Positions 1-64,000 of a stretch of DNA of 64,000 bases are shown here, one piece after another. Numbering within the stretch: position 1 is the first letter of the stretch; every line of letters starts with the position of its first letter. The notes under the pieces are model-generated. The model worked only from the letters and a program-made list of their open reading frames with translations, did no database searches and was not told the origin of the DNA. Source of the stretch: Multifurca ochricompacta (taxonomy: Eukaryota; Basidiomycota; Agaricomycetes; Russulales; Russulaceae); NCBI GenBank assembly GCA_022496185.1, contig WTXG01000068.1, forward strand, positions 1 to 64,000, given 5' to 3'. The position numbers and the translations under genes are program-made.

Positions 1-2335
1 CGATCTATTCTCACAGGAGAAGTAGTGGTCTACATGGACGATATCCTGGTCGCGACCTCAGACAACTTAGACCACCATCGAGACCGAGTGCACCAGGTGC
101 TGGATATATTGCAAGAACATGACCTGTATCTCAAACCCGCCAAATGCTCCTTTGAGCAACGGAGTGTTGAGTACCTAGGAGTCATCTTGGAAGGGGGACG
201 AGTGCGTATGGACCCCATTAAAGTGCAAGGAATCCGAGAGTGGCCAGTGCCGACTTGTGTCAAGGATGTCCGGTCGTTCATCGATTCTGTAACTTTTACC
301 GACGATTCGTCAAGGATTCTCAGGCATAGCGCGACCGCTGAATGACCTACTGAAGAAGGACGTACCATGGCATTGGGATGTAGCACAACAACAGGCATTC
401 GAACAGATTAGGACCTTGTCGGTCAGAACCAGTACTCATTCAACCGGATCTGAGTCACCCCTTTGAACTAGAGGTGGACGCCTCCCACTTCGCGAATGGA
501 GCAGTATTATACCAGAGAGACGCCGCACAATACTTCACCCAGTGGCATACTATTCTGAAACCTTCTCCCCAGCCGAAAGGAACTATGATATCTGGGATAG
601 GGAACTCTTAGCCATAGTCAAGGCACTGCGACACTGGCGACCCTACCTGGCAGGGACCCCGCATAAGACCATCATCCACACGGACCATTCCAATCTATTA
701 TATTGGAAGGAACCCCACAAAATCAGTCGGCGTGTGGCGCGAGAGGTCTTGGAACTGGAAGAATACAACTTCACACTGAAACACATTGCCGGGAGTCAGA
801 ACGCTAGAGCAGATGCATTATCGCGCAGACCAGACATGCATACAGGGGAGGACGACAATAACGACATCACTGTCCTCCCAGAGGAAGTATTTGCCAAAAC
901 GGCCGTTGTCAGTCTCCACGACATGGACCTTTGGGCACAAGTTTCCCAAACATGAACCAGACCTGTGCCGTTCATGGGCTGATGCTCATAACCTAAAGAA
1001 GATCAACGGTCTGTGGTGGAAAGACGGGGACCGACTCGTTGTCACCGGTGGCGACAACATTAAGAGGGGGTGATCCATTTCATCACGACCTTCCCTCCGC
1101 TGGCCATCCAGGCATCGCCAACACCTACGCCTTGACCAAAAGAGACTACTGGTGGCCCAACATGAAAAAGGACATTGAAAGCTACGTGCAAGGATGTGCG
1201 TCGTGTCAAGCGAACAAGGTGAACACGCACCCAAAAGTCCCACCAATGTACCCCATCACCCCCATTACATCGACTCCGTTCCAGACCATCGCCATGGACT
1301 TCATCGTCAAGTTGCCCAAATCACAAGGCTTTGACACTATTCTCACCATCACAGATCATGACTGCTCCAAAGCGGCCCTCTTTATCCCTGTAACGAGACC
1401 ATCACAGCCGAAGGAGTGGCAAAACTATACCTGGACCACGTATACCGTCACTATGGGCTCCCCAAAAAGATCATTTCTGATAGGGATACCCGCTTCACAT
1501 CGGCATTTGCAAAGGCCCTATGCAAAACGTTGGACATTACACAGAACATCTCGACAGCCTACCACCCCCAAACGGACGGACAGTCCGAACGGACGAACCA
1601 ATGGCTAGAACAGTACCTCCGATTCTGGTGCAACAGCAGGCAAGATGACTGGGCAGAATGGCTATCGACCGCGGAGTTTGCTCACAACTCGTGGCCCAAT
1701 GGCACGACAAAAGCTACCCCTTTTCCCTTATCATGGGCTGGACTCCACGCACCACATGGACAGATAAGCCCACTAACGTCCCGTCGGCAACCGAACGGAT
1801 AAGCCAATGGGAAGAATTGCGACAATCGGCCAATGAGAATCTAGTAAAGGCGCAGCAGCTCCTGACAGCACAGCCAAGCACGTTCACACCTTATCGGACC
1901 AATGACTGGGTATGGCTCGAGGGCAGGAACATTCATACGTCACACCCCTCGGCCAAACTAGCGCCCCGACGTCACGGACCCTTCCAGATCATACGGAAGC
2001 TGTCGGATGTGTCATATGAATTGAAATTGCCACCGAAATGGAAGATCCACCCAGTCTTCCATGCCAAGCTTCTGACCCCTTACAAGGAAACCTCCATTCA
2101 TGGAGAGAACTTCCCGAGGCCTCCGCCTGACCTTATCGATGGCGAAGAAGAATGGGAGGTAGAACGTGTTCTAGACTCTAAGCGACAAGGCCGAGGGCGC
2201 AGATTGTACTACCTAATCAAGTGGAAGGGATTCCCAGACTCTGACAGTTCGTGGGAACCAGCCGGAGATATCTTTGCCCCGGACCTTATCTCGGAGTTCC
2301 ACATCCGACACCCAGAAGCGCCTAAGAATGCTTAA
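1..2335 (+). pseudogene. pol: Gy1a pol (RT-RNase H-integrase-chromodomain), frameshifted
   Basis: Replication polyprotein of a chromovirus. Seen in order: RT active site YMDD at 31-42; RNase H with the TDHSNLLYW block near 681-707 and the ADALSRR end near 810; integrase zinc finger (HHDLPSAGHPG near 1084, CASCQANK near 1198); integrase core with AMDFIVKLP near 1291, DRDTRF near 1480 and the E-bearing SERTNQWLEQYL block near 1585; and a chromodomain near 2150-2320 (YYLIKWKGFPDSDSSWEP). Frames change near 285, 480-540, 1069, 1400 and 1720, so no continuous product is possible. Small indels dominate, so assembly indels cannot be excluded as part of the damage. The last frame ends at 2335, about 35 bases before the first ATG of ORF3. 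Confidence 0.92.
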
Positions 2336-2370
2336 AAGGAGTGTCCCAGACCCTGTTAATTCCCCAGTAC

Positions 2371-3609
2371 ATGCTCCCACAGCAACGTTCTACCACCGCA
2401 CAATCTATCATGTCTTTCATCGCTGCCAACGCCGCCGTCGACGCCTTCACTGCCACCACCGTAGTTGTCGAAAACTTCCCTTCTGCTCATCCCTCCACTC
2501 GCCCCTCCTCCCCCATTGACTATGACGCCGCCGAGGCTCGAGTCAAGAATCAGTCCCCCAACCCCAACGACGATTTTGAACACCACGAAGAACCACACCC
2601 AAATGACCTGGTGGGTATGGAATCGGACGACGAAGTCCCAGAATTTCCCTTCTTCACTAATAACCCGAACTCCTCTACGTACTACCCACTCGAGATCACT
2701 ATGGGCGATGGAACCACCGCTATCGCCAAGTACATTTTCTACACCAACGGAGGAATGGATGTTGCCGGATGCATGAAGAAGGACGGTCCGGTTTATGGAG
2801 CTCCGGTTTATCTGGAGGAGAGGTACACAGGTCGTCTGCATCATACAATGACCGACGAGCAGCTGGGGCACTTAGCTGCCGAAGATTCCCGGGCCTTCGC
2901 CATCGACGAGGTACTGAGTGACATGCGACTTCCGCGCCTTAAAGCCGAGGTAATGAGGCTGCGGAAGAATCTGACCCTGCGCAACACACTCAACCGACAA
3001 TACAAAGAACATGCCAAGATGATGGCCCGGCTGACCAACGGAATGTTCCAAATCGAGCAGGAGCTAGTGGAGATCCGAAAAAGGTTGGAGAAGGGGGACG
3101 CATACCAGACAATTGCTGAGAGGTACGCCGACACCTATGCCCGACCTCTCCCACCACGATCACTAGGAGCTGCGCCGGTGCTGCTGCCGAACCGATTCGA
3201 AATGCCGCGCATGCACGAGAACCCTCGGGGGGAGACATGCTGGAGGTGCGATAGTAAGTACCACATTAGCTGGAACTGCCCCCTCAACCGCAAGTGGTGC
3301 CGGCACTGTCACAGCAACCTGCATTGGAGCAGGTTTTGTATCTTCCGCCGAGTAGGAGTTGCGCCGACGATCAACAACCCGTCCGGATGGTGTGGCAAAT
3401 GTCTACGTCACAATTCAGGACATCGGGAGTTGGACTGCCCCATTCACGACTTGTGCCGTCTATGTGGGCAACGTGGCCCTTATGGGTTTCTCCGCACTCA
3501 CCAGTGCCCCCAAGACGCGGACAAAGAGAATTACACGATGGATGATCGTAATGTAGCTGATGATTATCTGGAGCTGGTGCAGGATGATGACGGTACGAGT
3601 CGTTTCTAG
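2371..3609 (+). CDS. Gy1a ORF3: coiled-coil, four zinc-knuckle-like protein downstream of pol
   Basis: Intact ORF of 412 aa from the ATG at 2371 (MLPQQ); a second good ATG is at 2410 (MSFIAANAAVD), and the frame is open upstream to 2341. Seen: an acidic Pro/Ser-rich N-terminus; a conserved block around ITMGDGTTAIAKYIFY (about residues 108-135); a charged alpha-helical, probably coiled-coil stretch (about residues 190-240); then a Cys/His array. Two knuckles are classical CX2CX4HX4C (from residues 290 and 310), followed by a CX2CX6HX4C (341) and a looser CX2C...HxC (about 362). The family's true gag is far upstream of pol, so this is a third gene and not gag. Possible roles (inference): RNA chaperone, accessory nucleocapsid or envelope-independent packaging factor. 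A homologue lies in Gy1b and a diverged one in Gy3. Confidence 0.85.
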   Translation: MLPQQRSTTAQSIMSFIAANAAVDAFTATTVVVENFPSAHPSTRPSSPIDYDAAEARVKNQSPNPNDDFEHHEEPHPNDLVGMESDDEVPEFPFFTNNPNSSTYYPLEITMGDGTTAIAKYIFYTNGGMDVAGCMKKDGPVYGAPVYLEERYTGRLHHTMTDEQLGHLAAEDSRAFAIDEVLSDMRLPRLKAEVMRLRKNLTLRNTLNRQYKEHAKMMARLTNGMFQIEQELVEIRKRLEKGDAYQTIAERYADTYARPLPPRSLGAAPVLLPNRFEMPRMHENPRGETCWRCDSKYHISWNCPLNRKWCRHCHSNLHWSRFCIFRRVGVAPTINNPSGWCGKCLRHNSGHRELDCPIHDLCRLCGQRGPYGFLRTHQCPQDADKENYTMDDRNVADDYLELVQDDDGTSRF

Positions 3610-3640
3610 CCGGGTCTGCTAGAACCAGAAGAGGGGGTGA

Positions 3641-4214
3641 TGTTACGAACCCCGTCTTTGCCCGTATTCTTTTTCTTACCCAACGACGATCCCTCTCTAC
3701 CACCTACACTTCACTACCAGATCACGTCTCCATCGTGGGATCCGTCACTTGCTCTTCGCCCTCCCCGTGACCTCCTTGTTTATCCATGTTTACCTGTCCT
3801 TATCTTCGTTATCGCTTATCTCCTTATCGTATGACCGGACACTTACTTAATACCCTATCAGAAGCTAGGCTTTACGCCCTCCGCTTTCAGATATTCGGAC
3901 CCACTTGACTCCGCGTTCTTATCTCATAGACGCTCACTGAATTACGTATATAAGTCCACTGTAGCTACCCTGTAGACCTCAGACTCGACTTATTGAATAC
4001 ATCGGTGTTTGTCTTCTGGACTTCCCCCTTGAAACCTCTGACTCGATTGTCTCAGTGCTTTTGGCACTTTCCGCTCAACATTGTCACTAGGGAACAGCCC
4101 CTTTGACTTTGACTCATCCATTCAAACTCCAAGAGGTCTTATTGATCTCTTATCTGAACACACGTACGAAGCTGTCGCACAAGTCGTGCAGAACGTCTCA
4201 CACCGGACGTAACA
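3641..4214 (+). repeat. 3' LTR of Gy1a (574 bp)
   Basis: Begins TGTTACGAAC directly after the purine tract and ends GACGTAACA, so the termini are the inverted TGTTAC...GTAACA. Matches the LTRs at 6804-7382, 13642-14219 and the solo LTR at 26426-27000 in opposite orientation. Confidence 0.95.
3947..3991 (+). promoter_or_regulatory. Gy1 LTR TATA box and predicted transcript start / self-primer
   Basis: TATATAAG at 3947-3954 is followed 34 bases on by AGACTCGACTT (3981-3991). In the complete sister element the same 11-mer is the exact reverse complement of the sequence next to the 5' LTR (13629-13639). This fits an RNA whose first 11 bases prime reverse transcription, as in Tf1 of fission yeast. 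The start site is inferred from spacing only. Confidence 0.6.
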
Positions 4215-5312
4215 TCCAGCCATTGATTTGTTTGTTCTGACTGCCCATCCGTCTGGGGGTGATATGCGGTGGATATGTTCTGTTGAATATCGAGACGTTT
4301 ACAGAGTGCTCGGGCAAACATGGAGGCAAATCGTGGGTCTCGGTTGGAAATAATCTTCTGCGGCAGTCCATAATGCTGGTAGACATGGTCCAGGTAGAGT
4401 TTCGCAACTCCTTCCGCTGATATTGTCTCGTTACAGGGGATAAAGAGGGCGGCCTTTGAGTAGTCATGGTCCATGATGGTAAGTATTGAGTCATATCCCT
4501 GTGATTGTGGGAGTTTGACAATGAAGTCCATGGCGATGGTCTGGAAGGGAGCTGTTGCGACTGGTGTAATGGGTGAAAGTGCCGGCGGTCTTGGGTGAGT
4601 ATTTACTTTGTTCGCCTGGCATTCTGCGCATCCTTTGACATATGCCTCAACATCCTTTTTCATGTTTGGCCACCAGTAGTCTCGTTTGGCAAGGGCATAT
4701 GTATTTGCGATCCCTGGGTGTCCTGCAGAGGGAAGGTCATGGTGAAAATGGATCACCCCCCTCTTAATGTTGTCGCCACCGGTGACAACCAATCAATTGC
4801 CGTCTTTCCACCAGAGGCCGTTTTTCATTTTTATATTGTGCGGCTCTGCCCAGGATTTGCACAGTTCCTGGTTCATGTTCTGTGTTACTTGGGCCCATAG
4901 ATCCATGTCATGGAGGCTAACAACAGCAGTCTTTGCGAAGACATCTTCTGGTAAAACAACGATATTGTCATTGTCATTTTCCCCTTCATCTCGTCCAGTT
5001 GGTCTGGACAGGGCATCAGCTCGTGCATTACGAGCTCCAGGTAGGTGCTTGAGCATGAAGTTGTACTCTTCAAGCTCCAGGACTTCTCATGCTATTCGTT
5101 GGCTGATCTTGTGCGGTTCTCTCCAGTACAGAAGGTTGGAGTGGTCTGTATAGATGATGGTTTTGTGTGGGGATCCAGCCAAGTATGGTCGCCAATGTCG
5201 TAATGCCTTTACGATAGCTAATAGTTCCCTGTCCCAAATGTCATAATTCCTTTCCGCCGATGAGAACATTTCTGAGTAGAATGTGACGGGGTGAAGAGTC
5301 CCTCCAGTGTCT
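4215..5312 (-). pseudogene. Gypsy pol fragment (RNase H to integrase core)
   Basis: Minus-strand piece of a Gy1-like element. Reading down from 5312: RNase H C-terminal half (AERNYDIWDRELLAIVKALRHW), the TDHSNLLYW block, an ADALSR end near 5000, the integrase zinc finger (HHDLPSAGHPG ... CAECQANK, 4610-4740) and integrase core to NQWL at 4220. Interrupted by at least two frame changes. It is cut at 4215 by Gy1a and at 5312 by copia LTR-A, so it is the host site of both. Confidence 0.9.
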
Positions 5313-5813
5313 TGTTGAACACAGGAGATGTTCGGTGATGCTTCAGGCATCAGGTGATTAGATTAGCTACTTTGTTAGATTAGATTAGATACCGGAGTTT
5401 CGGACTTTTTACATTATCATTATTACTTTCTTTCTCACACTCCGCAGTAGCTGACTGATACACTATGTAACATGTGATTTCTGTATTGGCCAATGGCCTT
5501 TCTCCCTCATGTTTATTATTTGGACTTTGTCCGGCACTTGAGGACTTATTCCCAGTGCACAGACCATCCCTTGGATTGTATATAAGGGTGTCTGTTTCGT
5601 CTCTTACACTTCAGAGTTTCTTCTACCTCTGAAGTGTAAGTCGTCCTCTCTACTATCTTCACTACCTAAGACTAACTCTGTATATAGAACTTGTCTTTCT
5701 AGGTGTGTAGTATAGTTTAATAGAGTTTCTTCTACCTCTGAAGTAACTTGTCTTTCTAGCCTAACCCGCTAACTCTTCACAGTCAGTATGCTGCGCCACA
5801 TGCCTGTTTCACA
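5313..5813 (+). repeat. Copia-type LTR-A, 501 bp
   Basis: Runs from TGTTGAACAC to GTTTCACA. Contains TATATAAGGGTGTCTG near 5579 and the hairpin/repeat module at 5604-5759. The flanks do not form a TSD (left TGTCT, right CATGC). The CATGC on the right instead pairs with GCATG at 18127, beside the inverted LTR-A copy, which marks a rearrangement. Confidence 0.9.
5604..5759 (+). promoter_or_regulatory. LTR hairpin plus duplicated exon-end/intron-tail module
   Basis: About 25 bases after the TATA box lies a 13-bp perfect inverted repeat, TTACACTTCAGAG ... CTCTGAAGTGTAA (5604-5639). It is followed by a splice-donor-like GTAAGT, a CTAAC-like branch site near 5670 and a pyrimidine-rich acceptor AACTTGTCTTTCTAG (5688-5702). 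A second copy of the hairpin's right side (5723-5744) is then joined directly to a second AACTTGTCTTTCTAG (5745-5759). The same layout is in every A/B-type LTR here. Confidence 0.7.
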
Positions 5814-6202
5814 CATGCTGTGTCGAGGTCAAGGGATCATTTGAGTTCAAGGCAACTAAGTCAAGATCAAGTCGCTAATCAAGATGAGTCAAGCCCACAC
5901 AAGCTAGAGGGGCGCGTGCAAGGTACAGGATCGAGCAGCAACGCTAAGTCCTGCCACAAGCTACTGGGGTTCGAAGACCCTTCTAAGACGTGACTTAGGA
6001 GGGCTCAAGGGGGATTCTTTGTGAGTCAAGTGAACACCTGTATTGAGCACAGGAGAACAGACTTAAGGTCTGTTCTCTAGAATGTAGTGGGTTTAAATAC
6101 AGTTGAATCACTACTAGAGATAAGAGTCTAGCCAATGAAGTAAAGTAGGTATAGTAGGATGATATCATGCTGCATCACAGTGACCTCAAAGCTACGTCAT
6201 AC
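5814..6202 (-). repeat. LTR-D fragment
   Basis: Minus-strand part of the ~585-bp LTR-D (full copy at 17203-17787), including its palindrome GAGAACAGAC...GTCTGTTCTC near 6053. Lacks the last ~15 bases, which are at 18127-18144, and is cut at 6202 by the LTR of Co1. Confidence 0.8.
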
Positions 6203-6716
6203 TGTCAAACAATCATGCTGCTGGTTATACTGACTGCGGTTAGTAGCGGGTTAGGCTAGAAAACAGATAGTACTTCAGAGGTTAGAAGAACTCTGTATTA
6301 ACTATACTACTGACCTAGAAAACAGATAGTCTACATAAGACGGTTAGTTAAAGGTAAAGACAGTATAGTAAAGAAGGAACTTACACTTCAGAGGTTAGAA
6401 GAACTCTGAAGTGAAAGGGATGAAACAGACACCCTTATATACCCATAGGGGCCAGGGGAAATGGTCTGTGCGCACTGGGAATAAGTCCACAAGTGCCGGA
6501 CAATAAACAGAGAGGGATAAAGGCTATTGGCCAAGGAGATATCACATGCTTACAGCGCATTACTAAGTCCATCACTAATCAGCTGAGTAAGAAGAAAAGG
6601 AAGTGTAATAAAGATAACATAAAAAGTCCGATACTCCGAAATCTAATCTAATCTAATCTACAGCTGAAGCGAACCTTAGATGCCTGAAGCATCTCCAGAC
6701 ACGTCCTGTGTCAACA
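6203..6716 (-). repeat. 3' LTR-B of Co1, 514 bp
   Basis: Reads TGTCAAAC ... GTGTCAACA on the plus strand. Contains the inverted TATATA promoter near 6435 and the duplicated hairpin/acceptor module with its own variants (loop TTCTTCTAAC twice, tail CTATCTGTTTTCTAG twice). Confidence 0.92.
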
Positions 6717-6803
6717 TCCCTCCATGATGAAGGCATTGATCATTAGGTGGAAATGAGTTAAATGAGCACACTGCTGTTCACAATTGAACGAACATGTCAC
6801 CAG

Positions 6804-7382
6804 TGTTACGTCCGGTGCGGGACGTTCCACACGACTTGTGCGACAGCTCGTTCTGCGGTTTCAGATAGGAAGCCAATAGGGCGTCCTGGAGTTCGGGTGA
6901 AGTGAGTCAAAGTCCGAAGGGCTGTTCCTTCGAGACAATGTTAAGTGGAAAGTGCCGAAAGCACTGAGACGAACGAGTCAGAGTTTCAAAGGAGATGTCC
7001 AGAAGACAGGCACCGATGTATTCAATAAGTCGAGTCTGAGCTCTACAGTGTACACTATAGCTGACTTATATACGTAAGAGGGTGGGCGTCTATAGATAAG
7101 GGTAACGGAGTCAAGTGGGCCCAAATATCTGAAAGCGGAGGGCGTAAAGCCTAGCTTCTACTGATAGGGAATTAAGTAAATGTCCGTTCGTATGATAAGG
7201 AGATAAGTGATAAGCAAAATGATAACGAACACATAGAGGTAAACAAAGAGGTCACGTGGATGGACGAAGAGCACGTGAGGGGTCCCACGATGGAGACGTA
7301 ATCTGATAATGAAGAGTAGGTGGCAGAGAAGGGTCGTCATTGGGTAAGAAAAAGTAAACGGGAAGAGACGGGGTTCGTAACA
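6804..7382 (-). repeat. 3' LTR of Gy1b
   Basis: 579 bp, TGTTACGTCC...GGTTCGTAACA. Adjoins the ORF3 side of the element through the reverse complement of the purine tract (TCACCCCCTCTTC). Confidence 0.95.
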
Positions 7383-7413
7383 TCACCCCCTCTTCTGGTT
7401 CTAGCAGACCCGG

Positions 7414-8647
7414 CTAGAAACGACTCGTACCGTCATCATCCTGCACCAAGTCCAGGTAATCGTCAGCTACATTACGATCGTCCAATGTGTAATTCTCCTT
7501 GTCTGAATCTTGCAGACACTGGTGGGTGCGAAGAAATCCGTATGGACCACGCTGTCCACACGAACGACACAGATCATGGATTGGGCAATCCAATTCACGA
7601 TGTCCTGAGTTGTGGCGGAGGCACTTGCCACACCATCCGGACGGATTGACAATTGTCGGGGCGACCCCTACGCGACGGAAAATGCAGAAGCGGCTCCAAT
7701 GAAGGTTACTGCGACAATGCCGGCACCATTTGCGATTGAGTGGGCAATTCCAGCTGATGTGATATCGGCTGTCACATCGCCAGCACGTCTCTCCTCGTGG
7801 GTTTTCGTGCATGCGCGGCATCTCGAATCGATTGGGCAGCAACACAGGAGCGGCCCCCAGTGATCGTGGGGGCAGGGGTCGAGCATATGTATCGGCATAC
7901 CTTTCGGCGATGGTTTGGTACGCATCCCCTATCTCCAGCCTCTTTCTGATCTCCACCAACTCCTGCTCTATCTGAAACATCCCGTTGGTCAACCTTGCCA
8001 TCATCTTTGCGTGTTCCTTGTACTGTTTGTTAAGTGTCGCGCGCAGCGTCAGATTCTTCCGCAGTCTCATTACTTCGGCTTTGAGACGCGGAAGGCGCAT
8101 ATCACTCAGTACCTCATCGATTGCAAAGGCACGGGAGTCCTCGGCAGCCAGTGTCCAAGCTGTTCATCGGTCATCGTGTGGTGTAGGCGTCCTGTGTACC
8201 TTTCTTCCAAATAACCGGAGCCCCATAGACAGGGCCATTCTTCTTCATACATCCCGCGACGTCCATCCCTCCGTTGGTGTAGAATATGTACTTGGCAATG
8301 GCAGTGGTCCCGTCTGCCATGGTGATCTCGAGAGGGAAGTACATGGAGGATTGGGATTATTAGCAATGAACGGGAATTCGGGTACTTCATCATCCAACTC
8401 CATGCCAGCAGATCATTTGGGTGGGGCTCTTCGCTGTGTTCAAAGTCATCGTTGGGGTTGGGGGATTGGTTCTTGACTCGTGCTTCGGCTGCTTCATAAT
8501 CGATGGGGGATGACGGGCGTGTAGAGGGATGGGCGGATGGGAAGTTCTCGACAACTACGTAGTGGCGGTGAAAGCGTCGACGGCGGCATTGGCAGCGATG
8601 AAAGACATGATAGAGGATTCAGTGGTAGGACGTTGCTGTGAGAGCAT
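7414..8647 (-). pseudogene. Gy1b ORF3 (zinc-knuckle protein), frameshifted in its N-terminal half
   Basis: Homologue of the intact ORF3 at 2371-3609. The C-terminal 228 residues (8100 down to 7414), including the coiled-coil and all four Cys/His knuckles, are open and differ from the other copy at about 11 positions by eye. All metal-ligand residues are kept. The start (MLSQQ at 8647, or MSFIAANAAVD at 8608) is recognisable, but frame is lost near 8400 and again near 8110-8330. Pol ends close upstream, as in Gy1a. Preservation of the Cys/His array argues that the protein mattered to the family. Confidence 0.85.
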
Positions 8648-8667
8648 GTACTGGGGTTTTTCTTTGC

Positions 8668-11600
8668 GGGGAGGGTCGCTCCTTTTAACTGTCTTTGGGC
8701 GCTTCTGGGTGTCGGGTGTGGAACTCCGAGATAAGGGCTGGGGCAAAGATATTCCCGGCTGGCTCCCACGAGTTGTCAGAGTCTGGGAATCCTTTCCACT
8801 TAATGAGGTAATGCAGCTTGCGCCCTCGGCCTTTAGTAGCGAGTCTAGAATCCGTTCACCTCCCATTCGGCTTCGCCATCGATAAGGTCAGGGGGAGGTC
8901 TTGGGAAGTTTTCCCCATGGAGAGTCGTCTCCTTGTAAGGCGTCAGAAGCTTGGCGTGGAAGACCGGATGGATTTCCACGTGGGGGAGCTTGAGTTCGTA
9001 TGACACATCTGACAGCTTCCTGTTATCTCGAATGGTCCGTGACGTCGGGGCGCTACTTGGCGTTGGGTGTGATGTATGAATGTTCTTCCCTTCCAGCCAG
9101 ACAAGGTCATGGGTCTGATAAGGTGTGAATTCGATGGTTTGTTGACAGGCCTTTTGCGCCTTCAGCAGGTTCTCATTGGCCGATTTCCTGATCTCCTCCC
9201 ATTGGCCGATACGCTGCAGAGCCGAGGGTACGTTCGTGGACTTCCCGTCCAAGTCGTTCGTGGTGTCCATCCCATGATAAGTGAAAATGGGGAGGTCTTG
9301 GTGGTGCCATTGGGCCAGGAGTTATGTGCAAACTTGGCCGTCGCTAGCCAATCAGCCCAGTCATCTTGTCGACCGTTGCACCAGAATCGAAGATATTGCT
9401 CAAGCCACTGATTTGTCCTTTCTGATTGTCCATCTGTCTGTGGGTGATAGGCTGTCGAGATGTTCTGGGTTATGTCCAGGACCTTGCAGAGTGCTTTGGC
9501 AAACGCGGAGGTGAAGCGCGGGTCGCGGTCTGAATAATCTTTTCAGGGAGGCCATAATGTCTGTAGACGTGATCAAGGTAGAGTTTGGCCACCCTTTGCT
9601 GTGATGGATTCGTTACAAGGTATAAATAATGCTGCTTTTGAACAGTCATGATCGGTGATGGTTAAGATGGAGTCAAAGCCTCGGGACATGGGAGTTTCAC
9701 GATGAAGTCCATGGCAATGGTTTGGAATGGTTGCGAGGTCGTGGGTGTGATGGGAATGGTGCTGGTGGATGCGGGTGCGTGTTCACTTTATTGGCTTGGC
9801 ACTCTGCGCATCCTTTCACATAATCCTCTATGTCCTTCTTCATGTTCGGCCACCAGTAGTCTCGTTTGGCCAGAGCGTATGTATTAGCAATGCCAGGGTG
9901 TCCAGCGGAGGGGAGATCGTGGTGAAAATGGATCACCCCCCTCTTAATGTTGTCGCCACCGGTGACAACGAGACGATCCCCGTCTTTCCACCACAAGCCG
10001 TCACTTGTTTCAGGTTATGGGCCTCTACCCAGGATTGGCATAACTGTTGGTTCATGTTCTGTGACACCTGCGCCCACAGGTCCATGTCATGGAGGCTTAC
10101 GACGCTTGCTTTGCAAAACCTCTTCTGGGAGTACCGTGATATTATTATTGTCTTCTTCTCCACTACTGAAATCGGGTCGTCTTGACAGGGCATCTGCGCG
10201 TGCATTGCGACTTCCTGCAATATGTTTCAACACGAAGTTGTATTCTTCCAGCTCTAGGACTTCGCGCGCAACCCTTCGACTAATTTTGTGGGGTTCCTTC
10301 CAATAGAGTAGGTTGGAGTGATCGGTATGAATGATGGTCTTGTGAGGGTTCCTGCTAGGTATGGTCGCCAATGTCGTAGCGCTTTTACAATAGCAAGCAG
10401 CTCTCTATCCCAGATATCATAATTTCGTTCCGCTGGTGAGAATGTCTCCGAATAGAAGGCGACTGGGTGAAGTAGTCCCGCTGTATCCCTCTGGTTTAGT
10501 ACGGCCCATTGGCAAAGCGGGATGCATCGACTTCGAGTTCAAAGGGTTTCTTCAGATCCGGCTGTAGGAGGACTGGTTCTGAGCCAACGATGTCTCGGAT
10601 CTGTTCAAAGGCTTGCTGTTGTTCTTCTGTCCAATGCCAAGGTACTCCTTCTTTAACAATCCATTCAGTGGTTGGGCGATCCCTGAGAATCCTTTGACGA
10701 AGCGTCGATAGAAGTTGCAAAACCCGATGAAGGATCGCACATCCTTGACACATGTAGGTATGGGCCATTCCCTGATTCCTTGTACTTTTATCGGGTCCAT
10801 CCGTACGTGTCCTCCTTCTAGGATGACTCCCAGATATTCCACACTCCGTTGTTCGAATGAGCATTTGGCTGGTTTAAGGTACAGATCATGTTCGCGTAGG
10901 ATGTCTAGTACCTGGTGTACTCGTTCTCGATGGTGGGTCAGGTCGTCTGTGGTAGCCACTAGTATGTCATCCATGTATACCACCACTTCACCAGTAAGAA
11001 TGAGGTCGCGGAAGATGTGGTTCATCATAGACTGAAAGGTGGCGGGCGAGTTGGTAAGACCGAAGAACATGACGTTTGGTCAAAGAGCCCTTGGTTGGTC
11101 TTAAACGCTGCCTTACACTGGTCTCCCTCCTTGATCCGAATATTGTTGTAGCCCCAGCGGACATCCATTTTGGAAAATAAGGATTGTCTCGCATAGTATC
11201 AATGAGTTCCGATATGAGCGGCAGTGGGTAAGCATTTTTACAGTGTGGGCATTTATCCGTCGGTAGTCTTGTACAGGTCGAAGTTTGCCATCTTTCTTCT
11301 TGATGAAGAAGAATGGTGACGCGTATGGTGATTTAGATGGACGGATGTACCCTTGGCAAGATGTTCCTCGAGGAACGTCGTGAGCGCTGTTTGTTCTGCC
11401 TGGGATAGTGGGTAAATTTTACAGTCGATTGCCGTTGGGGTGTCAGGTGTGAAATCAATGGCGTGGTCCCATGGTCTCGCAGGGGGAAACGTTGCGATTC
11501 CTCTTCCGAGAACACCCTCCAGTGCCGGTGGTACTCCTTGGGCACACCTCTTCAAAGGTTCTCTCTGTATGTCCTTCCACCGCTTTCTGCGCAAGTTCCG

Positions 11601-12190
11601 ATGCTTTGGTAGCGAAGCAACGCCTGGGTCTTCCTCTCTTCTTCCACCCTTCGCACTATCGAGTGTCGAGCTCCATAGTCGTACCCTAGTGACTGATGAG
11701 AACGGGTAGGAATCTCTATCCATGGTTGCATCGCTCCAGTTGATCTTAGGTTCGAATGCGGCGAGCCATGGATATCCTAGCACTAATCTTCTTCACCCAA
11801 GTTGGTGACCAGGAATCGTATGACTTTCGTCTTTTCTCCTACTTGGACACTAAGGTCGGTGTAGTGCGTGATTTTTCCAGCTCGGTTGGCGTTCCATCAA
11901 TATTCCAGATATTCTTTTCCTGAGGGAGTGCCAGCATCCCTAATCCCATGGTTTCGCCATTCGTGGGCTGATAAAGTTTCGTGGCTCCTGAGTCATCAGG
12001 ATGTCACGGTCGGCCGTCCTCTGTGTAGTCTCGAAATGTACTGGTATTTTCAAAGATTTGAAGCGACTAGTATACACAGAGGTTACATGTAATGCTCGCG
12101 CCCAGGCCGATGGGTTTGAGCCGGTCAAAAATCCTTCTTTGCGAATGCCTTTTCTACTAGAATGGCCCGCACTTCTTCACTTTCCTTCAT
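8668..12190 (-). pseudogene. pol: Gy1b protease-RT-RNase H-integrase-chromodomain, heavily frameshifted
   Basis: Minus strand from high to low coordinates. Protease: the active site DSGAT is legible near 11990-12003, with a frame break just after it. RT: the FFGLTNSPATFQ block and YMDD (10965-10985), then RSFIGFCNFYRRFV. RNase H: TDHSNLLYW and ADALSRR near 10190-10330. Integrase: HHDLPSAGHPG and CAECQANK (9800-9920), DRDPRF-like near 9520, HPQTDG near 9440. C-terminus: ETTLHGENFPRPPPDLIDG and a degraded chromodomain near 8690-8866. At least eight frame changes are needed to follow the protein, so no functional product is expected from this copy. Confidence 0.9.
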
Positions 12191-12289
12191 CATGCTAGCC
12201 CATATTTCTTGTGCTTTTCCTCCTTCGTCTTTTTGTCAACCGTTGGTGGGTTGTTGCGGACAGGTGTAACTGTTGCTTCTGCCGCACGT

Positions 12290-13620
12290 ACTCCCTTCTT
12301 TGGGCATTCTCTTGACATATGTCCTTGTGCTTTGCAGCGAAAGCACCGTCCCTCCTTCATTAATGTCTGCCTTTCGTCTTCTGTAAGGGCGACCCGGCTC
12401 TGGTTCTGTCAGCAGAGGTGTCCATTGCGTTTGGATCCCTCTGACTGGTGTGTGGAGGTTTAATCCCAAAGGCTGCCTTCCACTGGTCGCGGGTCTTTCC
12501 CTTCCTCGTATCAACCCCAAAGCGCGTTTGGAAGTCGAGGTAATCCTGCTGCTGTCGTCTAGCAGCGTCAACCCAGGTATCCCAGTCATTGGGATGGTGG
12601 AATTGGATGATATTCTTTACCAGGGGATTGGGCAATCCCTGGGAGAAGAGGTCCAGTGTTGCCTCTTCGTCTGTGTCATATCCAGCCCTGTTGGCTAGAC
12701 TTCTGAACTTCGCTACATAGGCGTCTAGCTCTCCTTTCTCCATTTTCAGAGCTTTTAGTTCCCGGGCTGCCTTCTGCTTGGCCTGCCCGTCCGTGAATGC
12801 GTCCTTGAACCTCTGGGCAATGGTCTCCCAAAGGCCTTCGCTTGTGGTGCGACGCCCACCTTCAATCTCTTCGTTCAGCCATTCCAGCTGCTCCATTGTC
12901 CAGTCATCCACGGCCTCTCCTCGAATTAACGATAGGAAGAGATTGGCACGCTGGAAAGGGTTGATGATTTGGGGAACATCGTGATTAAAGTTTTTGAAGG
13001 TGGTGAATTCCAACATGAACTTTTTGCTTTGTGATCGGTCCCCTGTAAACGTTTGTGGCAGTACTCCCGACAAACGTCCTGATGGTGGGGGAATGTTCGG
13101 TGGCAGCATGGCTGGAGGCGGGGGAGGAGCTGGGTCTGGAAGCTGGGCGGCAATGGTAGACATTCCTTGATAAAACGGGGTGACGGTATCGGTTGATTGT
13201 ATGGAAATCTGGGGAGTTGTCAAAGCAGGGGCTCTGGACGTGACAACTCTGGGTGCAACTGGGGTGGTAGTCGACGCTAATACCAGTGCTTCTTCACTAT
13301 TTCTTCTACGTACTCTTCTGGTTCAGAGTCCGTGACAATGGCCGGGGGATTTTCTCTCCACGGTCCTAATCCAAATTCAGGTGGGGCGGGTCCTGTGGTA
13401 ACCCAAGAGTGTCGGCTATCCGAGTATCGGATTCATACCAAACTCTCTTCTCGTCGTCGTATTCTACCGGTTGGTATCTTCCGTCGTGATAGACGTAGTA
13501 TCCAAACTCGGACTCAAATCTTTCCAGGTGGCAGAGCCAAGTACTTGCTGTGAAAGATTATGCTCGTCTCTGCGTTCGATGAGTTCTTCTCGAAAGAGGG
13601 TCTGACTGCGGCTGGAAGCC
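12290..13620 (-). pseudogene. gag: Gy1b gag (capsid and CCHC knuckle)
   Basis: Structural protein of the element. An open 287-aa stretch (13223-12360) carries a Pro-rich segment and a Retrotrans_gag-type capsid region (VDDWTMEQLEWLNEEI, AYVAKFRSLANRAGYDTDEE). Beyond a frame break, a CX2CX4HX4C knuckle reading CFRCKAQGHMSREC is visible near 12310-12350. Recognisable gag N-terminal sequence continues upstream in other frames (YYVYHDGRYQPVEYDDEK near 13430-13510), so the ATG at 13223 is an internal Met and not the original start. Confidence 0.85.
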
Positions 13621-13628
13621 ACTGTGAG

Positions 13629-13639
13629 AGACTCGACTT
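13629..13639 (-). promoter_or_regulatory. Gy1b primer binding site, self-primed type
   Basis: Two bases inside the 5' LTR the minus strand reads AAGTCGAGTCT. This is the exact reverse complement of AGACTCGACTT in the LTR (13865-13875 on the opposite strand), which lies 35 bases after the TATA box. No tRNA 3'-end complement starting with TGG is present. This matches the Tf1/sushi mode in which the RNA 5' end folds back as primer. Confidence 0.65.
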
Positions 13640-13641
13640 GA

Positions 13642-14219
13642 TGTTACGTCTGGTGCGGGACGTTCCACACGACTTGTGCGACAGCTCGTTCTGCGGTTTC
13701 AGATAGGAAGCCAATAGGGCGTCCTGGAGTTCGGGTGAAGTGAGTCAAAGTCCGAAGGGCTGTTCCTTCGAGACAATGTTAAGTGGAAAGTGCCGAAAGC
13801 ACTGAGACGAACGAGTCAGAGTTTCAAAGGAGATGTCCAGAAGACAGGCACCGATGTATTCAATAAGTCGAGTCTGAGCTCTACAGTGTACACTATAGCT
13901 GACTTATATACGTAAGAGGGTGGGCGTCTATAGATAAGGGTAACGGAGTCAAGTGGGCCCAAATATCTGAAAGCGGAGGGCGTAAAGCCTAGCTTCTACT
14001 GATAGGGAATTAAGTAAATGTCCGTTCGTATGATAAGGAGATAAGTGATAAGCAAAATGATAACGAACACATAGAGGTAACAAAGAGGTCACGTGGATGG
14101 ACGAAGAGCACGTGAGGGGTCCCACGATGGAGACGTAATCTGATAATGAAGAGTAGGTGGCAGAGAAGGGTCGTCATTGGGTAAGAAAAAGTAAACGGGA
14201 AGAGACGGGGTTCGTAACA
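13642..14219 (-). repeat. 5' LTR of Gy1b
   Basis: 578 bp, TGTTACGTCTGG...TTCGTAACA. Nearly identical to 6804-7382. Includes the inverted TATA box at 13903-13910 and the self-primer at 13865-13875. Confidence 0.95.
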
Positions 14220-14389
14220 ACCAGCCAGAGATCCAACTTCTCTAACTCTTTGTGAGTTTTGCATACGAGTTGTAGATTCACTTATGCAAGTCTACACACC
14301 TCTTGCGTCACTCTCGAGGTCGAGAACGTGCTCATGTGGCATGGTGGGAAAGTGAGACTGGTGAACAAAGTCTCCAGATTCCAGCTCCT

Positions 14390-17035
14390 TCATTCCAGCA
14401 CTAGTCCAAATCCAGTTACCATGAGATCAAAAGATGATCTAGGCAGAGACTTTGTGAGGCCGTCTGCTAGCATCTCTCCAGTGGGAGTTCTCACCAAGTC
14501 TATCTGGTGTGATTCTACATATTCCCTAATGGCATGGTACTTTATTGGTATGTGCTTTGATTGCCTTCCTGTGACAGGGTTTAATGCAAGATCTACTGCA
14601 CCCTTATTGTCACAATGCAGTTGTATGGGTGAACTAACTTCATATCCCAACTCCTGCATGAATGTCCTGTACCACGCAGCCTGATTTGAAGCCTCTGCTA
14701 GGCTCATGTACTCGGCTTCTGTGGTGGACTGTGCTACTGTCTTTTGTTTCCTGGAGCACCAACTGATGGCTCCATTAGCAAGAAAAAAGACATAGCCTGA
14801 GGTGGAGTGGCGGTCCTCTTGATCTCCCCATGAGGAATCCGCAAAGCCATGAAGGCCTACTTCACCATTCCCTCCAGAATAGCACAACTTGTAGTCTTTT
14901 GTAGCATTTAAATAGGCTAAGACATACTTTGCTAGTTGCATGTGCTGCTGGGAAGGGTTGGAAGCAAATTGGCTAAGGCGTGCAACAGCAAAACTAATGT
15001 CGGGTCTGCTTCCAATCTGCACCCAAAGCAGAGACCCCATTAACTGCTGATACCTCTTAATTTCAGAGGTAGATGCCTGGTCTTCAAATTTGACCAAATG
15101 AACATCCACGCCAGAGGGTAGAGGAGTATATACTGGGTTGGAATCCCCCATTCCAAACCTCTCAACTATAGAGGACACATAGGCTGTCTGGTCGATATCC
15201 AGTGTCTTGTTAGGACGGTCCCTGGTGATGTTAACTCCAAGGTAAGACTGGATTTCGCCAAGATCGGTCATCTCATATCGGCTAGATAGAGAGTCCTTCA
15301 GCCATTGAATCTTCTTAGTGGAGGACCCAAGTATAGTGATGTCATCAACATATAAAATGATGAAAAGTGAACCATCCCCCTCTTGGTGATGATACACATA
15401 TACTCCTGCATCAGAGTACATCCAAGTGAAGCTCAGTTCATTGAGAACTGCATGGAATTGCAAGTTCCATGCCTGGGAAGCTTGTTTGAGGCCATACAGA
15501 GCCTTCTGTAGCCTACAAACTTTGGACTCTTGTCCAGCAACGACGAAACCAACAGGTTGCTCCATATAGATCTCCTCATCCAGATTGCCATGTAGGAATG
15601 CCGATTTGACATCCATCTGGTGGATTTCCCAATCCTCAAGTGTGGCCAACGCTAATAACAGTCTAAGAGACTCAAATCTGGCGACTGGGGAGAAAGTTTC
15701 GTCAAAGTCCACCCCCTCTATTTGGGTGAACCCTTTTGCTACAAGCCTAGCACGAAAGCGTCCATCTGCTTTCAATTTAAAAACCCATTTGGACTTTACA
15801 GCCTTTCTACCTTCAGGAAGGTCTTCAAGGCGCCACACTTTAAGTTTTTCTAAGGCATCAATTTCATATTGACATGCCTCAAGCCAATCACTGGCATTAT
15901 CAGACTCCATTGCTTCTTTAAAAGTGAGAGGATCCCTGTAAGGCGATCCTGCAGCATTGAGTAGATCCATCTGACCAAGTCTGGAAGAACCTTGCACAAA
16001 CTCTGCATTATCCTCATTGTAGAATCGAGGATTCAGACGACGATTCCGATTGGGATGTGCAGTATCCAAGTCTAAATCTTCTTGGATTGCCCTATCTCGT
16101 CGTTCAGAGCGTGGACTTGTCCTCTGAAAATTAGGTTGAGGAATTCTGTTTGCAATTCTTTGTGATTTTCTGATTGCTTTGGTTCTTTTGGGAGGGGAGG
16201 ATGGTTCCATGATTTGTGATGGAGGGGTCTGATATATAGTCTGAGGGTGTGTGGTGTCTACATTACATGTGGGTGTGGTAGGCTGTGGTGCTAATTGAGG
16301 AGGTACTATGTCCTCCTGTTCCTCTTCTAGGTCTTCCTCATCTTGAGGAGCCTCAGGAACATGTGTAGCAGTTGCTGGTGGTGGCCGGACTGAGCCACCA
16401 GGTAAAGTAAATGAGCCACCTTGACTAGGTTGCTCTATGGATTTCTCTACTCTGCTGTCCTTATCAGAGCGGGATGGGAAGGATCTCTCATCAAATGTAA
16501 CATCTCGTGAAGAGATGAGAGACCGGGTACGACTATCCCAAAGTGTATAGCCCTTAGAAGTGGGCTCATACCCGACAAAGACGGCTTCCCTGGCTTTGGG
16601 ATCTAATTTACGCCGCTTGCCCTCTGGAACATGATAAAAGGCTTTGCAACCAAAGACCTTGAAATACGAGACATCTGGTTTGTTCCCAACCAGAAGCTCA
16701 AGCAGAGTTTTCCACTTATTAGAACAGATGGGAGTTCTGTTATATATATGACATGCTGTCTCGACAGCACACTCCCAAAAACCAAGAGACAGGCCAGCAT
16801 CGTGCAGCATGCTAGTGCCTTTTTCCATAATGGTTCTATTGAATCTCTCGGCCCTTCCATTTTGTTGTGGACTATATGGCATTGTAAGTTTATGCTCTAT
16901 GCCAAAATCTTCAAGTGTTGCCTTCAGCGCCTTGTTCACATACTCCCCACCACAATCTGTATGGAGACACTTAATTTTATGATTGAATTTGTTTTCAAGT
17001 AGTGTCTTCAGTTTATTAAAAACTGGTGTGAACAG
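14390..17035 (-). CDS. pol: Co1 pol, 5'-truncated (integrase C-terminal half, RT, RNase H)
   Basis: Open from the LTR-A junction at 17035 to the stop at 14390 with no internal stop (849 aa from the first Met, plus about 30 codons upstream). Seen: integrase core end (HTDCGGEYVNKAL, NGRAERFNRTIMEKG); a long acidic Pro-rich linker; RT with WVFKLKADGRFRARLVAKGF, the QMDVKSAFLHG block and YVDD; and RNase H with ADSSWGDQEDRHSTSGY and AQSTTEAEYMSLAEA. Ends GFGLVLE. The protein normally continues N-terminally through protease and gag, lost here at the LTR-A boundary. It is the best-preserved copia RT in the window. Confidence 0.92.
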   Translation of the reverse strand: MFTPVFNKLKTLLENKFNHKIKCLHTDCGGEYVNKALKATLEDFGIEHKLTMPYSPQQNGRAERFNRTIMEKGTSMLHDAGLSLGFWECAVETACHIYNRTPICSNKWKTLLELLVGNKPDVSYFKVFGCKAFYHVPEGKRRKLDPKAREAVFVGYEPTSKGYTLWDSRTRSLISSRDVTFDERSFPSRSDKDSRVEKSIEQPSQGGSFTLPGGSVRPPPATATHVPEAPQDEEDLEEEQEDIVPPQLAPQPTTPTCNVDTTHPQTIYQTPPSQIMEPSSPPKRTKAIRKSQRIANRIPQPNFQRTSPRSERRDRAIQEDLDLDTAHPNRNRRLNPRFYNEDNAEFVQGSSRLGQMDLLNAAGSPYRDPLTFKEAMESDNASDWLEACQYEIDALEKLKVWRLEDLPEGRKAVKSKWVFKLKADGRFRARLVAKGFTQIEGVDFDETFSPVARFESLRLLLALATLEDWEIHQMDVKSAFLHGNLDEEIYMEQPVGFVVAGQESKVCRLQKALYGLKQASQAWNLQFHAVLNELSFTWMYSDAGVYVYHHQEGDGSLFIILYVDDITILGSSTKKIQWLKDSLSSRYEMTDLGEIQSYLGVNITRDRPNKTLDIDQTAYVSSIVERFGMGDSNPVYTPLPSGVDVHLVKFEDQASTSEIKRYQQLMGSLLWVQIGSRPDISFAVARLSQFASNPSQQHMQLAKYVLAYLNATKDYKLCYSGGNGEVGLHGFADSSWGDQEDRHSTSGYVFFLANGAISWCSRKQKTVAQSTTEAEYMSLAEASNQAAWYRTFMQELGYEVSSPIQLHCDNKGAVDLALNPVTGRQSKHIPIKYHAIREYVESHQIDLVRTPTGEMLADGLTKSLPRSSFDLMVTGFGLVLE

Positions 17036-18126
17036 TGTGAAACAGGCATGTGGCGCAGCATACTGACTGTGAAGAGTTAGCGGGTTAGGCTAGAAAGACA
17101 AGTTACTTCAGAGGTAGAAGAAACTCTATTAAACTATACTACACACCTAGAAAGACAAGTTCTATATACAGAGTTAGTCTTAGGTAGTGAAGATAGTAGA
17201 GATGTGACAGTTTGTTTTCCTTACTTTTCTTTTCTTTGTCGACTGTCTGGACAACTGTCTGAGTTGTATCAGTTAACCTATCTAACTAGGTTAACTGACT
17301 GAATACTAGGAGGGCGTAACCCCTCTATTGTTTTCCCTTTCCTTATGTACTGATCTAGCCCATCTCCTGTACCTATATGACGTGGTATGACGTAGCGTTG
17401 AGGTCACTGTGACGCAGCATGATATCATCCTATTATACCTACTTTACTTCATTGGCTAGACTCTTATCTCGAGTAGCGATCCAACTGTATTTAAACCTAT
17501 TACACTCTAGAGAACAGACCTTAAGTCTGTTCTCCTGTGTCAATACAGGTGTTTCCTTTGACTCACTGAAAGATCCCCTTGAACCCTCTTAAGTCGCGAC
17601 TTAGAGGGACTTCGAACCCCAGTAGCTTGTGACAGGACCTAGTGTCGCTGTTCGATTCCATATCTCGCACGTGCCCCTCTATCTTGTGTGGGCTTAACTC
17701 GACTTGACTGTAGTCTTGATCTTGACTTAGTTACCTTGAATCCGAACGACTCTCTGGTCTTGACACAGCACGCACCTGGCTGTGACAAGAGAGGACGACT
17801 TACACTTCAGAGGTAGAAGAAACTCTGAAGTGTAAGAGACGAAACAGACACCCTTATATACAATCCAAGGGATGGTCTGTGCACTGGGAATAAGTCCTCA
17901 AGTGCCGGACAAAGTCCAAATAATAAACATGAGGGAGAAAGGCCATTGGCCAATACAGAAATCACATGTTACATAGTGTATCAGTCAGCTACTGCGGAGT
18001 GTGAGAAAGAAAGTAATAATGATAATGTAAAAAGTCCGAAACTCCGGTATCTAATCTAATCTAACAAAGTAGCTAATCTAATCACCTGATGCCTGAAGCA
18101 TCACCGAACATCTCCTGTGTTCAACA
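17036..18126 (-). repeat. LTR-A, minus strand, interrupted by LTR-D
   Basis: TGTGAAACAGGC at the left and TGTTCAACA at the right are the reversed LTR-A ends. The LTR is opened at 17203-17787 by a solo LTR-D with TSD AGAGA. Left flank AACAG and right flank GCATG do not match each other; the right flank pairs with CATGC at 5814. Confidence 0.9.
17203..17787 (+). repeat. Solo LTR-D, 585 bp
   Basis: TGTGACAGTTTG...GGCTGTGACA with a perfect TSD AGAGA (17198-17202 and 17788-17792). TATTTAAA near 17490 is followed by the palindrome GAGAACAGAC-CTTAA-GTCTGTTCTC near 17511-17535. Confidence 0.93.
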
Positions 18127-18144
18127 GCATGCACCTGGCTGTGA
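18127..18144 (+). repeat. Terminal 18 bp of an LTR-D
   Basis: GCATGCACCTGGCTGTGACA ends two bases into the copia body; it is the missing end of the LTR-D fragment at 5814-6202. Shows that LTR-A was inserted into LTR-D before the segment between the two LTR-A copies was flipped. Confidence 0.75.
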
Positions 18145-20894
18145 CATTCATAGTGACCTAGTTGGTCCACTACAATGCACTTCAATTCAAGGGAACCTAT
18201 ACTTCGCCACTTTCATAGATGACTTTAGCAGGACTGCTCTAGTTGTTGCTATGAAAGCTAAAAGTGATTTTACATCAGTGTTCTGTAACATTAAGGCATT
18301 CCTGGAAAATAAAACAGACAGGAAAACAAAGACCTTACATACAGACCAAGGTGGCAAATTTGTAAATAGGGAGCTGAAGTCAATACTTGAGAAGGCTGGC
18401 ATAGAGCATAAATTGACAATGCCATATTCCCCACAACAGAATGGAAGGGCTGAAAGGTTCAACAGAACCATCATGGAAAAGGCTACCAGTATGCTGCACC
18501 ATGCTGGTCTTTCCCTTGGTTTCTGGGAATGTGCAGTGTGAACAGCCTGCCACATATACAATAGAATGCCAATCTGCTCTAATAAGTGGAGGACACTGCT
18601 TGAGCTTCTGGATGGGGACATTCCAGATGTATCCTACTTTAAAATATTTGGCTGCTTAGCCTATTACACTGTCCCAGAGGATAAAAGACGTAAACTGGAT
18701 CATAAAGCCAGAGAAACAGTCTTTGTCAGGTATGCACCCCATTCAAAAGGATACCTTTTATGGGATATGCATACTCAATCCTTCATATTGTCAAGAGATG
18801 TGACATTTGATGAAGGATCCTTCCCATCCAACCTTGCCAAGGACAACAAGGGAAAACAAAAGGAAAAAGTTACACCTTTTGTACTAGAAGTTGAGAGGCC
18901 TGTCCAGCCTCAACCAGCAGTAGCCACGGTTCCTCAGGCTCCTGAAGATAAGGAAGCTGAGGTTGAGGAACAGGAGGTAGTGGAACCTCCTCAAGTAAAT
19001 CCTGAGCCTACCACACCCAAAAGAGATACAGACACACATGATGTCACTATCTATCAGACGCCTCCATCTCAAGTCATGGAACCATCAGAACTCCCCCAAA
19101 GAACCCACACCAAAAGACAATCTAAGAAGAATGTTGGCAGACTTCCCCAACCAGTCTTTACTAGGGAAAGTCCACGCTCTCAACAATGTGACAGGGCTGT
19201 GCAGGAAGATATAGATCTTGATACTGCTTGTCCCAGACGTTCACGTCACATGAATCCTCATTTCTATAATGAGGATAATGCTGAGTTTGTGCAGGGTTCT
19301 TCCAGACTTGGGCATATGGAATTGCTAAACACCGCAGGAGTCTCTTATAGAGATCCCCTGACTTTTCAGGAGGTGATGCAGTCTGACAATGCCAATGAAT
19401 GGCTTGAGGCATGTAAATACGAAATTGATGCCTTAGATAAACTTAATGTGTGGTGCCTTGAGGATCTTCCAAAAGGAAGAAAGGCAGTCAAGTCAAAATG
19501 GGTTTTTAAGCTGAAACCAGATGGACAGTTTCATGCTAGGCTCATGGCAAAAGGTTTCACCCAAATAGAAGGGGTGGACTTCAATGAAACATTTTCACCA
19601 GTCACCAGATTTGAATCACTCAGATTATTACTAGCACTAGCTATGCTAGAGGATTGGGAAATCCACCAGATGGATGTCAAGTCGGCATTCCTACATGGCG
19701 ATCTGGATGAAGAAATATATATGGAGCAACCAGTTGGTTTCATCATTGCTGGTCAAGAGTCCAAAGTTTGTAGGTTACAAAAGCATTATATGGCCTCAAA
19801 CAAGCCTCCTGAGCATGGAATCTACAATTCCATGCAGTTCTTAATGAACTGGGCTTCACTCGGACGTACTCTGATGCAGGAGTATATGTGTTTCATCATA
19901 AGGAGGGGGATGATTCACTCTATGTCATTCTCTATGTAGATGACATTACCATACTTGGATCTTCCAATGATAAGATAACATGGCTGAAGTCGTCTCTATC
20001 TAATCAATATGAGATGACTGACTTGGGAGAAATCCAGTTGTACCTTGGAGTTAATATCACCAGGGATCATCCTAACAAGACACTGGAGATTGACCAAGCA
20101 GCCTACATTTTATCTATTATTGAGAAGTTTGGGATGAGGGATTCCAACCGAGTATATACTCCTCTTCCCTCTGGCACTGATGTCCATCTAGTCAAATTTG
20201 ATGGCCAGGCATCTACTTCTGAAATAAAGAAGTATCAACAGTTGATGGGGTCTCTGCTATGGGTGCAGATTGGAAGCAGACCCAACATCAGTTTTGCTGT
20301 AGTGCGCCTTAGCCAATATGCTTCCAACCCCTCTCAAGATCATATGCGACTTGCAAAATATGTCTTAAAATACTTAAATAGTACAAAAGACTGCAAGTTG
20401 AGGTATTCTGGAGGGAATGAGGGGAGTGGCCTTCATGGCTTTGCAGATTCCTCATGGGGAGATCAAGAGGACTGCCACTCCACCTCAGGCTATGTGTTTT
20501 TCTTGGCAAATGGTGCCATTTCATGGTGTTCCAGAAAACAGAAAACAGTAGCACAGTCCACCACTGAAGCTGAATATATGAGCCTCTCTGAGGCTGCAAA
20601 TCAGGCAGTGTGGTATAGGACTTTCATGGAGGAATTGGGGTATGAGGTATCCTCCCTATACTACTCCATTGTGACAATAAGGGTGCCATAGATTTGGCTT
20701 TAAACCCTGTCACAGGAAGGCAGTCAAAGCACATACCCATCAAGTACCATGCCATCAGAGGATACATAGAATCGCACATAATTGACTTAGTGCGAACTCC
20801 TACTGGTGAGATGCTGGCAGATGGCTTCACAAAGTCTCTACCAAGAGCATCATTTGAAGCCATGGTAAATGGACTTGGACTCATGCTGGAATGA
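18145..20894 (+). pseudogene. Copia Co2 pol, 5'-truncated and broken
   Basis: Starts within integrase (IHSDLVGPLQC, HTDQGGKFVNREL, NGRAERFNRTIMEK). A TGA at about 18538 interrupts integrase where homologues have a Glu codon (GAA). The frame then runs 18542-19780 (linker, RT WVFKLKPDGQFHARLMAKGF, DVKSAFLHG). A small deletion shifts frame near 19785 and YVDD follows in another frame (about 19936). A further shift lies near 20660, and the end NGLGLMLE is in a third frame. It is more diverged from Co1, Co3 and Co4 than they are from each other. 20895-21169 is its 3' untranslated part, without genes. Confidence 0.9.
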
Positions 20895-21169
20895 GGGAGC
20901 TGGAATCTGGAGACTTTGTATACCAGTTTCACTTTCCCACCATGAGCATGTTCTCAATTTCAAGAGTGACACAAGAAGTGTGTAGAGTTTCAGTTTGCAT
21001 AAGTGAATAACTGCTATATGCCTCTGAACACCACACCCTTCTCATCAACTCGTTTTGTCAAAAAGTTGACTCATTCTCAACCTTGACAACCTGAGAAAAG
21101 CTCCTGGCTGGCGATGTGCTCATTCAACTCATTTCCCATCTATGACCAGATGCCTTCAGCATGGAGGGA

Positions 21170-21682
21170 TGTTGAACACAGGACATGTTCGGTGATGCTT
21201 CAGGCATCAGGAGATTAGATTAGCTACTTTGTGGATTAGATTAGATATCAGAGTTTCAGACTTTTACCATATCATTATTATTTCTTTCTCACATTCCGCA
21301 GTAGCTGACTGATGTACCTTAGTAATGATACACAAGCATGTGATTCCTTACTGGCCAATAGCCTTTATCCCTCTTGTTTATTGTTTGGACTTTGTCCGGC
21401 ACTTGAGGACTTATTCCCAGTGCACAGACCATCCCTTGGATTGTATATAAGGGTGTCTGTTTCATCTCTTACACTTCAGAGTTTTCTTCACCTCTGAAGT
21501 GTAAGTCCCTTCTACATTACTTCCTACTTATACCTTTGACTAACCGCTCTCTGTAGCTAACTTGTCTTTTAGGTTAGTAGTATAGTAATAGAGTTTTCTT
21601 CACCTCTGAAGTCTAACTTGTCTTTTAGCCTTACCCACTAACTACTCACAGTCAGTATGCTGCGCACCATGCCTGTTTCACA
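21170..21682 (+). repeat. LTR-A variant, 3' LTR of Co2
   Basis: TGTTGAACACAGGACATG...GTTTCACA, 513 bp, following the purine-rich CATGGAGGGA. Its hairpin module has its own variants in both copies (loop TTTTCTTCAC, tail TAACTTGTCTTTTAG). Confidence 0.9.
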
Positions 21683-22112
21683 ACTATTGCCTCCAGACTC
21701 AGCCTCAGCCAGTCCACAGTCTCTAGGACACTCAGAACCCTCCTTCCCAACCATCAGTCACCTCATTTTGGTCATCCTTCCAAGCTCTCTGCTACCTCTG
21801 AACATGCTATCATGATACAAATCACCACAGGAAAGGTTGGCAATGCTGTCCAGGCCACAAAGCACATCAATTCCATCATCCCCAACCATGTCTCTTCACA
21901 AACTGTGCATTGGGTTCTTAAACAACATTCATTCAAGGCTGTAACAAAGAAGAAAAGGCCACTACTCTCTGCAGTACATTGCAAGAAGCACTTAGTCTTT
22001 GCTTTGAAGTACCAAAACTGGACTATGGAGGACTGGAAGAGGGTCATTTGGTCAGATGAGACCAAAATCAACAGGTTTGGGTCAGATGCCAGTCCTCCAC
22101 AGTCCACTCTCT
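21683..22112 (+). pseudogene. Tc1-like transposase N-terminal half, long arm of copy 1
   Basis: Encodes the second helix-turn-helix region (RLSLSQSTVSRTLRTLLPN) and the linker through EDWKRVIWSDETKINRFGSDA. It reaches the first catalytic Asp block (WSDET), then runs into the inverted arm. The first ~27 codons are missing on the left. No DDE C-terminal half exists anywhere in the element, so it cannot be catalytic. Confidence 0.8.
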
Positions 22113-22511
22113 GTACATCAAAGCAAAGGCTAAGTGCTTCTTGCAATGTACTGCAGAGAGTAGTGGCCTTTTCTTCTTTGTTACAGCCTTGAATGAATGT
22201 TGTTTAAGAACCCAATGCACAGTTTGTGAAGAGACATGGTTGGGGATGATGGAATTGATGTGCTTTGTGGCCTGGACAGCATTGCCAACCTTTCCTGTGG
22301 TGATTTGTATCATGATAGCATGTTCAGAGGTAGCAGAGAGCTTGGAAGGATGACCAAAATGAGGTGACTGATGGTTGGGAAGGAGGGTTCTGAGTGTCCT
22401 AGAGACTGTGGACTGGCTGAGGCTGAGTCTGGAGGCAATAGTGTGAGTGGAATGACCTTCAGAGGCCAGAGAGAGCATGTTTTCTTTCTGAGCAGAGGAG
22501 GTGGGGTGCAT
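22113..22511 (-). pseudogene. Tc1-like transposase N-terminal half, short arm of copy 1
   Basis: Starts MHPTSSAQKENMLSLASEG at 22511 and is open through both helix-turn-helix segments to VEDW, then crosses the palindrome junction near 22113. DNA-binding domain only. Confidence 0.8.
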
Positions 22512-22865
22512 TGGGAAATTATAATATTCTGGGAATGTAAACCATGGTTAAATAGCTCTATTCCATGTCCCATCAATATTAAGACAACTATGGTAACCAT
22601 ATATTAAGGATCAGTTGCTGTACATTTGGTGGAGCATCAGATTCTGATATTTGTGATACCCACTCACAAAACTGAGTCAATGAGTCCCCAATTTGAAATG
22701 GGCATAGCTCCACAGGTTTTGATCAGAATTACATAATCATTGTTGCATTACATAACCCTTATCTTGTACCTTTTATGGTCTACCAAGACTTTGTTTATAT
22801 TTGTTTTGGCTGATGTGATATTCAACAAACAGTGCAAACATGCAAAACATTGACTCAGTTTTGTG

Positions 22866-24315
22866 TAGTGATTGGCAGGGGTAACCCTGGGGTATACTCG
22901 TTGGTACCCGTACCCGTACCCGTACCCGTCACTATGGGTACGGGTAACCCGGGGTTACCCGCGGGTCACCCGTGAAAACGCATGCAAGTTCTTTACTTGC
23001 ATCGCGCATTTCGGATAACCGGCCCGGGCCTTCCCGGACCAAGAAGATACACAACGTGTTTATTTGTGGCTGCTTAAGATCCCTCAATGGCTCTTGTTTT
23101 ATGTTCAGAAGATTAAGATAATTCATTATTCCATTATTTTTCTATTATTCTGCTTTCAATTTTATACAAGCACAACTAAAATCCAGTATACAGAGATGAT
23201 TAGATAGGATGTTATAGAACATTGATGAATAGCCTGTCAGATAACCACACAGAATGCAAAAAAATTTAATGAACACATAGACATTGGCAGGGGTAACCCC
23301 TGGATAATTGTTTTGATACCTGGGTTGCCCATAAAATGAAACGCGTGCAAGTTCTTTACTTGCATCGCGCATTTCGGACAATCGGCCCGGGCCATCCCGG
23401 TCAAGGAGATACGCACTCAGACACAACGCGTTCATTTATGGCTACTCAAGATCCCTCAAAGATTCCTATTTTATGTTCATAAGATTAAGATAATTTATTA
23501 TTCCAATTTTATTTTATTATTCTGGTTTCAATTTTATACGAGCGCGACCAATCTTTGCATTTCTGCGCATTTCGGATAAATGGCCCGGGCCATCCCGGTC
23601 AAGGAGATAAGCACTTGGACACAATGCGTTCATTTATGGCTACTCAAGATTCCTCAAAAATTGTTGTTTTATGTTCAGAAGATTAAAAGGATCTTTTATT
23701 TACATTATTATTTTATTATTCTAGTTTCATTTCATACAAGCGCGACTGTCCTGGTCCCTGGATGCACAATTCTGCGCGTTTAAGTCAACCTTCCTTAATA
23801 GGAAGGAGGTCAGACCACCATGCGATGCAATGTAGTCGCTGCCCCATGCAGCTTGTAGATACACGCGGGCCTTGTTTCAATAAATTAATTTGATAATTAG
23901 ATTATAGAATAGTCTAAAGTAGTCTAGAGAGTATTTTAGATAGTGCCAGACCGGCAGAATTGGTCGCGCGTTAATAAAACAGATGCATCATGATTTCAAG
24001 AATGTAGATCACTGATAACACTTTTATTTTACATCGCACTGTTGATCTGCTTTGATATTTTGTAGGATAACACTAGAACATATTTACATTCACCCTGTAT
24101 CATACATCAGACGAGATCTTGTATTTTTGTGGCTGCAGATGTGTTTTATCTTGGAAATTCCACTGATCTTGTCAATGGATAATCGGCGCCTATACCCGCC
24201 AAACCCGCCGCGCGGGTACGGGTTTCCACGGGTTGGGAGCCATATACCCGTACCCGTACCCGGCAAAACCCGTGGCGCTTACCCGCGCGGGTATGAAAAC
24301 CCTTGACAATCACTA
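22866..24315. mobile_element. Non-autonomous hAT-like element, 1.45 kb
   Basis: Terminal inverted repeats start TAGTGATTG at both ends and an exact 8-bp TSD GTTTTGTG flanks it (22858-22865 and 24316-24323). It has no transposase. Subterminal sequence near 23890-24080 resembles the subterminal part of the autonomous hAT at 34745-34945 (AGTCTAGA, GTGCCAGACC and CGCGCGT motifs, TTTTACATCG), which suggests a related family. Confidence 0.88.
22900..24300. repeat. TACCCG runs and three ~190-bp tandem units inside the hAT-like element
   Basis: TACCCG-type hexamers occur near 22905-22970 and 24186-24300, close to the two ends. Between them, a unit containing GCATTTCGGA, GGCCCGGGCC, AAGATCCCTCAA and TTTTATGTTCA recurs three times (about 22985-23160, 23345-23535, 23560-23740). 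Confidence 0.7.
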
Positions 24316-24331
24316 GTTTTGTGAGGCACTG

Positions 24332-25083
24332 TATCTCCTTGGAGCCCAACACAAGGTCCAGGTCTGCACAGACCATAATAACCTACAATATTTCCAAGAA
24401 CCACAAAAACTCAACCAAAGACAGGCTCATTGGCTTCAGGAATTGGCAGATTTTGATTTCTCCCTAGAACACATCCCCAGGAAATTACACACTGTGGCAG
24501 ACATGCTCTCATGACGACCTGATGCTGATTGTGGAACCGACAACAATGAGAAGGTTATAATCCTCCCTAATGAACTATTCCTCAGAACACTACAGATGGT
24601 TAAACACCCCTTCCCATCCAACCTGCTAGCATGATGGGACATTCTCTGACATTATCATGATCATGTCCTAGCGGGACACCCGGGTATTGAAAAGACTACA
24701 TGAAAGGTGTTAGCCAATTACAATGGCATCAGTCTTAGGGAATTTGTCTGAGAATATGTTCAGGGTTGTGTGACATGTCAAGAAAATAAACCAAAGTTAA
24801 CTAAGAAAGCCCCTATGTTTCCATTCGACGTACTGGCCTCAGCCGGCCCCTTTCAGTATGTCACAATGGATCTTATCATGGATCTCCCGCCCTCAGGGCG
24901 TTACAATGCAGTACTCACGATTGTGGATCAAGGCTGCTCGAAATCAGCAAAATTTATTCCCTGCTCAAAAGATATCATGGGTGAAGGGATTGCTACCCTG
25001 TATTATCGACATGTTTTCCTGACCTTTGGCATCCCACAGCATATCATCTCCAATTGTGATCCCCGGTTTACCTCACACTTTTC
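24332..25083 (+). pseudogene. Gypsy Gy3 RNase H-integrase fragment
   Basis: Begins after the TA next to the Tc1 end. RNase H (CTDHNNLQYFQEPQKLNQRQ) continues to an ADMLS end, where a stop (TGA) follows. A frame-broken integrase zinc finger comes next (HDHVLAGHPG, CVTCQENK), then integrase core with MDLIMDLPPSGRYNAVLTIV and SNCDPRFTSHF, cut at 25083 by LTR-A. The protein continues at 41434, with TSD TTTTC on both sides. Everything 5' of RNase H is gone. Confidence 0.88.
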
Positions 25084-25115
25084 TGTGAAACAGGCATGAT
25101 GCGCAGCATACTGAC

Positions 25116-25446
25116 TGTTATGACCTACCCAGCGTACCCGACAGACGGCAAGACGTGGGGGACACACAAGCAGTGACAGTAGCCACGCGGGGTCTGCAAG
25201 GACATCGCCGGCTTAGTCATGATGTCCCACGCCGAAGTCCAGAAGACAGATACGGCATGAGGTACAGAAGCAGATCACGTGACAGTAAGGTTTGATGCCT
25301 CGTGTACAGAAGGACCCTGAACCTTAGTTGACGTGGGAAGACGGTGGCACTGGTTCTGATGGAAGGTTCCATAGTCACACGTCCAGAACCACAAGCGTCT
25401 AGATAAGCATGATAAGAATGGATGACTAAGCTAGCACCAGCATGTA
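25116..25446 (+). repeat. 5' LTR-E, truncated by Tc1
   Basis: TGTTATGACCTACCC... runs to AGCATGTA, where the Tc1 element begins at its TA. The 3' LTR continues TATATACCC at the same point, so about 275 bp of this LTR is missing. Confidence 0.9.
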
Positions 25447-25650
25447 CAGTGCCTCACAAAACTGAGTCAATGTTTTGCACTTTTGCACTGTTTGTTGAAT
25501 ATCACATCAGCCAAAACAAATATAAACAAAGTCTTGGTAGACCATAAAAGGTACAAGATAAGGGTTATGTAATGCAACAATAATTATGTAATTCTGATCA
25601 AACCTTGTGGAGCTATGCCCATTTCAAATTGGGGACTCATTGACTCAGTT

Positions 25651-26064
25651 TAGTGATGTTCCAGCCCGGCTTGGCCCAAAAGCCACGGCTTTGGCTTGGC
25701 CTGAGGCGGCTCCGGCTTTCCTAAAGTCTGGGCCGAGCCAAAGCCGCCACAGACGGCTTGGCCCTGGCCTGGCTTGGCCCAAGCCGCGGCTTTTGGCAGA
25801 GAAAATTTTATGACATATAACTAGTAGTTATAGTTCAGCTAATCCAAATATGACTTAGTGTGTTACGTATTGCAAAGTTATATCAAAGAAAAAGTTTGAA
25901 ATGCCGCAATAAACATGATCACGTGACCCAAATCAACCACTTTGTGATCAGATTTCTACTGATTTTGACGATTGCTATTGCACTTGTATGTGCTGTTGAA
26001 AGCCGCGGCCTGAGCCAGTGGCTTTGGCTTTTAGCTTCTCTGAGCCGGGCCAGGCACATCACTA
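25651..26064. mobile_element. Short hAT derivative (414 bp)
   Basis: Has the left end (TAGTGATGTTCCAGCCCGG) and right end (CCGGGCCAGGCACATCACTA) of the hAT at 29134-35451, with GC-rich subterminal repeats built on GGCTTGGCCC and GCCGCGGC. No coding sequence. Confidence 0.88.
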
Positions 26065-26425
26065 TTCCCGTTCATTGTGGTTTCATCCTGGTTTCGTCTT
26101 TTTCGTCCGTTTCCTCCTTTTTCATCCTCTACTGCTTTATTCATACCAAACCACTCCTTCAAACCGGCCTCTCGATGAGGGTATATAAAGGTACATTTAA
26201 TGCTTGTAGTAAGACAAGAAGCAGTCCTCTCTCTTTGCTAAAGAACTTATCGACTACGTCAAGCGCAAGGTCAAACGGAACCAAGTTCAAGCTTGAGCAC
26301 GATGAACTTTCAAATTCGAAGTCATAGTCATCTCGGGGCTCCCTCTCTTCCTTTCCTCAGTCATCGCTGCCTCTCTCCTAATTTGGGTAACATGCCTTGC
26401 CTCGAATTTACCTCAAATTGGATCC
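26065..26425. other. Unique-looking sequence, no gene seen
   Basis: Probably host flank downstream of the captured gene. Contains GGTATATAAAGG near 26180 on the plus strand, a possible promoter core, but no ORF of note follows. 27006-27423, between the solo LTR and the gene stop, likewise shows nothing recognisable. Confidence 0.4.
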
Positions 26426-27000
26426 TGTTACGTCCGGTGTGAGACGTTCTGCACGACTTGTGCGACAGCTTCGTACGTGTGTTCAGATAAGAGATCAATA
26501 AGACCTCTTGGAGTTTGAATGGATGAGTCAAAGTCAAAGGGGCTGTTCCCTAGTGACAATGTTGAGCGGAAAGTGCCAAAAGCACTGAGACAATCGAGTC
26601 AGAGGTTTCAAGGGGGAAGTCCAGAAGACAAACACCGATGTATTCAATAAGTCGAGTCTGAGGTCTACAGGGTAGCTACAGTGGACTTATATACGTAATT
26701 CAGTGAGCGTCTATGAGATAAGAACGCGGAGTCAAGTGGGTCCGAATATCTGAAAGCGGAGGGCGTAAAGCCTAGCTTCTGATAGGGTATTAAGTAAGTG
26801 TCCGGTCATACGATAAGGAGATAAGCGATAACGAAGATAAGGACAGGTAAACATGGATAAACAAGGAGGTCACGGGGAGGGGCGAAGAGCAAGTGACGGA
26901 TCCCACGATGGAGACGTGATCTGGTAGTGGAGTGTAGGTGGTAGAGAGGGATCGTCGTTGGGTAAGAAAAAGAATACGGGCAAAGACGGGGTTCGTAACA
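26426..27000 (-). repeat. Solo Gy1-type LTR, 575 bp
   Basis: TGTTACGTCCGG...TTCGTAACA with TSD GATCC (26421-26425 and 27001-27005). Carries the inverted self-primer sequence (AAGTCGAGTCT). Confidence 0.95.
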
Positions 27001-27423
27001 GATCCATACAGCAGTATGATAAGATTCAGCTGAAGAATGAGCAAGGGCAAACATTATACTGCGTCATGTTGGGTGCAGCTATGAAAAATTGGATTTAGCT
27101 TCCAATTCAGGAAGCGGATAAGATATGTGGAGGGTGTTTATTCTTGTCCATTTTGTTTACTTGTTTACCCAGTGGGCACTCACATTATCGATCCTGTCAT
27201 TTAAGCAGGTCATAAGAAGCAGCGCTGAGCCCGAGCTCTAGAGAATACACAGCTTGAAATGAGGATGTTTCTCCACACTACGACTGGAAGAGAATCAGCG
27301 ACTGTCTGGCCGTGGCTCAAATCTAATTCGATTCATAAATTTATCATATTCTGGAAGTTATATGTTCTGCATTCACTATAACTTGAACACTTTCTGGATC
27401 AGCAGCCAGGGCTTCCTCTGTCT

Positions 27424-29133
27424 CTATGCAAAATCGCTGCTCAACGGACGGGCATCTAAAACTCGTCCAAGATCCGTTCCACCGTACGCCATACCCTTCC
27501 TCCGTAGCCCGATCAACTTCTTGAATAAAGTTATCTTGCTAGTGGTGAACGGGGAGCTCTCCCCAGTGCGGTACTGCGGTGGTACGAATCCATCTACTTC
27601 GATCCGCTCCGCACCCGGATGTACCATGTGTAACGCGAGGAGCGCGCATATTCTTTCATATTCTTCTCTACTGTCAAAGTAGAGCTGTCCTGCAAATAGA
27701 TTCAATTCCATTCGGACATGTGCAGGAGGCGACCACGATCCGGTTGGAAGCACTGGTATGGAATAAAACCCAAGGTCAGAAAATGAACGCATTGACGCGG
27801 TGACTCTGGGTGCATATATGTGCAACCGCACTTTCTTGCTCTTGCGGATGTCAGGGAGCAACTCATTTGCTTCATGGGGGCTAATCGCGATGACGGTACT
27901 ATCCTTCCCTGATCCGCTCGAAAGAACCCAGTTAATGGGGCGAAGATAGTCTGTTAACTCCGAGCCATTCGAATTTGTGGTGGTGATCGCGAAATCCGCC
28001 GTCGCGAGTGGGGATGGGGACCATTCACTTACCGAATCCAGGGCCGTGTGGATTCCAGTGGGTGCGAAGAGTGGAAGGATATACCTCGAAGATTTTGCGA
28101 GTATCCCTGTACGAACGAACGCGTGAATGACATCACAGATGACGTGCTGAGCCGGGTAGACCTTCGGAGGGCGCTCTACTTGACGCTCTCGCTCAATTTC
28201 ATGGTTTACCTCGCGCTCTTGCTCCTCCGCCATCCTAACATCGGCCAACGTCCTCATTCCTAGACGCTCTATTCTTTCACGTAAACTTGGGATGCCATTT
28301 ATTTCCAAGCCCGTCGCGGCACCATGTACATCCAAAACTGGGTCGTACATCTCTTCCAGGGTTCTTGACTCGGGTTGCAACCAAGTACCCTTCAGAGTTC
28401 CCAAGTTTCCAGTCCAACTATGCAGTTTGTACGCCGCAAGACGCTTGTGGTGGTCAAGACCTTGCTCCGCCCAGTGTGGGAGGTGATGACGGGTGTCTTC
28501 GCAAGTCTCGTGCATGGCCCAGCGGAGGATATCCAGGACGTCAACTCGATAACAAGGGCCTCCCTCACTTGGAATAAGATTCCGGATCCGGCGATCGACC
28601 TCTCCTGGAGCGAAAAACATCACCGACTGTCCTTTCCCCAGTTGGCGCATTCGCATACACCCTGCGTCATTGTCAGTCTCTGACATTCCCATGAATGTCA
28701 ATGCTCGCCTTGTAGTAGTCTGTCCTTAGTGACCTTCAGCCCAAGTGTGACCGCCGCGTGGGTCCCTCGAGGAAGCTTCAAGTCTGTTCCTCGAGTGTGC
28801 GCGTCATCCAGATATATTACGCATTTATCCAGTTGCCTGTTGAAAGGAGAAGAAATAAATGGTTCTGTCATCCCATCTTGTGTAAGAACAGTGAGATGAT
28901 CCGAGTCGTTGAAGAAGATAGCTGCTAAGACATCAGGTCGGAGAGAAAGCCAATGTCGGACCAATGCCTTGTTTTGGAGTTCCAGCATCTGAGCTCCGAC
29001 GTCTAATAGTACTCGGATTTCAGGGTCTTGATTAACAAGACGCTTCAAGAAAGCTTTCGCGGACTCGTGTTCGCCATTTTCTCCTTCCGTACACTCATAG
29101 TGATTGTTCTCAGGTTGCAAGAGATACTGCAGA
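27424..29133 (-). pseudogene. C-terminal fragment of a DUF3638/DUF3645-type giant fungal protein
   Basis: Two open exons. 29133-28709 encodes LLDVGAQMLEL, YLDDAHTRGTDLKLPRGT and AAVTLGLKVTKDRLLQ. 28661-27424 continues GCMRMRQLGKGQSVMFFAPGEVD to a stop (DARPLSSDFA). A 47-bp intron (28662-28708) with a GC donor and AG acceptor joins them in phase, giving about 553 aa. The YLDDAHTRGTDLKLP and GCMRMRQLG blocks are, from memory, hallmarks of a ~3,000-aa fungal protein often auto-named ubiquitinyl hydrolase; the molecular role is not established. The 5' side is cut exactly at the hAT end. An ATG inside the hAT end (29433-29435) is in frame with it. No stop or frameshift is seen within the fragment. 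Confidence 0.72.
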
Positions 29134-32100
29134 TAGTGATGTTCCGGCCCGGCTTGGCCCAAAAGCCGCGGCTTTGGCTCGGCCTGAGGCGGCTCCGGCT
29201 TTCCTGAAGTCTGGGCCGAGCCAAAGCCGCCACAGACGGCTTGGCCCTGGCCCGGCTTGGCCCAAGCCGCGGCTTTTGACGTAGAACTAGTAGTTTGTTT
29301 TCCTTTTTTAGAAATCAAGTTCTGAGACAAGCGCCAGCCGCGCGGGCCCGAGTGCACAGGTGAGACGTGCCATTGTGCGAGCTCACATGCACCGGGGCCA
29401 CAGTCATATATATAATGGGTGCTTCTATCCCGCACTTGCTATGTAAGATTAGATAAGATGTAAATGTCGTAGTAAACTCAGAGGTGATAAAATCCTAGTT
29501 GGAAAGCTGCCCAGAACGCGGAGATTAATGCACGCGTAAGGCTTGAAGCAGTCAGAGGACTCTGCCTTGCTTATGCAGCAAGAATAGACCTATATTGAAC
29601 TTTGCTAAGAGCCTACAGCCCCAAGAGGACAAGATCAGCTGGGCCTGAGTAAATACAAAGATAAACCGCACCTACAGCCCCAAGAGGACAAGATGGGGTC
29701 TGTAGCGTGCTACAGGGTGTCTTTAAATACGTTCTAGTACTATCCTATGAAATACCAAAGCCGATCGAGCGTGCGATGTAAATCTAAGTAGTTATCAGTG
29801 GCTTACTTTTCTAAGTACCCTGACACATCTTGTTTACTAATGCGCGATCGTTTCTGCTGGTCTGGCATTATCTAAAATACATACTAGACTACTTTAGATC
29901 ACTCTATAATCAAATCGTCAATTTGTATTACTCAAACAATGGCTGCGTGTATCTATAATGTCCATTGCTGCATAGGGCAGCGACTACTTCGCATTGCGTG
30001 GACCGGGTCAGAATGGTCCGAACTCCTTCTTATCTTATCTATATCTAAGAAGGTCGACTTGTATAACACACGCGCCCTCAGGATGGCTTTCAAGCGGTCC
30101 GGGATGCCAAAAATGCGCATCCAGGACAATATACTTTGTCTTTATTGTTGTTAAATAGCCTTACTATATCCCTTATGATGTATCTCTTGTTACAATGTCC
30201 CATTAGTAAAGTACTTGTAAATACTTTTAAAGGTGGCTCAAATTGCCTTGAATAATCATCGAAGTTATTCCAAAGACGCTCCCTCTCCTGCTCGCATTCT
30301 AAGTCATTCCAACTCATTGCTATCCTTCTTTCATATGCTAGCTCCGCGATGCCACTAAACTCGCCCACGAACTCCGCATCCAAGTTGCATCGACACTATC
30401 GGTGTCCATCCCTGAGCCATCATCTTCGTCCTCCATCAGCATATCATTCCAACCCTCAGCATCAGACCCTTCTTCAGACCATTCTCCACCGTCATTGCCA
30501 TCCTCCTCATCTTCACCATCTGGGTTGATCTCTGCTTCAAGAATTGAGGAAGGAGCTGGTTCTTGAAAGAGTAGATCATGTCGTATTGCACATTTGACAC
30601 CCTGCAAGGCCTCGACAATATCTCCTTTGAGTCGGTTTCGATGTTTGGTGATTGTAATGCCACCCTGCGAGAATGCGCGTTCACTTGACACAGAAGATGA
30701 CATGATCAATAGATAGTCGCGAGCTAGTGAGGCCCACGCAGGATGATAACGAGAGCAATTGACCTGAGAAACTTTCATGATAAGATCATTTGAACTTTGA
30801 ACCGTCAGGTACAACCACTCACCCCCCACCATTTAATCGCAGACCAGCCATCCGGTACCTGCTCGCTAACATCCATGTATGCATCAAAATGCCGAGACCA
30901 TGGCCTGTCAGGGTCCTCTGAAACACCAGGGTGTGAATTAGTAGTATTATCCTCATCGTCACTAAGTTCGCGAAGTAATGTGCGAATCCCCCTTTTGGTC
31001 TTCTTCGACGTTGCAGATTCCTGGGGATCCAAATCCGGACCCAGTAGCAGATACCGTTCCTTGAACTAAAACACGATGAGCATGCAAAGTAACGATGAGA
31101 AAATGTTTCGCTTACCACTTCTTCAACACATTTCATGACATCATGCTGAAGTTTCATCGACCAGTGCTTCTTGAAATACGACATTTTCTCCTTTGGATTG
31201 AGGACTAACAGAGAATCAGGAGTGTCATTGGCATGAATAATGACAACGTACTCATTGCCAATATGTAGGCTGGTGAGTATGCTGTCTTCTCATAATACTC
31301 ATTGATCTTCATATATGCGGCCTCGAGGGCAGGAAAAAATCGCTGGTACTTTGGACGTTCAGCACGAGATGACCATGCCCTATGAAGTGCTTCAAGGGCT
31401 GGTATGGCTAGGTGGAGGGTTGATGCTTGCTCAGACGAAAAGGCTTGTTGTGCATTATCGGCGTGCTGGTAACATTGTCTCATATTTGAATAGGGAGAGC
31501 ATGAAATACACATACCACTAGTAAACCAATAAACATGTCGACGCGCTGCCATTCATCGCTGTCTAGCTTAAGCACGCGGATCTTATCACGCTTTGCAGCA
31601 TCGGTCTCTTCCCAATGGAGTTCATCTACAAAAGTGTCAATGGACTGTAAAAAGTTGGATATAAGATTATCAATGGTGGAGAAAATCGTGTGTGCTCACC
31701 GTTTTATGTCGTTCAGCCCTGTCTAGCATTAGATACGTTGAAGACCATCGGACTTTCATGTCAACGATAAGTTGGACAGGTCTTGCAATGCCGGCCTTCA
31801 ACTGAACGGTTTTCCACATTGCTTTTCGCTTTGATGATGACCGTTCCTTTATTACAATCAGCTTTCATGCTTCAATTAAAACAACCTGATACATACTTTG
31901 ACTGCAATTGCCCTGACTAACCCCACCTCATCGCGACTTGTTGGAACATGTGCTTCAGGGTCCTTTGGGTCAAAATGTGGAGACTCGCTGTATGTGGATA
32001 TGAGCGCCTGAGTTGCCAAGTTGATGACATGTGCAAGACAGCTCCAGAGCATCGTTAATCGCTGAAAATTGAAAATTGCAAAACACTCACTTGATTTTCC

Positions 32101-35100
32101 GCTTTCGCCAATTGTATTTTTTGCCAGTCACGGCCCTCAAATGCGCAGCCACTTCCTGCATCATCGTAAAATTGCTAGATGCGTTATCACATGTAATGTG
32201 ACCAATCTGTAATCTATCAGTGAGTGCGAGGTCACATACAATATGTATCATGACACCAGCTAGCCTACCTTGTGGGTGACGCCGACCCGTTTGATAACTT
32301 TAAATAGGGCTTGACCCAGCCGCTCACCATTGTGAGCATTGTTAACTTGTGTGAAGCCAAGAAGGCCGCTCTTGAGCTCCCACTGTGTCGGTGTCGTTTC
32401 CTCAATCCAGTGACCAGTAACTGCAAGATAGCCATCTGTGTTTTCCGCTTGCCATGCATCACATGTCAGATTGACTTCCCCAGTGACCGTCGGACCCTAC
32501 ACAATATAAGAAGGTAGAACTAATTATCTAAGACATGTACTTACATTAAGCCGCGCCTTCAACTTCGTCAGATGGTCCTTGAACGTGCGTATGATTTCAG
32601 CCCGCGTCGACTTTCGGCCTGGGACTTTCACACCATTTGTGGCACGTGCAGCAATATTGATCATTTCTTTAAATTTTGGATGTTCGAGGGCCTGTATTGG
32701 CTACAAATAGAAACAGTCATATTAAATGAGGACAAAACTCAAAGAGCCTAGCTTACCTGATCACTTGCGACCAGCCATTCAATTGCAGCCCGATGAAAAG
32801 TCTTATCAGTATATGGAATAACCCGCTCTGTGGGTTTCTTCTCCCGAAGGTCGTGGTCCAGGACTCGGGTTACAAGTTCGGCAGCCGCTTTGCGCTTTTT
32901 GATATCGCCCGGTAGTTTGGATTCATACATAGCACCTTGAGCCCATTTCCGGTATATTCCCTATAGAAAAACTATAATAAGACACGGTGGAGAGTAATAG
33001 CAATAGACTTACTGAGTGGTGCGCCTCCAGATGGCGGCGTAACGTTGTAACTTCATTAACGAGGCTCTTTTTGTCTCTGCAAGAATTGATTTCATTCAGG
33101 AATATAAAAAACTGAAGTATGAGGTACATACGGGCAGAGTTTACAGCGGCAATATTTCTTCATCTTTCCATTGATGGTCTTCACAACAGGAGACTGAAAA
33201 AAGTGGTTGATGTCGCGTCGTTTATCTTCACATGATGGTGCATCTTCATCGATTGGCTGGACATTGACATCCAACAGAAGCCCTTCATCGTCGACATCCC
33301 TTGGATTTCCTAATGATGCACGCGTCTGCTTGGCTGTGATGACATACAAGTTCAGAATGGAACAATGCTTTTTGAACAATTACGCACCTGTGGTAGACCT
33401 TTTATCATTGTCCACTTCATCCTCACTACTTGTGTCCTCGTCGCTGGTAATAGTATGCTTTCTCTGTGAATTTCTGGTGGCACCAAGTGTAATACGTCGC
33501 TTTTTGGCTGCAGCACAGGTGATTGAGAATTTTATTTGAAACACAAAAAAGACTAAAACGTATGCGGCTTGGGCTGGTCATTGCTATCCTCATCTTCTTC
33601 GGACTCAATGTAAATACTTGCATTGATGTTACATTTGGGCACAGATGTTGGTGCAGAACCTATGGTCTCGACAGAAGTGTCTCTATCAGTGGCAGATGTG
33701 GTTTCTTGGGCCCGTTGTGAATGAAACTCCCGCACTGCTTTGCGTTGGAAAGATAGTTCGGGCCGTGCTGCGTTGTTGGCATCGGTCAGCTTTGAGGTCG
33801 GGGCAGTTTGGCGTGATGGTCGTGTTTGGACAGTTGGATCGGCATCAGAACCACTAGTAGGTGGATATTAGCCACGAGACGAAATAGCTGAAGATGTGTG
33901 AAAACGTACCGAAAATGTTTGAGTTCTGTGATTAGTCGCTGTAGTTTGATCTCAACAATATCCAATGGAAAATTATCCGCCCAGTCAATTTTAGACAGAT
34001 AAGAACAAACACAACCTAATCCAAGCTTTCCTTTGCGAATATATTGCAAACAGCCAGAGGCATCTCGGCAATCCTCCCCAAACAAAGCATCAAAACGCCT
34101 GTTAAATGTTTCGTGAGCCGTCCCCCGTTCCTTTGTATTCATGACACTCCAGATCTTATCCTCCTTCGTGCCTTGTTGGACAGACCGTGGTAAATTATTT
34201 GAGAGGGTGGTAATAGCTTTGACAAGAGTCTTGATCTCTGAGATTGTGGACATTTTCACAGACTTGAAGCGTTGATTTGGAGGGGATGAGGGAAGGAAAA
34301 ATCTGATTGAAAAAAACTACACAGTTGTACATATATATGCAGGAGCTCCTGCAACAAGAGATGTGTTAGACATTTGTGGTTGAGGGCGGATATCGCTGTC
34401 AGAGTGAACGTATCGCAAAACTATATCGAAGTTCGAAATGCCATGATGCAGTGATAAACATGTTCACGTGACCTAAATCATCCACTTCGTGTTCAGATAT
34501 GTACGATTGCTGTCCCAGATGCGCGTTTTCTGCATTCCATGTCGTGGAGACTAACAGAGCTGATTTGAGCCGCCCAGAGTGCCTCGCGTGCATGTTTACT
34601 CAAGATCTGACCCTCACAGTCAGGAGAGCGGCCGGACGATGCGGTCCGCCCCGCACTTTTCGCGCGTTACGCGTTTACAGAACTGCCCTATGCAGCACGG
34701 ACATTGTGGATACTCGCGGACACTGTGTCAGTAGATAGAACAATAGGTAATTACCAGGATAGTCTAACAATAGTCTAGAATGTATTCTAGAGGGTGCCAG
34801 ACCGCGCAAATAGACCGCGCGTAACCAAACAAGACACAGTAGTATGGAGATATGCTCTTATGCATCCCATAACTGATTGTTGTCTTATTTTACATCGGAC
34901 GCATGATCCGACTTGGCACTTCATAGGATAACAGTAGATATGTATATAAGACATCCTATAACACGCTGCAGACCCCATCGTGTCCTCTTGGGGCTGCAGG
35001 TGGGTTTACATTGTATCTAGGCATAGTAGGAGCTGATCTTGTCCTCTTGGGGCTGCAGGCTCTTGGTATTGTCAATATAGGTGTATTATTGCTGTACAAG

Positions 35101-35451
35101 CAGGGCTGTTCGTCGCTGACTACCTCAAACCTTACGCGTGCATCAATCTCCGCATTCTGTGCAGCTTTTGACAGGCATTTTCATCATTTTCATTGTCTAC
35201 TTAATTAAGGACGCTTTTTATCATCTTATCTAATATTTCCTTGTAATCGGGATTGTTGCATCCGTTACAATTGCTATTGTTGCTAAAATTATGGTCAAAA
35301 GCCGCGGCCTGAGCCGGCGGCTTTGGCTTTTAGCTACTCTGAGCTGGGCCAAAGCCCTTGCTGGGCCGTCACAACGGCCCGGCTTGGCCCGGCCTAAACA
35401 GGCCCGGCTTGGCCTGGCTTCCGGCTTTGAGCCGGGCCAGGCACATCACTA
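29134..35451 (-). mobile_element. hAT element with full transposase gene, 6.3 kb
   Basis: Ends TAGTGATGTTCCGGCCCGG (left) and CCGGGCCAGGCACATCACTA (right). Long imperfect subterminal inverted repeats extend roughly 29134-30100 and 34600-35451, sharing blocks such as CGGAGATTRATGCACGCGTAAGG and a doubled CCAAGAGGACAAGAT. Between them is a multi-exon minus-strand transposase. The left flank lies in the host gene fragment. Confidence 0.9.
30338..34259 (-). CDS. hAT-family transposase, BED finger, about a dozen exons
   Basis: Catalyses excision and integration of the element (family knowledge). Reading down the minus strand: start MSTISEIKTLVK (34253; or MKM at 34259); a basic/acidic exon (33850-33555); a BED-type zinc finger split by an intron (CRCKLCP near 33130, then LRRHLEAHH near 33020); the RNase H-like core with TCDAWQAENTDGY (~32470) and GHWIE (~32400); ITCDNASSNFTMM (~32180); CLAHVINLATQAL (~32050); and RWSSTYLMLDRAE (~31750). 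It ends with the dimerisation region YLLIMSSSVSSERAFSQGG (~30700) and an acidic tail to the stop at 30338. Introns are short with GT...AG, for example after KHFR near 33910. The exons I followed contain no stop. Exon borders are approximate. Confidence 0.82.
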
Positions 35452-35617
35452 ACTCAGTTTTGTGAGTGGGTGTCAGAAATATCAGAATCTGATGCTCCAC
35501 CAAATGTACAGCAACCAATCCTTAATATATGGTTACCATAGTTATCTTGATATTGATGGGACCTGGAATAGAGCTATTTAACCATGGTTTACATTCCCAG
35601 AATATTATAATTTCCCA

Positions 35618-36061
35618 ATGCACCCCACCTCCTCTGCTCAGAAAGAAAACATGCTCTCTCTGGCCTCTGAAGGTCATTCCACTCACACTATTGCCTCCAG
35701 ACTCAGCCTCAGCCAGTCCACAGTCTCTAGGACACTCAGAACTCTCCTTACCAACCATCAGTCACCTCATTTTGGTCATCCTTTCAAGCTCTCTGCTACC
35801 TCTAAACATGCTATCATGATACAAATCACCACAGGAAAGGTTGTCAATGCTGTCCAGGCCACAAAGCACATCAATTCCATCATCCCCAACCATGTCTCTT
35901 CACAAACTGTGCACTGGGTTCTTAAACAACATTCATTCAGGGCTGTAACAAAGAAGAAAAGGCCACTACTCTCTGCAGTACATTGCAAGAAACACTTAGC
36001 CTTTGCTTTGAAGTACCAAAACTGGACTATGGAGGATTGGCATCTGACCCAAACCTGTTGA
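35618..36061 (+). pseudogene. Tc1-like transposase N-terminal half, short arm of copy 2
   Basis: MHPTSSAQKENMLSLASEG to EDW, then a few codons read through the palindrome centre (HLTQTC stop). Two helix-turn-helix segments are visible; the catalytic half is absent. It overlaps the opposite arm at the centre. Confidence 0.82.
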
Positions 36062-36515
36062 TTTCAGTCTCATCTGACCAAATGACCCTCTTCCAGTCCT
36101 CCATAGTCCAGTTTTGGTACTTCAAAGCAAAGGCTAAGTGCTTCTTGCAATGTACTGCAGAGAGTAGTGGCCTTTTCTTCTTTGTTACAGCCCTGAATGA
36201 ATGTTGTTTAAGAACCCAGTGCACAGTTTGTGAAGAGACATGGTTGGGGATGATGGAATTGATGTGCTTTGTGGCCTGGACAGCATTGGCCACCTTTCCT
36301 GTGGTGATTTGTATCATGATAGCATGTTCAGAGGTAGCAGAGAGCTTGGAAAGATGACCAAAATGAGGTGACTGATGGTTGGGAAGGAGGGTTCTGAGTG
36401 TCCTAGAGACTGTGGACTGGCTGAGGCTGAGTCTGGAGGCAATAGTGTGAGTGGAATGACCTTCAGAGGCCAGAGAGAGCATGTTTTCTTTCTGAGCAGA
36501 GGAGGTGGGGTGCAT
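36027..36515 (-). pseudogene. Tc1-like transposase N-terminal half, long arm of copy 2
   Basis: 162 codons from MHPTSSAQKENM to RVIWSDETEINRFGSDANPP, reaching just beyond the first catalytic Asp (WSDET). It is about 55 bp longer than the opposing arm; that excess forms the asymmetric centre. Open throughout, so a DNA-binding-only peptide could be made. Confidence 0.82.
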
Positions 36516-36877
36516 TGGGAAATTATAATATTCTGGGAATGTAAACCATGGTTAAATAGCTCTATTCCAGGTCCCATCAATATTAAGATAACTATGGTAG
36601 CAATATATTAAGGATTGGTTGCTGTACATTTGGTGGAGCATCAGATTCTGATATTTCTGATACCCCCTCACAAAACTGAGTCAATGAGTCCCCAATTTGA
36701 AATGGCCATAGTTCCACAGGTTTTGATCAGAATTACATAATTATTGTTGCATTACATAACCCTTATCTTGTACCTTTTATGGTCTACCAAGACTTTGTTT
36801 ATATTTGTTTTGGCTGATGTGATATTCAACAAACAGTGCAAAAGTGCAAAACATTGACTCAGTTTTGTGAGGCACTG

Positions 36878-39422
36878 TAACAATATCCGTATCAAAGAAG
36901 GAGATGAATGGAAAGCCGCCTTTAAGACCAACCAAGGTCTCTTTGAACCCCTTGTCATGTTCTTCGGACTCTGTAACTCCCCTGCCACATTCCAAGCCTT
37001 CATGAATAGAGCCTTCGAAGATCTCCTTGCCACCGACCATGTTGTCATCTATATGGACGACATCTTAATATTTACAGACACTATGGACCACCACAGAACA
37101 CTTACTCACCAAGTCCTCCAGCGCCTCCAACAGTTTGACTTGTATCTAAAGCCTGAGAAGTGTACCTTTGCTCAGACAACCATTGACTATCTTGGCCTAG
37201 TCATCACAGCTGGCCGTGTCCAGATGGACCCTGCTAAATTAGAGGGTATTACGAAATGGCCTCCCCCACGCACCCTAAAACAACTCCAAGCCTTCCTTGG
37301 ATTCTGCAACTTCTACCGACATTTTATCAAAGATTTCTCCCTCATTGCCCGCCCCCTCCATGATCTCACCAAGAAAGATACCCCTTTCCTCTGGACTTCT
37401 GACCATGACCTTGCCTTTTCCACCCTAAAGAATGCCTTCACCACTGCCCCTGTCCTCGCCCTCCCTGACCATACTAAAGCTTTCCATATCATCACTGATG
37501 CCAGTGACTTTGCTATTGGTGCCATCCTTGAACAACCTGATGAACTCAATCGCTACCATCCCCTTGCCTTCCTATCCAAGTCCATGCTGGATGCTGAACG
37601 CAACTATGACATCCATGACAAAGAACTTCTTGCCATTGTTCGTGCTCTGGACACCTGGAGACACTACCTTGAGGGTGCAGCCCTTCCCTTTGAGGTGTGG
37701 ACTGACCACAACAACCTGACTTACTTCCGCTCCAAGCAGAAGCTCTCCCGCCGCCAAGCACGGTGGGCCCTTGAACTGTCTCGATACAACTTCACCATTG
37801 TTCACAAACCTGGCTCTTTCAACAAATCTGATGCTCTGTCCCGGTGTCCAGACCATAAAGAGGGGATAGAGCATGACAATGATGAGCGCATACTCCTGGA
37901 CTCTAAGTTTTTTCGCATTCGGGCCATGAAAACCACAGTCACAACAACTCATGACTCCACTCTACACCACAGAATCAAAGACTGCCAAGACCATGACAAT
38001 GAAGTCACCCAAGCCCTGACCACCATCTTGCACAATGGGCCACGCTCCCTTGCCAAAGGACTGGAAGACTGGAACCTAGAAAATGGCCTAATCCTACATA
38101 AAGGCCAAGTCTACATCCCCAAGTCCCAAGAACTACGAAGAGACATTGTAAAGTTACATCATGATTCCATTGCCACAGGACATCCAGGCAGATGGAAGAC
38201 CTATGAACTAGTATCACGAGAATTTTGGTGGCCAGGAATGTCCTCCTTTGTCAAAGAATATGTGGATGGATGTGCCACCTGCCAAGAAACCAAAGTTCGA
38301 CCTCGACTACCCATCCCTCTGCAACCCAATCAAGTTCCAACTCAAGTATGGGGAACAATCACCATGGACTTCATCACAGACTTACCCCTATCTCAGTCAT
38401 ACGACTCCCTCTTTGTGGTGGTGGACCGGTTCAGTAAAGCCACCATCATTGTTCCTTGCACCAAAGATATCACTGCCCCAGAAACCTCCAAACTATTCCT
38501 TGAACATGTATGGAGACGCACTGGCCTCCCAGACCAAGTCATCTCTGATCGAGGCCCCCAGTTTGCATCCAAAGTCATGAAGGAAATGTGGAGCAAGCTA
38601 GGAGTACAATCATCCTTGAGCACTGCCTATCACCCCCAGACTGATGGAGAGACCAAACGGGTCAACCAAGAACTAGAACAATACCTCTGTGTCTTTTGCA
38701 ACTTCCAACAAGATGACTGGGCAGAACTGATCCCCTTTATGGAGTTCGCCCACAATGCTAGAACTCACAGTGCTACTAAAAGATCTCCCTTTGAAATCTG
38801 GTATGGCTTCCAACCAGAGTTTATTCCCCCACTCCATTTTGCCACCCCTATCCTGTCAGTTGAAGAAAGACTCCGCACCCTAGAAACTATCCGTAGTGAA
38901 GTAGCTGCTGCCCTCCAGGTGGCTGCAGAACTCATGAAACAGTCGAGACCAGATGGACCCCTCCATGCTTTCAAAACAGGGGAGCTGGTTTGGTTGGAAG
39001 GGACAAATATACGCACCACTCACCCCAAAGCCAAACTCAGCCCCCAACGTCATGGTCCTTTTAAAGTCATACATTCTGGCCCTGTTAACTGCAAGCTTGA
39101 ACTCCCTAAGTCATGGCGCATCCACCCAGTCTTTCACAACTCTCTCCTGTCCCATTACAAAGAAACCCCAGTCCATGGACCCAACTTCACTCGACCACCA
39201 CCAGAACTTGTGAATGGGGAAGAAGACCATTATGAGATAGAGACCATCTTACAGTCTGCTCACACCCCTAACAGAAAGGGCATCCGTTACCTTGTCAAAT
39301 GGAAGGGCTACCCTGCCTCAGAAAACTCGTGGGTCCCCTTCACTGAAATGAAGAATGCCATGACCCTGCTTCAGGACTTCCATCATCGACACCCCACCCT
39401 GCCTAGACCCCCACACCTCTGA
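36878..39422 (+). CDS. pol: Gypsy pol (RT C-terminal part, RNase H, integrase, chromodomain), uninterrupted
   Basis: One open frame of about 848 codons entering from the Tc1 end, so the protease and RT N-terminus are missing. Seen: [37 protein letters not shown] (residue ~62), RNase H ITDASDFAIGAIL (~210) and WTDHNNLTYF (~277), integrase zinc finger HHDSIATGHPG ... CATCQETK (430-475), core TMDFITDLPLS (~499), ISDRGPQFAS (~558), NQELEQYL (~600) and chromodomain YLVKWKGYPASENSWVP (~800-820). Purine tract AAAGAGGGGA and LTR-F follow directly, so unlike Gy1 and Gy3 this family has no ORF3. Intact reading frame suggests relative youth. Confidence 0.93.
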
Positions 39423-39463
39423 CAAACTTGCTATGGCACAGCAAGGCCCTAAAGAGGGGATAG

Positions 39464-40047
39464 TGTCATGAACTGACACCCTAGAAAACCTCCTGACCCC
39501 CCAGAAATCCTCAGACACTCCCAGAAGACCTTGTAAAACCCTCAGAGACGAAGATAACCCTAGATTAAGACCAGAGAAAGGCCGGTCCGGACCAGGGCCG
39601 GACTCCTGCCAAATTGGAGAGCTGTGGGAAGAGTACTAACAGAACCCCACAATGCCTAAACAGCAGTCCACAAACTGCGGACTGCGGACTGCAGACTGTG
39701 GATTTCTAAGCCCAAAAGTGGGGCTATTCTCATTGGTGGATCAGTAGGGAGTTAAAGCGAAGTTAACCTCCCCTAAAGTGGTGCACAGACCAAAGTCCCG
39801 GTTGTAATTACGTATATAAACCCTTTGGGAATAGAATGGACAGCTCCAGACTGTCCACTTGTGATCCGGTTCCTGATTACCTAGGAGATTAGCCCCACCT
39901 TGTGGAAGGCTTCTCATCCCTTGCCCTTGAGCTGTTCGCTTCGTCTCCCTTGCACTTTCACCCTCACTCTCATCCTTTGCCCACTTCCAAATCCCTTCCC
40001 CTTCGCATACAATCCACTGTCCAGGCAGTCGACAGTGAGTTGTAACA
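39464..40047 (+). repeat. LTR-F, 3' LTR of the gypsy pol at 36878
   Basis: TGTCATGAACTG...GTTGTAACA, 584 bp, immediately after a purine tract. TATATAAACCC near 39814 is a likely promoter. The matching 5' LTR is not in the window, lost with the region left of the Tc1. Confidence 0.75.
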
Positions 40048-40049
40048 CC

Positions 40050-40356
40050 ATGCAGTTGAAGCGTGGGCGTTGCTTTAGGTGCAATAAGAAAGGGCACGTG
40101 ATTGGCACGTGCACAGCCGAGCAACCTGATAAAAAGGCTCAGAGGGCTGAGGCCCCTCCCCAAAATCCCCCTCAGAAAGATCGCGCTCCCCCTCCAGCAG
40201 TGGTGCAGCCGGGTTCTTCCAAGACGACAACAATGACAACGACAACGACCCCGACTCAGAGATCCCAGCAGGTTGCGGCCATAGTTCTGGCTGCCGCTGG
40301 AGTGACCCTGACTTCACCTGTTCCGCCCGGTGGGCTTGTACCTGCAGCAGGGGTGA
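40050..40356 (+). pseudogene. CCHC zinc-knuckle protein fragment of the LTR-E element
   Basis: Starts MQLKRGRCFRCNKKGHVIGTC (one classical CX2CX4HX4C), then a Pro/Thr-rich tail, and stops just before the purine tract GCAGGGGTGA and the 3' LTR-E. It looks like a gag end or another knuckle protein placed next to the 3' LTR. It is cut on its 5' side by LTR-F, so its true start is unknown. Confidence 0.6.
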
Positions 40357-40960
40357 TGTTACGACCTACCCAGTGTACCCGACAGACGGCAAGACGTGGG
40401 GGACACACAAGCAGTGACAGTAGCCGTGCGGGGTCTGCAAGGACATCGCTGGCTTAGTCATGATGTCCCACGCCGAAGTCCAGAAGACAGATACGGCATG
40501 AGGTACAGAAGCAGATCATGTGACAGTAAGGTTTGATGCCTCGTGTACAGAAGGACCCTGAACCTTAGTTGACGTGGGAAGACAGTGGCACTGGTTCTGA
40601 TGGAAGGTTCCATAGTCACATGTCCAGAACCACAAGCGTCTAGATAAGCATGATAAGAACGGATGACTAAGCTAGCACCAGCATGTATATATACCCTAGC
40701 TAGTCTTGCTCAGATGGTTCCCCATCTTGAGCTCCTGTGACAATCAGTAGCCTTGTGGACCTTTAACTTCCTTCCTTGCGTCTCACCACCCGGACTCCTC
40801 TCTTTGGTGCTTCGTCCTTCTGGGGCCTTGCACACTGATTGGCTCGTGACTGAGCGTAGCGTTGGACTTATTGTCTTCGCATCAACCCAAGATCGTCCCG
40901 ACCTTGTCTCTGTGACCTAGCCGCCCGCACTCGACCGCGTACGCCCCTCTGAGCGTAACA
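40357..40960 (+). repeat. 3' LTR-E, 604 bp
   Basis: TGTTACGACCTACCC...GAGCGTAACA with the TSD CTGAC to the right. TATATATACCC near 40686 is the likely promoter. Confidence 0.92.
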
Positions 40961-41433
40961 CTGACTGTGGTTAGTTAGCGGGTTAGGCTAGAAAGACAAG
41001 TTACTTCAGAGGTAGAAGAAACTCTATTATACTATACTACACACCTAGAAAGACAAGTTCTATATACAGGGTTAGTCTAAGGTAGTGATGATAGTAGAGA
41101 GGACGACTTACACTTCAGAGGTAGAAGAAACTCTGAAGTGTAAGAGACGAAACAGACACCCTTATATACACTTTCAAGGGATGGTCTGTGCACTGGGAAT
41201 AAGTCCACAAGTGCCGGACAAAGTCCAAACAATAAACAAGAGAGATTAAGGCCATTGGCCACTACAGAAATCACATGTTACATGGTGCATCAGTCAGCTA
41301 CTGCGGAATGTGAGAAAGAAAGTAATAATGATAATGTAAAAAGTCCAAAACTCCGGTATCTAATCTAATCTACAAGTAGCTAATCTAATCACCTGATGCC
41401 TGAAGCATCACCGAACATCTTCTGTGTTCAACA

Positions 41434-42243
41434 TTTTCCTGTGAACTTGCCTGCATACTGGGTATCCAGCAAAACCTGTCAACTGCTTTTCATCCCCAAA
41501 TGGACAGCTTGAGCAAACATATGAACCTATGGCTTGAACAATACCTCCACCTTTGGCTTGGTGATGATCAATATTGATGGCCAGACTACTTGCTGTTAGC
41601 CGAATTTGTCCATAATTCATGGACACACAACAAATCCAAGCTGTCACCGCATACACTAATACACAGCATTTCATTTGATTGGAATGGACAATTGTCTGAG
41701 TCTAGTGTTCCCCAAGTCGACACCTGTCTCTGCAACCTCCAGGCTGCATGTACCCATGCTGAACTAGTGTTTTGAGCCCCCATGTGCCACCCGATGCGAC
41801 CTCCTCTTGTGGTGGGCACCCAGGTTTGGTTAGAGGGGTGAAACCTGAAGACCCATTTCCCATCTGCTAAGTTAGCCCCCTGTCGTTATGGCCCCTTCCA
41901 CATTCTGGACTGTATCTCCCCTGTGGCATATCACTTGTCCCTGCCTTCCCACATGAATATCCATGATGTGTTTCATATTGATCTTCTATCTCCCTATCTA
42001 GAAACTGATGCACATGGCCCCAATTACCTCAGGCCCCCACCAGAGCTTGTTAATCAGGAAGAAGAATATGAAGTGGCAGCTGTCCTGAATCACTGGCTCC
42101 ATGGGCATTCTAAGAAGCTCCAATTTCTGGTCAGCTGGGTTGGATATCCTGCCAGTGAGAACTCTTGGGTTGATAGTTCTGACTGTCATGCCCCTGCACT
42201 GATCAAACAGTACTATGATTCTCTTCCCAGGCGTCAGGGATGA
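41434..42243 (+). pseudogene. Gypsy Gy3 integrase C-terminal part and chromodomain
   Basis: Continues the integrase broken at 25083: QQNLSTAFHPQMDSLSKHMNLWLEQYLHLW, then a stop near 41575; AEFVHNSWTHNKSK; then the C-terminal frame from about 41923 (IHDVFHIDLLSPYLETDAHGPNYLRPPPEL) and a chromodomain-like end (FLVSWVGYPASENSWVDSSD). Several stops and frame changes. Ends at 42243, about 140 bases before ORF3. Confidence 0.87.
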
Positions 42244-42383
42244 TGCCACCCTTAAGAAGGGGGTGACTACATGGTTTTCCCATCTCTCTTCTCCCCACAC
42301 ACACCTCTTTCTCTTATCATGGCTCGCACCAAACAACTTACTTGCCTCTTTTCCCCATGCAAAGGTGTTAAACCAGGACCCAG

Positions 42384-44819
42384 AATGTCTACCACACACT
42401 GACCTACCAACATTCAGCCTTCACCCTCCACCCCAGACCCTATTTTCAGAGACCAGTTTGCTGCTGCTGCTGCTGATGCAGCAAACCTAGGTGCACTCAA
42501 GTTCCCACAAGATGCCCCTACACTTCCAACCACACCAGCTTCATCAACCCCTCCTTCACATTTTTCCTTTACAATGTCCGACAATCCTATCCAAACTCTC
42601 ACCAATGCCATTTCTATTACAGCATCTGTTATGCTCAGCAGGGTGCTCTGTGTGCGACATGCACGGATCAATGCGGGTCCACTGCCTCAGCCAGGAGCCT
42701 AGCTTGGTAAGGCTAGGCTCCAGGCTACTGTCTAGCTTCGGAATGGATTAAGGGTTGGTGCTATAACCAAGCACAGAGAGAGACGGGATGAGTCAGCCAG
42801 AGGGAGCTAATCCCCTAAGGCTGTTAAGTGGGGACAGGGCCCAGTTGCTGTGCTGGAAACACACTGAGCACACTGGAGCCCTAGGAGACAGCAAAGGGGT
42901 TCAAAGGGAAGGGTACACACCCATTGCCAGAGGCAATGGGGTTCCCTGCAGGGATCACAAAGGTGCAAAGGAAGGGAAAAGGTCTCTGATGTATTGGGGT
43001 TCAAGACTTCTAGGCTGAAGGCACAAGAGGTCAAATCTGGGGTCATACAGACTGTCTACAGGGTCTTATATACTGTATGGGGGTCTTGTCTGTAGCTAAT
43101 CAGAGGCGGGGTCAGAGTCCTTATCATCCAATAGATAAGAGGTCAAATATAGTCCATGATAAGGATAAGCCTTATCAGAAGCATAGTCATGTGGGGCAGC
43201 CCCACAGGAGTCGTATCAGTGTGGGAGGATTCCCACCAGGGTCAGGGGTAAATGGGGAGATGACAGGTCCCCCAGGAGTCAGATCAGTGTGGGAATACTC
43301 CCACAGGAGTCAGAGAAGAGAGTCGGGTGACTGATGGGTCAGATGATCTTAAGGGGTCATGATCAAAGTCCAAGGTCACATGGTCAAAGGGGTCATGTGG
43401 TCTGAGGTCATGTAGTCAAGGGTCACATGACAGGTCATGGCTTTGAGTCCATGTCATGTGCCTACAGGTCATGTGGTCTGGAGGGGCAAATGCAAGCCAA
43501 AGTCATCTTGTGTTCAGAGTCAGGTTTGGCAGGGACAGTGTCAGAGATCCCATGGGTGTCAGCCACAGGGACAGGGTATGGATGCTGGCCAAGACAGAGG
43601 CCAGGTATCAGGGGAGAAGGAAATGCAGCCGTCAACACAGTAGCTGAACTAGTAGTGAGTCAGGTGCAGGTGTCAAGGGTAGGGGGTCCTGAGAGCGTCA
43701 TGTCACAGGCATCAGGGTGGGGTCCTGGGCATACAAGCCACAGGCATCAGGTAAGGTCCCAAGGCAGCAAGCCAAGGGCATCGGGTCAAAGGTCCTAGGC
43801 GCAAGGCCATAGGCATCTGGGTTCTAGGGCCAAAGTGGTCAAGAGATGGTGGAGTAGGGGAATGGACAGTCAAGTGTGGGGAACAGGGGAGGCACAGTAT
43901 GAGGGTCAGGAAAAGAGTAGGTTCGTAACAGCATCTGTGAATCAAAATCTAGACCCAGCTGTCCATAACCATGTATTGACCATGCTACAGGAGACACATT
44001 CATGCTTAGAGGCCGATGCCACTGGAGGAACTCAGACCCAGAATGGTACTGGAGACCAGCAACCACCTACCCCAGAACTGGAACATCTGCCTGGCAATGC
44101 TGCTGCTACCCGACAATCACCCATTCCTTACACTTATCCAGGCCCCCCATTTATCCACAACCACATGCATAACACTTGCCACTATTTCCCCCATTTAATC
44201 ACTGACTCACATGGTTATCGAAGGATTGCCTGCTACATTGCTTACGACTTTCGACAAGATGAGCCCACTGTTGTCTGCACCATGGGGGCTGATGAGCCCA
44301 TCTTCCGCTTTCCCCTATATGCACAGCCTCATGCTTGACACCCAGGTTTCCCTAATCCTATTCTCACACTCTTTCAGCAACAACTTTTTGACCCAGACAC
44401 AGAGTTTACACCAATTGTTAGTCATGCATTGGATGAACTTCAAGATCCAGGTGCTTGGGCAGAAGTTGCCTGCTTCCGCTATGCTACTCAATGACTGGAT
44501 GGTGCCCTTTGTGAACTGGCCCACTGGAGATGACAGGTTAGCTGAGCTCACCAAGACATCCAGGAGACAGTCCATGCCATGTCCAGGGCTGATGTTTACT
44601 ATTGTCTCTTTCCCTATCTCACTTATGTATATGCGCCCACTTGGGACATAGTCCCCACCTCAGCAGAAGCCATGACCTTTGCTCCCACTCCTGAACTCTG
44701 TGCAATCCTTCAAGCTGGTGGAGTTGGCAGTACACACTGCCCTCACTCCCATTGTCATCTTACACTACCTCCTCACATGATTATGTTCACAGTTGGTCAC
44801 TGAGCTTGGGGGCAAGCTG
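42384..44819 (+). pseudogene. Gy3 ORF3, diverged homologue of Gy1 ORF3, split by LTR-J
   Basis: Begins ATG TCT ACC ACA CAC TGA at 42384. With the TGA read through, the frame continues (PTNIQPSPSTPDPIFRDQF, Ala-rich, SDNPIQTLTNAISITAS) to the LTR-J insertion at 42627 and resumes in frame after it at 43931 (VNQNLDPAVHNH). The block ITDSHGYRRIACYIAYDF (44197) followed by P...PLYA resembles ITMGDGTTAIAKYIFY...PVY of Gy1 ORF3. ADVYYCLFPYLTYVYAPT (44588) resembles GDAYQTIAERYADTYARP. Several stops. The Cys/His array is only weakly traceable near 44737. Confidence 0.65.
42627..43930 (+). repeat. Solo LTR-J, 1.3 kb
   Basis: TGTTATGCTC...GTTCGTAACA with TSD GCATC (42622-42626 and 43931-43935). The right half has many degenerate GGTCATGTGGTC and CACAGGCATCAGG repeats (about 43340-43820). 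No ORF with recognisable function. Confidence 0.88.
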
Positions 44820-44838
44820 AACCATACAAGGGGAGTGA

Positions 44839-44894
44839 TGTGATGGATTCTACACTGACCAAGGTGACATGTGACTGACTGACAAAGAAATGGA
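44839..44894 (+). repeat. Stub of the Gy3 3' LTR
   Basis: After the purine tract ACAAGGGGAGTGA an LTR-like TGTGATGGATT starts, and it is cut after 56 bp by LTR-A at 44895. Confidence 0.6.
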
Positions 44895-45404
44895 TGTTGA
44901 ACACAGGACATGTTCGGTGATGCTTCAGGCATCAGGAGATTAGATTAGCTACTTTGTGGACTAGATTAGATATCAGAGTTTCAGACTATTTACAATATCA
45001 TTATTACTTTCTTTCTCACATTCCACAGTAGCTGACTGATGTACCTTAGTAAGGATGTACAAGCATGTGATTCCATACTGGCCAATGGCCTTATTCCCTC
45101 TTGTTTATTGTTTGGACTCTGTCCGGGACTTGTGGACTTATTCCCAGTGCACAGACCATCCCTTGAGAATGTATATAAGGGTGTCTGTTTCATCTCTTAC
45201 ACTTCAGAGTTTTCTTCACCTCTGAAGTGTAAGTCCCTTCTACATTACTTCCTACTTATACCTTTGACTAACCACTCTCTATAGCTAACTTGTCATTTAG
45301 GTCAGTAGTATAGTAACAGAGTTTTCTTCACCTCTGAAGTCTAACTTGTCATTTAGCCCGCTAAACTTTACAGTCAGTATGCTGTGCCTCATGCCTGTTC
45401 AACA
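44895..45404 (+). repeat. LTR-A variant, 510 bp
   Basis: TGTTGAACACAGGAC...CCTGTTCAACA. The flanks ATGGA and ACATC do not match, so this LTR is probably a recombination junction between Gy3 and a pogo element. Both copies of its module share the tail CTAACTTGTCATTTAG. Confidence 0.88.
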
Positions 45405-46355
45405 ACATCTGCCATGCTTGTCACCAAACAAGGTATATTTGAGGATTTAATGGATGTTCCAGAAGAGGAGAGGCTGCATAGTGATGGGTGGGTTCAGAAA
45501 TTCTGTCAAGCATAAGCCTCTTTGCACAACAATTGTGGTTTAATGGTGACAATTTCTTGTAGTTATAACTTGAAAGAATACAGGAGGCATGGAGAGGCAG
45601 CTTCAGCAGACCAGGATGCAGCAGAAGATGAGAGGAAACAGGTGTCAAAAATCCTAGCCCCTTATGCAAAGAGAGACAGGTGGAATGTTGATGAGAGTGG
45701 TCTATTTGGATTTGCACCACCAGATCAAGGTCTTGCTTCAAAGCAGATGAAAGGGAAGAAATCAAACAAATTTCAAATTACTGTAACATTTGCATGCAAT
45801 GCTGATGGCAGTGAAAAGTTACCAATTTTCTACATTGGGAAGTCCAAACAACCACAATGCTTCAAGAAAACCTCACCTCAGCAGGCTGGTTTTTATTATC
45901 GCAATAACAAGACAGCATGGATGACTTCCCAGTATTTTGAAGAGTAAGTCCTTCAATTACCCTATATGTACCCATTTTGAGACTGATAACCTGCTTGCAG
46001 ATGGATCAAACAAATTGACATCCACTTTCACCACCAAAACAGACACATCTGCTTGCTACTGGACAACTTCCCAGGCCACAATATTGATTATGAGCCAACC
46101 AACATCCATCTTGAGCCATTCCTTGCCAACCTCACCTCACATGTGCAGCCTCTAGATGCAGGCATCATTCAATGTGTTAAGGCTCATTACTGGAAGGCTT
46201 TTTGCATGCAAGCCATTGAACTGGATGAAGCAGGGGAGGATGATATTTATAAAGTCAATTTACTGGAGGTGATGCTCATGGTTCAGATGGCTTGGGATGC
46301 AGTGAGTGCCAAAAGCATTGCAAACTGCTGGAATCATTGTGGGATACAAAAGTGA
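45405..46355 (+). pseudogene. pogo/Tigger-type DDE transposase, 5'-truncated
   Basis: DDE_1-type endonuclease. A first exon piece (GIFEDLMDVPEEERLHSDGWVQKFCQA, ~45430-45513) joins YNLKEYRRHGEAA after a short intron whose donor reads ATAAGC instead of GTAAGC. WNVDESGLFGF carries the first catalytic Asp, and ITVTFACNADGSEKLPIFYIGK follows. A 57-bp GT-AG intron (45944-46000) leads to WIKQIDIHF, then LLLDNFPGHN with the second Asp and HVQPLDAGIIQCVKAHYW with the third. Stops at 46355. The N-terminal DNA-binding domain is missing because LTR-A abuts at 45405; no terminal repeats were found. 46356-46458 is short 3' sequence. Confidence 0.85.
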
Positions 46356-46603
46356 GTCTTCTGTCTAATCCACAAAGACCTCCTAATGAGATTTGGGCAG
46401 GTATATCCACCAAAACAGCTCTACAAATACCTCCATAAACCCCCCTACCATCTCTCCTGTTGACACATGACATGTCTAGAGATGCTTCAGGCATCTAAGA
46501 TTTACTTCAGCTGTAGATAAGATTAGATTAGGTTCCGGAGTTTCGGACTTTTACGATATCTTTATTACATTTCTTTCTCTCCTTACTCAGCTGATTAGTG
46601 ATG

Positions 46604-47115
46604 TGTCAAACAATCATGCTGCTGGTTATACTGACTGAGGTTAGTAGCGGGTTAGGCTAGAAAAGACAAGTAACTTCAGATGTTAGAAGAACTCTATATT
46701 ACTACACTACTGACCTAGAAAAGACAAGTACTATAAGAAGCGTTAGTCTAAAGGAAGTAGAGAGTAAACTAGAAGGAACTTACACTTCAGATGTTAGAAG
46801 AACTCTGAAGTGTAAAGGACGAAACAGACACCCTTATATACCCATGAGGGCCAGGGGAAATGGTCTGTGCGCACTGGGAATAAGTCCACAAGTGCCAGAC
46901 AATAAACTAAGAGGGATAAAGGCTATTGGCCAAGGAGATATCACATGCTTACTGCGCATTACTAAGGGCATCACTAATCAGCTGAGTAAGGTGAGAAAGA
47001 AACATAATAAAGATATCATAAAAAGTCCAAAACTCCGGAACCTAATCTAATCTAATCTACAGCTGAAGCGATCCTCAGATGCCTGAAGCATCTCCAGACA
47101 CGTCCTGTGTCAACA
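46604..47115 (-). repeat. 3' LTR-B of Co3
   Basis: 512 bp, TGTCAAACAATC...GTGTCAACA. Both module copies carry a stem variant (CATCTGAAGT in place of CCTCTGAAGT). Confidence 0.95.
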
Positions 47116-47366
47116 TCCCTCCATGGTGAAGGCATCAATCATTAAGTGGAATGAGTTGAATGAGCACACTGCTGTTCACAATTGAATGAACATATCACCA
47201 GCCAGAGATCCAACTTCTCTAACTCTTTGTGAGCTTTGCATACGAGTTGTAGATTCACTTATGCAAGTCTACACACCTCTTGTGTCACTCTCGAGGTCGA
47301 GAACGTGCTCATGTGGCATGGTGGGAAAGTGAAACTGGTGAACAAAGTCTCCAGATTCCAGCTCTT

Positions 47367-50300
47367 TCATTCCAGCACTAATCCAAATCCAGTTACCATA
47401 AGATCAAAAGATGATCTGGGCAGAGACTTTGTAAGGCCATCTGCCAGCATCTCTCCAGTGGGAGTTCACACCAAGTCAATCTGGTGTGATTCTACATACT
47501 CCCTAATGGCATGGTACTTTATTGGTATGTGCTTTGATCGCCTTCCTGTGACAGGGTTTAATGCAAGATCTACTGCACCCTTGTTGTCACAATGCAGTTG
47601 TATGGGTGAACTAACTTCATATCCCAACTCCTGCATGAATGTCCTATACCACGCTGCCTGATTTGAAGCCTCAGCAAGGCTCATATACTCGGCTTCAGTG
47701 GTGGACTGTGCTACTGTCTTCTGCTTCCTGGAACACCAGCTAATGGCTCCATTAGCAAGGAAAAAGACATAGCCTGAGGTGGAGTGATGGTCCTCTTGAT
47801 CTCCCCATGAGGAATCCGCAAAGCCATGAAGGCCAACTTCACCATTCCCTCCAGAATAGCACAACTTGTAGTCTTTTGTAGCATTTAGATAGGCTAAGAC
47901 ATACTTTGCTAGTTGCATGTGCTGCTGTGAGGGGTTGGAAGCAAATTGGCTAAGGCGTGCAACAGCGAAACTAATATCAGGTCTGCTTCCAATCTGCACC
48001 CAAAGCAGAGACCCCATTAGCTGCTGATACCTCTTAATATCAGAGGTAGATGCTTGGTCTTCAAACTTGACCAAATGAACATCCACGCCAGAGGGTAGAG
48101 GAGTATATACTGGGTTGGAATCCCCCATTCCAAACCTCTCAACTATAGAGGATACATAGGCTGTCTGGTCAATATCCAGTGTCTTGTTAGGACGATCCCT
48201 GGTGATGTTAACTCCAAGGTAGGACTGGATTTTGCCAAGATCAGTCATCTCATATTGGCTAGATAGAGAGTCCTTCAGCCATTGAATCTTCTTAGTGGAG
48301 GACCCAAGTATAGTGATGTCATCAACATATAAAATGACGAAAAGTGAACCATCCCCCTCTTGGTGATGATACACATATACTCCTGCATCAGAGTATGTCC
48401 GAGTGAAGCTCAGTTCATTGAGAACTGCATGGAATTGTAAGTTCCATGCCCAGGAAGCTTGTTTGAGGCCATACAGAGCCTTCTGTAGCCTACAAACTTT
48501 GGACTCTTGTCCAGCAACGACGAAACCGACAGGTTGCTCCATATATATCTCCTCATCCAGATCGCCATGTAGGAATGCCGATTTGACATCCATCTGGTGG
48601 ATTTCCCAATCCTCAAGCGCGGCCAACGCTAACAACAGTCTAAGAGACTCAAATCTGGCAACTGGGGAGAAGGTTTCATTGAAGTCCACCCCCTCTATTT
48701 GGGTGAACCCTTTTGCTACAAGCCTAGCATGAAAGCGTCCATCTGCTTTCAATTTAAAGACCCACTTGGACTTTACAGCCTTTCTACCTTCAGGAAGGTC
48801 TTCAAGGCACCACACTTTAAGTTTTTCTAAGGCATCAATTTCATATTGACATGCCTCAAGCCAATCACTGGCATTATCAGACTCCATTGCTTCTTTAAAA
48901 GTGAGAGGATCCCTGTAAGGCGATCCTGCAGCATTGAGTAGATCCATCTGACCAAGTCTGGAAGAACCCTGCACAAACTCTGCATTATCCTCATTGTAGA
49001 AGCGAGGATTCAGATGACGATTGCAATTGGGACATGCAGTATCCAAGTCTAAATCTTCTTGGATTGCCCTATCTCGTCGTTCAGAGCGTGGACTTGTCCT
49101 CTGAAAATTAGGTTGAGGAATTCTGTCTGCAATTCTTTGTGATTTTCTGATTGCTTTGGTTCTTTTGGGAGGGGAGGATGGTTCCATGATTTGAGATGGA
49201 GGAGTCTGATATATAGTCTGAGGGTGTGTGGTGTCTACATCACGTGTGGGTGTGGTAGGCTGAGGTGGTAATTGAGGAGGTACGATGTCCTCCTGTTCCT
49301 CTTCTAGGTCTTCCTCATCTTGAGGAGCCTCAGGAACATGTGTAGCAGTTGCTGGTGGTGGCTGGACTTGGCCACCAGGTAAAGTAAATGAGCCACCTTG
49401 ACTAGGTTGCTCTATGGATTTATCTGCTCTGTTGTCCTTTACAGAGCGGGATGGGAAGGATCTCTCATCAAATGTAACATCTCATGAAGAGATGAGAGAC
49501 CGGGTATGACTATCCCAAAGTGTGTAACCCTTAGAGGTGGGTTCATACCCAACAAAGACGGCTTCCCTTGCTTTGGGATCTAATTTGTGCCGCTTGCCCT
49601 CTGGAACATGATAATAGGCTTTGCAACCAAAGACCTTAAAGTATGAGACATCTGGTTTGTTCCCAACCAGAAGCTCAAGCGGAGTTTTCCACTTATTAGA
49701 ACGGATGGGAGTTCTGTTGTATATATGACATGCTGTTTCAACAGCACACTCCCAAAAACCAAGAGATAGGCCAGCATCGTGCAGCATGCTAGTGCCTTTT
49801 TCCATTATGGTTCTATTAAATCTCTCAGCCCTTCCGTTCTGCTGTGGACTATACAGCATCGTGAGTTTATGCTCTATGCCAAAATCTTCAAGCGTTGCCT
49901 TCAGCGCCTTGTTCACATACTTGCCACCACAATCTGTATGAAGACACTTGATTTTATGATTGAATTTGTTTTCAAGTAGTGTCTTCAGTTTATTGAAAAC
50001 TGGTGTGAACAGATCTTTAGATTTCATTGGACGATTAAAGCGTATCTGCTAAAGTCATCCAAGAAAGTGGCAAAGTATAGATTCCCTTGTATTGAACTGC
50101 ACTGCAAGGGACCTACAAGATCACTATGAAGGATCTCAAGGGGGGCTGATGCGCGCTTTGAAGATGGGGGAAATGGAAGACAATGGGACTTGCCCATTTC
50201 ACAGCCATAACACGGCTTGTCTTCCACTTGGCTGTTATTTATCTTGAGGCCTTTAACTGCCTCAGGAGCATATCTCTTCAGGGCTTCTTTAGACATGTGG

Positions 50301-51686
50301 CCCATTCTCTGATGCCAGATTTCAAGTGAGGCAGATGCAGATGTATGGATACTACTTAGGACGTGTTTGCCTAGTACCCAATACAATTTGCCAAACTTCC
50401 ATGCTTCCACTATTATGTTGTCGCCATATTTTATTGTTGCCTTCTTATTATCTAAGAACACAGTTGCCCCTTTTTCTACTAGGGCACTGGCGGAGAGTAT
50501 TTTATGTCCTCCAGGCATGTGGAGCACATTGCTCAATTCCAAGTCGTAACCTTGATCAGTCCTGATGATCACGGTGCCAACTCCACTTGTTTTGACTATG
50601 GAGTTGTCACCTAGTGATACTTCATGGGTACTGTCAACTTTATATGTATCGAAGTCTTCAAGGTTGGGACTGAAATGAGACGTTGCTCCACTATCAAGCA
50701 TCCAATAATCTGAGTTGATATCCAGATTATAGGTGTGCACATAAAGGCGAATGCGAGGTGCTTCTTGCACCTCCTCTATTTTGCCACTACCATTAACTAC
50801 GGTGGCTATAGTATGTACATTTTGGGCCTCAGCCCTCTTCTTGTTCCCTGCCTTGCCCTTTTTGGCATTCTCCAGGTCCTTCTTCTTCTTTGCGCAAGCA
50901 TTGGACTTGTGTCCAGGCTTTTGGCAATAGAAGCAGACCACCCCTTGTGAACCAGGGGCAGCAGCAGGAAGTGGTGATAAATTTGTATTTTTAGGTTTTG
51001 ATTTGACAGGTGCAGCCTTAGACAGGACTGCACTACCACTTCCTGAGGGACCTGCCAGGCAACTTTCCTCATTTAGGAACCTCTGCACAAGGTCCTGAGG
51101 GGACAGTCGCTCTGGGTCGCCAGAGGCCAGTATGGAGCTGGCAATGGCACTGTAGGAGTCTGGGAGAGCTTTCAACAAAATGAAGCTCATCTGGAGGTCA
51201 TTGACCTCCATCCCATTCTCCCTAAGGGTACTCCTGGCATCCAGGACCTTTTGTAATTGGGTCCTGAATGGCTGTCCTTCATCAAGACGGAAGGACACCA
51301 GGGCAAGCCACAAATTATATGTGGCCATGCTACCTACAGAGTCATATAGCCGTTCCAACTTATTATACTTCTCACTAAGAGAAGGATAATTGGCATCAGA
51401 GGCTACCTGGGAGTAGACCTCTTGGGTGACATTAAGAAAGAGGAGCCCAATTAGCATTTCCTCTTCTCCCATCCATTCCCTAAGGATGGGATCAATGACT
51501 TCTTTTGCATTTTTTCCTTCTCCTCTTATCTTCAGGGAGGAGGGGCATGTCAGGGTAAGGCGTAATTATGTGCCTCCTGAGCCCATTCATCCTCAGCAGG
51601 GCATTAAAATTGGCAGACCAAACCTGCCAGTTGGACCCGTCGAGGCGCTCCATCTTGGAGGAGGGAGGGAAGACAATTGACGGCAT
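47367..51686 (-). pseudogene. gag-pol: Co3 gag-pol, nearly intact
   Basis: Start MPSIVFPPSSKMERLDGSNW at 51686; an early frameshift near 51500. Gag_pre/UBN2-like region (51472 on), then the knuckle CFYCQKPGHKSNAC (~50930), protease YWMLDSGATSHFSP (~50700) and integrase zinc region (MGHMSKEALKRY, CYGCEMGK). A one-base shift lies near 50027, then the integrase core (HTDCGGKYVNKAL, NGRAERFNRT). A TGA at about 49484 replaces the CGA (Arg) seen in Co1. RT (DVKSAFLHG, YVDD) and RNase H (ADSSWGDQED, STTEAEYMSLAEA) follow. A second TGA at about 47465 (LV*TPTGEMLADG) precedes the normal end GLVLE at 47367. Both TGAs fit C-to-T change. Confidence 0.93.
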
Positions 51687-52598
51687 TTTGAGATGTTAAA
51701 AAGTTGTTCCTGGTTCCAAGGAGCAGTTAGAACCAGTGCCCAGGTCTTGCTTAAGAGTGCCACCCCATACTGTGGCGCTATGCTTCAGAACCTAGAAGGT
51801 CCTGCCTTTGTTGTGTGACTTTCTAGGTATAGTAAAGCTGTCTAGCGCAATCCTGTAACTAGACATAAGCTCTGGTAGACTAGCCAGAGTGTCTAGTGTA
51901 AACAAGACTGGGAGTCATGTCATGGAGGAGCCAACCACAAGTTCCACTAGAGACAAAGGGTATAGAGCCCTTCCTCTATGCTGGTGGTGGAGTCCATGAT
52001 TAAGTCCTAGATGATTGGGCCATGACTAAGTAGATGTCTAGTCTGTCTCTGGTAGGGCATGGTTACCCTACAAGGCAACGGATACTTATGCCCAGAGATG
52101 AAGACTATATCTACTATGTATAGACTATAGTAGTGCAGCCTACTTGTATCGAGCCCAAGTGTCATGGGAGTGACTACCCATGCCTTGTTCTAGACCCTAA
52201 ACTCCACATGCGGGTCGCTAAACCCAGCTTACAGATAGAGCCAAGCATTGACTGGACTTAAAGCCACAAGCTTCTGGCTATAGGCCTACTAAGACTATCT
52301 ATGGGACGAAAACCCAGCTACAACTATGAAATTACTAATACCTAGTGCGCACTCAAGGAGCTCAAGGTGTTTCACCCGCTTAGGGTCCCTCATCACCTTT
52401 TGCAAGAACCCCGAAGGGCTAGCCAAACAGTTCAGGATGAGCAGTAAACTGCGTCATCCTGTGGGGTGTTAAGGTGCACTGACAGTAAATAAAGAAGCTC
52501 ACTGGAAGAAGCTGGTGGGAAAGACTTTGAAGCTTTTGTGAGCTTGTGTGCAAAAGCGAGTTGGGCTGTAATGAACAAAGGGAAGTACAGATCAGTAT
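51687..52598 (-). other. Co3 leader (912 bp), no ORF
   Basis: Sequence between the primer site and gag, nearly the same as the Co4 leader (53520-54439). Contains conserved short blocks (GGGTTCTTGCAAAAGGTGATGAGG) but no long frame. Presumably holds packaging and translation signals. Confidence 0.6.
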
Positions 52599-52618
52599 GA
52601 GCGGCAGGGCCCATAACC
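52599..52618 (-). promoter_or_regulatory. Co3 primer binding site, initiator-Met half-tRNA type
   Basis: Directly inside the 5' LTR the minus strand reads GGTTATGGGCCCTGC. This complements the anticodon-loop side of initiator tRNA-Met (GCAGGGCYCAUAACC), as in Drosophila copia, not a tRNA 3' CCA end. Confidence 0.75.
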
Positions 52619-53128
52619 TGTCAAACAATCATGCTGCTGGTTATACTGACTGGGTTAGTAGCGGTTAGGCTAGAAAAGACAAGTAACTTCAGATGTTAGA
52701 AGAACTCTATATTACTACACTACTGACCTAGAAAAGACAAGTACTATAAGAAGCGTTAGTCTAAAGGAAGTAGAGAGTAAACTAGAAGGAACTTACACTT
52801 CAGATGTTAGAAGAACTCTGAAGTGTAAAGGACGAAACAGACACCCTTATATACCCATGAGGGCCAGGGGAAATGGTCTGTGTGCACTGGGAATAAGTCC
52901 ACAAGTGCCGGACAATAAACTAAGAGGGATAAAGGCTATTGGCCAAGGAGATATCACATGCTTACTGCGCATTACTAAGGGCATCACTAATCAGCTGAGT
53001 AAGGTGAGAAAGAAACATAATAAAGATATCATAAAAAGTCCAAAACTCCGGAACCTAATCTAATCTAATCTACAGCTGAAGCAATCCTCAGATGCCTGAA
53101 GCATCTCCAGACACGTCCTGTGTCAACA
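52619..53128 (-). repeat. 5' LTR-B of Co3
   Basis: 510 bp, partner of 46604-47115 with the same hairpin-module variants. Confidence 0.95.
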
Positions 53129-53499
53129 TGATGTACTTAGTAATGCGCAGTTAGCACGTGATATCTCTTTGGCCAATAGCCTTTATCCCTCTTTGTTCAT
53201 TGTCCAGCACTTGTGGACTTATTCCCAGTGCGCACAGACCATTTCCCCTGGCCCCCATGGGTATATAAGGGTGTCTGTTTTGTCTCTTTCACTTCAGAGT
53301 TCTTCTACCTCTGAAGTGTAAGTTCCTCTTTTACTATACTGTTCTCTTACCTTTAACTAACCGTCTTATGTAGACTACCTGTTTTCTAGGTCAGTAGTAT
53401 AGTTAATACAGAGTTCTTCTACCTCTGAAGTACTACCTGTTTTCTAGCCTAACCACTACTAACCACAGTCAGTATAACCAGCAGCATGATTGTTTGACA

Positions 53500-53519
53500 G
53501 GTTATGGGCCCTGCCGCTC
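53500..53519 (+). promoter_or_regulatory. Co4 primer binding site
   Basis: GGTTATGGGCCCTGCCGCTC right after the LTR end GTTTGACA. Identical to that of Co3 and complementary to the 5' half of initiator tRNA-Met. Confidence 0.75.
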
Positions 53520-54439
53520 ATACTGATCTGTGATTCCCTTTGTTCATCTACAGCCCAACTTGCTTTGCACTCCAAGCTCACAAAAGCTTCAAAAGTCCTT
53601 TCCCACCAGCTTCTTCCAGTGAGCTTTCTTATTTACTGTCTGTGCACCTTAACACCCCACAGGATGACGCAGTTTACTGCTCATCCTGAACTGTTTGGCT
53701 AGCCCTTCGGGGTTCTTGCAAAAGGTGATGAGGGACCCTAAGTGGGTGAAACACCTTGAGCTCCTTGAGTGCACACTAGGTACTAGTAATTTCATAGTTG
53801 TAGCTGGGTTTTTGTCCCATAGATAGTATTAGTAGGCCTATAGCCAGAAGCTTGTGGCTTTAAGTCCAGTCAATGCTTGGCTCTATCTGTAAGCTGGGTT
53901 TAGTGACCCGCATGTGGAGTTTAGGGTCTAGAACAAGGCATGGGTAGTCACTCCCATGACGCTTGGGCTCAATACAAGTAGGCTGCACTACTATAGTCTT
54001 TACATAGTAGCTAGAAGGTTTTGTCTCTGGGCAGAAGTATTTGCTGCCATGTTGTGGGGGTTCGCCCCACCAGAGGAAACCTAATAGTCTACTTAGTCAT
54101 GGCCCCAATCATCTAGGGCTTAATCATGGACTCCACCACCAGCACTAGAGGAAGGGCTATACACCCTTTGTCTCTAGTGGAACTTGCGGTTGGCTCCTCC
54201 ATGACATGACTCCTAATCCTAATTACACTAGACACTCTGGCTAGTCTACCAGAGCTTATGTCTAGTTGTAGGATTGCGCTAGACAGCTTTACTATACCTA
54301 GAAAGTCGCACAACAGAGGCAGGACCTTCTTAGGTTCTGAAGCATAGCACCACAGTGTGGGGTGGCACTCTTAAGCAAGACCTGGGCACTGGTTCTAACT
54401 GCTCCTTGGAACCAGGAACAACTTTTTAACATCTCAAAA
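53520..54439 (+). other. Co4 leader (920 bp), no ORF
   Basis: Plus-strand equivalent of 51687-52598; no gene seen. Confidence 0.6.
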
Positions 54440-54888
54440 ATGCCATCCTCAATTGTCTTCCCCCCTTCCTCCAAGATGGAACATCTTGATGGCACCAACT
54501 GGCAAGTTTGGTCTGCCAACTTTAATGCCCTCTTGAGGATGAATGGGCTCAGGAGGCACATTCTCATGCCTTACCCTGATATGCCCCTCCTTCCAGAGGA
54601 CAAGGAGGAAAAGGAGAAAATGCAGAAGGAAGTTATTGACCCCATCCTTAGGGAATGGATGGCAGAAGAGGAAATGCTCATTGGGCTCCTCTTTCTTAAT
54701 GTAACCCAAGAGGTCTACTCCCAAGTAGCCTCTGATGCCAATTATTGTGACAGTTTAAATTTCCTCTTATTTTTGTCTGACTAGTGAATGACTATATGAC
54801 TTATATCAGCTAATCTATCTAACTAGATTAACTGACTGTACACTATAGAGGGCGTAACCCCTCTGTTGCTTACTTATACATTGATCTA

Positions 54889-56481
54889 CAGTGGGTCAAA
54901 AAACCGTCCCGATGTTTGCACCATTTCTAGTATTCACTCTATAGCACCTCAGCATTTAGGAATCTGGTTATGGTGTGGCTGTATGTCTGAAAGCCCTGCT
55001 TCCTGGCTACCATGCCCAATTTGGATCAAAGAGATTGACCATGATATAAGCATTTTATGATCAAATCAAATCAATCAATCATCGGGACAGTTTTTTGACC
55101 CACATTTTAAATCCACTATCTGCCCAATTACTCCTTTTTTCACCCCTTTTTGCCTTGGTAACTCCTTGAATCCTTTTAGTCATCCTTTCTATAACCTTTT
55201 GCCATCATTCTGGTGCATTTTTATTCCACTCCTCCACCACCCTCTCCCACAACTCAGGTATCCCCTTGACTGGTTAAGAACCTTCTTCAGATCCACCCAG
55301 AGGTGTCCAATGGGGCTAATATTTCAAGGGATTGGGCTATCCATACCAGGCTTCAATATTCCTGTCTTAAAACTGCTGGCTTGCCTTCTTGGAATTGTGT
55401 TTTGGGTCATTGTCCCACTGAAACATGGTTTCACCCTCCACCATTTCTTACTTTTCAAACCTTTCCACCACTCCGCCATCCAAAATATCACAGTACTGGC
55501 ATGGATTCATGATCCCCTAAACCCCTGTAAGCATTCCTAGTCCATTCCACCCCATACAAGACCAATACCATAAGTTCTTCCTCCTCCATACTTGACTGTC
55601 AGGGTGGTGGTTCTGTCAGAGGGTGGTTCTCCCTTATTTTTCCCAAGTGTAGCTCCTTCTGTCTGAACCAATTCTGTTCATTATAGTCTCACCTGACCAC
55701 AAGATCATTTTCCAGTCATCCACTGTCCAATTTTCATGGTAACCACTCTCTGACAGAACCACCACCCTGACAGTCAAGCATGGAGGAGGAAGAACTTATG
55801 GTATTGGTCTTGTATGGGGTGGAATGGACTAGGAATGCTTACAGGGGTTTAGGGGATCATGAATCCATGCCAGTACTGTGATATTTTGGATGGCGGAGTG
55901 GTGGAAAGGTTTGAAAAGTAAGAAATGGTGGAGGGTGAAACCATGTTTCAGTGGGACAATGACCCAAAACACAATTCCAAGAAGGCAAGCCAGCAGTTTT
56001 AAGACAGGAATATTGAAGCCTGGTATGGATAGCCCAATCCCTTGAAATATTAGCCCCATTGGACACCTCTGGGTGGATCTGAAGAAGGTTCTTAACCAGT
56101 CAAGGGGATACCTGAGTTGTGGGAGAGGGTGGTGGAGGAGTGGAATAAAAATGCACCAGAATGATGGCAAAAGGTTATAGAAAGGATGACTAAAAGGATT
56201 CAAGGAGTTACCAAGGCAAAAAGGGGTGAAAAAAAGGAGTAATTGGGCAGATAGTGGATTTAAAATGTGGGTCAAAAAACTGTCCCGATGATTGATTGAT
56301 TTGATTTGATCATAAAATGCTTATATCATGGTCAATCTCTTTGATCCAAATTGGGCATGGTAGCCAGGAAGCAGGGCTTTCAGACATACAGCCACACCAT
56401 AACCAGATTCCTAAATGCTGAGGTGCTATAGAGTGAATACTAGAAATGGTGCAAACATCGGGACGGTTTTTTGACCCACTG
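54889..56481. mobile_element. Palindromic Tc1-like element made of two C-terminal transposase halves
   Basis: Termini CAGTGGGTCAAAAAACCG on both sides, flanked by TA (54887-54888 and 56482-56483). Two 741-bp inverted arms (54889-55629 and 55741-56481) enclose a 111-bp spacer. The outward-reading arm strand shows DNDPKHNSKKAS (~55950) and HLWVDLKKVL (~56070) of the DDE domain. The usual Glu of the EHLW block is Gly. The spacer encodes WTVDDWKMILWSGET on the minus strand, with Gly for the first catalytic Asp. Frames are broken, so it is not catalytic. Confidence 0.92.
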
Positions 56482-56740
56482 TAGCCCCTCCTCTACATTT
56501 ACATGACAAAGTATGACATAGTTATGAGATCACTGTGACGCAGCATGATATCATTCCATTGCACATACCTGCTTACTTTACTGGCTAGACCCTTGTCTCT
56601 GATAGTAGCTCAGTTGTATTTAAACCTGCTTAAGTCCTAGAGAACAGACCTTAAGTCTGTTCTCCTGTGCCAATACAGGTGTTTCATTTGACTCACTAAA
56701 CGATTCCCCTTGAACCCTCTTAAGTCACGACTTAGAGGGA

Positions 56741-57148
56741 TGTCGATTTGAGCAGCAGTGAGTTAGATAAGCGCTACCTAGTTTAGTAGCGATAATTCAG
56801 TTTAGTTGGTTAAAACTAATAATATTATGTTTACCTAGTTTAGTAGCGATAACTGTGTGATGTAACGCGTTAACTAAGTAAGGTAAGAGATAAGATAAGT
56901 AATACTCACTTCAGTTTAGTTGGTTAAAACTGAAGTGACAACTACACGAAGGGATGTCCTTAAATACTAAAAGAGAGTGTAATCCTAGTTTGTAGAACAA
57001 TACTATCTAAGTCCATTGTCCTACAGTCACAAGAGAGAATAAAGAGCGTTTGTGGATTGTCCTTTATCAATCAGTCAAAGCATGCCACAAGCGTGCATGG
57101 CGGTAATGCCACTCGGGTTGATCCGGTGGCTTTGGGTCTGTCTCAACA
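56741..57148 (-). repeat. LTR-G, 408 bp
   Basis: TGTCGATTTGAG...TGTCTCAACA inside LTR-D. The TSD is imperfect (AGGGA against AGGAC, probably one G lost). On the minus strand TATTTAA is followed by a hairpin CACTTCAGTTT...AAACTGAAGTG. The hairpin core (22 bp, 56796-56817 and 56910-56931) and a TTATCGCTACTAAACTAG block are each repeated in the same order as in LTR-A. Confidence 0.8.
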
Positions 57149-57396
57149 AGGACTTCAAACCCCAGTGACTTGTGACAGGACTTAGTGTTGCTGTTCGATC
57201 CCGCATCTCGCGCGTGCCCCTCTATTTTTGTGTGGGCTTGACTCGACTCGACTGTGACCTTGACTCTGACCTAGCCACCTTGAACCCGGACAATTCTCTG
57301 GTTTTGACACAGCACGCACCTGGCTGTGACAATTATCCTTCTCTTAGTGAGAAGTATAATAAGTTGGAATGGCTATATGGCTCTGTAGGTAGCATG

Positions 57397-57907
57397 TGTT
57401 GACACAGGACGTGTCTGGAGATGCTTCAGGCATCTAAGGTTCACTTCAGCTGTAGATTAGATTAGATTAGATTTCGGAGTATCGGACTTTTTATGTTATC
57501 TTTATTACATTTCTTTCTCACCTTACTCAGCTGATTAGTGATGGACTTAGTAATGTGCAGTAAGCATGTGATATCTCTTTGGCCAATGGCCTTTATCCCT
57601 CTCTGTTTATTGTCTGGCACTTGTGGACTTATTCCCAGTGCGCACAGACCATTTCCCCTGGCCCCATGGGTATATAAGGGTGTCTGTTTCATCTCTTTCA
57701 CTTCAGAGTTTCTTCAACCTCTGAAGTGTAAGTTCTACTATACTTTCTACTTTACCTTTGACTAACTGTCTCTTGTAGATACTTGTCTTTTCTAGGTCAG
57801 TAGAATAGTAATATAGAGTTTCTTCAACCTCTGAAGTATACTTGTCTTTTCTAGCCTAAACCGCTACTAACCACAGTCAGTATAACCAGCAGCATGATTG
57901 TTTGACA
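57397..57907 (+). repeat. Solo LTR-B in Co4 gag
   Basis: 511 bp with TSD GCATG (57392-57396 and 57908-57912). Both module copies share the loop TTTCTTCAA and the tail TACTTGTCTTTTCTAG. Confidence 0.95.
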
Positions 57908-58935
57908 GCATGGCCACATATAATTTGTGGCTTGCCCTGGTGTCCTTCCATTTGGATGAAGGACAGCAATTCAGGACCCAATTACAAAAGGTCCTGGATG
58001 CCAGGAGTACCCTTAGGGAGAATGGGATGGAGGTCAATGACCTCCAAATGAGCTTCATTTTATTGAAGGCTCTCCCTGACTCCTACAGTGCCATTGCTGG
58101 GTCCATACTGGCCTCTGGCAACCCAGAGCGACTGTCTCCTCAGGACCTTGTGCAGAGGTTCCTCAATGAGGAAAGTCGCCTGGTGGGTCCCTCAGGAAGT
58201 GGTAGTGCAGTCCTGTCTAAGGCTGCACCTGTCAAATCAAAACAAAATTAAATTTATCACGACTTCCCACTGCTGCCCCTGGTTCACAAGGGGTGGTCTG
58301 CTTCTATTGCCAAAAGCCTGGACACAAGTCCAATGCTTGCACAAAGAAGAAGAAGGACCTGGAGAATGCCAAAAAGGGCAAGGCAGGGAACAAGAAGAGG
58401 GCTGAGGCCCAACATGTAAATACTATAGCCACCATAGTTAATGGGAGTGGCAAAATAGAGGAGGTGCATGAAGCACCTCAAATTCACCTTTATGCTCACA
58501 CCTATAATCTGGATGATAACTCAGATTATTGGATGCTCGATAGTGGTGCAATGGCTCATTTCAGTCCCAACCTTGAAGACTTTGACACATATAAAGTTGA
58601 CACTACCCATGAAGTATCACTAGGTGACAACTCCATAGTCAAAACAAATGGAGTTGGGACAGTGATCATCAGGATGGATCAAGGTTTTGACTTGGAACTG
58701 AGTGACATGCTCCACATGCCTGGAGGACATAAAATACTCTCCACCAGTGCCCTGGTAGAAAAAGGGGCAACTGTGTTCTTTGATAAAAAGAAGGCAACAA
58801 TTAAATATGGTGATAACATTATAGCGGAAGCATGGAAGTTTGGCAAATTGTATTGGGTACTAGGCAAACACGTCCTAAGTAGTATCCATACATCTGCATC
58901 TGCCTCACTAGAAATCTGGCATCAAAGAATGGGCT

Positions 58936-59156
58936 GTTGGCCCACACGCACTCCGGCAAAGGGACCTTAAGCAAGACCCTAACCCACACTCTAGAAAAGG
59001 AATGGCCATGTTGGGGATTGAACCCAAGACCTCTGGACAATCCGGGTCTGGCACTCTAACCACTGAGCTACACGGCCTGGGTTCTACATGGAGCATAACC
59101 TTATATACCAAGGTCATGTGAGAGTTGCATCATGCGGCACTACACTTGTGTCAACA
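58936..59156. mobile_element. 221-bp mini-element with TGTTG/CAACA ends and a tRNA-like core
   Basis: Inserted in Co4 integrase with an exact 5-bp TSD TGGGC (58931-58935 and 59157-59161). LTR-like termini suggest a solo LTR of a very small LTR element (SMART type). The tRNA-like core would also fit a SINE, but there is no A-rich tail. No ORF. Confidence 0.75.
59004..59077 (-). tRNA. tRNA-like pseudogene, 74 nt
   Basis: Acceptor arms GGCCGTG and CATGGCC pair over 7 bp (one G-U), the D arm GCTC...GAGT pairs, and the T arm TTGGG-TTCAATC-CCCAA is perfect. An A box (TAGCTCAGTGG) and B box (GGTTCAATCCC) are present. The anticodon stem does not pair well, so it is probably not a working tRNA, though pol III promoter function is plausible. 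Confidence 0.6.
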
Positions 59157-59749
59157 TGGGCCATATGTCTAAAGAAGCCCTGAAAAGATATGCTCCTGAG
59201 GCAGTTAAAGGCCTCAAAATTAATAATAGCCAAGTGGAAGACAAGCCATGCTATGGCTGTGAAATGGGCAAGTCCCATCGTCTTCCATTTCCCCCATCTT
59301 CAAAGTGCACATCAGCCCCCCTTGAGATCCTTCATAGTGATCTTGTAGGTCCCTTGCAGTGCAGTTCAATACAAGGGAATCTATACTTTGCCACCTTCTT
59401 GGACGACTTTAGCAGATATGCTTTAATCATTCCAATGAAGTCAAAAGATCTGTTTACACCAGTTTTCAATAAACTGAAGACACTACTTGAAAACAAATTT
59501 AATCATAAAATCAAGTGTCTTCACACAGATTGTGGTGGCAAGTATGTGAACAAGGCGCTGAAAGCGATGCTTGAAGATTTTGGCATAGAGCATAAACTTA
59601 TGATGCCATATAGTCCACAACAGAATGGAAGGGCCGAGAGGTTCAATAGAACCATTATGGAAAAAGGCACTAGCATGTTGCATGATGCTGGCCTGTCTCT
59701 TGGATTTTGGGAGTGTGCTGTTGAAACAGCATGTCATATATATAACAGA

Positions 59750-60252
59750 TGTCACAGTTAGGTGCGGAACTGTGTTGGGGTCGGACAGGAGCAAGTCTTC
59801 CAAGTCAAGGCAAGGTTCAAAGTTACAATAGAGTCAAGATCTAGTCAAGCCCATGATGAAGTCAGAGGGCATGCGTGTGAGATTCAAAGTCGACGGCAGA
59901 GACTCTAAGTCCTGCAACAAGTTCAAGATGATGAAGGCTCTCCAAGTCACATCTTGGAGAGTTCAAGTGGGGCTCTAACTGAGAGGATTCAAGGATTCCG
60001 AAGCACCTTTGATTGAACACAAGAGAACAGACTTAGTCTGTCTCTCTACTTTACTGTACTTTAAATACAAGTAGTTCTAGCTATGTCATAGTAAATAGAA
60101 GGTTCTAGGACTATGACATAGTATCTAAATGGTTGCACAGTAGAACTAGCTAGAACTAAGGAGAATTAGGAGGGGTCAGGCCCTCAGTAAGCAAACACCA
60201 GTGAAACACAATGTCAAGTCATTAGTAACGTCGCAGGGAGAATTCTGTCACA
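59750..60252 (-). repeat. Solo LTR-D2 in Co4 integrase
   Basis: 503 bp, TGTCACAGTTAGG...TTCTGTCACA, TSD ACAGA (59745-59749 and 60253-60257). A diverged relative of LTR-D with an imperfect version of the same palindrome after TATTTAAA on the minus strand. Confidence 0.9.
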
Positions 60253-62553
60253 ACAGAACTCCCATCCATTCTAATAAATGGAAAACTCCACTTGAGCTTC
60301 TGGTTGGGAACAAACCAGATGTCTCGTATTTCAAGGTCTTTGGTTGCAAAGCCTATTATCATGTTCCAGAGGGCAAGTGGCGTAAGCTAGATCCCAAAGC
60401 CAGGGAAGCCGTCTTTGTCAGGTATGAGCCCACATCTAAGGGCTATACACTTTGGGATAGTCATACCCAGTCTCTCATCTCTTCAAGAGATGTTACATTT
60501 GATGAGAGATCCTTCCCATCCCGCTCTGTGAAGGACAGCAGAGTAGATAAACCTGTAGAGCAACCTAGTGAAGGTGGCTCATTTACTTTACCTGGTGGCT
60601 CAGTCCAGCCACCACCAGCAACTGCTACACAAGTTCCTGAGGCTCCTCAAGATGAGGAAGACCTGGAAGAGGAACAGGAGGACATCGTACCTCCTCAATT
60701 ACCACCACAGCCTACCACACCCACACGTAATGTAGACACCACACAACCTCAGACTATATATCAGACTCCTCCATCTCAAGTCATGGAACCATCCTCCCCT
60801 CCCAAAAGAACCCATGCAATCAGAAAATCAGAAAGAATTGCAGGCAGACTTCCTCAACCTAATTTTCAGAGGACAAGTCCATGCTCTGAACGACGAGATA
60901 GGGCAATCCAAGAAGATTTAGACTTGGATACTGCACGTCCCAATTGGAATCATCATCTGAATCCTCACTTCTACAATGAGGATAATGCAGAGTTTGTGCA
61001 GGGTTCTTCCAGACTTGGTCAGATGGATCTACTCAATGCTGCAGGATCGCCTTACAGGGATCCTCTTACTTTTAAAGAAGCAATGGAGTCTAACAATGCC
61101 AGTGATTGGCTTGAGGCATGCCAATATGAAATTGACACCTTAGAAAAACTTAAAGTGTGGCACCTTGAAGACCTTCCTGAAGGTAGAAAGGCTGTAAAGT
61201 CCAAGTGGGTTTTTAAATTGAAAGCAGATGGACGCTTTCGTGCTAGGCTTGTAGCAAAAGGGTTCACCCAAATAGAGGGGGTGGACTTCAATGAAACCTT
61301 CTCCCCAGTCACCAGATTTGAGTCTCTTAGACTGTTATTAGCGTTGGCCACACTTGAGGATTGGGAAATCCACCAAATGGATGTCAAATCGGCATTCCTA
61401 CATGGCAATCTGGATGAGGAGATTTATATGGAGCAACCCATTGGTTTTGTCATTGCTGGACAAGAGTCCAAAGTTTGTAGGCTACAGAAGGCTCTGTATG
61501 GCCTCAAACAAGCTTCCTGGGCATGGAACTTACAATTCCATGCAGTTCTCAATGAACTGAGCTTCACTCAGACATACTCTGATGCAGGAGTATATGTGTA
61601 TCATCACCAAGAGGGGGATGGTTCACTTTTCGTCATTTTATATGTTGATGACATCACTATACTTGGGTCCTCCACTAAGAAGATTCAATGGCTGAAGGAC
61701 TCTCTATCTAGCCAATATGAGATGACTGATCTTGGCAAAATCCAGTCTTACCTTGGAGTTAACATCACCAGGGATCATCCTAACAAGACACTGGATATTG
61801 ACCAGACAGCCTATGTATCCTCAATAGTTGAGAGGTTTGGAATGGGGGATTCCAACCCAGTATATACTCCTCTACCCTCCGGCGTGGATGTTCATCTGGT
61901 CAAGTTTGAAGACCAGGCATCTACTTCTGAAATTAAGAAGTATCAGCAGTTAATAGGGTCTCTGCTTTGGGTGCAGATTGGAAGCAGACCTGACATTAGT
62001 TTTGCTGTTGCATGCCTTAGTCAATTTGCTTCCAACCCTTCCCAGCAGCACATGCAACTAGCAAAATATGTCTTAGCTTATCTAAATGCTACAAAAGACT
62101 ACAAGTTGCACTATTCTGGAGGGAATGGTGAAGTTGGCCTTCATGGCTATGCAGATTCCTCATGGGGAGATCAAGAGGACCGCCACTCCACCTCTGGCTA
62201 TGTCTTTTCCTTGCTAATGGAGCCATTAGTTGGTGCTCCAGGAAACAAAAGACAGTAGCACAGTCCACCACAGAAGCCAAGTATATGAGCCTAGCAGAGG
62301 CTTCAAATCAGGCTGCATGGTATAGGATGTTCATGCAGGAATTGGGATATGAAGTTAGTTCACCCATACAACTGCATTGTGACAATAAGGGTGCAGTAGA
62401 TCTTGCATTAAACCCAGTCACAGGAAGGCGATCAAAGCACATACCAATAAAGTACCATGCCATTAGGGAGTATGTAGAATCACACCAGATTGACTTGGTG
62501 TGAACTCCCACTGGAGAGATGCTTGCAGATGGCCTTACAAAGTCTCTGCCAAG

Positions 62554-63459
62554 TGTCACGGCTCTACTTTATTTTTCCTTTATTTTTCTCCCTTTCAGAT
62601 CACATGACCGTGGGAAGATAACCCAGCAGTCTCAACACGTGATCATGGGAATGTAGTCATGATATGGATCATGTGACCAAGTCACATGTAATAGTCACAT
62701 GCTGCTTAGTCAGCACAAGAGCCACTCAAGAATTACAAGTCGACTTTCTATTGTGTTTACCACAATAGGCAGAGGCCCCACAGTCTAGACAGTTCTAGAC
62801 CAAGTGGAGCTGTTATCAAGATAAGAGGAGTCCAGCCTAGAAGGTTCTAGGTAAGTGGAGCTCTAGATAAGGCCCAGGTTGGGCCATGGCCAATTTTAGC
62901 ACAGAATCACATGTATCAGTAGATAGACATGTTCCAGACCTAAGGGCTAGACTACATATCAGTTATCTACTCCACAGTGACATCATTATGACATCACACT
63001 GTGGAGCATGATCAGTCAGCAGAGTAAAGCAGCTTATGAATCACAAAGATAAGGCTCAGTCAGCAATACAGCTGACTGATACCTGCTGATTCTTGCTTAC
63101 ACTTACTGCTTACTACGTTACACTGAGAAATGTATATAAGACCCCCTGTAACAGCCTGTAGCCCCCATCTTGTCCTCTTGGGGCTGCAGGTGAGTAACTG
63201 TCTACATGAGTTCGATACATAGTGCTAATGGTATCCTGCCTCCCTGTGTGACTCGATCCTTTGGATCTTGTCCTCTTGGGGCTGCAGCTTCTTTGGGTTT
63301 CAGAACACCGCTGTTGTGGTTGAATAAACCACTGTTGACAGCAAGGTTCCCCATCATTGCTTGACGCGTGACGTTTGCCTCCACGGTATGCCCAACGACT
63401 TAGGTCACTTCTTTTTGCCCTTCTTTCTCCTGAGTGTACACGGAGCTTCACCTGTTACA
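62554..63459 (+). repeat. Solo LTR-I, 906 bp
   Basis: TGTCACGGCTC...CACCTGTTACA with TSD CCAAG (62549-62553 and 63460-63464). GTATATAAGACC near 63133 is followed by two copies of CTTGTCCTCTTGGGGCTGCAG (near 63168 and 63268), shared with the hAT at 34925-35080. Confidence 0.9.
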
Positions 63460-63544
63460 CCAAGATCATCTTTTGATCTCATGGTAACTGGATTTGGACT
63501 AGTGCTGGAATGAGAGAGCTGGAATCTGGAGACTTTGTATACCA

Positions 63545-64000
63545 TGTTGAACACAGGAGATGTTCGGTGATGCTTCAGGCATCAGGTGATTAGATTAGCT
63601 ACTTTGTAGATTAGATTAGATACCGGAGTTTCGGACTATTTACATTATCATTATTACTTTCTTTCTCACATTCCGCAGTAGCTGACTGATACACCATGTA
63701 ACATGTGATTCCTGTAGTGGCCAATGGCCTTTCTCCCTCTGTTTATTGTTTGGACTTTGTCCGGCACCTGTGGACTTATTCCCAGTGTGCACAGACTATC
63801 CCTTGGAGTATATAAGGGTGTCTGTTTCGTCCCTTCCACTTCAGAGTTCTTCTAACCTCTGAAGTGTAAGTGGCTTCTATACTATCTACTTAACTATTAG
63901 ACTGACGTTCTCTATATAGAACTTTTCTTTGTCTAGGTCAGTAGTATAGTAATACAGAGTTCTTCTAACCTCTGAAGTAACTTTTCTTTGTCTAGCCTAA
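63545..64000 (+). repeat. LTR-A, runs off the window
   Basis: TGTTGAACACAGGAG... inserted after TACCA in the 3' end of Co4. TATA box near 63810; the module copies share the loop TTCTTCTAAC and the tail AACTTTTCTTTGTCTAG. Confidence 0.9.

What the first reader, a model, noticed from the sequence alone, without database searches (positions are those of the whole stretch)
5604..5759. Paired repeats inside copia LTRs always share the same copy-specific variants
Each A/B-type LTR has a hairpin unit E and a pyrimidine-rich tail P, both present twice (E1..P1..E2-P2). The variants differ between LTRs but are identical within one. Tails: CTTTCTAG (5313, 17036, 40961), TTTTAG (21170), CATTTAG (44895), CTGTTTTCTAG (6203, 53129), CTTTTCTAG (46604, 57397), TTTGTCTAG (63545). 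Loop variants behave the same way, including a stem change CATCTGAAGT in Co3. Independent mutation would not do this in all ten LTRs. Inference: one copy is rewritten from the other at each replication round, for example by template switching during strong-stop cDNA synthesis.
Basis: partly seen in the sequence, partly recalled or inferred. Interest (0 to 1): 0.88.

Follow-up and report, generated by a model that had tools for sequence, protein, structure and literature searches.

The report
Retrotransposon LTR carrying its spliced copy
In a fungal jumping element, each end repeat seems to hold an intron-bearing segment and, just downstream, a copy of that segment with the intron already spliced out, and the second copy appears to be rewritten from the first each time the element replicates.

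Summary
In 144 two-copy LTRs, E1 equals E2 in 141. In 128 distinct LTRs, P1 equals P2 in 115, against 6.3 by random pairing and 48 with the nearest relative's P2. 54 E+P alleles occur duplicated exactly within an LTR.

E1 is followed by GTAAGT and P1 is preceded by CTAAC...TAG, while E2 joins P2 directly. So E2-P2 is the spliced form of E1-[intron]-P1, starting 34 nt after the TATA box. A second donor (GTNNGT) follows P1, making y-E2-P2 a putative second intron.

Best model: the leader is spliced to E^P^U5; strong-stop cDNA copied from it lands on E2-P2 of an unspliced 3' LTR and regenerates the introns upstream. Each round rewrites E2-P2 from E1-P1. A mutation hot spot one base upstream of E2 (8 of 41 pairs; 0 of 41 at E1) fits this.

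Anatomy and concerted evolution are shown; splicing and landing are inferred, without RNA data. The paper listings I saw held no precedent.

The parts
5313..5811 (+). LTR used as the reference (TGTTGA...CACA)
   Evidence: genome-wide 45 matches from 40 scored of 1805 candidates
5579..5586 (+). TATA box TATATAAG
   Evidence: 34 nt to the inferred +1 A in 125 of 128 LTRs
5613..5635 (+). E1: inferred exon 1, from +1 A (5613) to the 5' splice site
   Evidence: start inferred from the left edge of the E2 homology plus TATA spacing
5636..5687 (+). Putative intron 1, GTAAGT...GACTAAC...TATATAG (52 nt)
   Evidence: 49-57 nt in 128 LTRs, acceptor AG in 141 of 143
5688..5702 (+). P1: inferred micro-exon 2 (AACTTGTCTTTCTAG)
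   Evidence: 14-18 nt in 128 LTRs
5703..5722 (+). y: 5' part of putative intron 2, starts GTGTGT; its last A (5722) matches +1 A of E1
   Evidence: GTNNGTAG between E1 and E2 in 144 of 144
5723..5744 (+). E2: second copy of E without the intron
5745..5759 (+). P2: second copy of P, joined directly to E2; its TAG is the putative acceptor of intron 2
5703..5759 (+). Putative intron 2 (y + E2 + P2, 57 nt)
   Evidence: 55-61 nt in 128 LTRs; inferred, not shown
5760..5811 (+). U5
   Evidence: the 12-mer GGTTATGGGCCC directly follows the LTR end in 43 matches in held loci (overlapping loci may repeat)
6256..6406 (-). E1..P2 of LTR 6207-6716
17090..17825 (-). E1 (17825-17804), P1 (17161-17147) and E2-P2 (17126-17090) of an LTR split by an insertion at about 17203-17787
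21479..21628 (+). E1..P2 of LTR 21170-21680
40988..41133 (-). E1..P2 of LTR 40960-41433
45207..45356 (+). E1..P2 of LTR 44895-45399
46657..46805 (-). E1..P2 of LTR 46608-47115 (CATCTGAAGT variant)
52670..52818 (-).
53297..53447 (+). E1..P2 of 5'-truncated LTR 53152-53495
57706..57854 (+). E1..P2 of LTR 57397-57903
63844..63995 (+). E1..P2 of LTR 63545-64000 (cut by the window end)

Best explanation
The LTRs of this Ty1/copia-type family carry two small spliceosomal introns downstream of the transcription start. Intron 1 separates E1 from a 14-18 nt micro-exon P1. Intron 2 is y-E2-P2. The capped 5' leader of the RNA is spliced to E1^P1^U5. Minus-strand strong-stop cDNA, primed just downstream of U5, copies U5, P and E. 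That cDNA cannot match E1-intron-P1 across the junction at the RNA's 3' end, but it matches E2-P2 there exactly. First-strand transfer therefore lands on E2-P2, and synthesis continues upstream through y, P1, intron 1, E1 and U3 of an unspliced 3' LTR. The new LTR again has both introns, and its E2-P2 is a fresh copy of the parent's spliced E1^P1. E2-P2 is thus a 'pre-spliced R region' that lets the element replicate from spliced RNA without losing its introns. SHOWN: E2-P2 equals E1-P1 with a GT-AG block removed; the two copies evolve in concert; P2 tracks P1 and not U5; there is a hot spot at the 5' edge of E2. INFERRED: that the introns are spliced, that intron 2 is removed in the template, and that transfer lands on E2-P2.
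For: (1) Boundaries: the P repeat starts at the first base after E2 in 143 of 144 LTRs, and right after AG in copy 1 in 141 of 143. 14 different P starts occur among the 115 P-concordant LTRs, each mirrored in P2. In 4 LTRs with tandem TAGAG (L136, L139-L141) the first AG is the edge and P2 begins AGAACTTG. (2) Intron signals: GTAAGT in 30 of 30 LTRs fetched by overall similarity rather than by the motif (these are the 30 best matches to the window LTR). Branch-like GACTAAC or AACTAAC in 132 of 143, 10-17 nt before the acceptor, block length 49-57 nt. Actin-gene introns of the same genome, read by eye, are of similar size with GT...AG ends. (3) The left edge of E2 lies 34 nt from the TATA box in 125 of 128. 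(4) A second donor-like GTNNGTAG lies between E1 and E2 in 144 of 144. The 13-nt head of y changed once in 533 site comparisons, against 44 in 2184 for intron 1 (y was located by part of this motif, at a cost of 1 of 144 LTRs). (5) Concordance: 115 of 128 P1 = P2 against 6.3 random and 48 nearest relative; 54 concordant E+P alleles. (6) Pairs with identical 40-nt U5 but different P1 also differ in P2 in 51 of 51. Pairs with identical intron 1 share P2 in 41 of 65, pairs with identical U5 in 11 of 62. (7) Hot spot: the base just upstream of E2 differs in 8 of 41 disjoint near pairs, the rest of y in about 8 of 741 site comparisons, the base upstream of E1 in 0 of 41; Fisher p = 2.7e-7 and 0.005. 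Untemplated addition at the 3' end of transferred strong-stop cDNA would leave this. (8) For part of the discordant LTRs the P2 allele exists as P1 elsewhere, as a donor effect would predict. (9) Leftover forms exist: 40 places match E joined to P right after the upstream ACTTC arm, that is without intron 1 (21 distinct matched strings, my count; the 7 read in context, L129-L135, are E^P-U5), and at least 4 LTRs are E1-intron1-P-U5. Loss of intron 1 alone was not found (0), while the same left half followed by U5 gives 1046 matches.
Against: There is no transcript evidence. The 3' LTR carries the same introns, and the model needs it unspliced at least in the acceptor RNA; why is not known. Intron 2's donor (GTCAGT or GTGTGT) is less canonical than GTAAGT, and its branch point at the E2|P2 junction looks poor for some P starts (ATACTTG, ACTACTTG). 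If intron 1 were spliced while intron 2 stayed, arrays E-P-y-E-P should appear; none were found, so the model must assume both are removed together. The leftover forms in (9) could equally arise by deletion between the direct repeats E1/E2 or P1/P2. In L094, L120 and L121 the first AG after the branch motif is not the edge; the next one is. Joint discordance of E and P, which the model predicts for mismatched donors, is seen cleanly only in L081; L093 also shows it, but its E difference is absent from its partner LTR L092 and so is probably later. The first 24 nt of U5 vary faster than any other stretch compared (0.089 per site), and the model explains this only loosely. One contig has two intronless LTRs (L133, L134) about 6 kb apart that look like one element, so introns are not strictly required.
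Confidence: 0.7

Rival explanations
1. Template switching by reverse transcriptase between the repeats, without splicing, homogenises E1/E2 and P1/P2.
For: Concerted evolution is real; reverse transcriptase is known to jump between direct repeats (recalled), and the shortened LTR forms could be such deletions.
Against: One jump between direct repeats deletes or adds the stretch between them; it does not copy E and P across a 52-nt block that stays in place. It does not predict GT-AG edges, the acceptor-tracking P start or the hot spot at E2 only. No expanded arrays were found.
Confidence: 0.12
2. Gene conversion between the two copies in chromosomal DNA keeps them alike.
For: Would also give within-LTR identity that differs between LTRs.
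Against: Tracts of 22 and 14-18 bp are far shorter than conversion normally needs (established knowledge). Both tracts would have to convert around an intron, with edges at splice sites. It would not place a hot spot at E2's upstream base. P2 follows P1 between LTRs only about 2 percent diverged, which suggests a per-replication process.
Confidence: 0.05
3. A one-time duplication of spliced leader into the LTR, followed only by shared ancestry of subfamilies; no recurring rewriting.
For: Explains the GT-AG relation of the two copies equally well.
Against: 54 concordant E+P alleles, and 10 of 13 P1 changes between near relatives mirrored exactly in P2 (listing). Independent double mutation is not a credible source of these.
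Confidence: 0.03
4. Spliced leader plus landing on E2-P2 is right in outline, but the junction is made through a branched or lariat RNA joining the 5' nucleotide to the 3' R, as proposed for Ty1, not by free strand transfer.
For: A 2'-5' bond between the 5' nucleotide and the start of 3' R was proposed for Ty1 (PMC1266399, passages read). Read-through of a branch could also mutate the base at E2's edge.
Against: No RNA evidence here; untemplated end addition is simpler.
Confidence: 0.1

Closest known systems
Ty1/copia LTR retrotransposons (Pseudoviridae; RVT_2, PF07727)
   Same: RVT_2 reverse transcriptase at 61152-61874; TG...CA LTRs; a fixed 12-mer GGTTATGGGCCC directly after the LTR (43 matches), which by recall fits a half tRNA-iMet primer site as in copia
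   Different: LTR with two intron-like blocks and an internal pre-spliced copy of its own leader
Ty1 first-strand transfer: untidy cDNA ends (recalled) and the proposed 5'-to-3'R lariat (PMC1266399, passages only)
   Same: Strong-stop transfer to 3' R; variation at the transfer point
   Different: Here the transfer point would be an internal second copy, and the donor end would be spliced
Intron-bearing LTR retrotransposons Ogre and EVADE, and Cer1 (as cited in PMC12786077, passages only)
   Same: Introns within, or spliced RNA from, an LTR element
   Different: In the passages read, the Ogre and EVADE introns serve to make subgenomic RNAs; here the intron-like blocks lie inside the LTR and the spliced form would be the replicating template end
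Retroviruses with a splice donor in R, such as HTLV/BLV and foamy viruses (recalled)
   Same: 5' splice site within R
   Different: There, by recall, spliced RNAs are for expression and the unspliced RNA is the genome; no pre-spliced copy of R is kept in the LTR

Membership tests
Ty1/copia LTR retrotransposon | RVT_2 reverse transcriptase | tested here: met
   PF07727 E = 1.7e-82 at window 61152-61874; genome-wide 150 scored of 1159 candidates, all 150 over the cut-off
Ty1/copia LTR retrotransposon | LTRs with TG...CA ends and a primer site right after the 5' LTR | tested here: met
   Ends read; GGTTATGGGCCC directly after the LTR end in 43 matches
Ty1/copia LTR retrotransposon | Primer site complementary to a host tRNA | not tested
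   Match to the initiator tRNA is from recall only
Ty1/copia LTR retrotransposon | Integrase before reverse transcriptase in pol | not tested
   Not examined
Spliceosomal intron (intron 1) | GT...AG ends with branch point at proper distance and host-like length | tested here: met
   host actin introns by eye
Spliceosomal intron (intron 1) | Exact exon-exon junction exists | tested here: met
   E2|P2 is that junction in 143 of 144 LTRs, as genomic DNA, not as cDNA
Spliceosomal intron (intron 1) | Spliced RNA observed | not testable with these tools
   No transcript data
Spliceosomal intron (intron 2) | GT...AG ends, branch point, host-like length | tested here: inconclusive
   GTNNGTAG in 144 of 144, 55-61 nt; junction branch point poor for some P starts
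LTR-element introns of the Ogre/EVADE kind | Splicing yields a subgenomic RNA for expression | not testable with these tools
   No transcript data; here the blocks lie in the LTR between TATA box and U5

The most novel reading that the evidence does not exclude
The host spliceosome is an obligate step of this retrotransposon's genome replication. The replicating template end is a spliced leader, and the LTR keeps a pre-spliced copy of its own R (E2-P2), which doubles as the acceptor of a second intron, so that introns survive reverse transcription from spliced RNA and are rebuilt every round. This would be an intron-conserving replication cycle.
Probability: 0.6. Interest if true: 0.93.

Novelty: new variant of a known kind. 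Interest (0 to 1): 0.86.

Why it matters
Reverse transcription of spliced RNA normally destroys introns. Here an element appears to replicate from spliced RNA and still keep its introns by carrying a spliced copy of its own start; the intron 1 donor motif stands at 1460 places in this genome. If true, it links splicing directly to first-strand transfer. It also offers a natural record of start site, splice-acceptor choice and strong-stop transfer in genomic DNA alone, and explains an unusual case of per-replication concerted evolution. RNA from the fungus would test it directly.

Tried and rejected
Rejected: chance (random pairing max 14 of 128 in 1000 shuffles); simple subfamily inheritance (nearest-relative control, 48 of 128); splicing from E1 straight to P2 (would need an AG before P2; E2 ends GAAGT and would leave an extra T); splicing with intron 2 retained (predicts E-P-y; 0 found).

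Corrected on checking: the pattern (7 hits, one strand only) allowed only the 21-nt form of E, while 127 of 144 LTRs have 22 nt. The wider pattern gives 40 places, and only the first 7 were read in context. Of the 7 hits, meant to find E1-intron1-P-U5, 4 (L136, L139, L140, L141) are two-copy LTRs whose P starts AGAACTTG; the verified set is L110, L137, L138, L142, and since one form only was searched it is a lower bound. Searches need exact flanks, so their zero is for intact copies.

Led nowhere: one viral-contig scan (0 matches). No relative genome is held, so the arrangement could not be looked for in other species.

Rows dropped: 9 of 153 sites without both E copies (4 are the short LTRs above, 4 are interrupted or truncated, 1 lacks E1); 2 of 144 not parsed by rule; 12 of 142 without a recognisable LTR start and 2 duplicates, leaving 128. 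For 4 LTRs (L094, L116, L120, L121) I set the intron/P1 boundary by hand; the rule-only figure is 127 of 142. 5' and 3' LTRs of one element count separately, and the disjoint pairs may include such pairs. 93 of the 144 LTRs lie in loci fetched with LTR-motif patterns or at places such patterns listed (51 do not). The main pattern preselects an intact E1 end and donor, so LTRs with a damaged E1 are under-sampled; L136 is one, with a changed E1 beside an intact E2, and it is not in the counts. No P1 in the 128 has an internal AG, but L139-L141 outside that set have P starting AG.

Full report
OBSERVATION. The window holds 11 LTRs of the family with an E1 unit followed by GTAAGT. Ten have E2 close downstream and one is split by an insertion. 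Genome-wide, the 15-mer at the E1 end occurs 1460 times, with 0 for the backwards control. Of 153 distinct sites read, 144 have both copies: E1 = E2 in 141 of 144, and P1 = P2 in 127 of 142 with boundaries set by rule alone. In 128 distinct LTRs with a recognisable LTR start, P1 = P2 in 115. Random pairing gives 6.3 on average and at most 14 in 1000 shuffles, and the P2 of the nearest relative (mean U3 identity 97.3%) matches in 48. 114 LTRs are concordant for both E and P, with 54 different allele combinations. Some 50 changes have therefore ended up in both copies.

ANATOMY. Reading the LTRs side by side shows what the two copies are. Copy 1 is E1 | GTAAGT ... GACTAAC ... TAG | P1 | GTNNGT. 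Copy 2 is E2 joined directly to P2, then U5. Copy 2 is therefore copy 1 with a GT-AG block removed. The P repeat begins at the first base after E2 in 143 of 144 LTRs, and in copy 1 the preceding dinucleotide is AG in 141 of 143. This holds over 14 different P starts among 115 P-concordant LTRs. It also holds in four LTRs with TAGAG, where the first AG is the edge and P2 starts AGAACTTG. Exceptions told: L029 (P2 of another allele), L069 (P2 has an extra G), L116 (acceptor reads GG; both copies of P still agree). In L094, L120 and L121 the first AG after the branch motif lies very close to it, and the edge is the next AG. In the 128 LTRs the block is 49-57 nt, with a branch-like motif 10-17 nt before its end. 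Actin-gene introns of the same genome, read by eye, are of similar size and type. All 30 LTRs fetched as best overall matches to the window LTR carry GTAAGT.

START SITE AND EDGES. The left edge of E2 corresponds to an A that lies 34 nt after the first T of TATATAAG in 125 of 128 LTRs. E2 lacks the ACTTC arm that precedes this A in E1. The duplicated unit is thus bounded by the likely start site, a donor, an acceptor and a second donor-like site: GTNNGTAG lies between E1 and E2 in 144 of 144, and the first 13 nt of y changed once in 533 site comparisons between near relatives, against 44 in 2184 for intron 1 (y was located with part of this motif). y + E2 + P2 is 55-61 nt long and ends in a pyrimidine-rich TAG. 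It could be a second intron whose removal joins P1 to U5.

DYNAMICS. Three results tie rewriting to replication and give it a direction. First, among 41 disjoint near pairs (98.2% identical over U3, E1 and intron 1), P1 and P2 both changed in 12, P1 only in 1, P2 only in 3; in the listing 10 of the 13 P1 changes are mirrored exactly in P2. Second, P2 touches U5 but does not follow it: of 62 pairs with identical 40-nt U5, P1 differs in 51 and P2 differs in the same 51; 42 of these 51 pairs are between P-concordant LTRs, and 35 LTRs are involved. Third, the base one upstream of E2 differs in 8 of 41 near pairs, the rest of y in about 8 of 741 site comparisons, and the base upstream of E1 in 0 of 41. 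The junction remade each round is therefore at E2, so E2-P2 is the recipient.

DISCORDANT LTRS. These fit one-generation donor effects in part. L092/L093 (about 6.0 kb apart on one contig) and L120/L121 (about 6.3 kb) look like the two LTRs of one element each and share their P discordance, so it was present at insertion (L121 has one further change). For L029, L057, L092/L093 and L118 the P2 allele occurs as P1 in other sampled LTRs. For L019, L030 and L120 the core of the P2 allele is found as P1 at 16 genome sites, and for L081 at 2. For L028, L055, L069 and L121 no such P1 was found in the sample, and none was sought genome-wide. E and P discord together in L081 and L093, but L093's E difference is not shared by L092, so only L081 is a clean case. 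The U5 of L029 gives no clear donor.

MECHANISM. A leader spliced to E^P^U5 gives strong-stop cDNA that matches E2-P2-U5 of the 3' LTR end to end, while E1-intron1-P1 does not match it across the junction. Landing there and extending upstream rebuilds y, P1, intron 1, E1 and U3, and writes the parent's spliced E1^P1 into the new E2-P2. Mutations in E2-P2 are lost each round; mutations in E1-P1 of the 3' LTR spread to both copies after one more round. Leftovers expected if the 3' end is itself spliced, or if landing goes astray, are E^P-U5 and E1-intron1-P-U5. For the first, 40 places match E joined to P after the upstream ACTTC arm, in 21 different strings, and the 7 read in context are E^P-U5; for the second, 4 were verified. 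Deletion between direct repeats would give the same forms. Loss of intron 1 with y kept was not found (0, against 1046 for the same left half followed by U5), so both introns would have to be gone from the template.

WHAT IS NOT EXPLAINED. Why the 3' LTR escapes splicing; why the first 24 nt of U5 are so variable (0.089 per site), though exchange of U5 between elements may contribute; and why y's head is conserved beyond the six donor bases. Splicing itself is inferred, as no transcript data were available, and the arrangement has been seen in one genome only.

KNOWN OR NEW. The element is an ordinary Ty1/copia type by its reverse transcriptase. I searched the open-paper library for introns in LTRs, spliced templates of strong-stop synthesis, splice donors in R and homogenised LTR repeats. 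Rows listed, of papers found: 7 of 7, 4 of 4, 20 of 1336, 2 of 2, 9 of 9, 12 of 60, 1 of 1, 10 of 45, 12 of 22. Among these listings (titles and starts of abstracts) none describes this arrangement. I read passages of four papers (PMC12786077, PMC5542766, PMC1266399, PMC12789967), none describing it. Subscription papers are mostly missing from the library, so a precedent may exist. I call it a new variant of a known kind: a copia element with, as far as seen, an unreported way of combining splicing with first-strand transfer.

Noticed in passing
U5 from 5760 on, and the same place in other LTRs: The first ~24 nt of U5 (CCTAACCCGCTAAC...CAG|TCAGTATG) are hypervariable (0.089 per site in near pairs) and look like another 3' splice acceptor with a branch motif.
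   Followed up: partly
L129-L135 and the 40 places: LTRs without intron 1, with E joined to P after the upstream arm, occur at 40 places in 21 different strings; two (L133, L134) lie about 6 kb apart on one contig and look like one element, so an intronless form may replicate.
   Followed up: partly
L088 and L095: Two LTRs are interrupted by an insert beginning CAGTGCCTCACAAAACTGAGTCA at a TA, which by recall resembles a mariner-type DNA transposon end.
   Followed up: no
window 5703-5715 and equivalents: The head of y, GTNNGTAGTATAG, is almost invariant (1 change in 533 site comparisons) well beyond the six bases of a splice donor; two main forms, GTCAGT and GTGTGT.
   Followed up: partly
L120/L121 and L133/L134: Differences between paired LTRs include CG to CA and CA to TA changes, which suggests cytosine deamination of inserted copies.
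   Followed up: no
window 17203-17787: An insertion of about 585 bp lies inside intron 1 of the minus-strand LTR 17038-18126.
   Followed up: no
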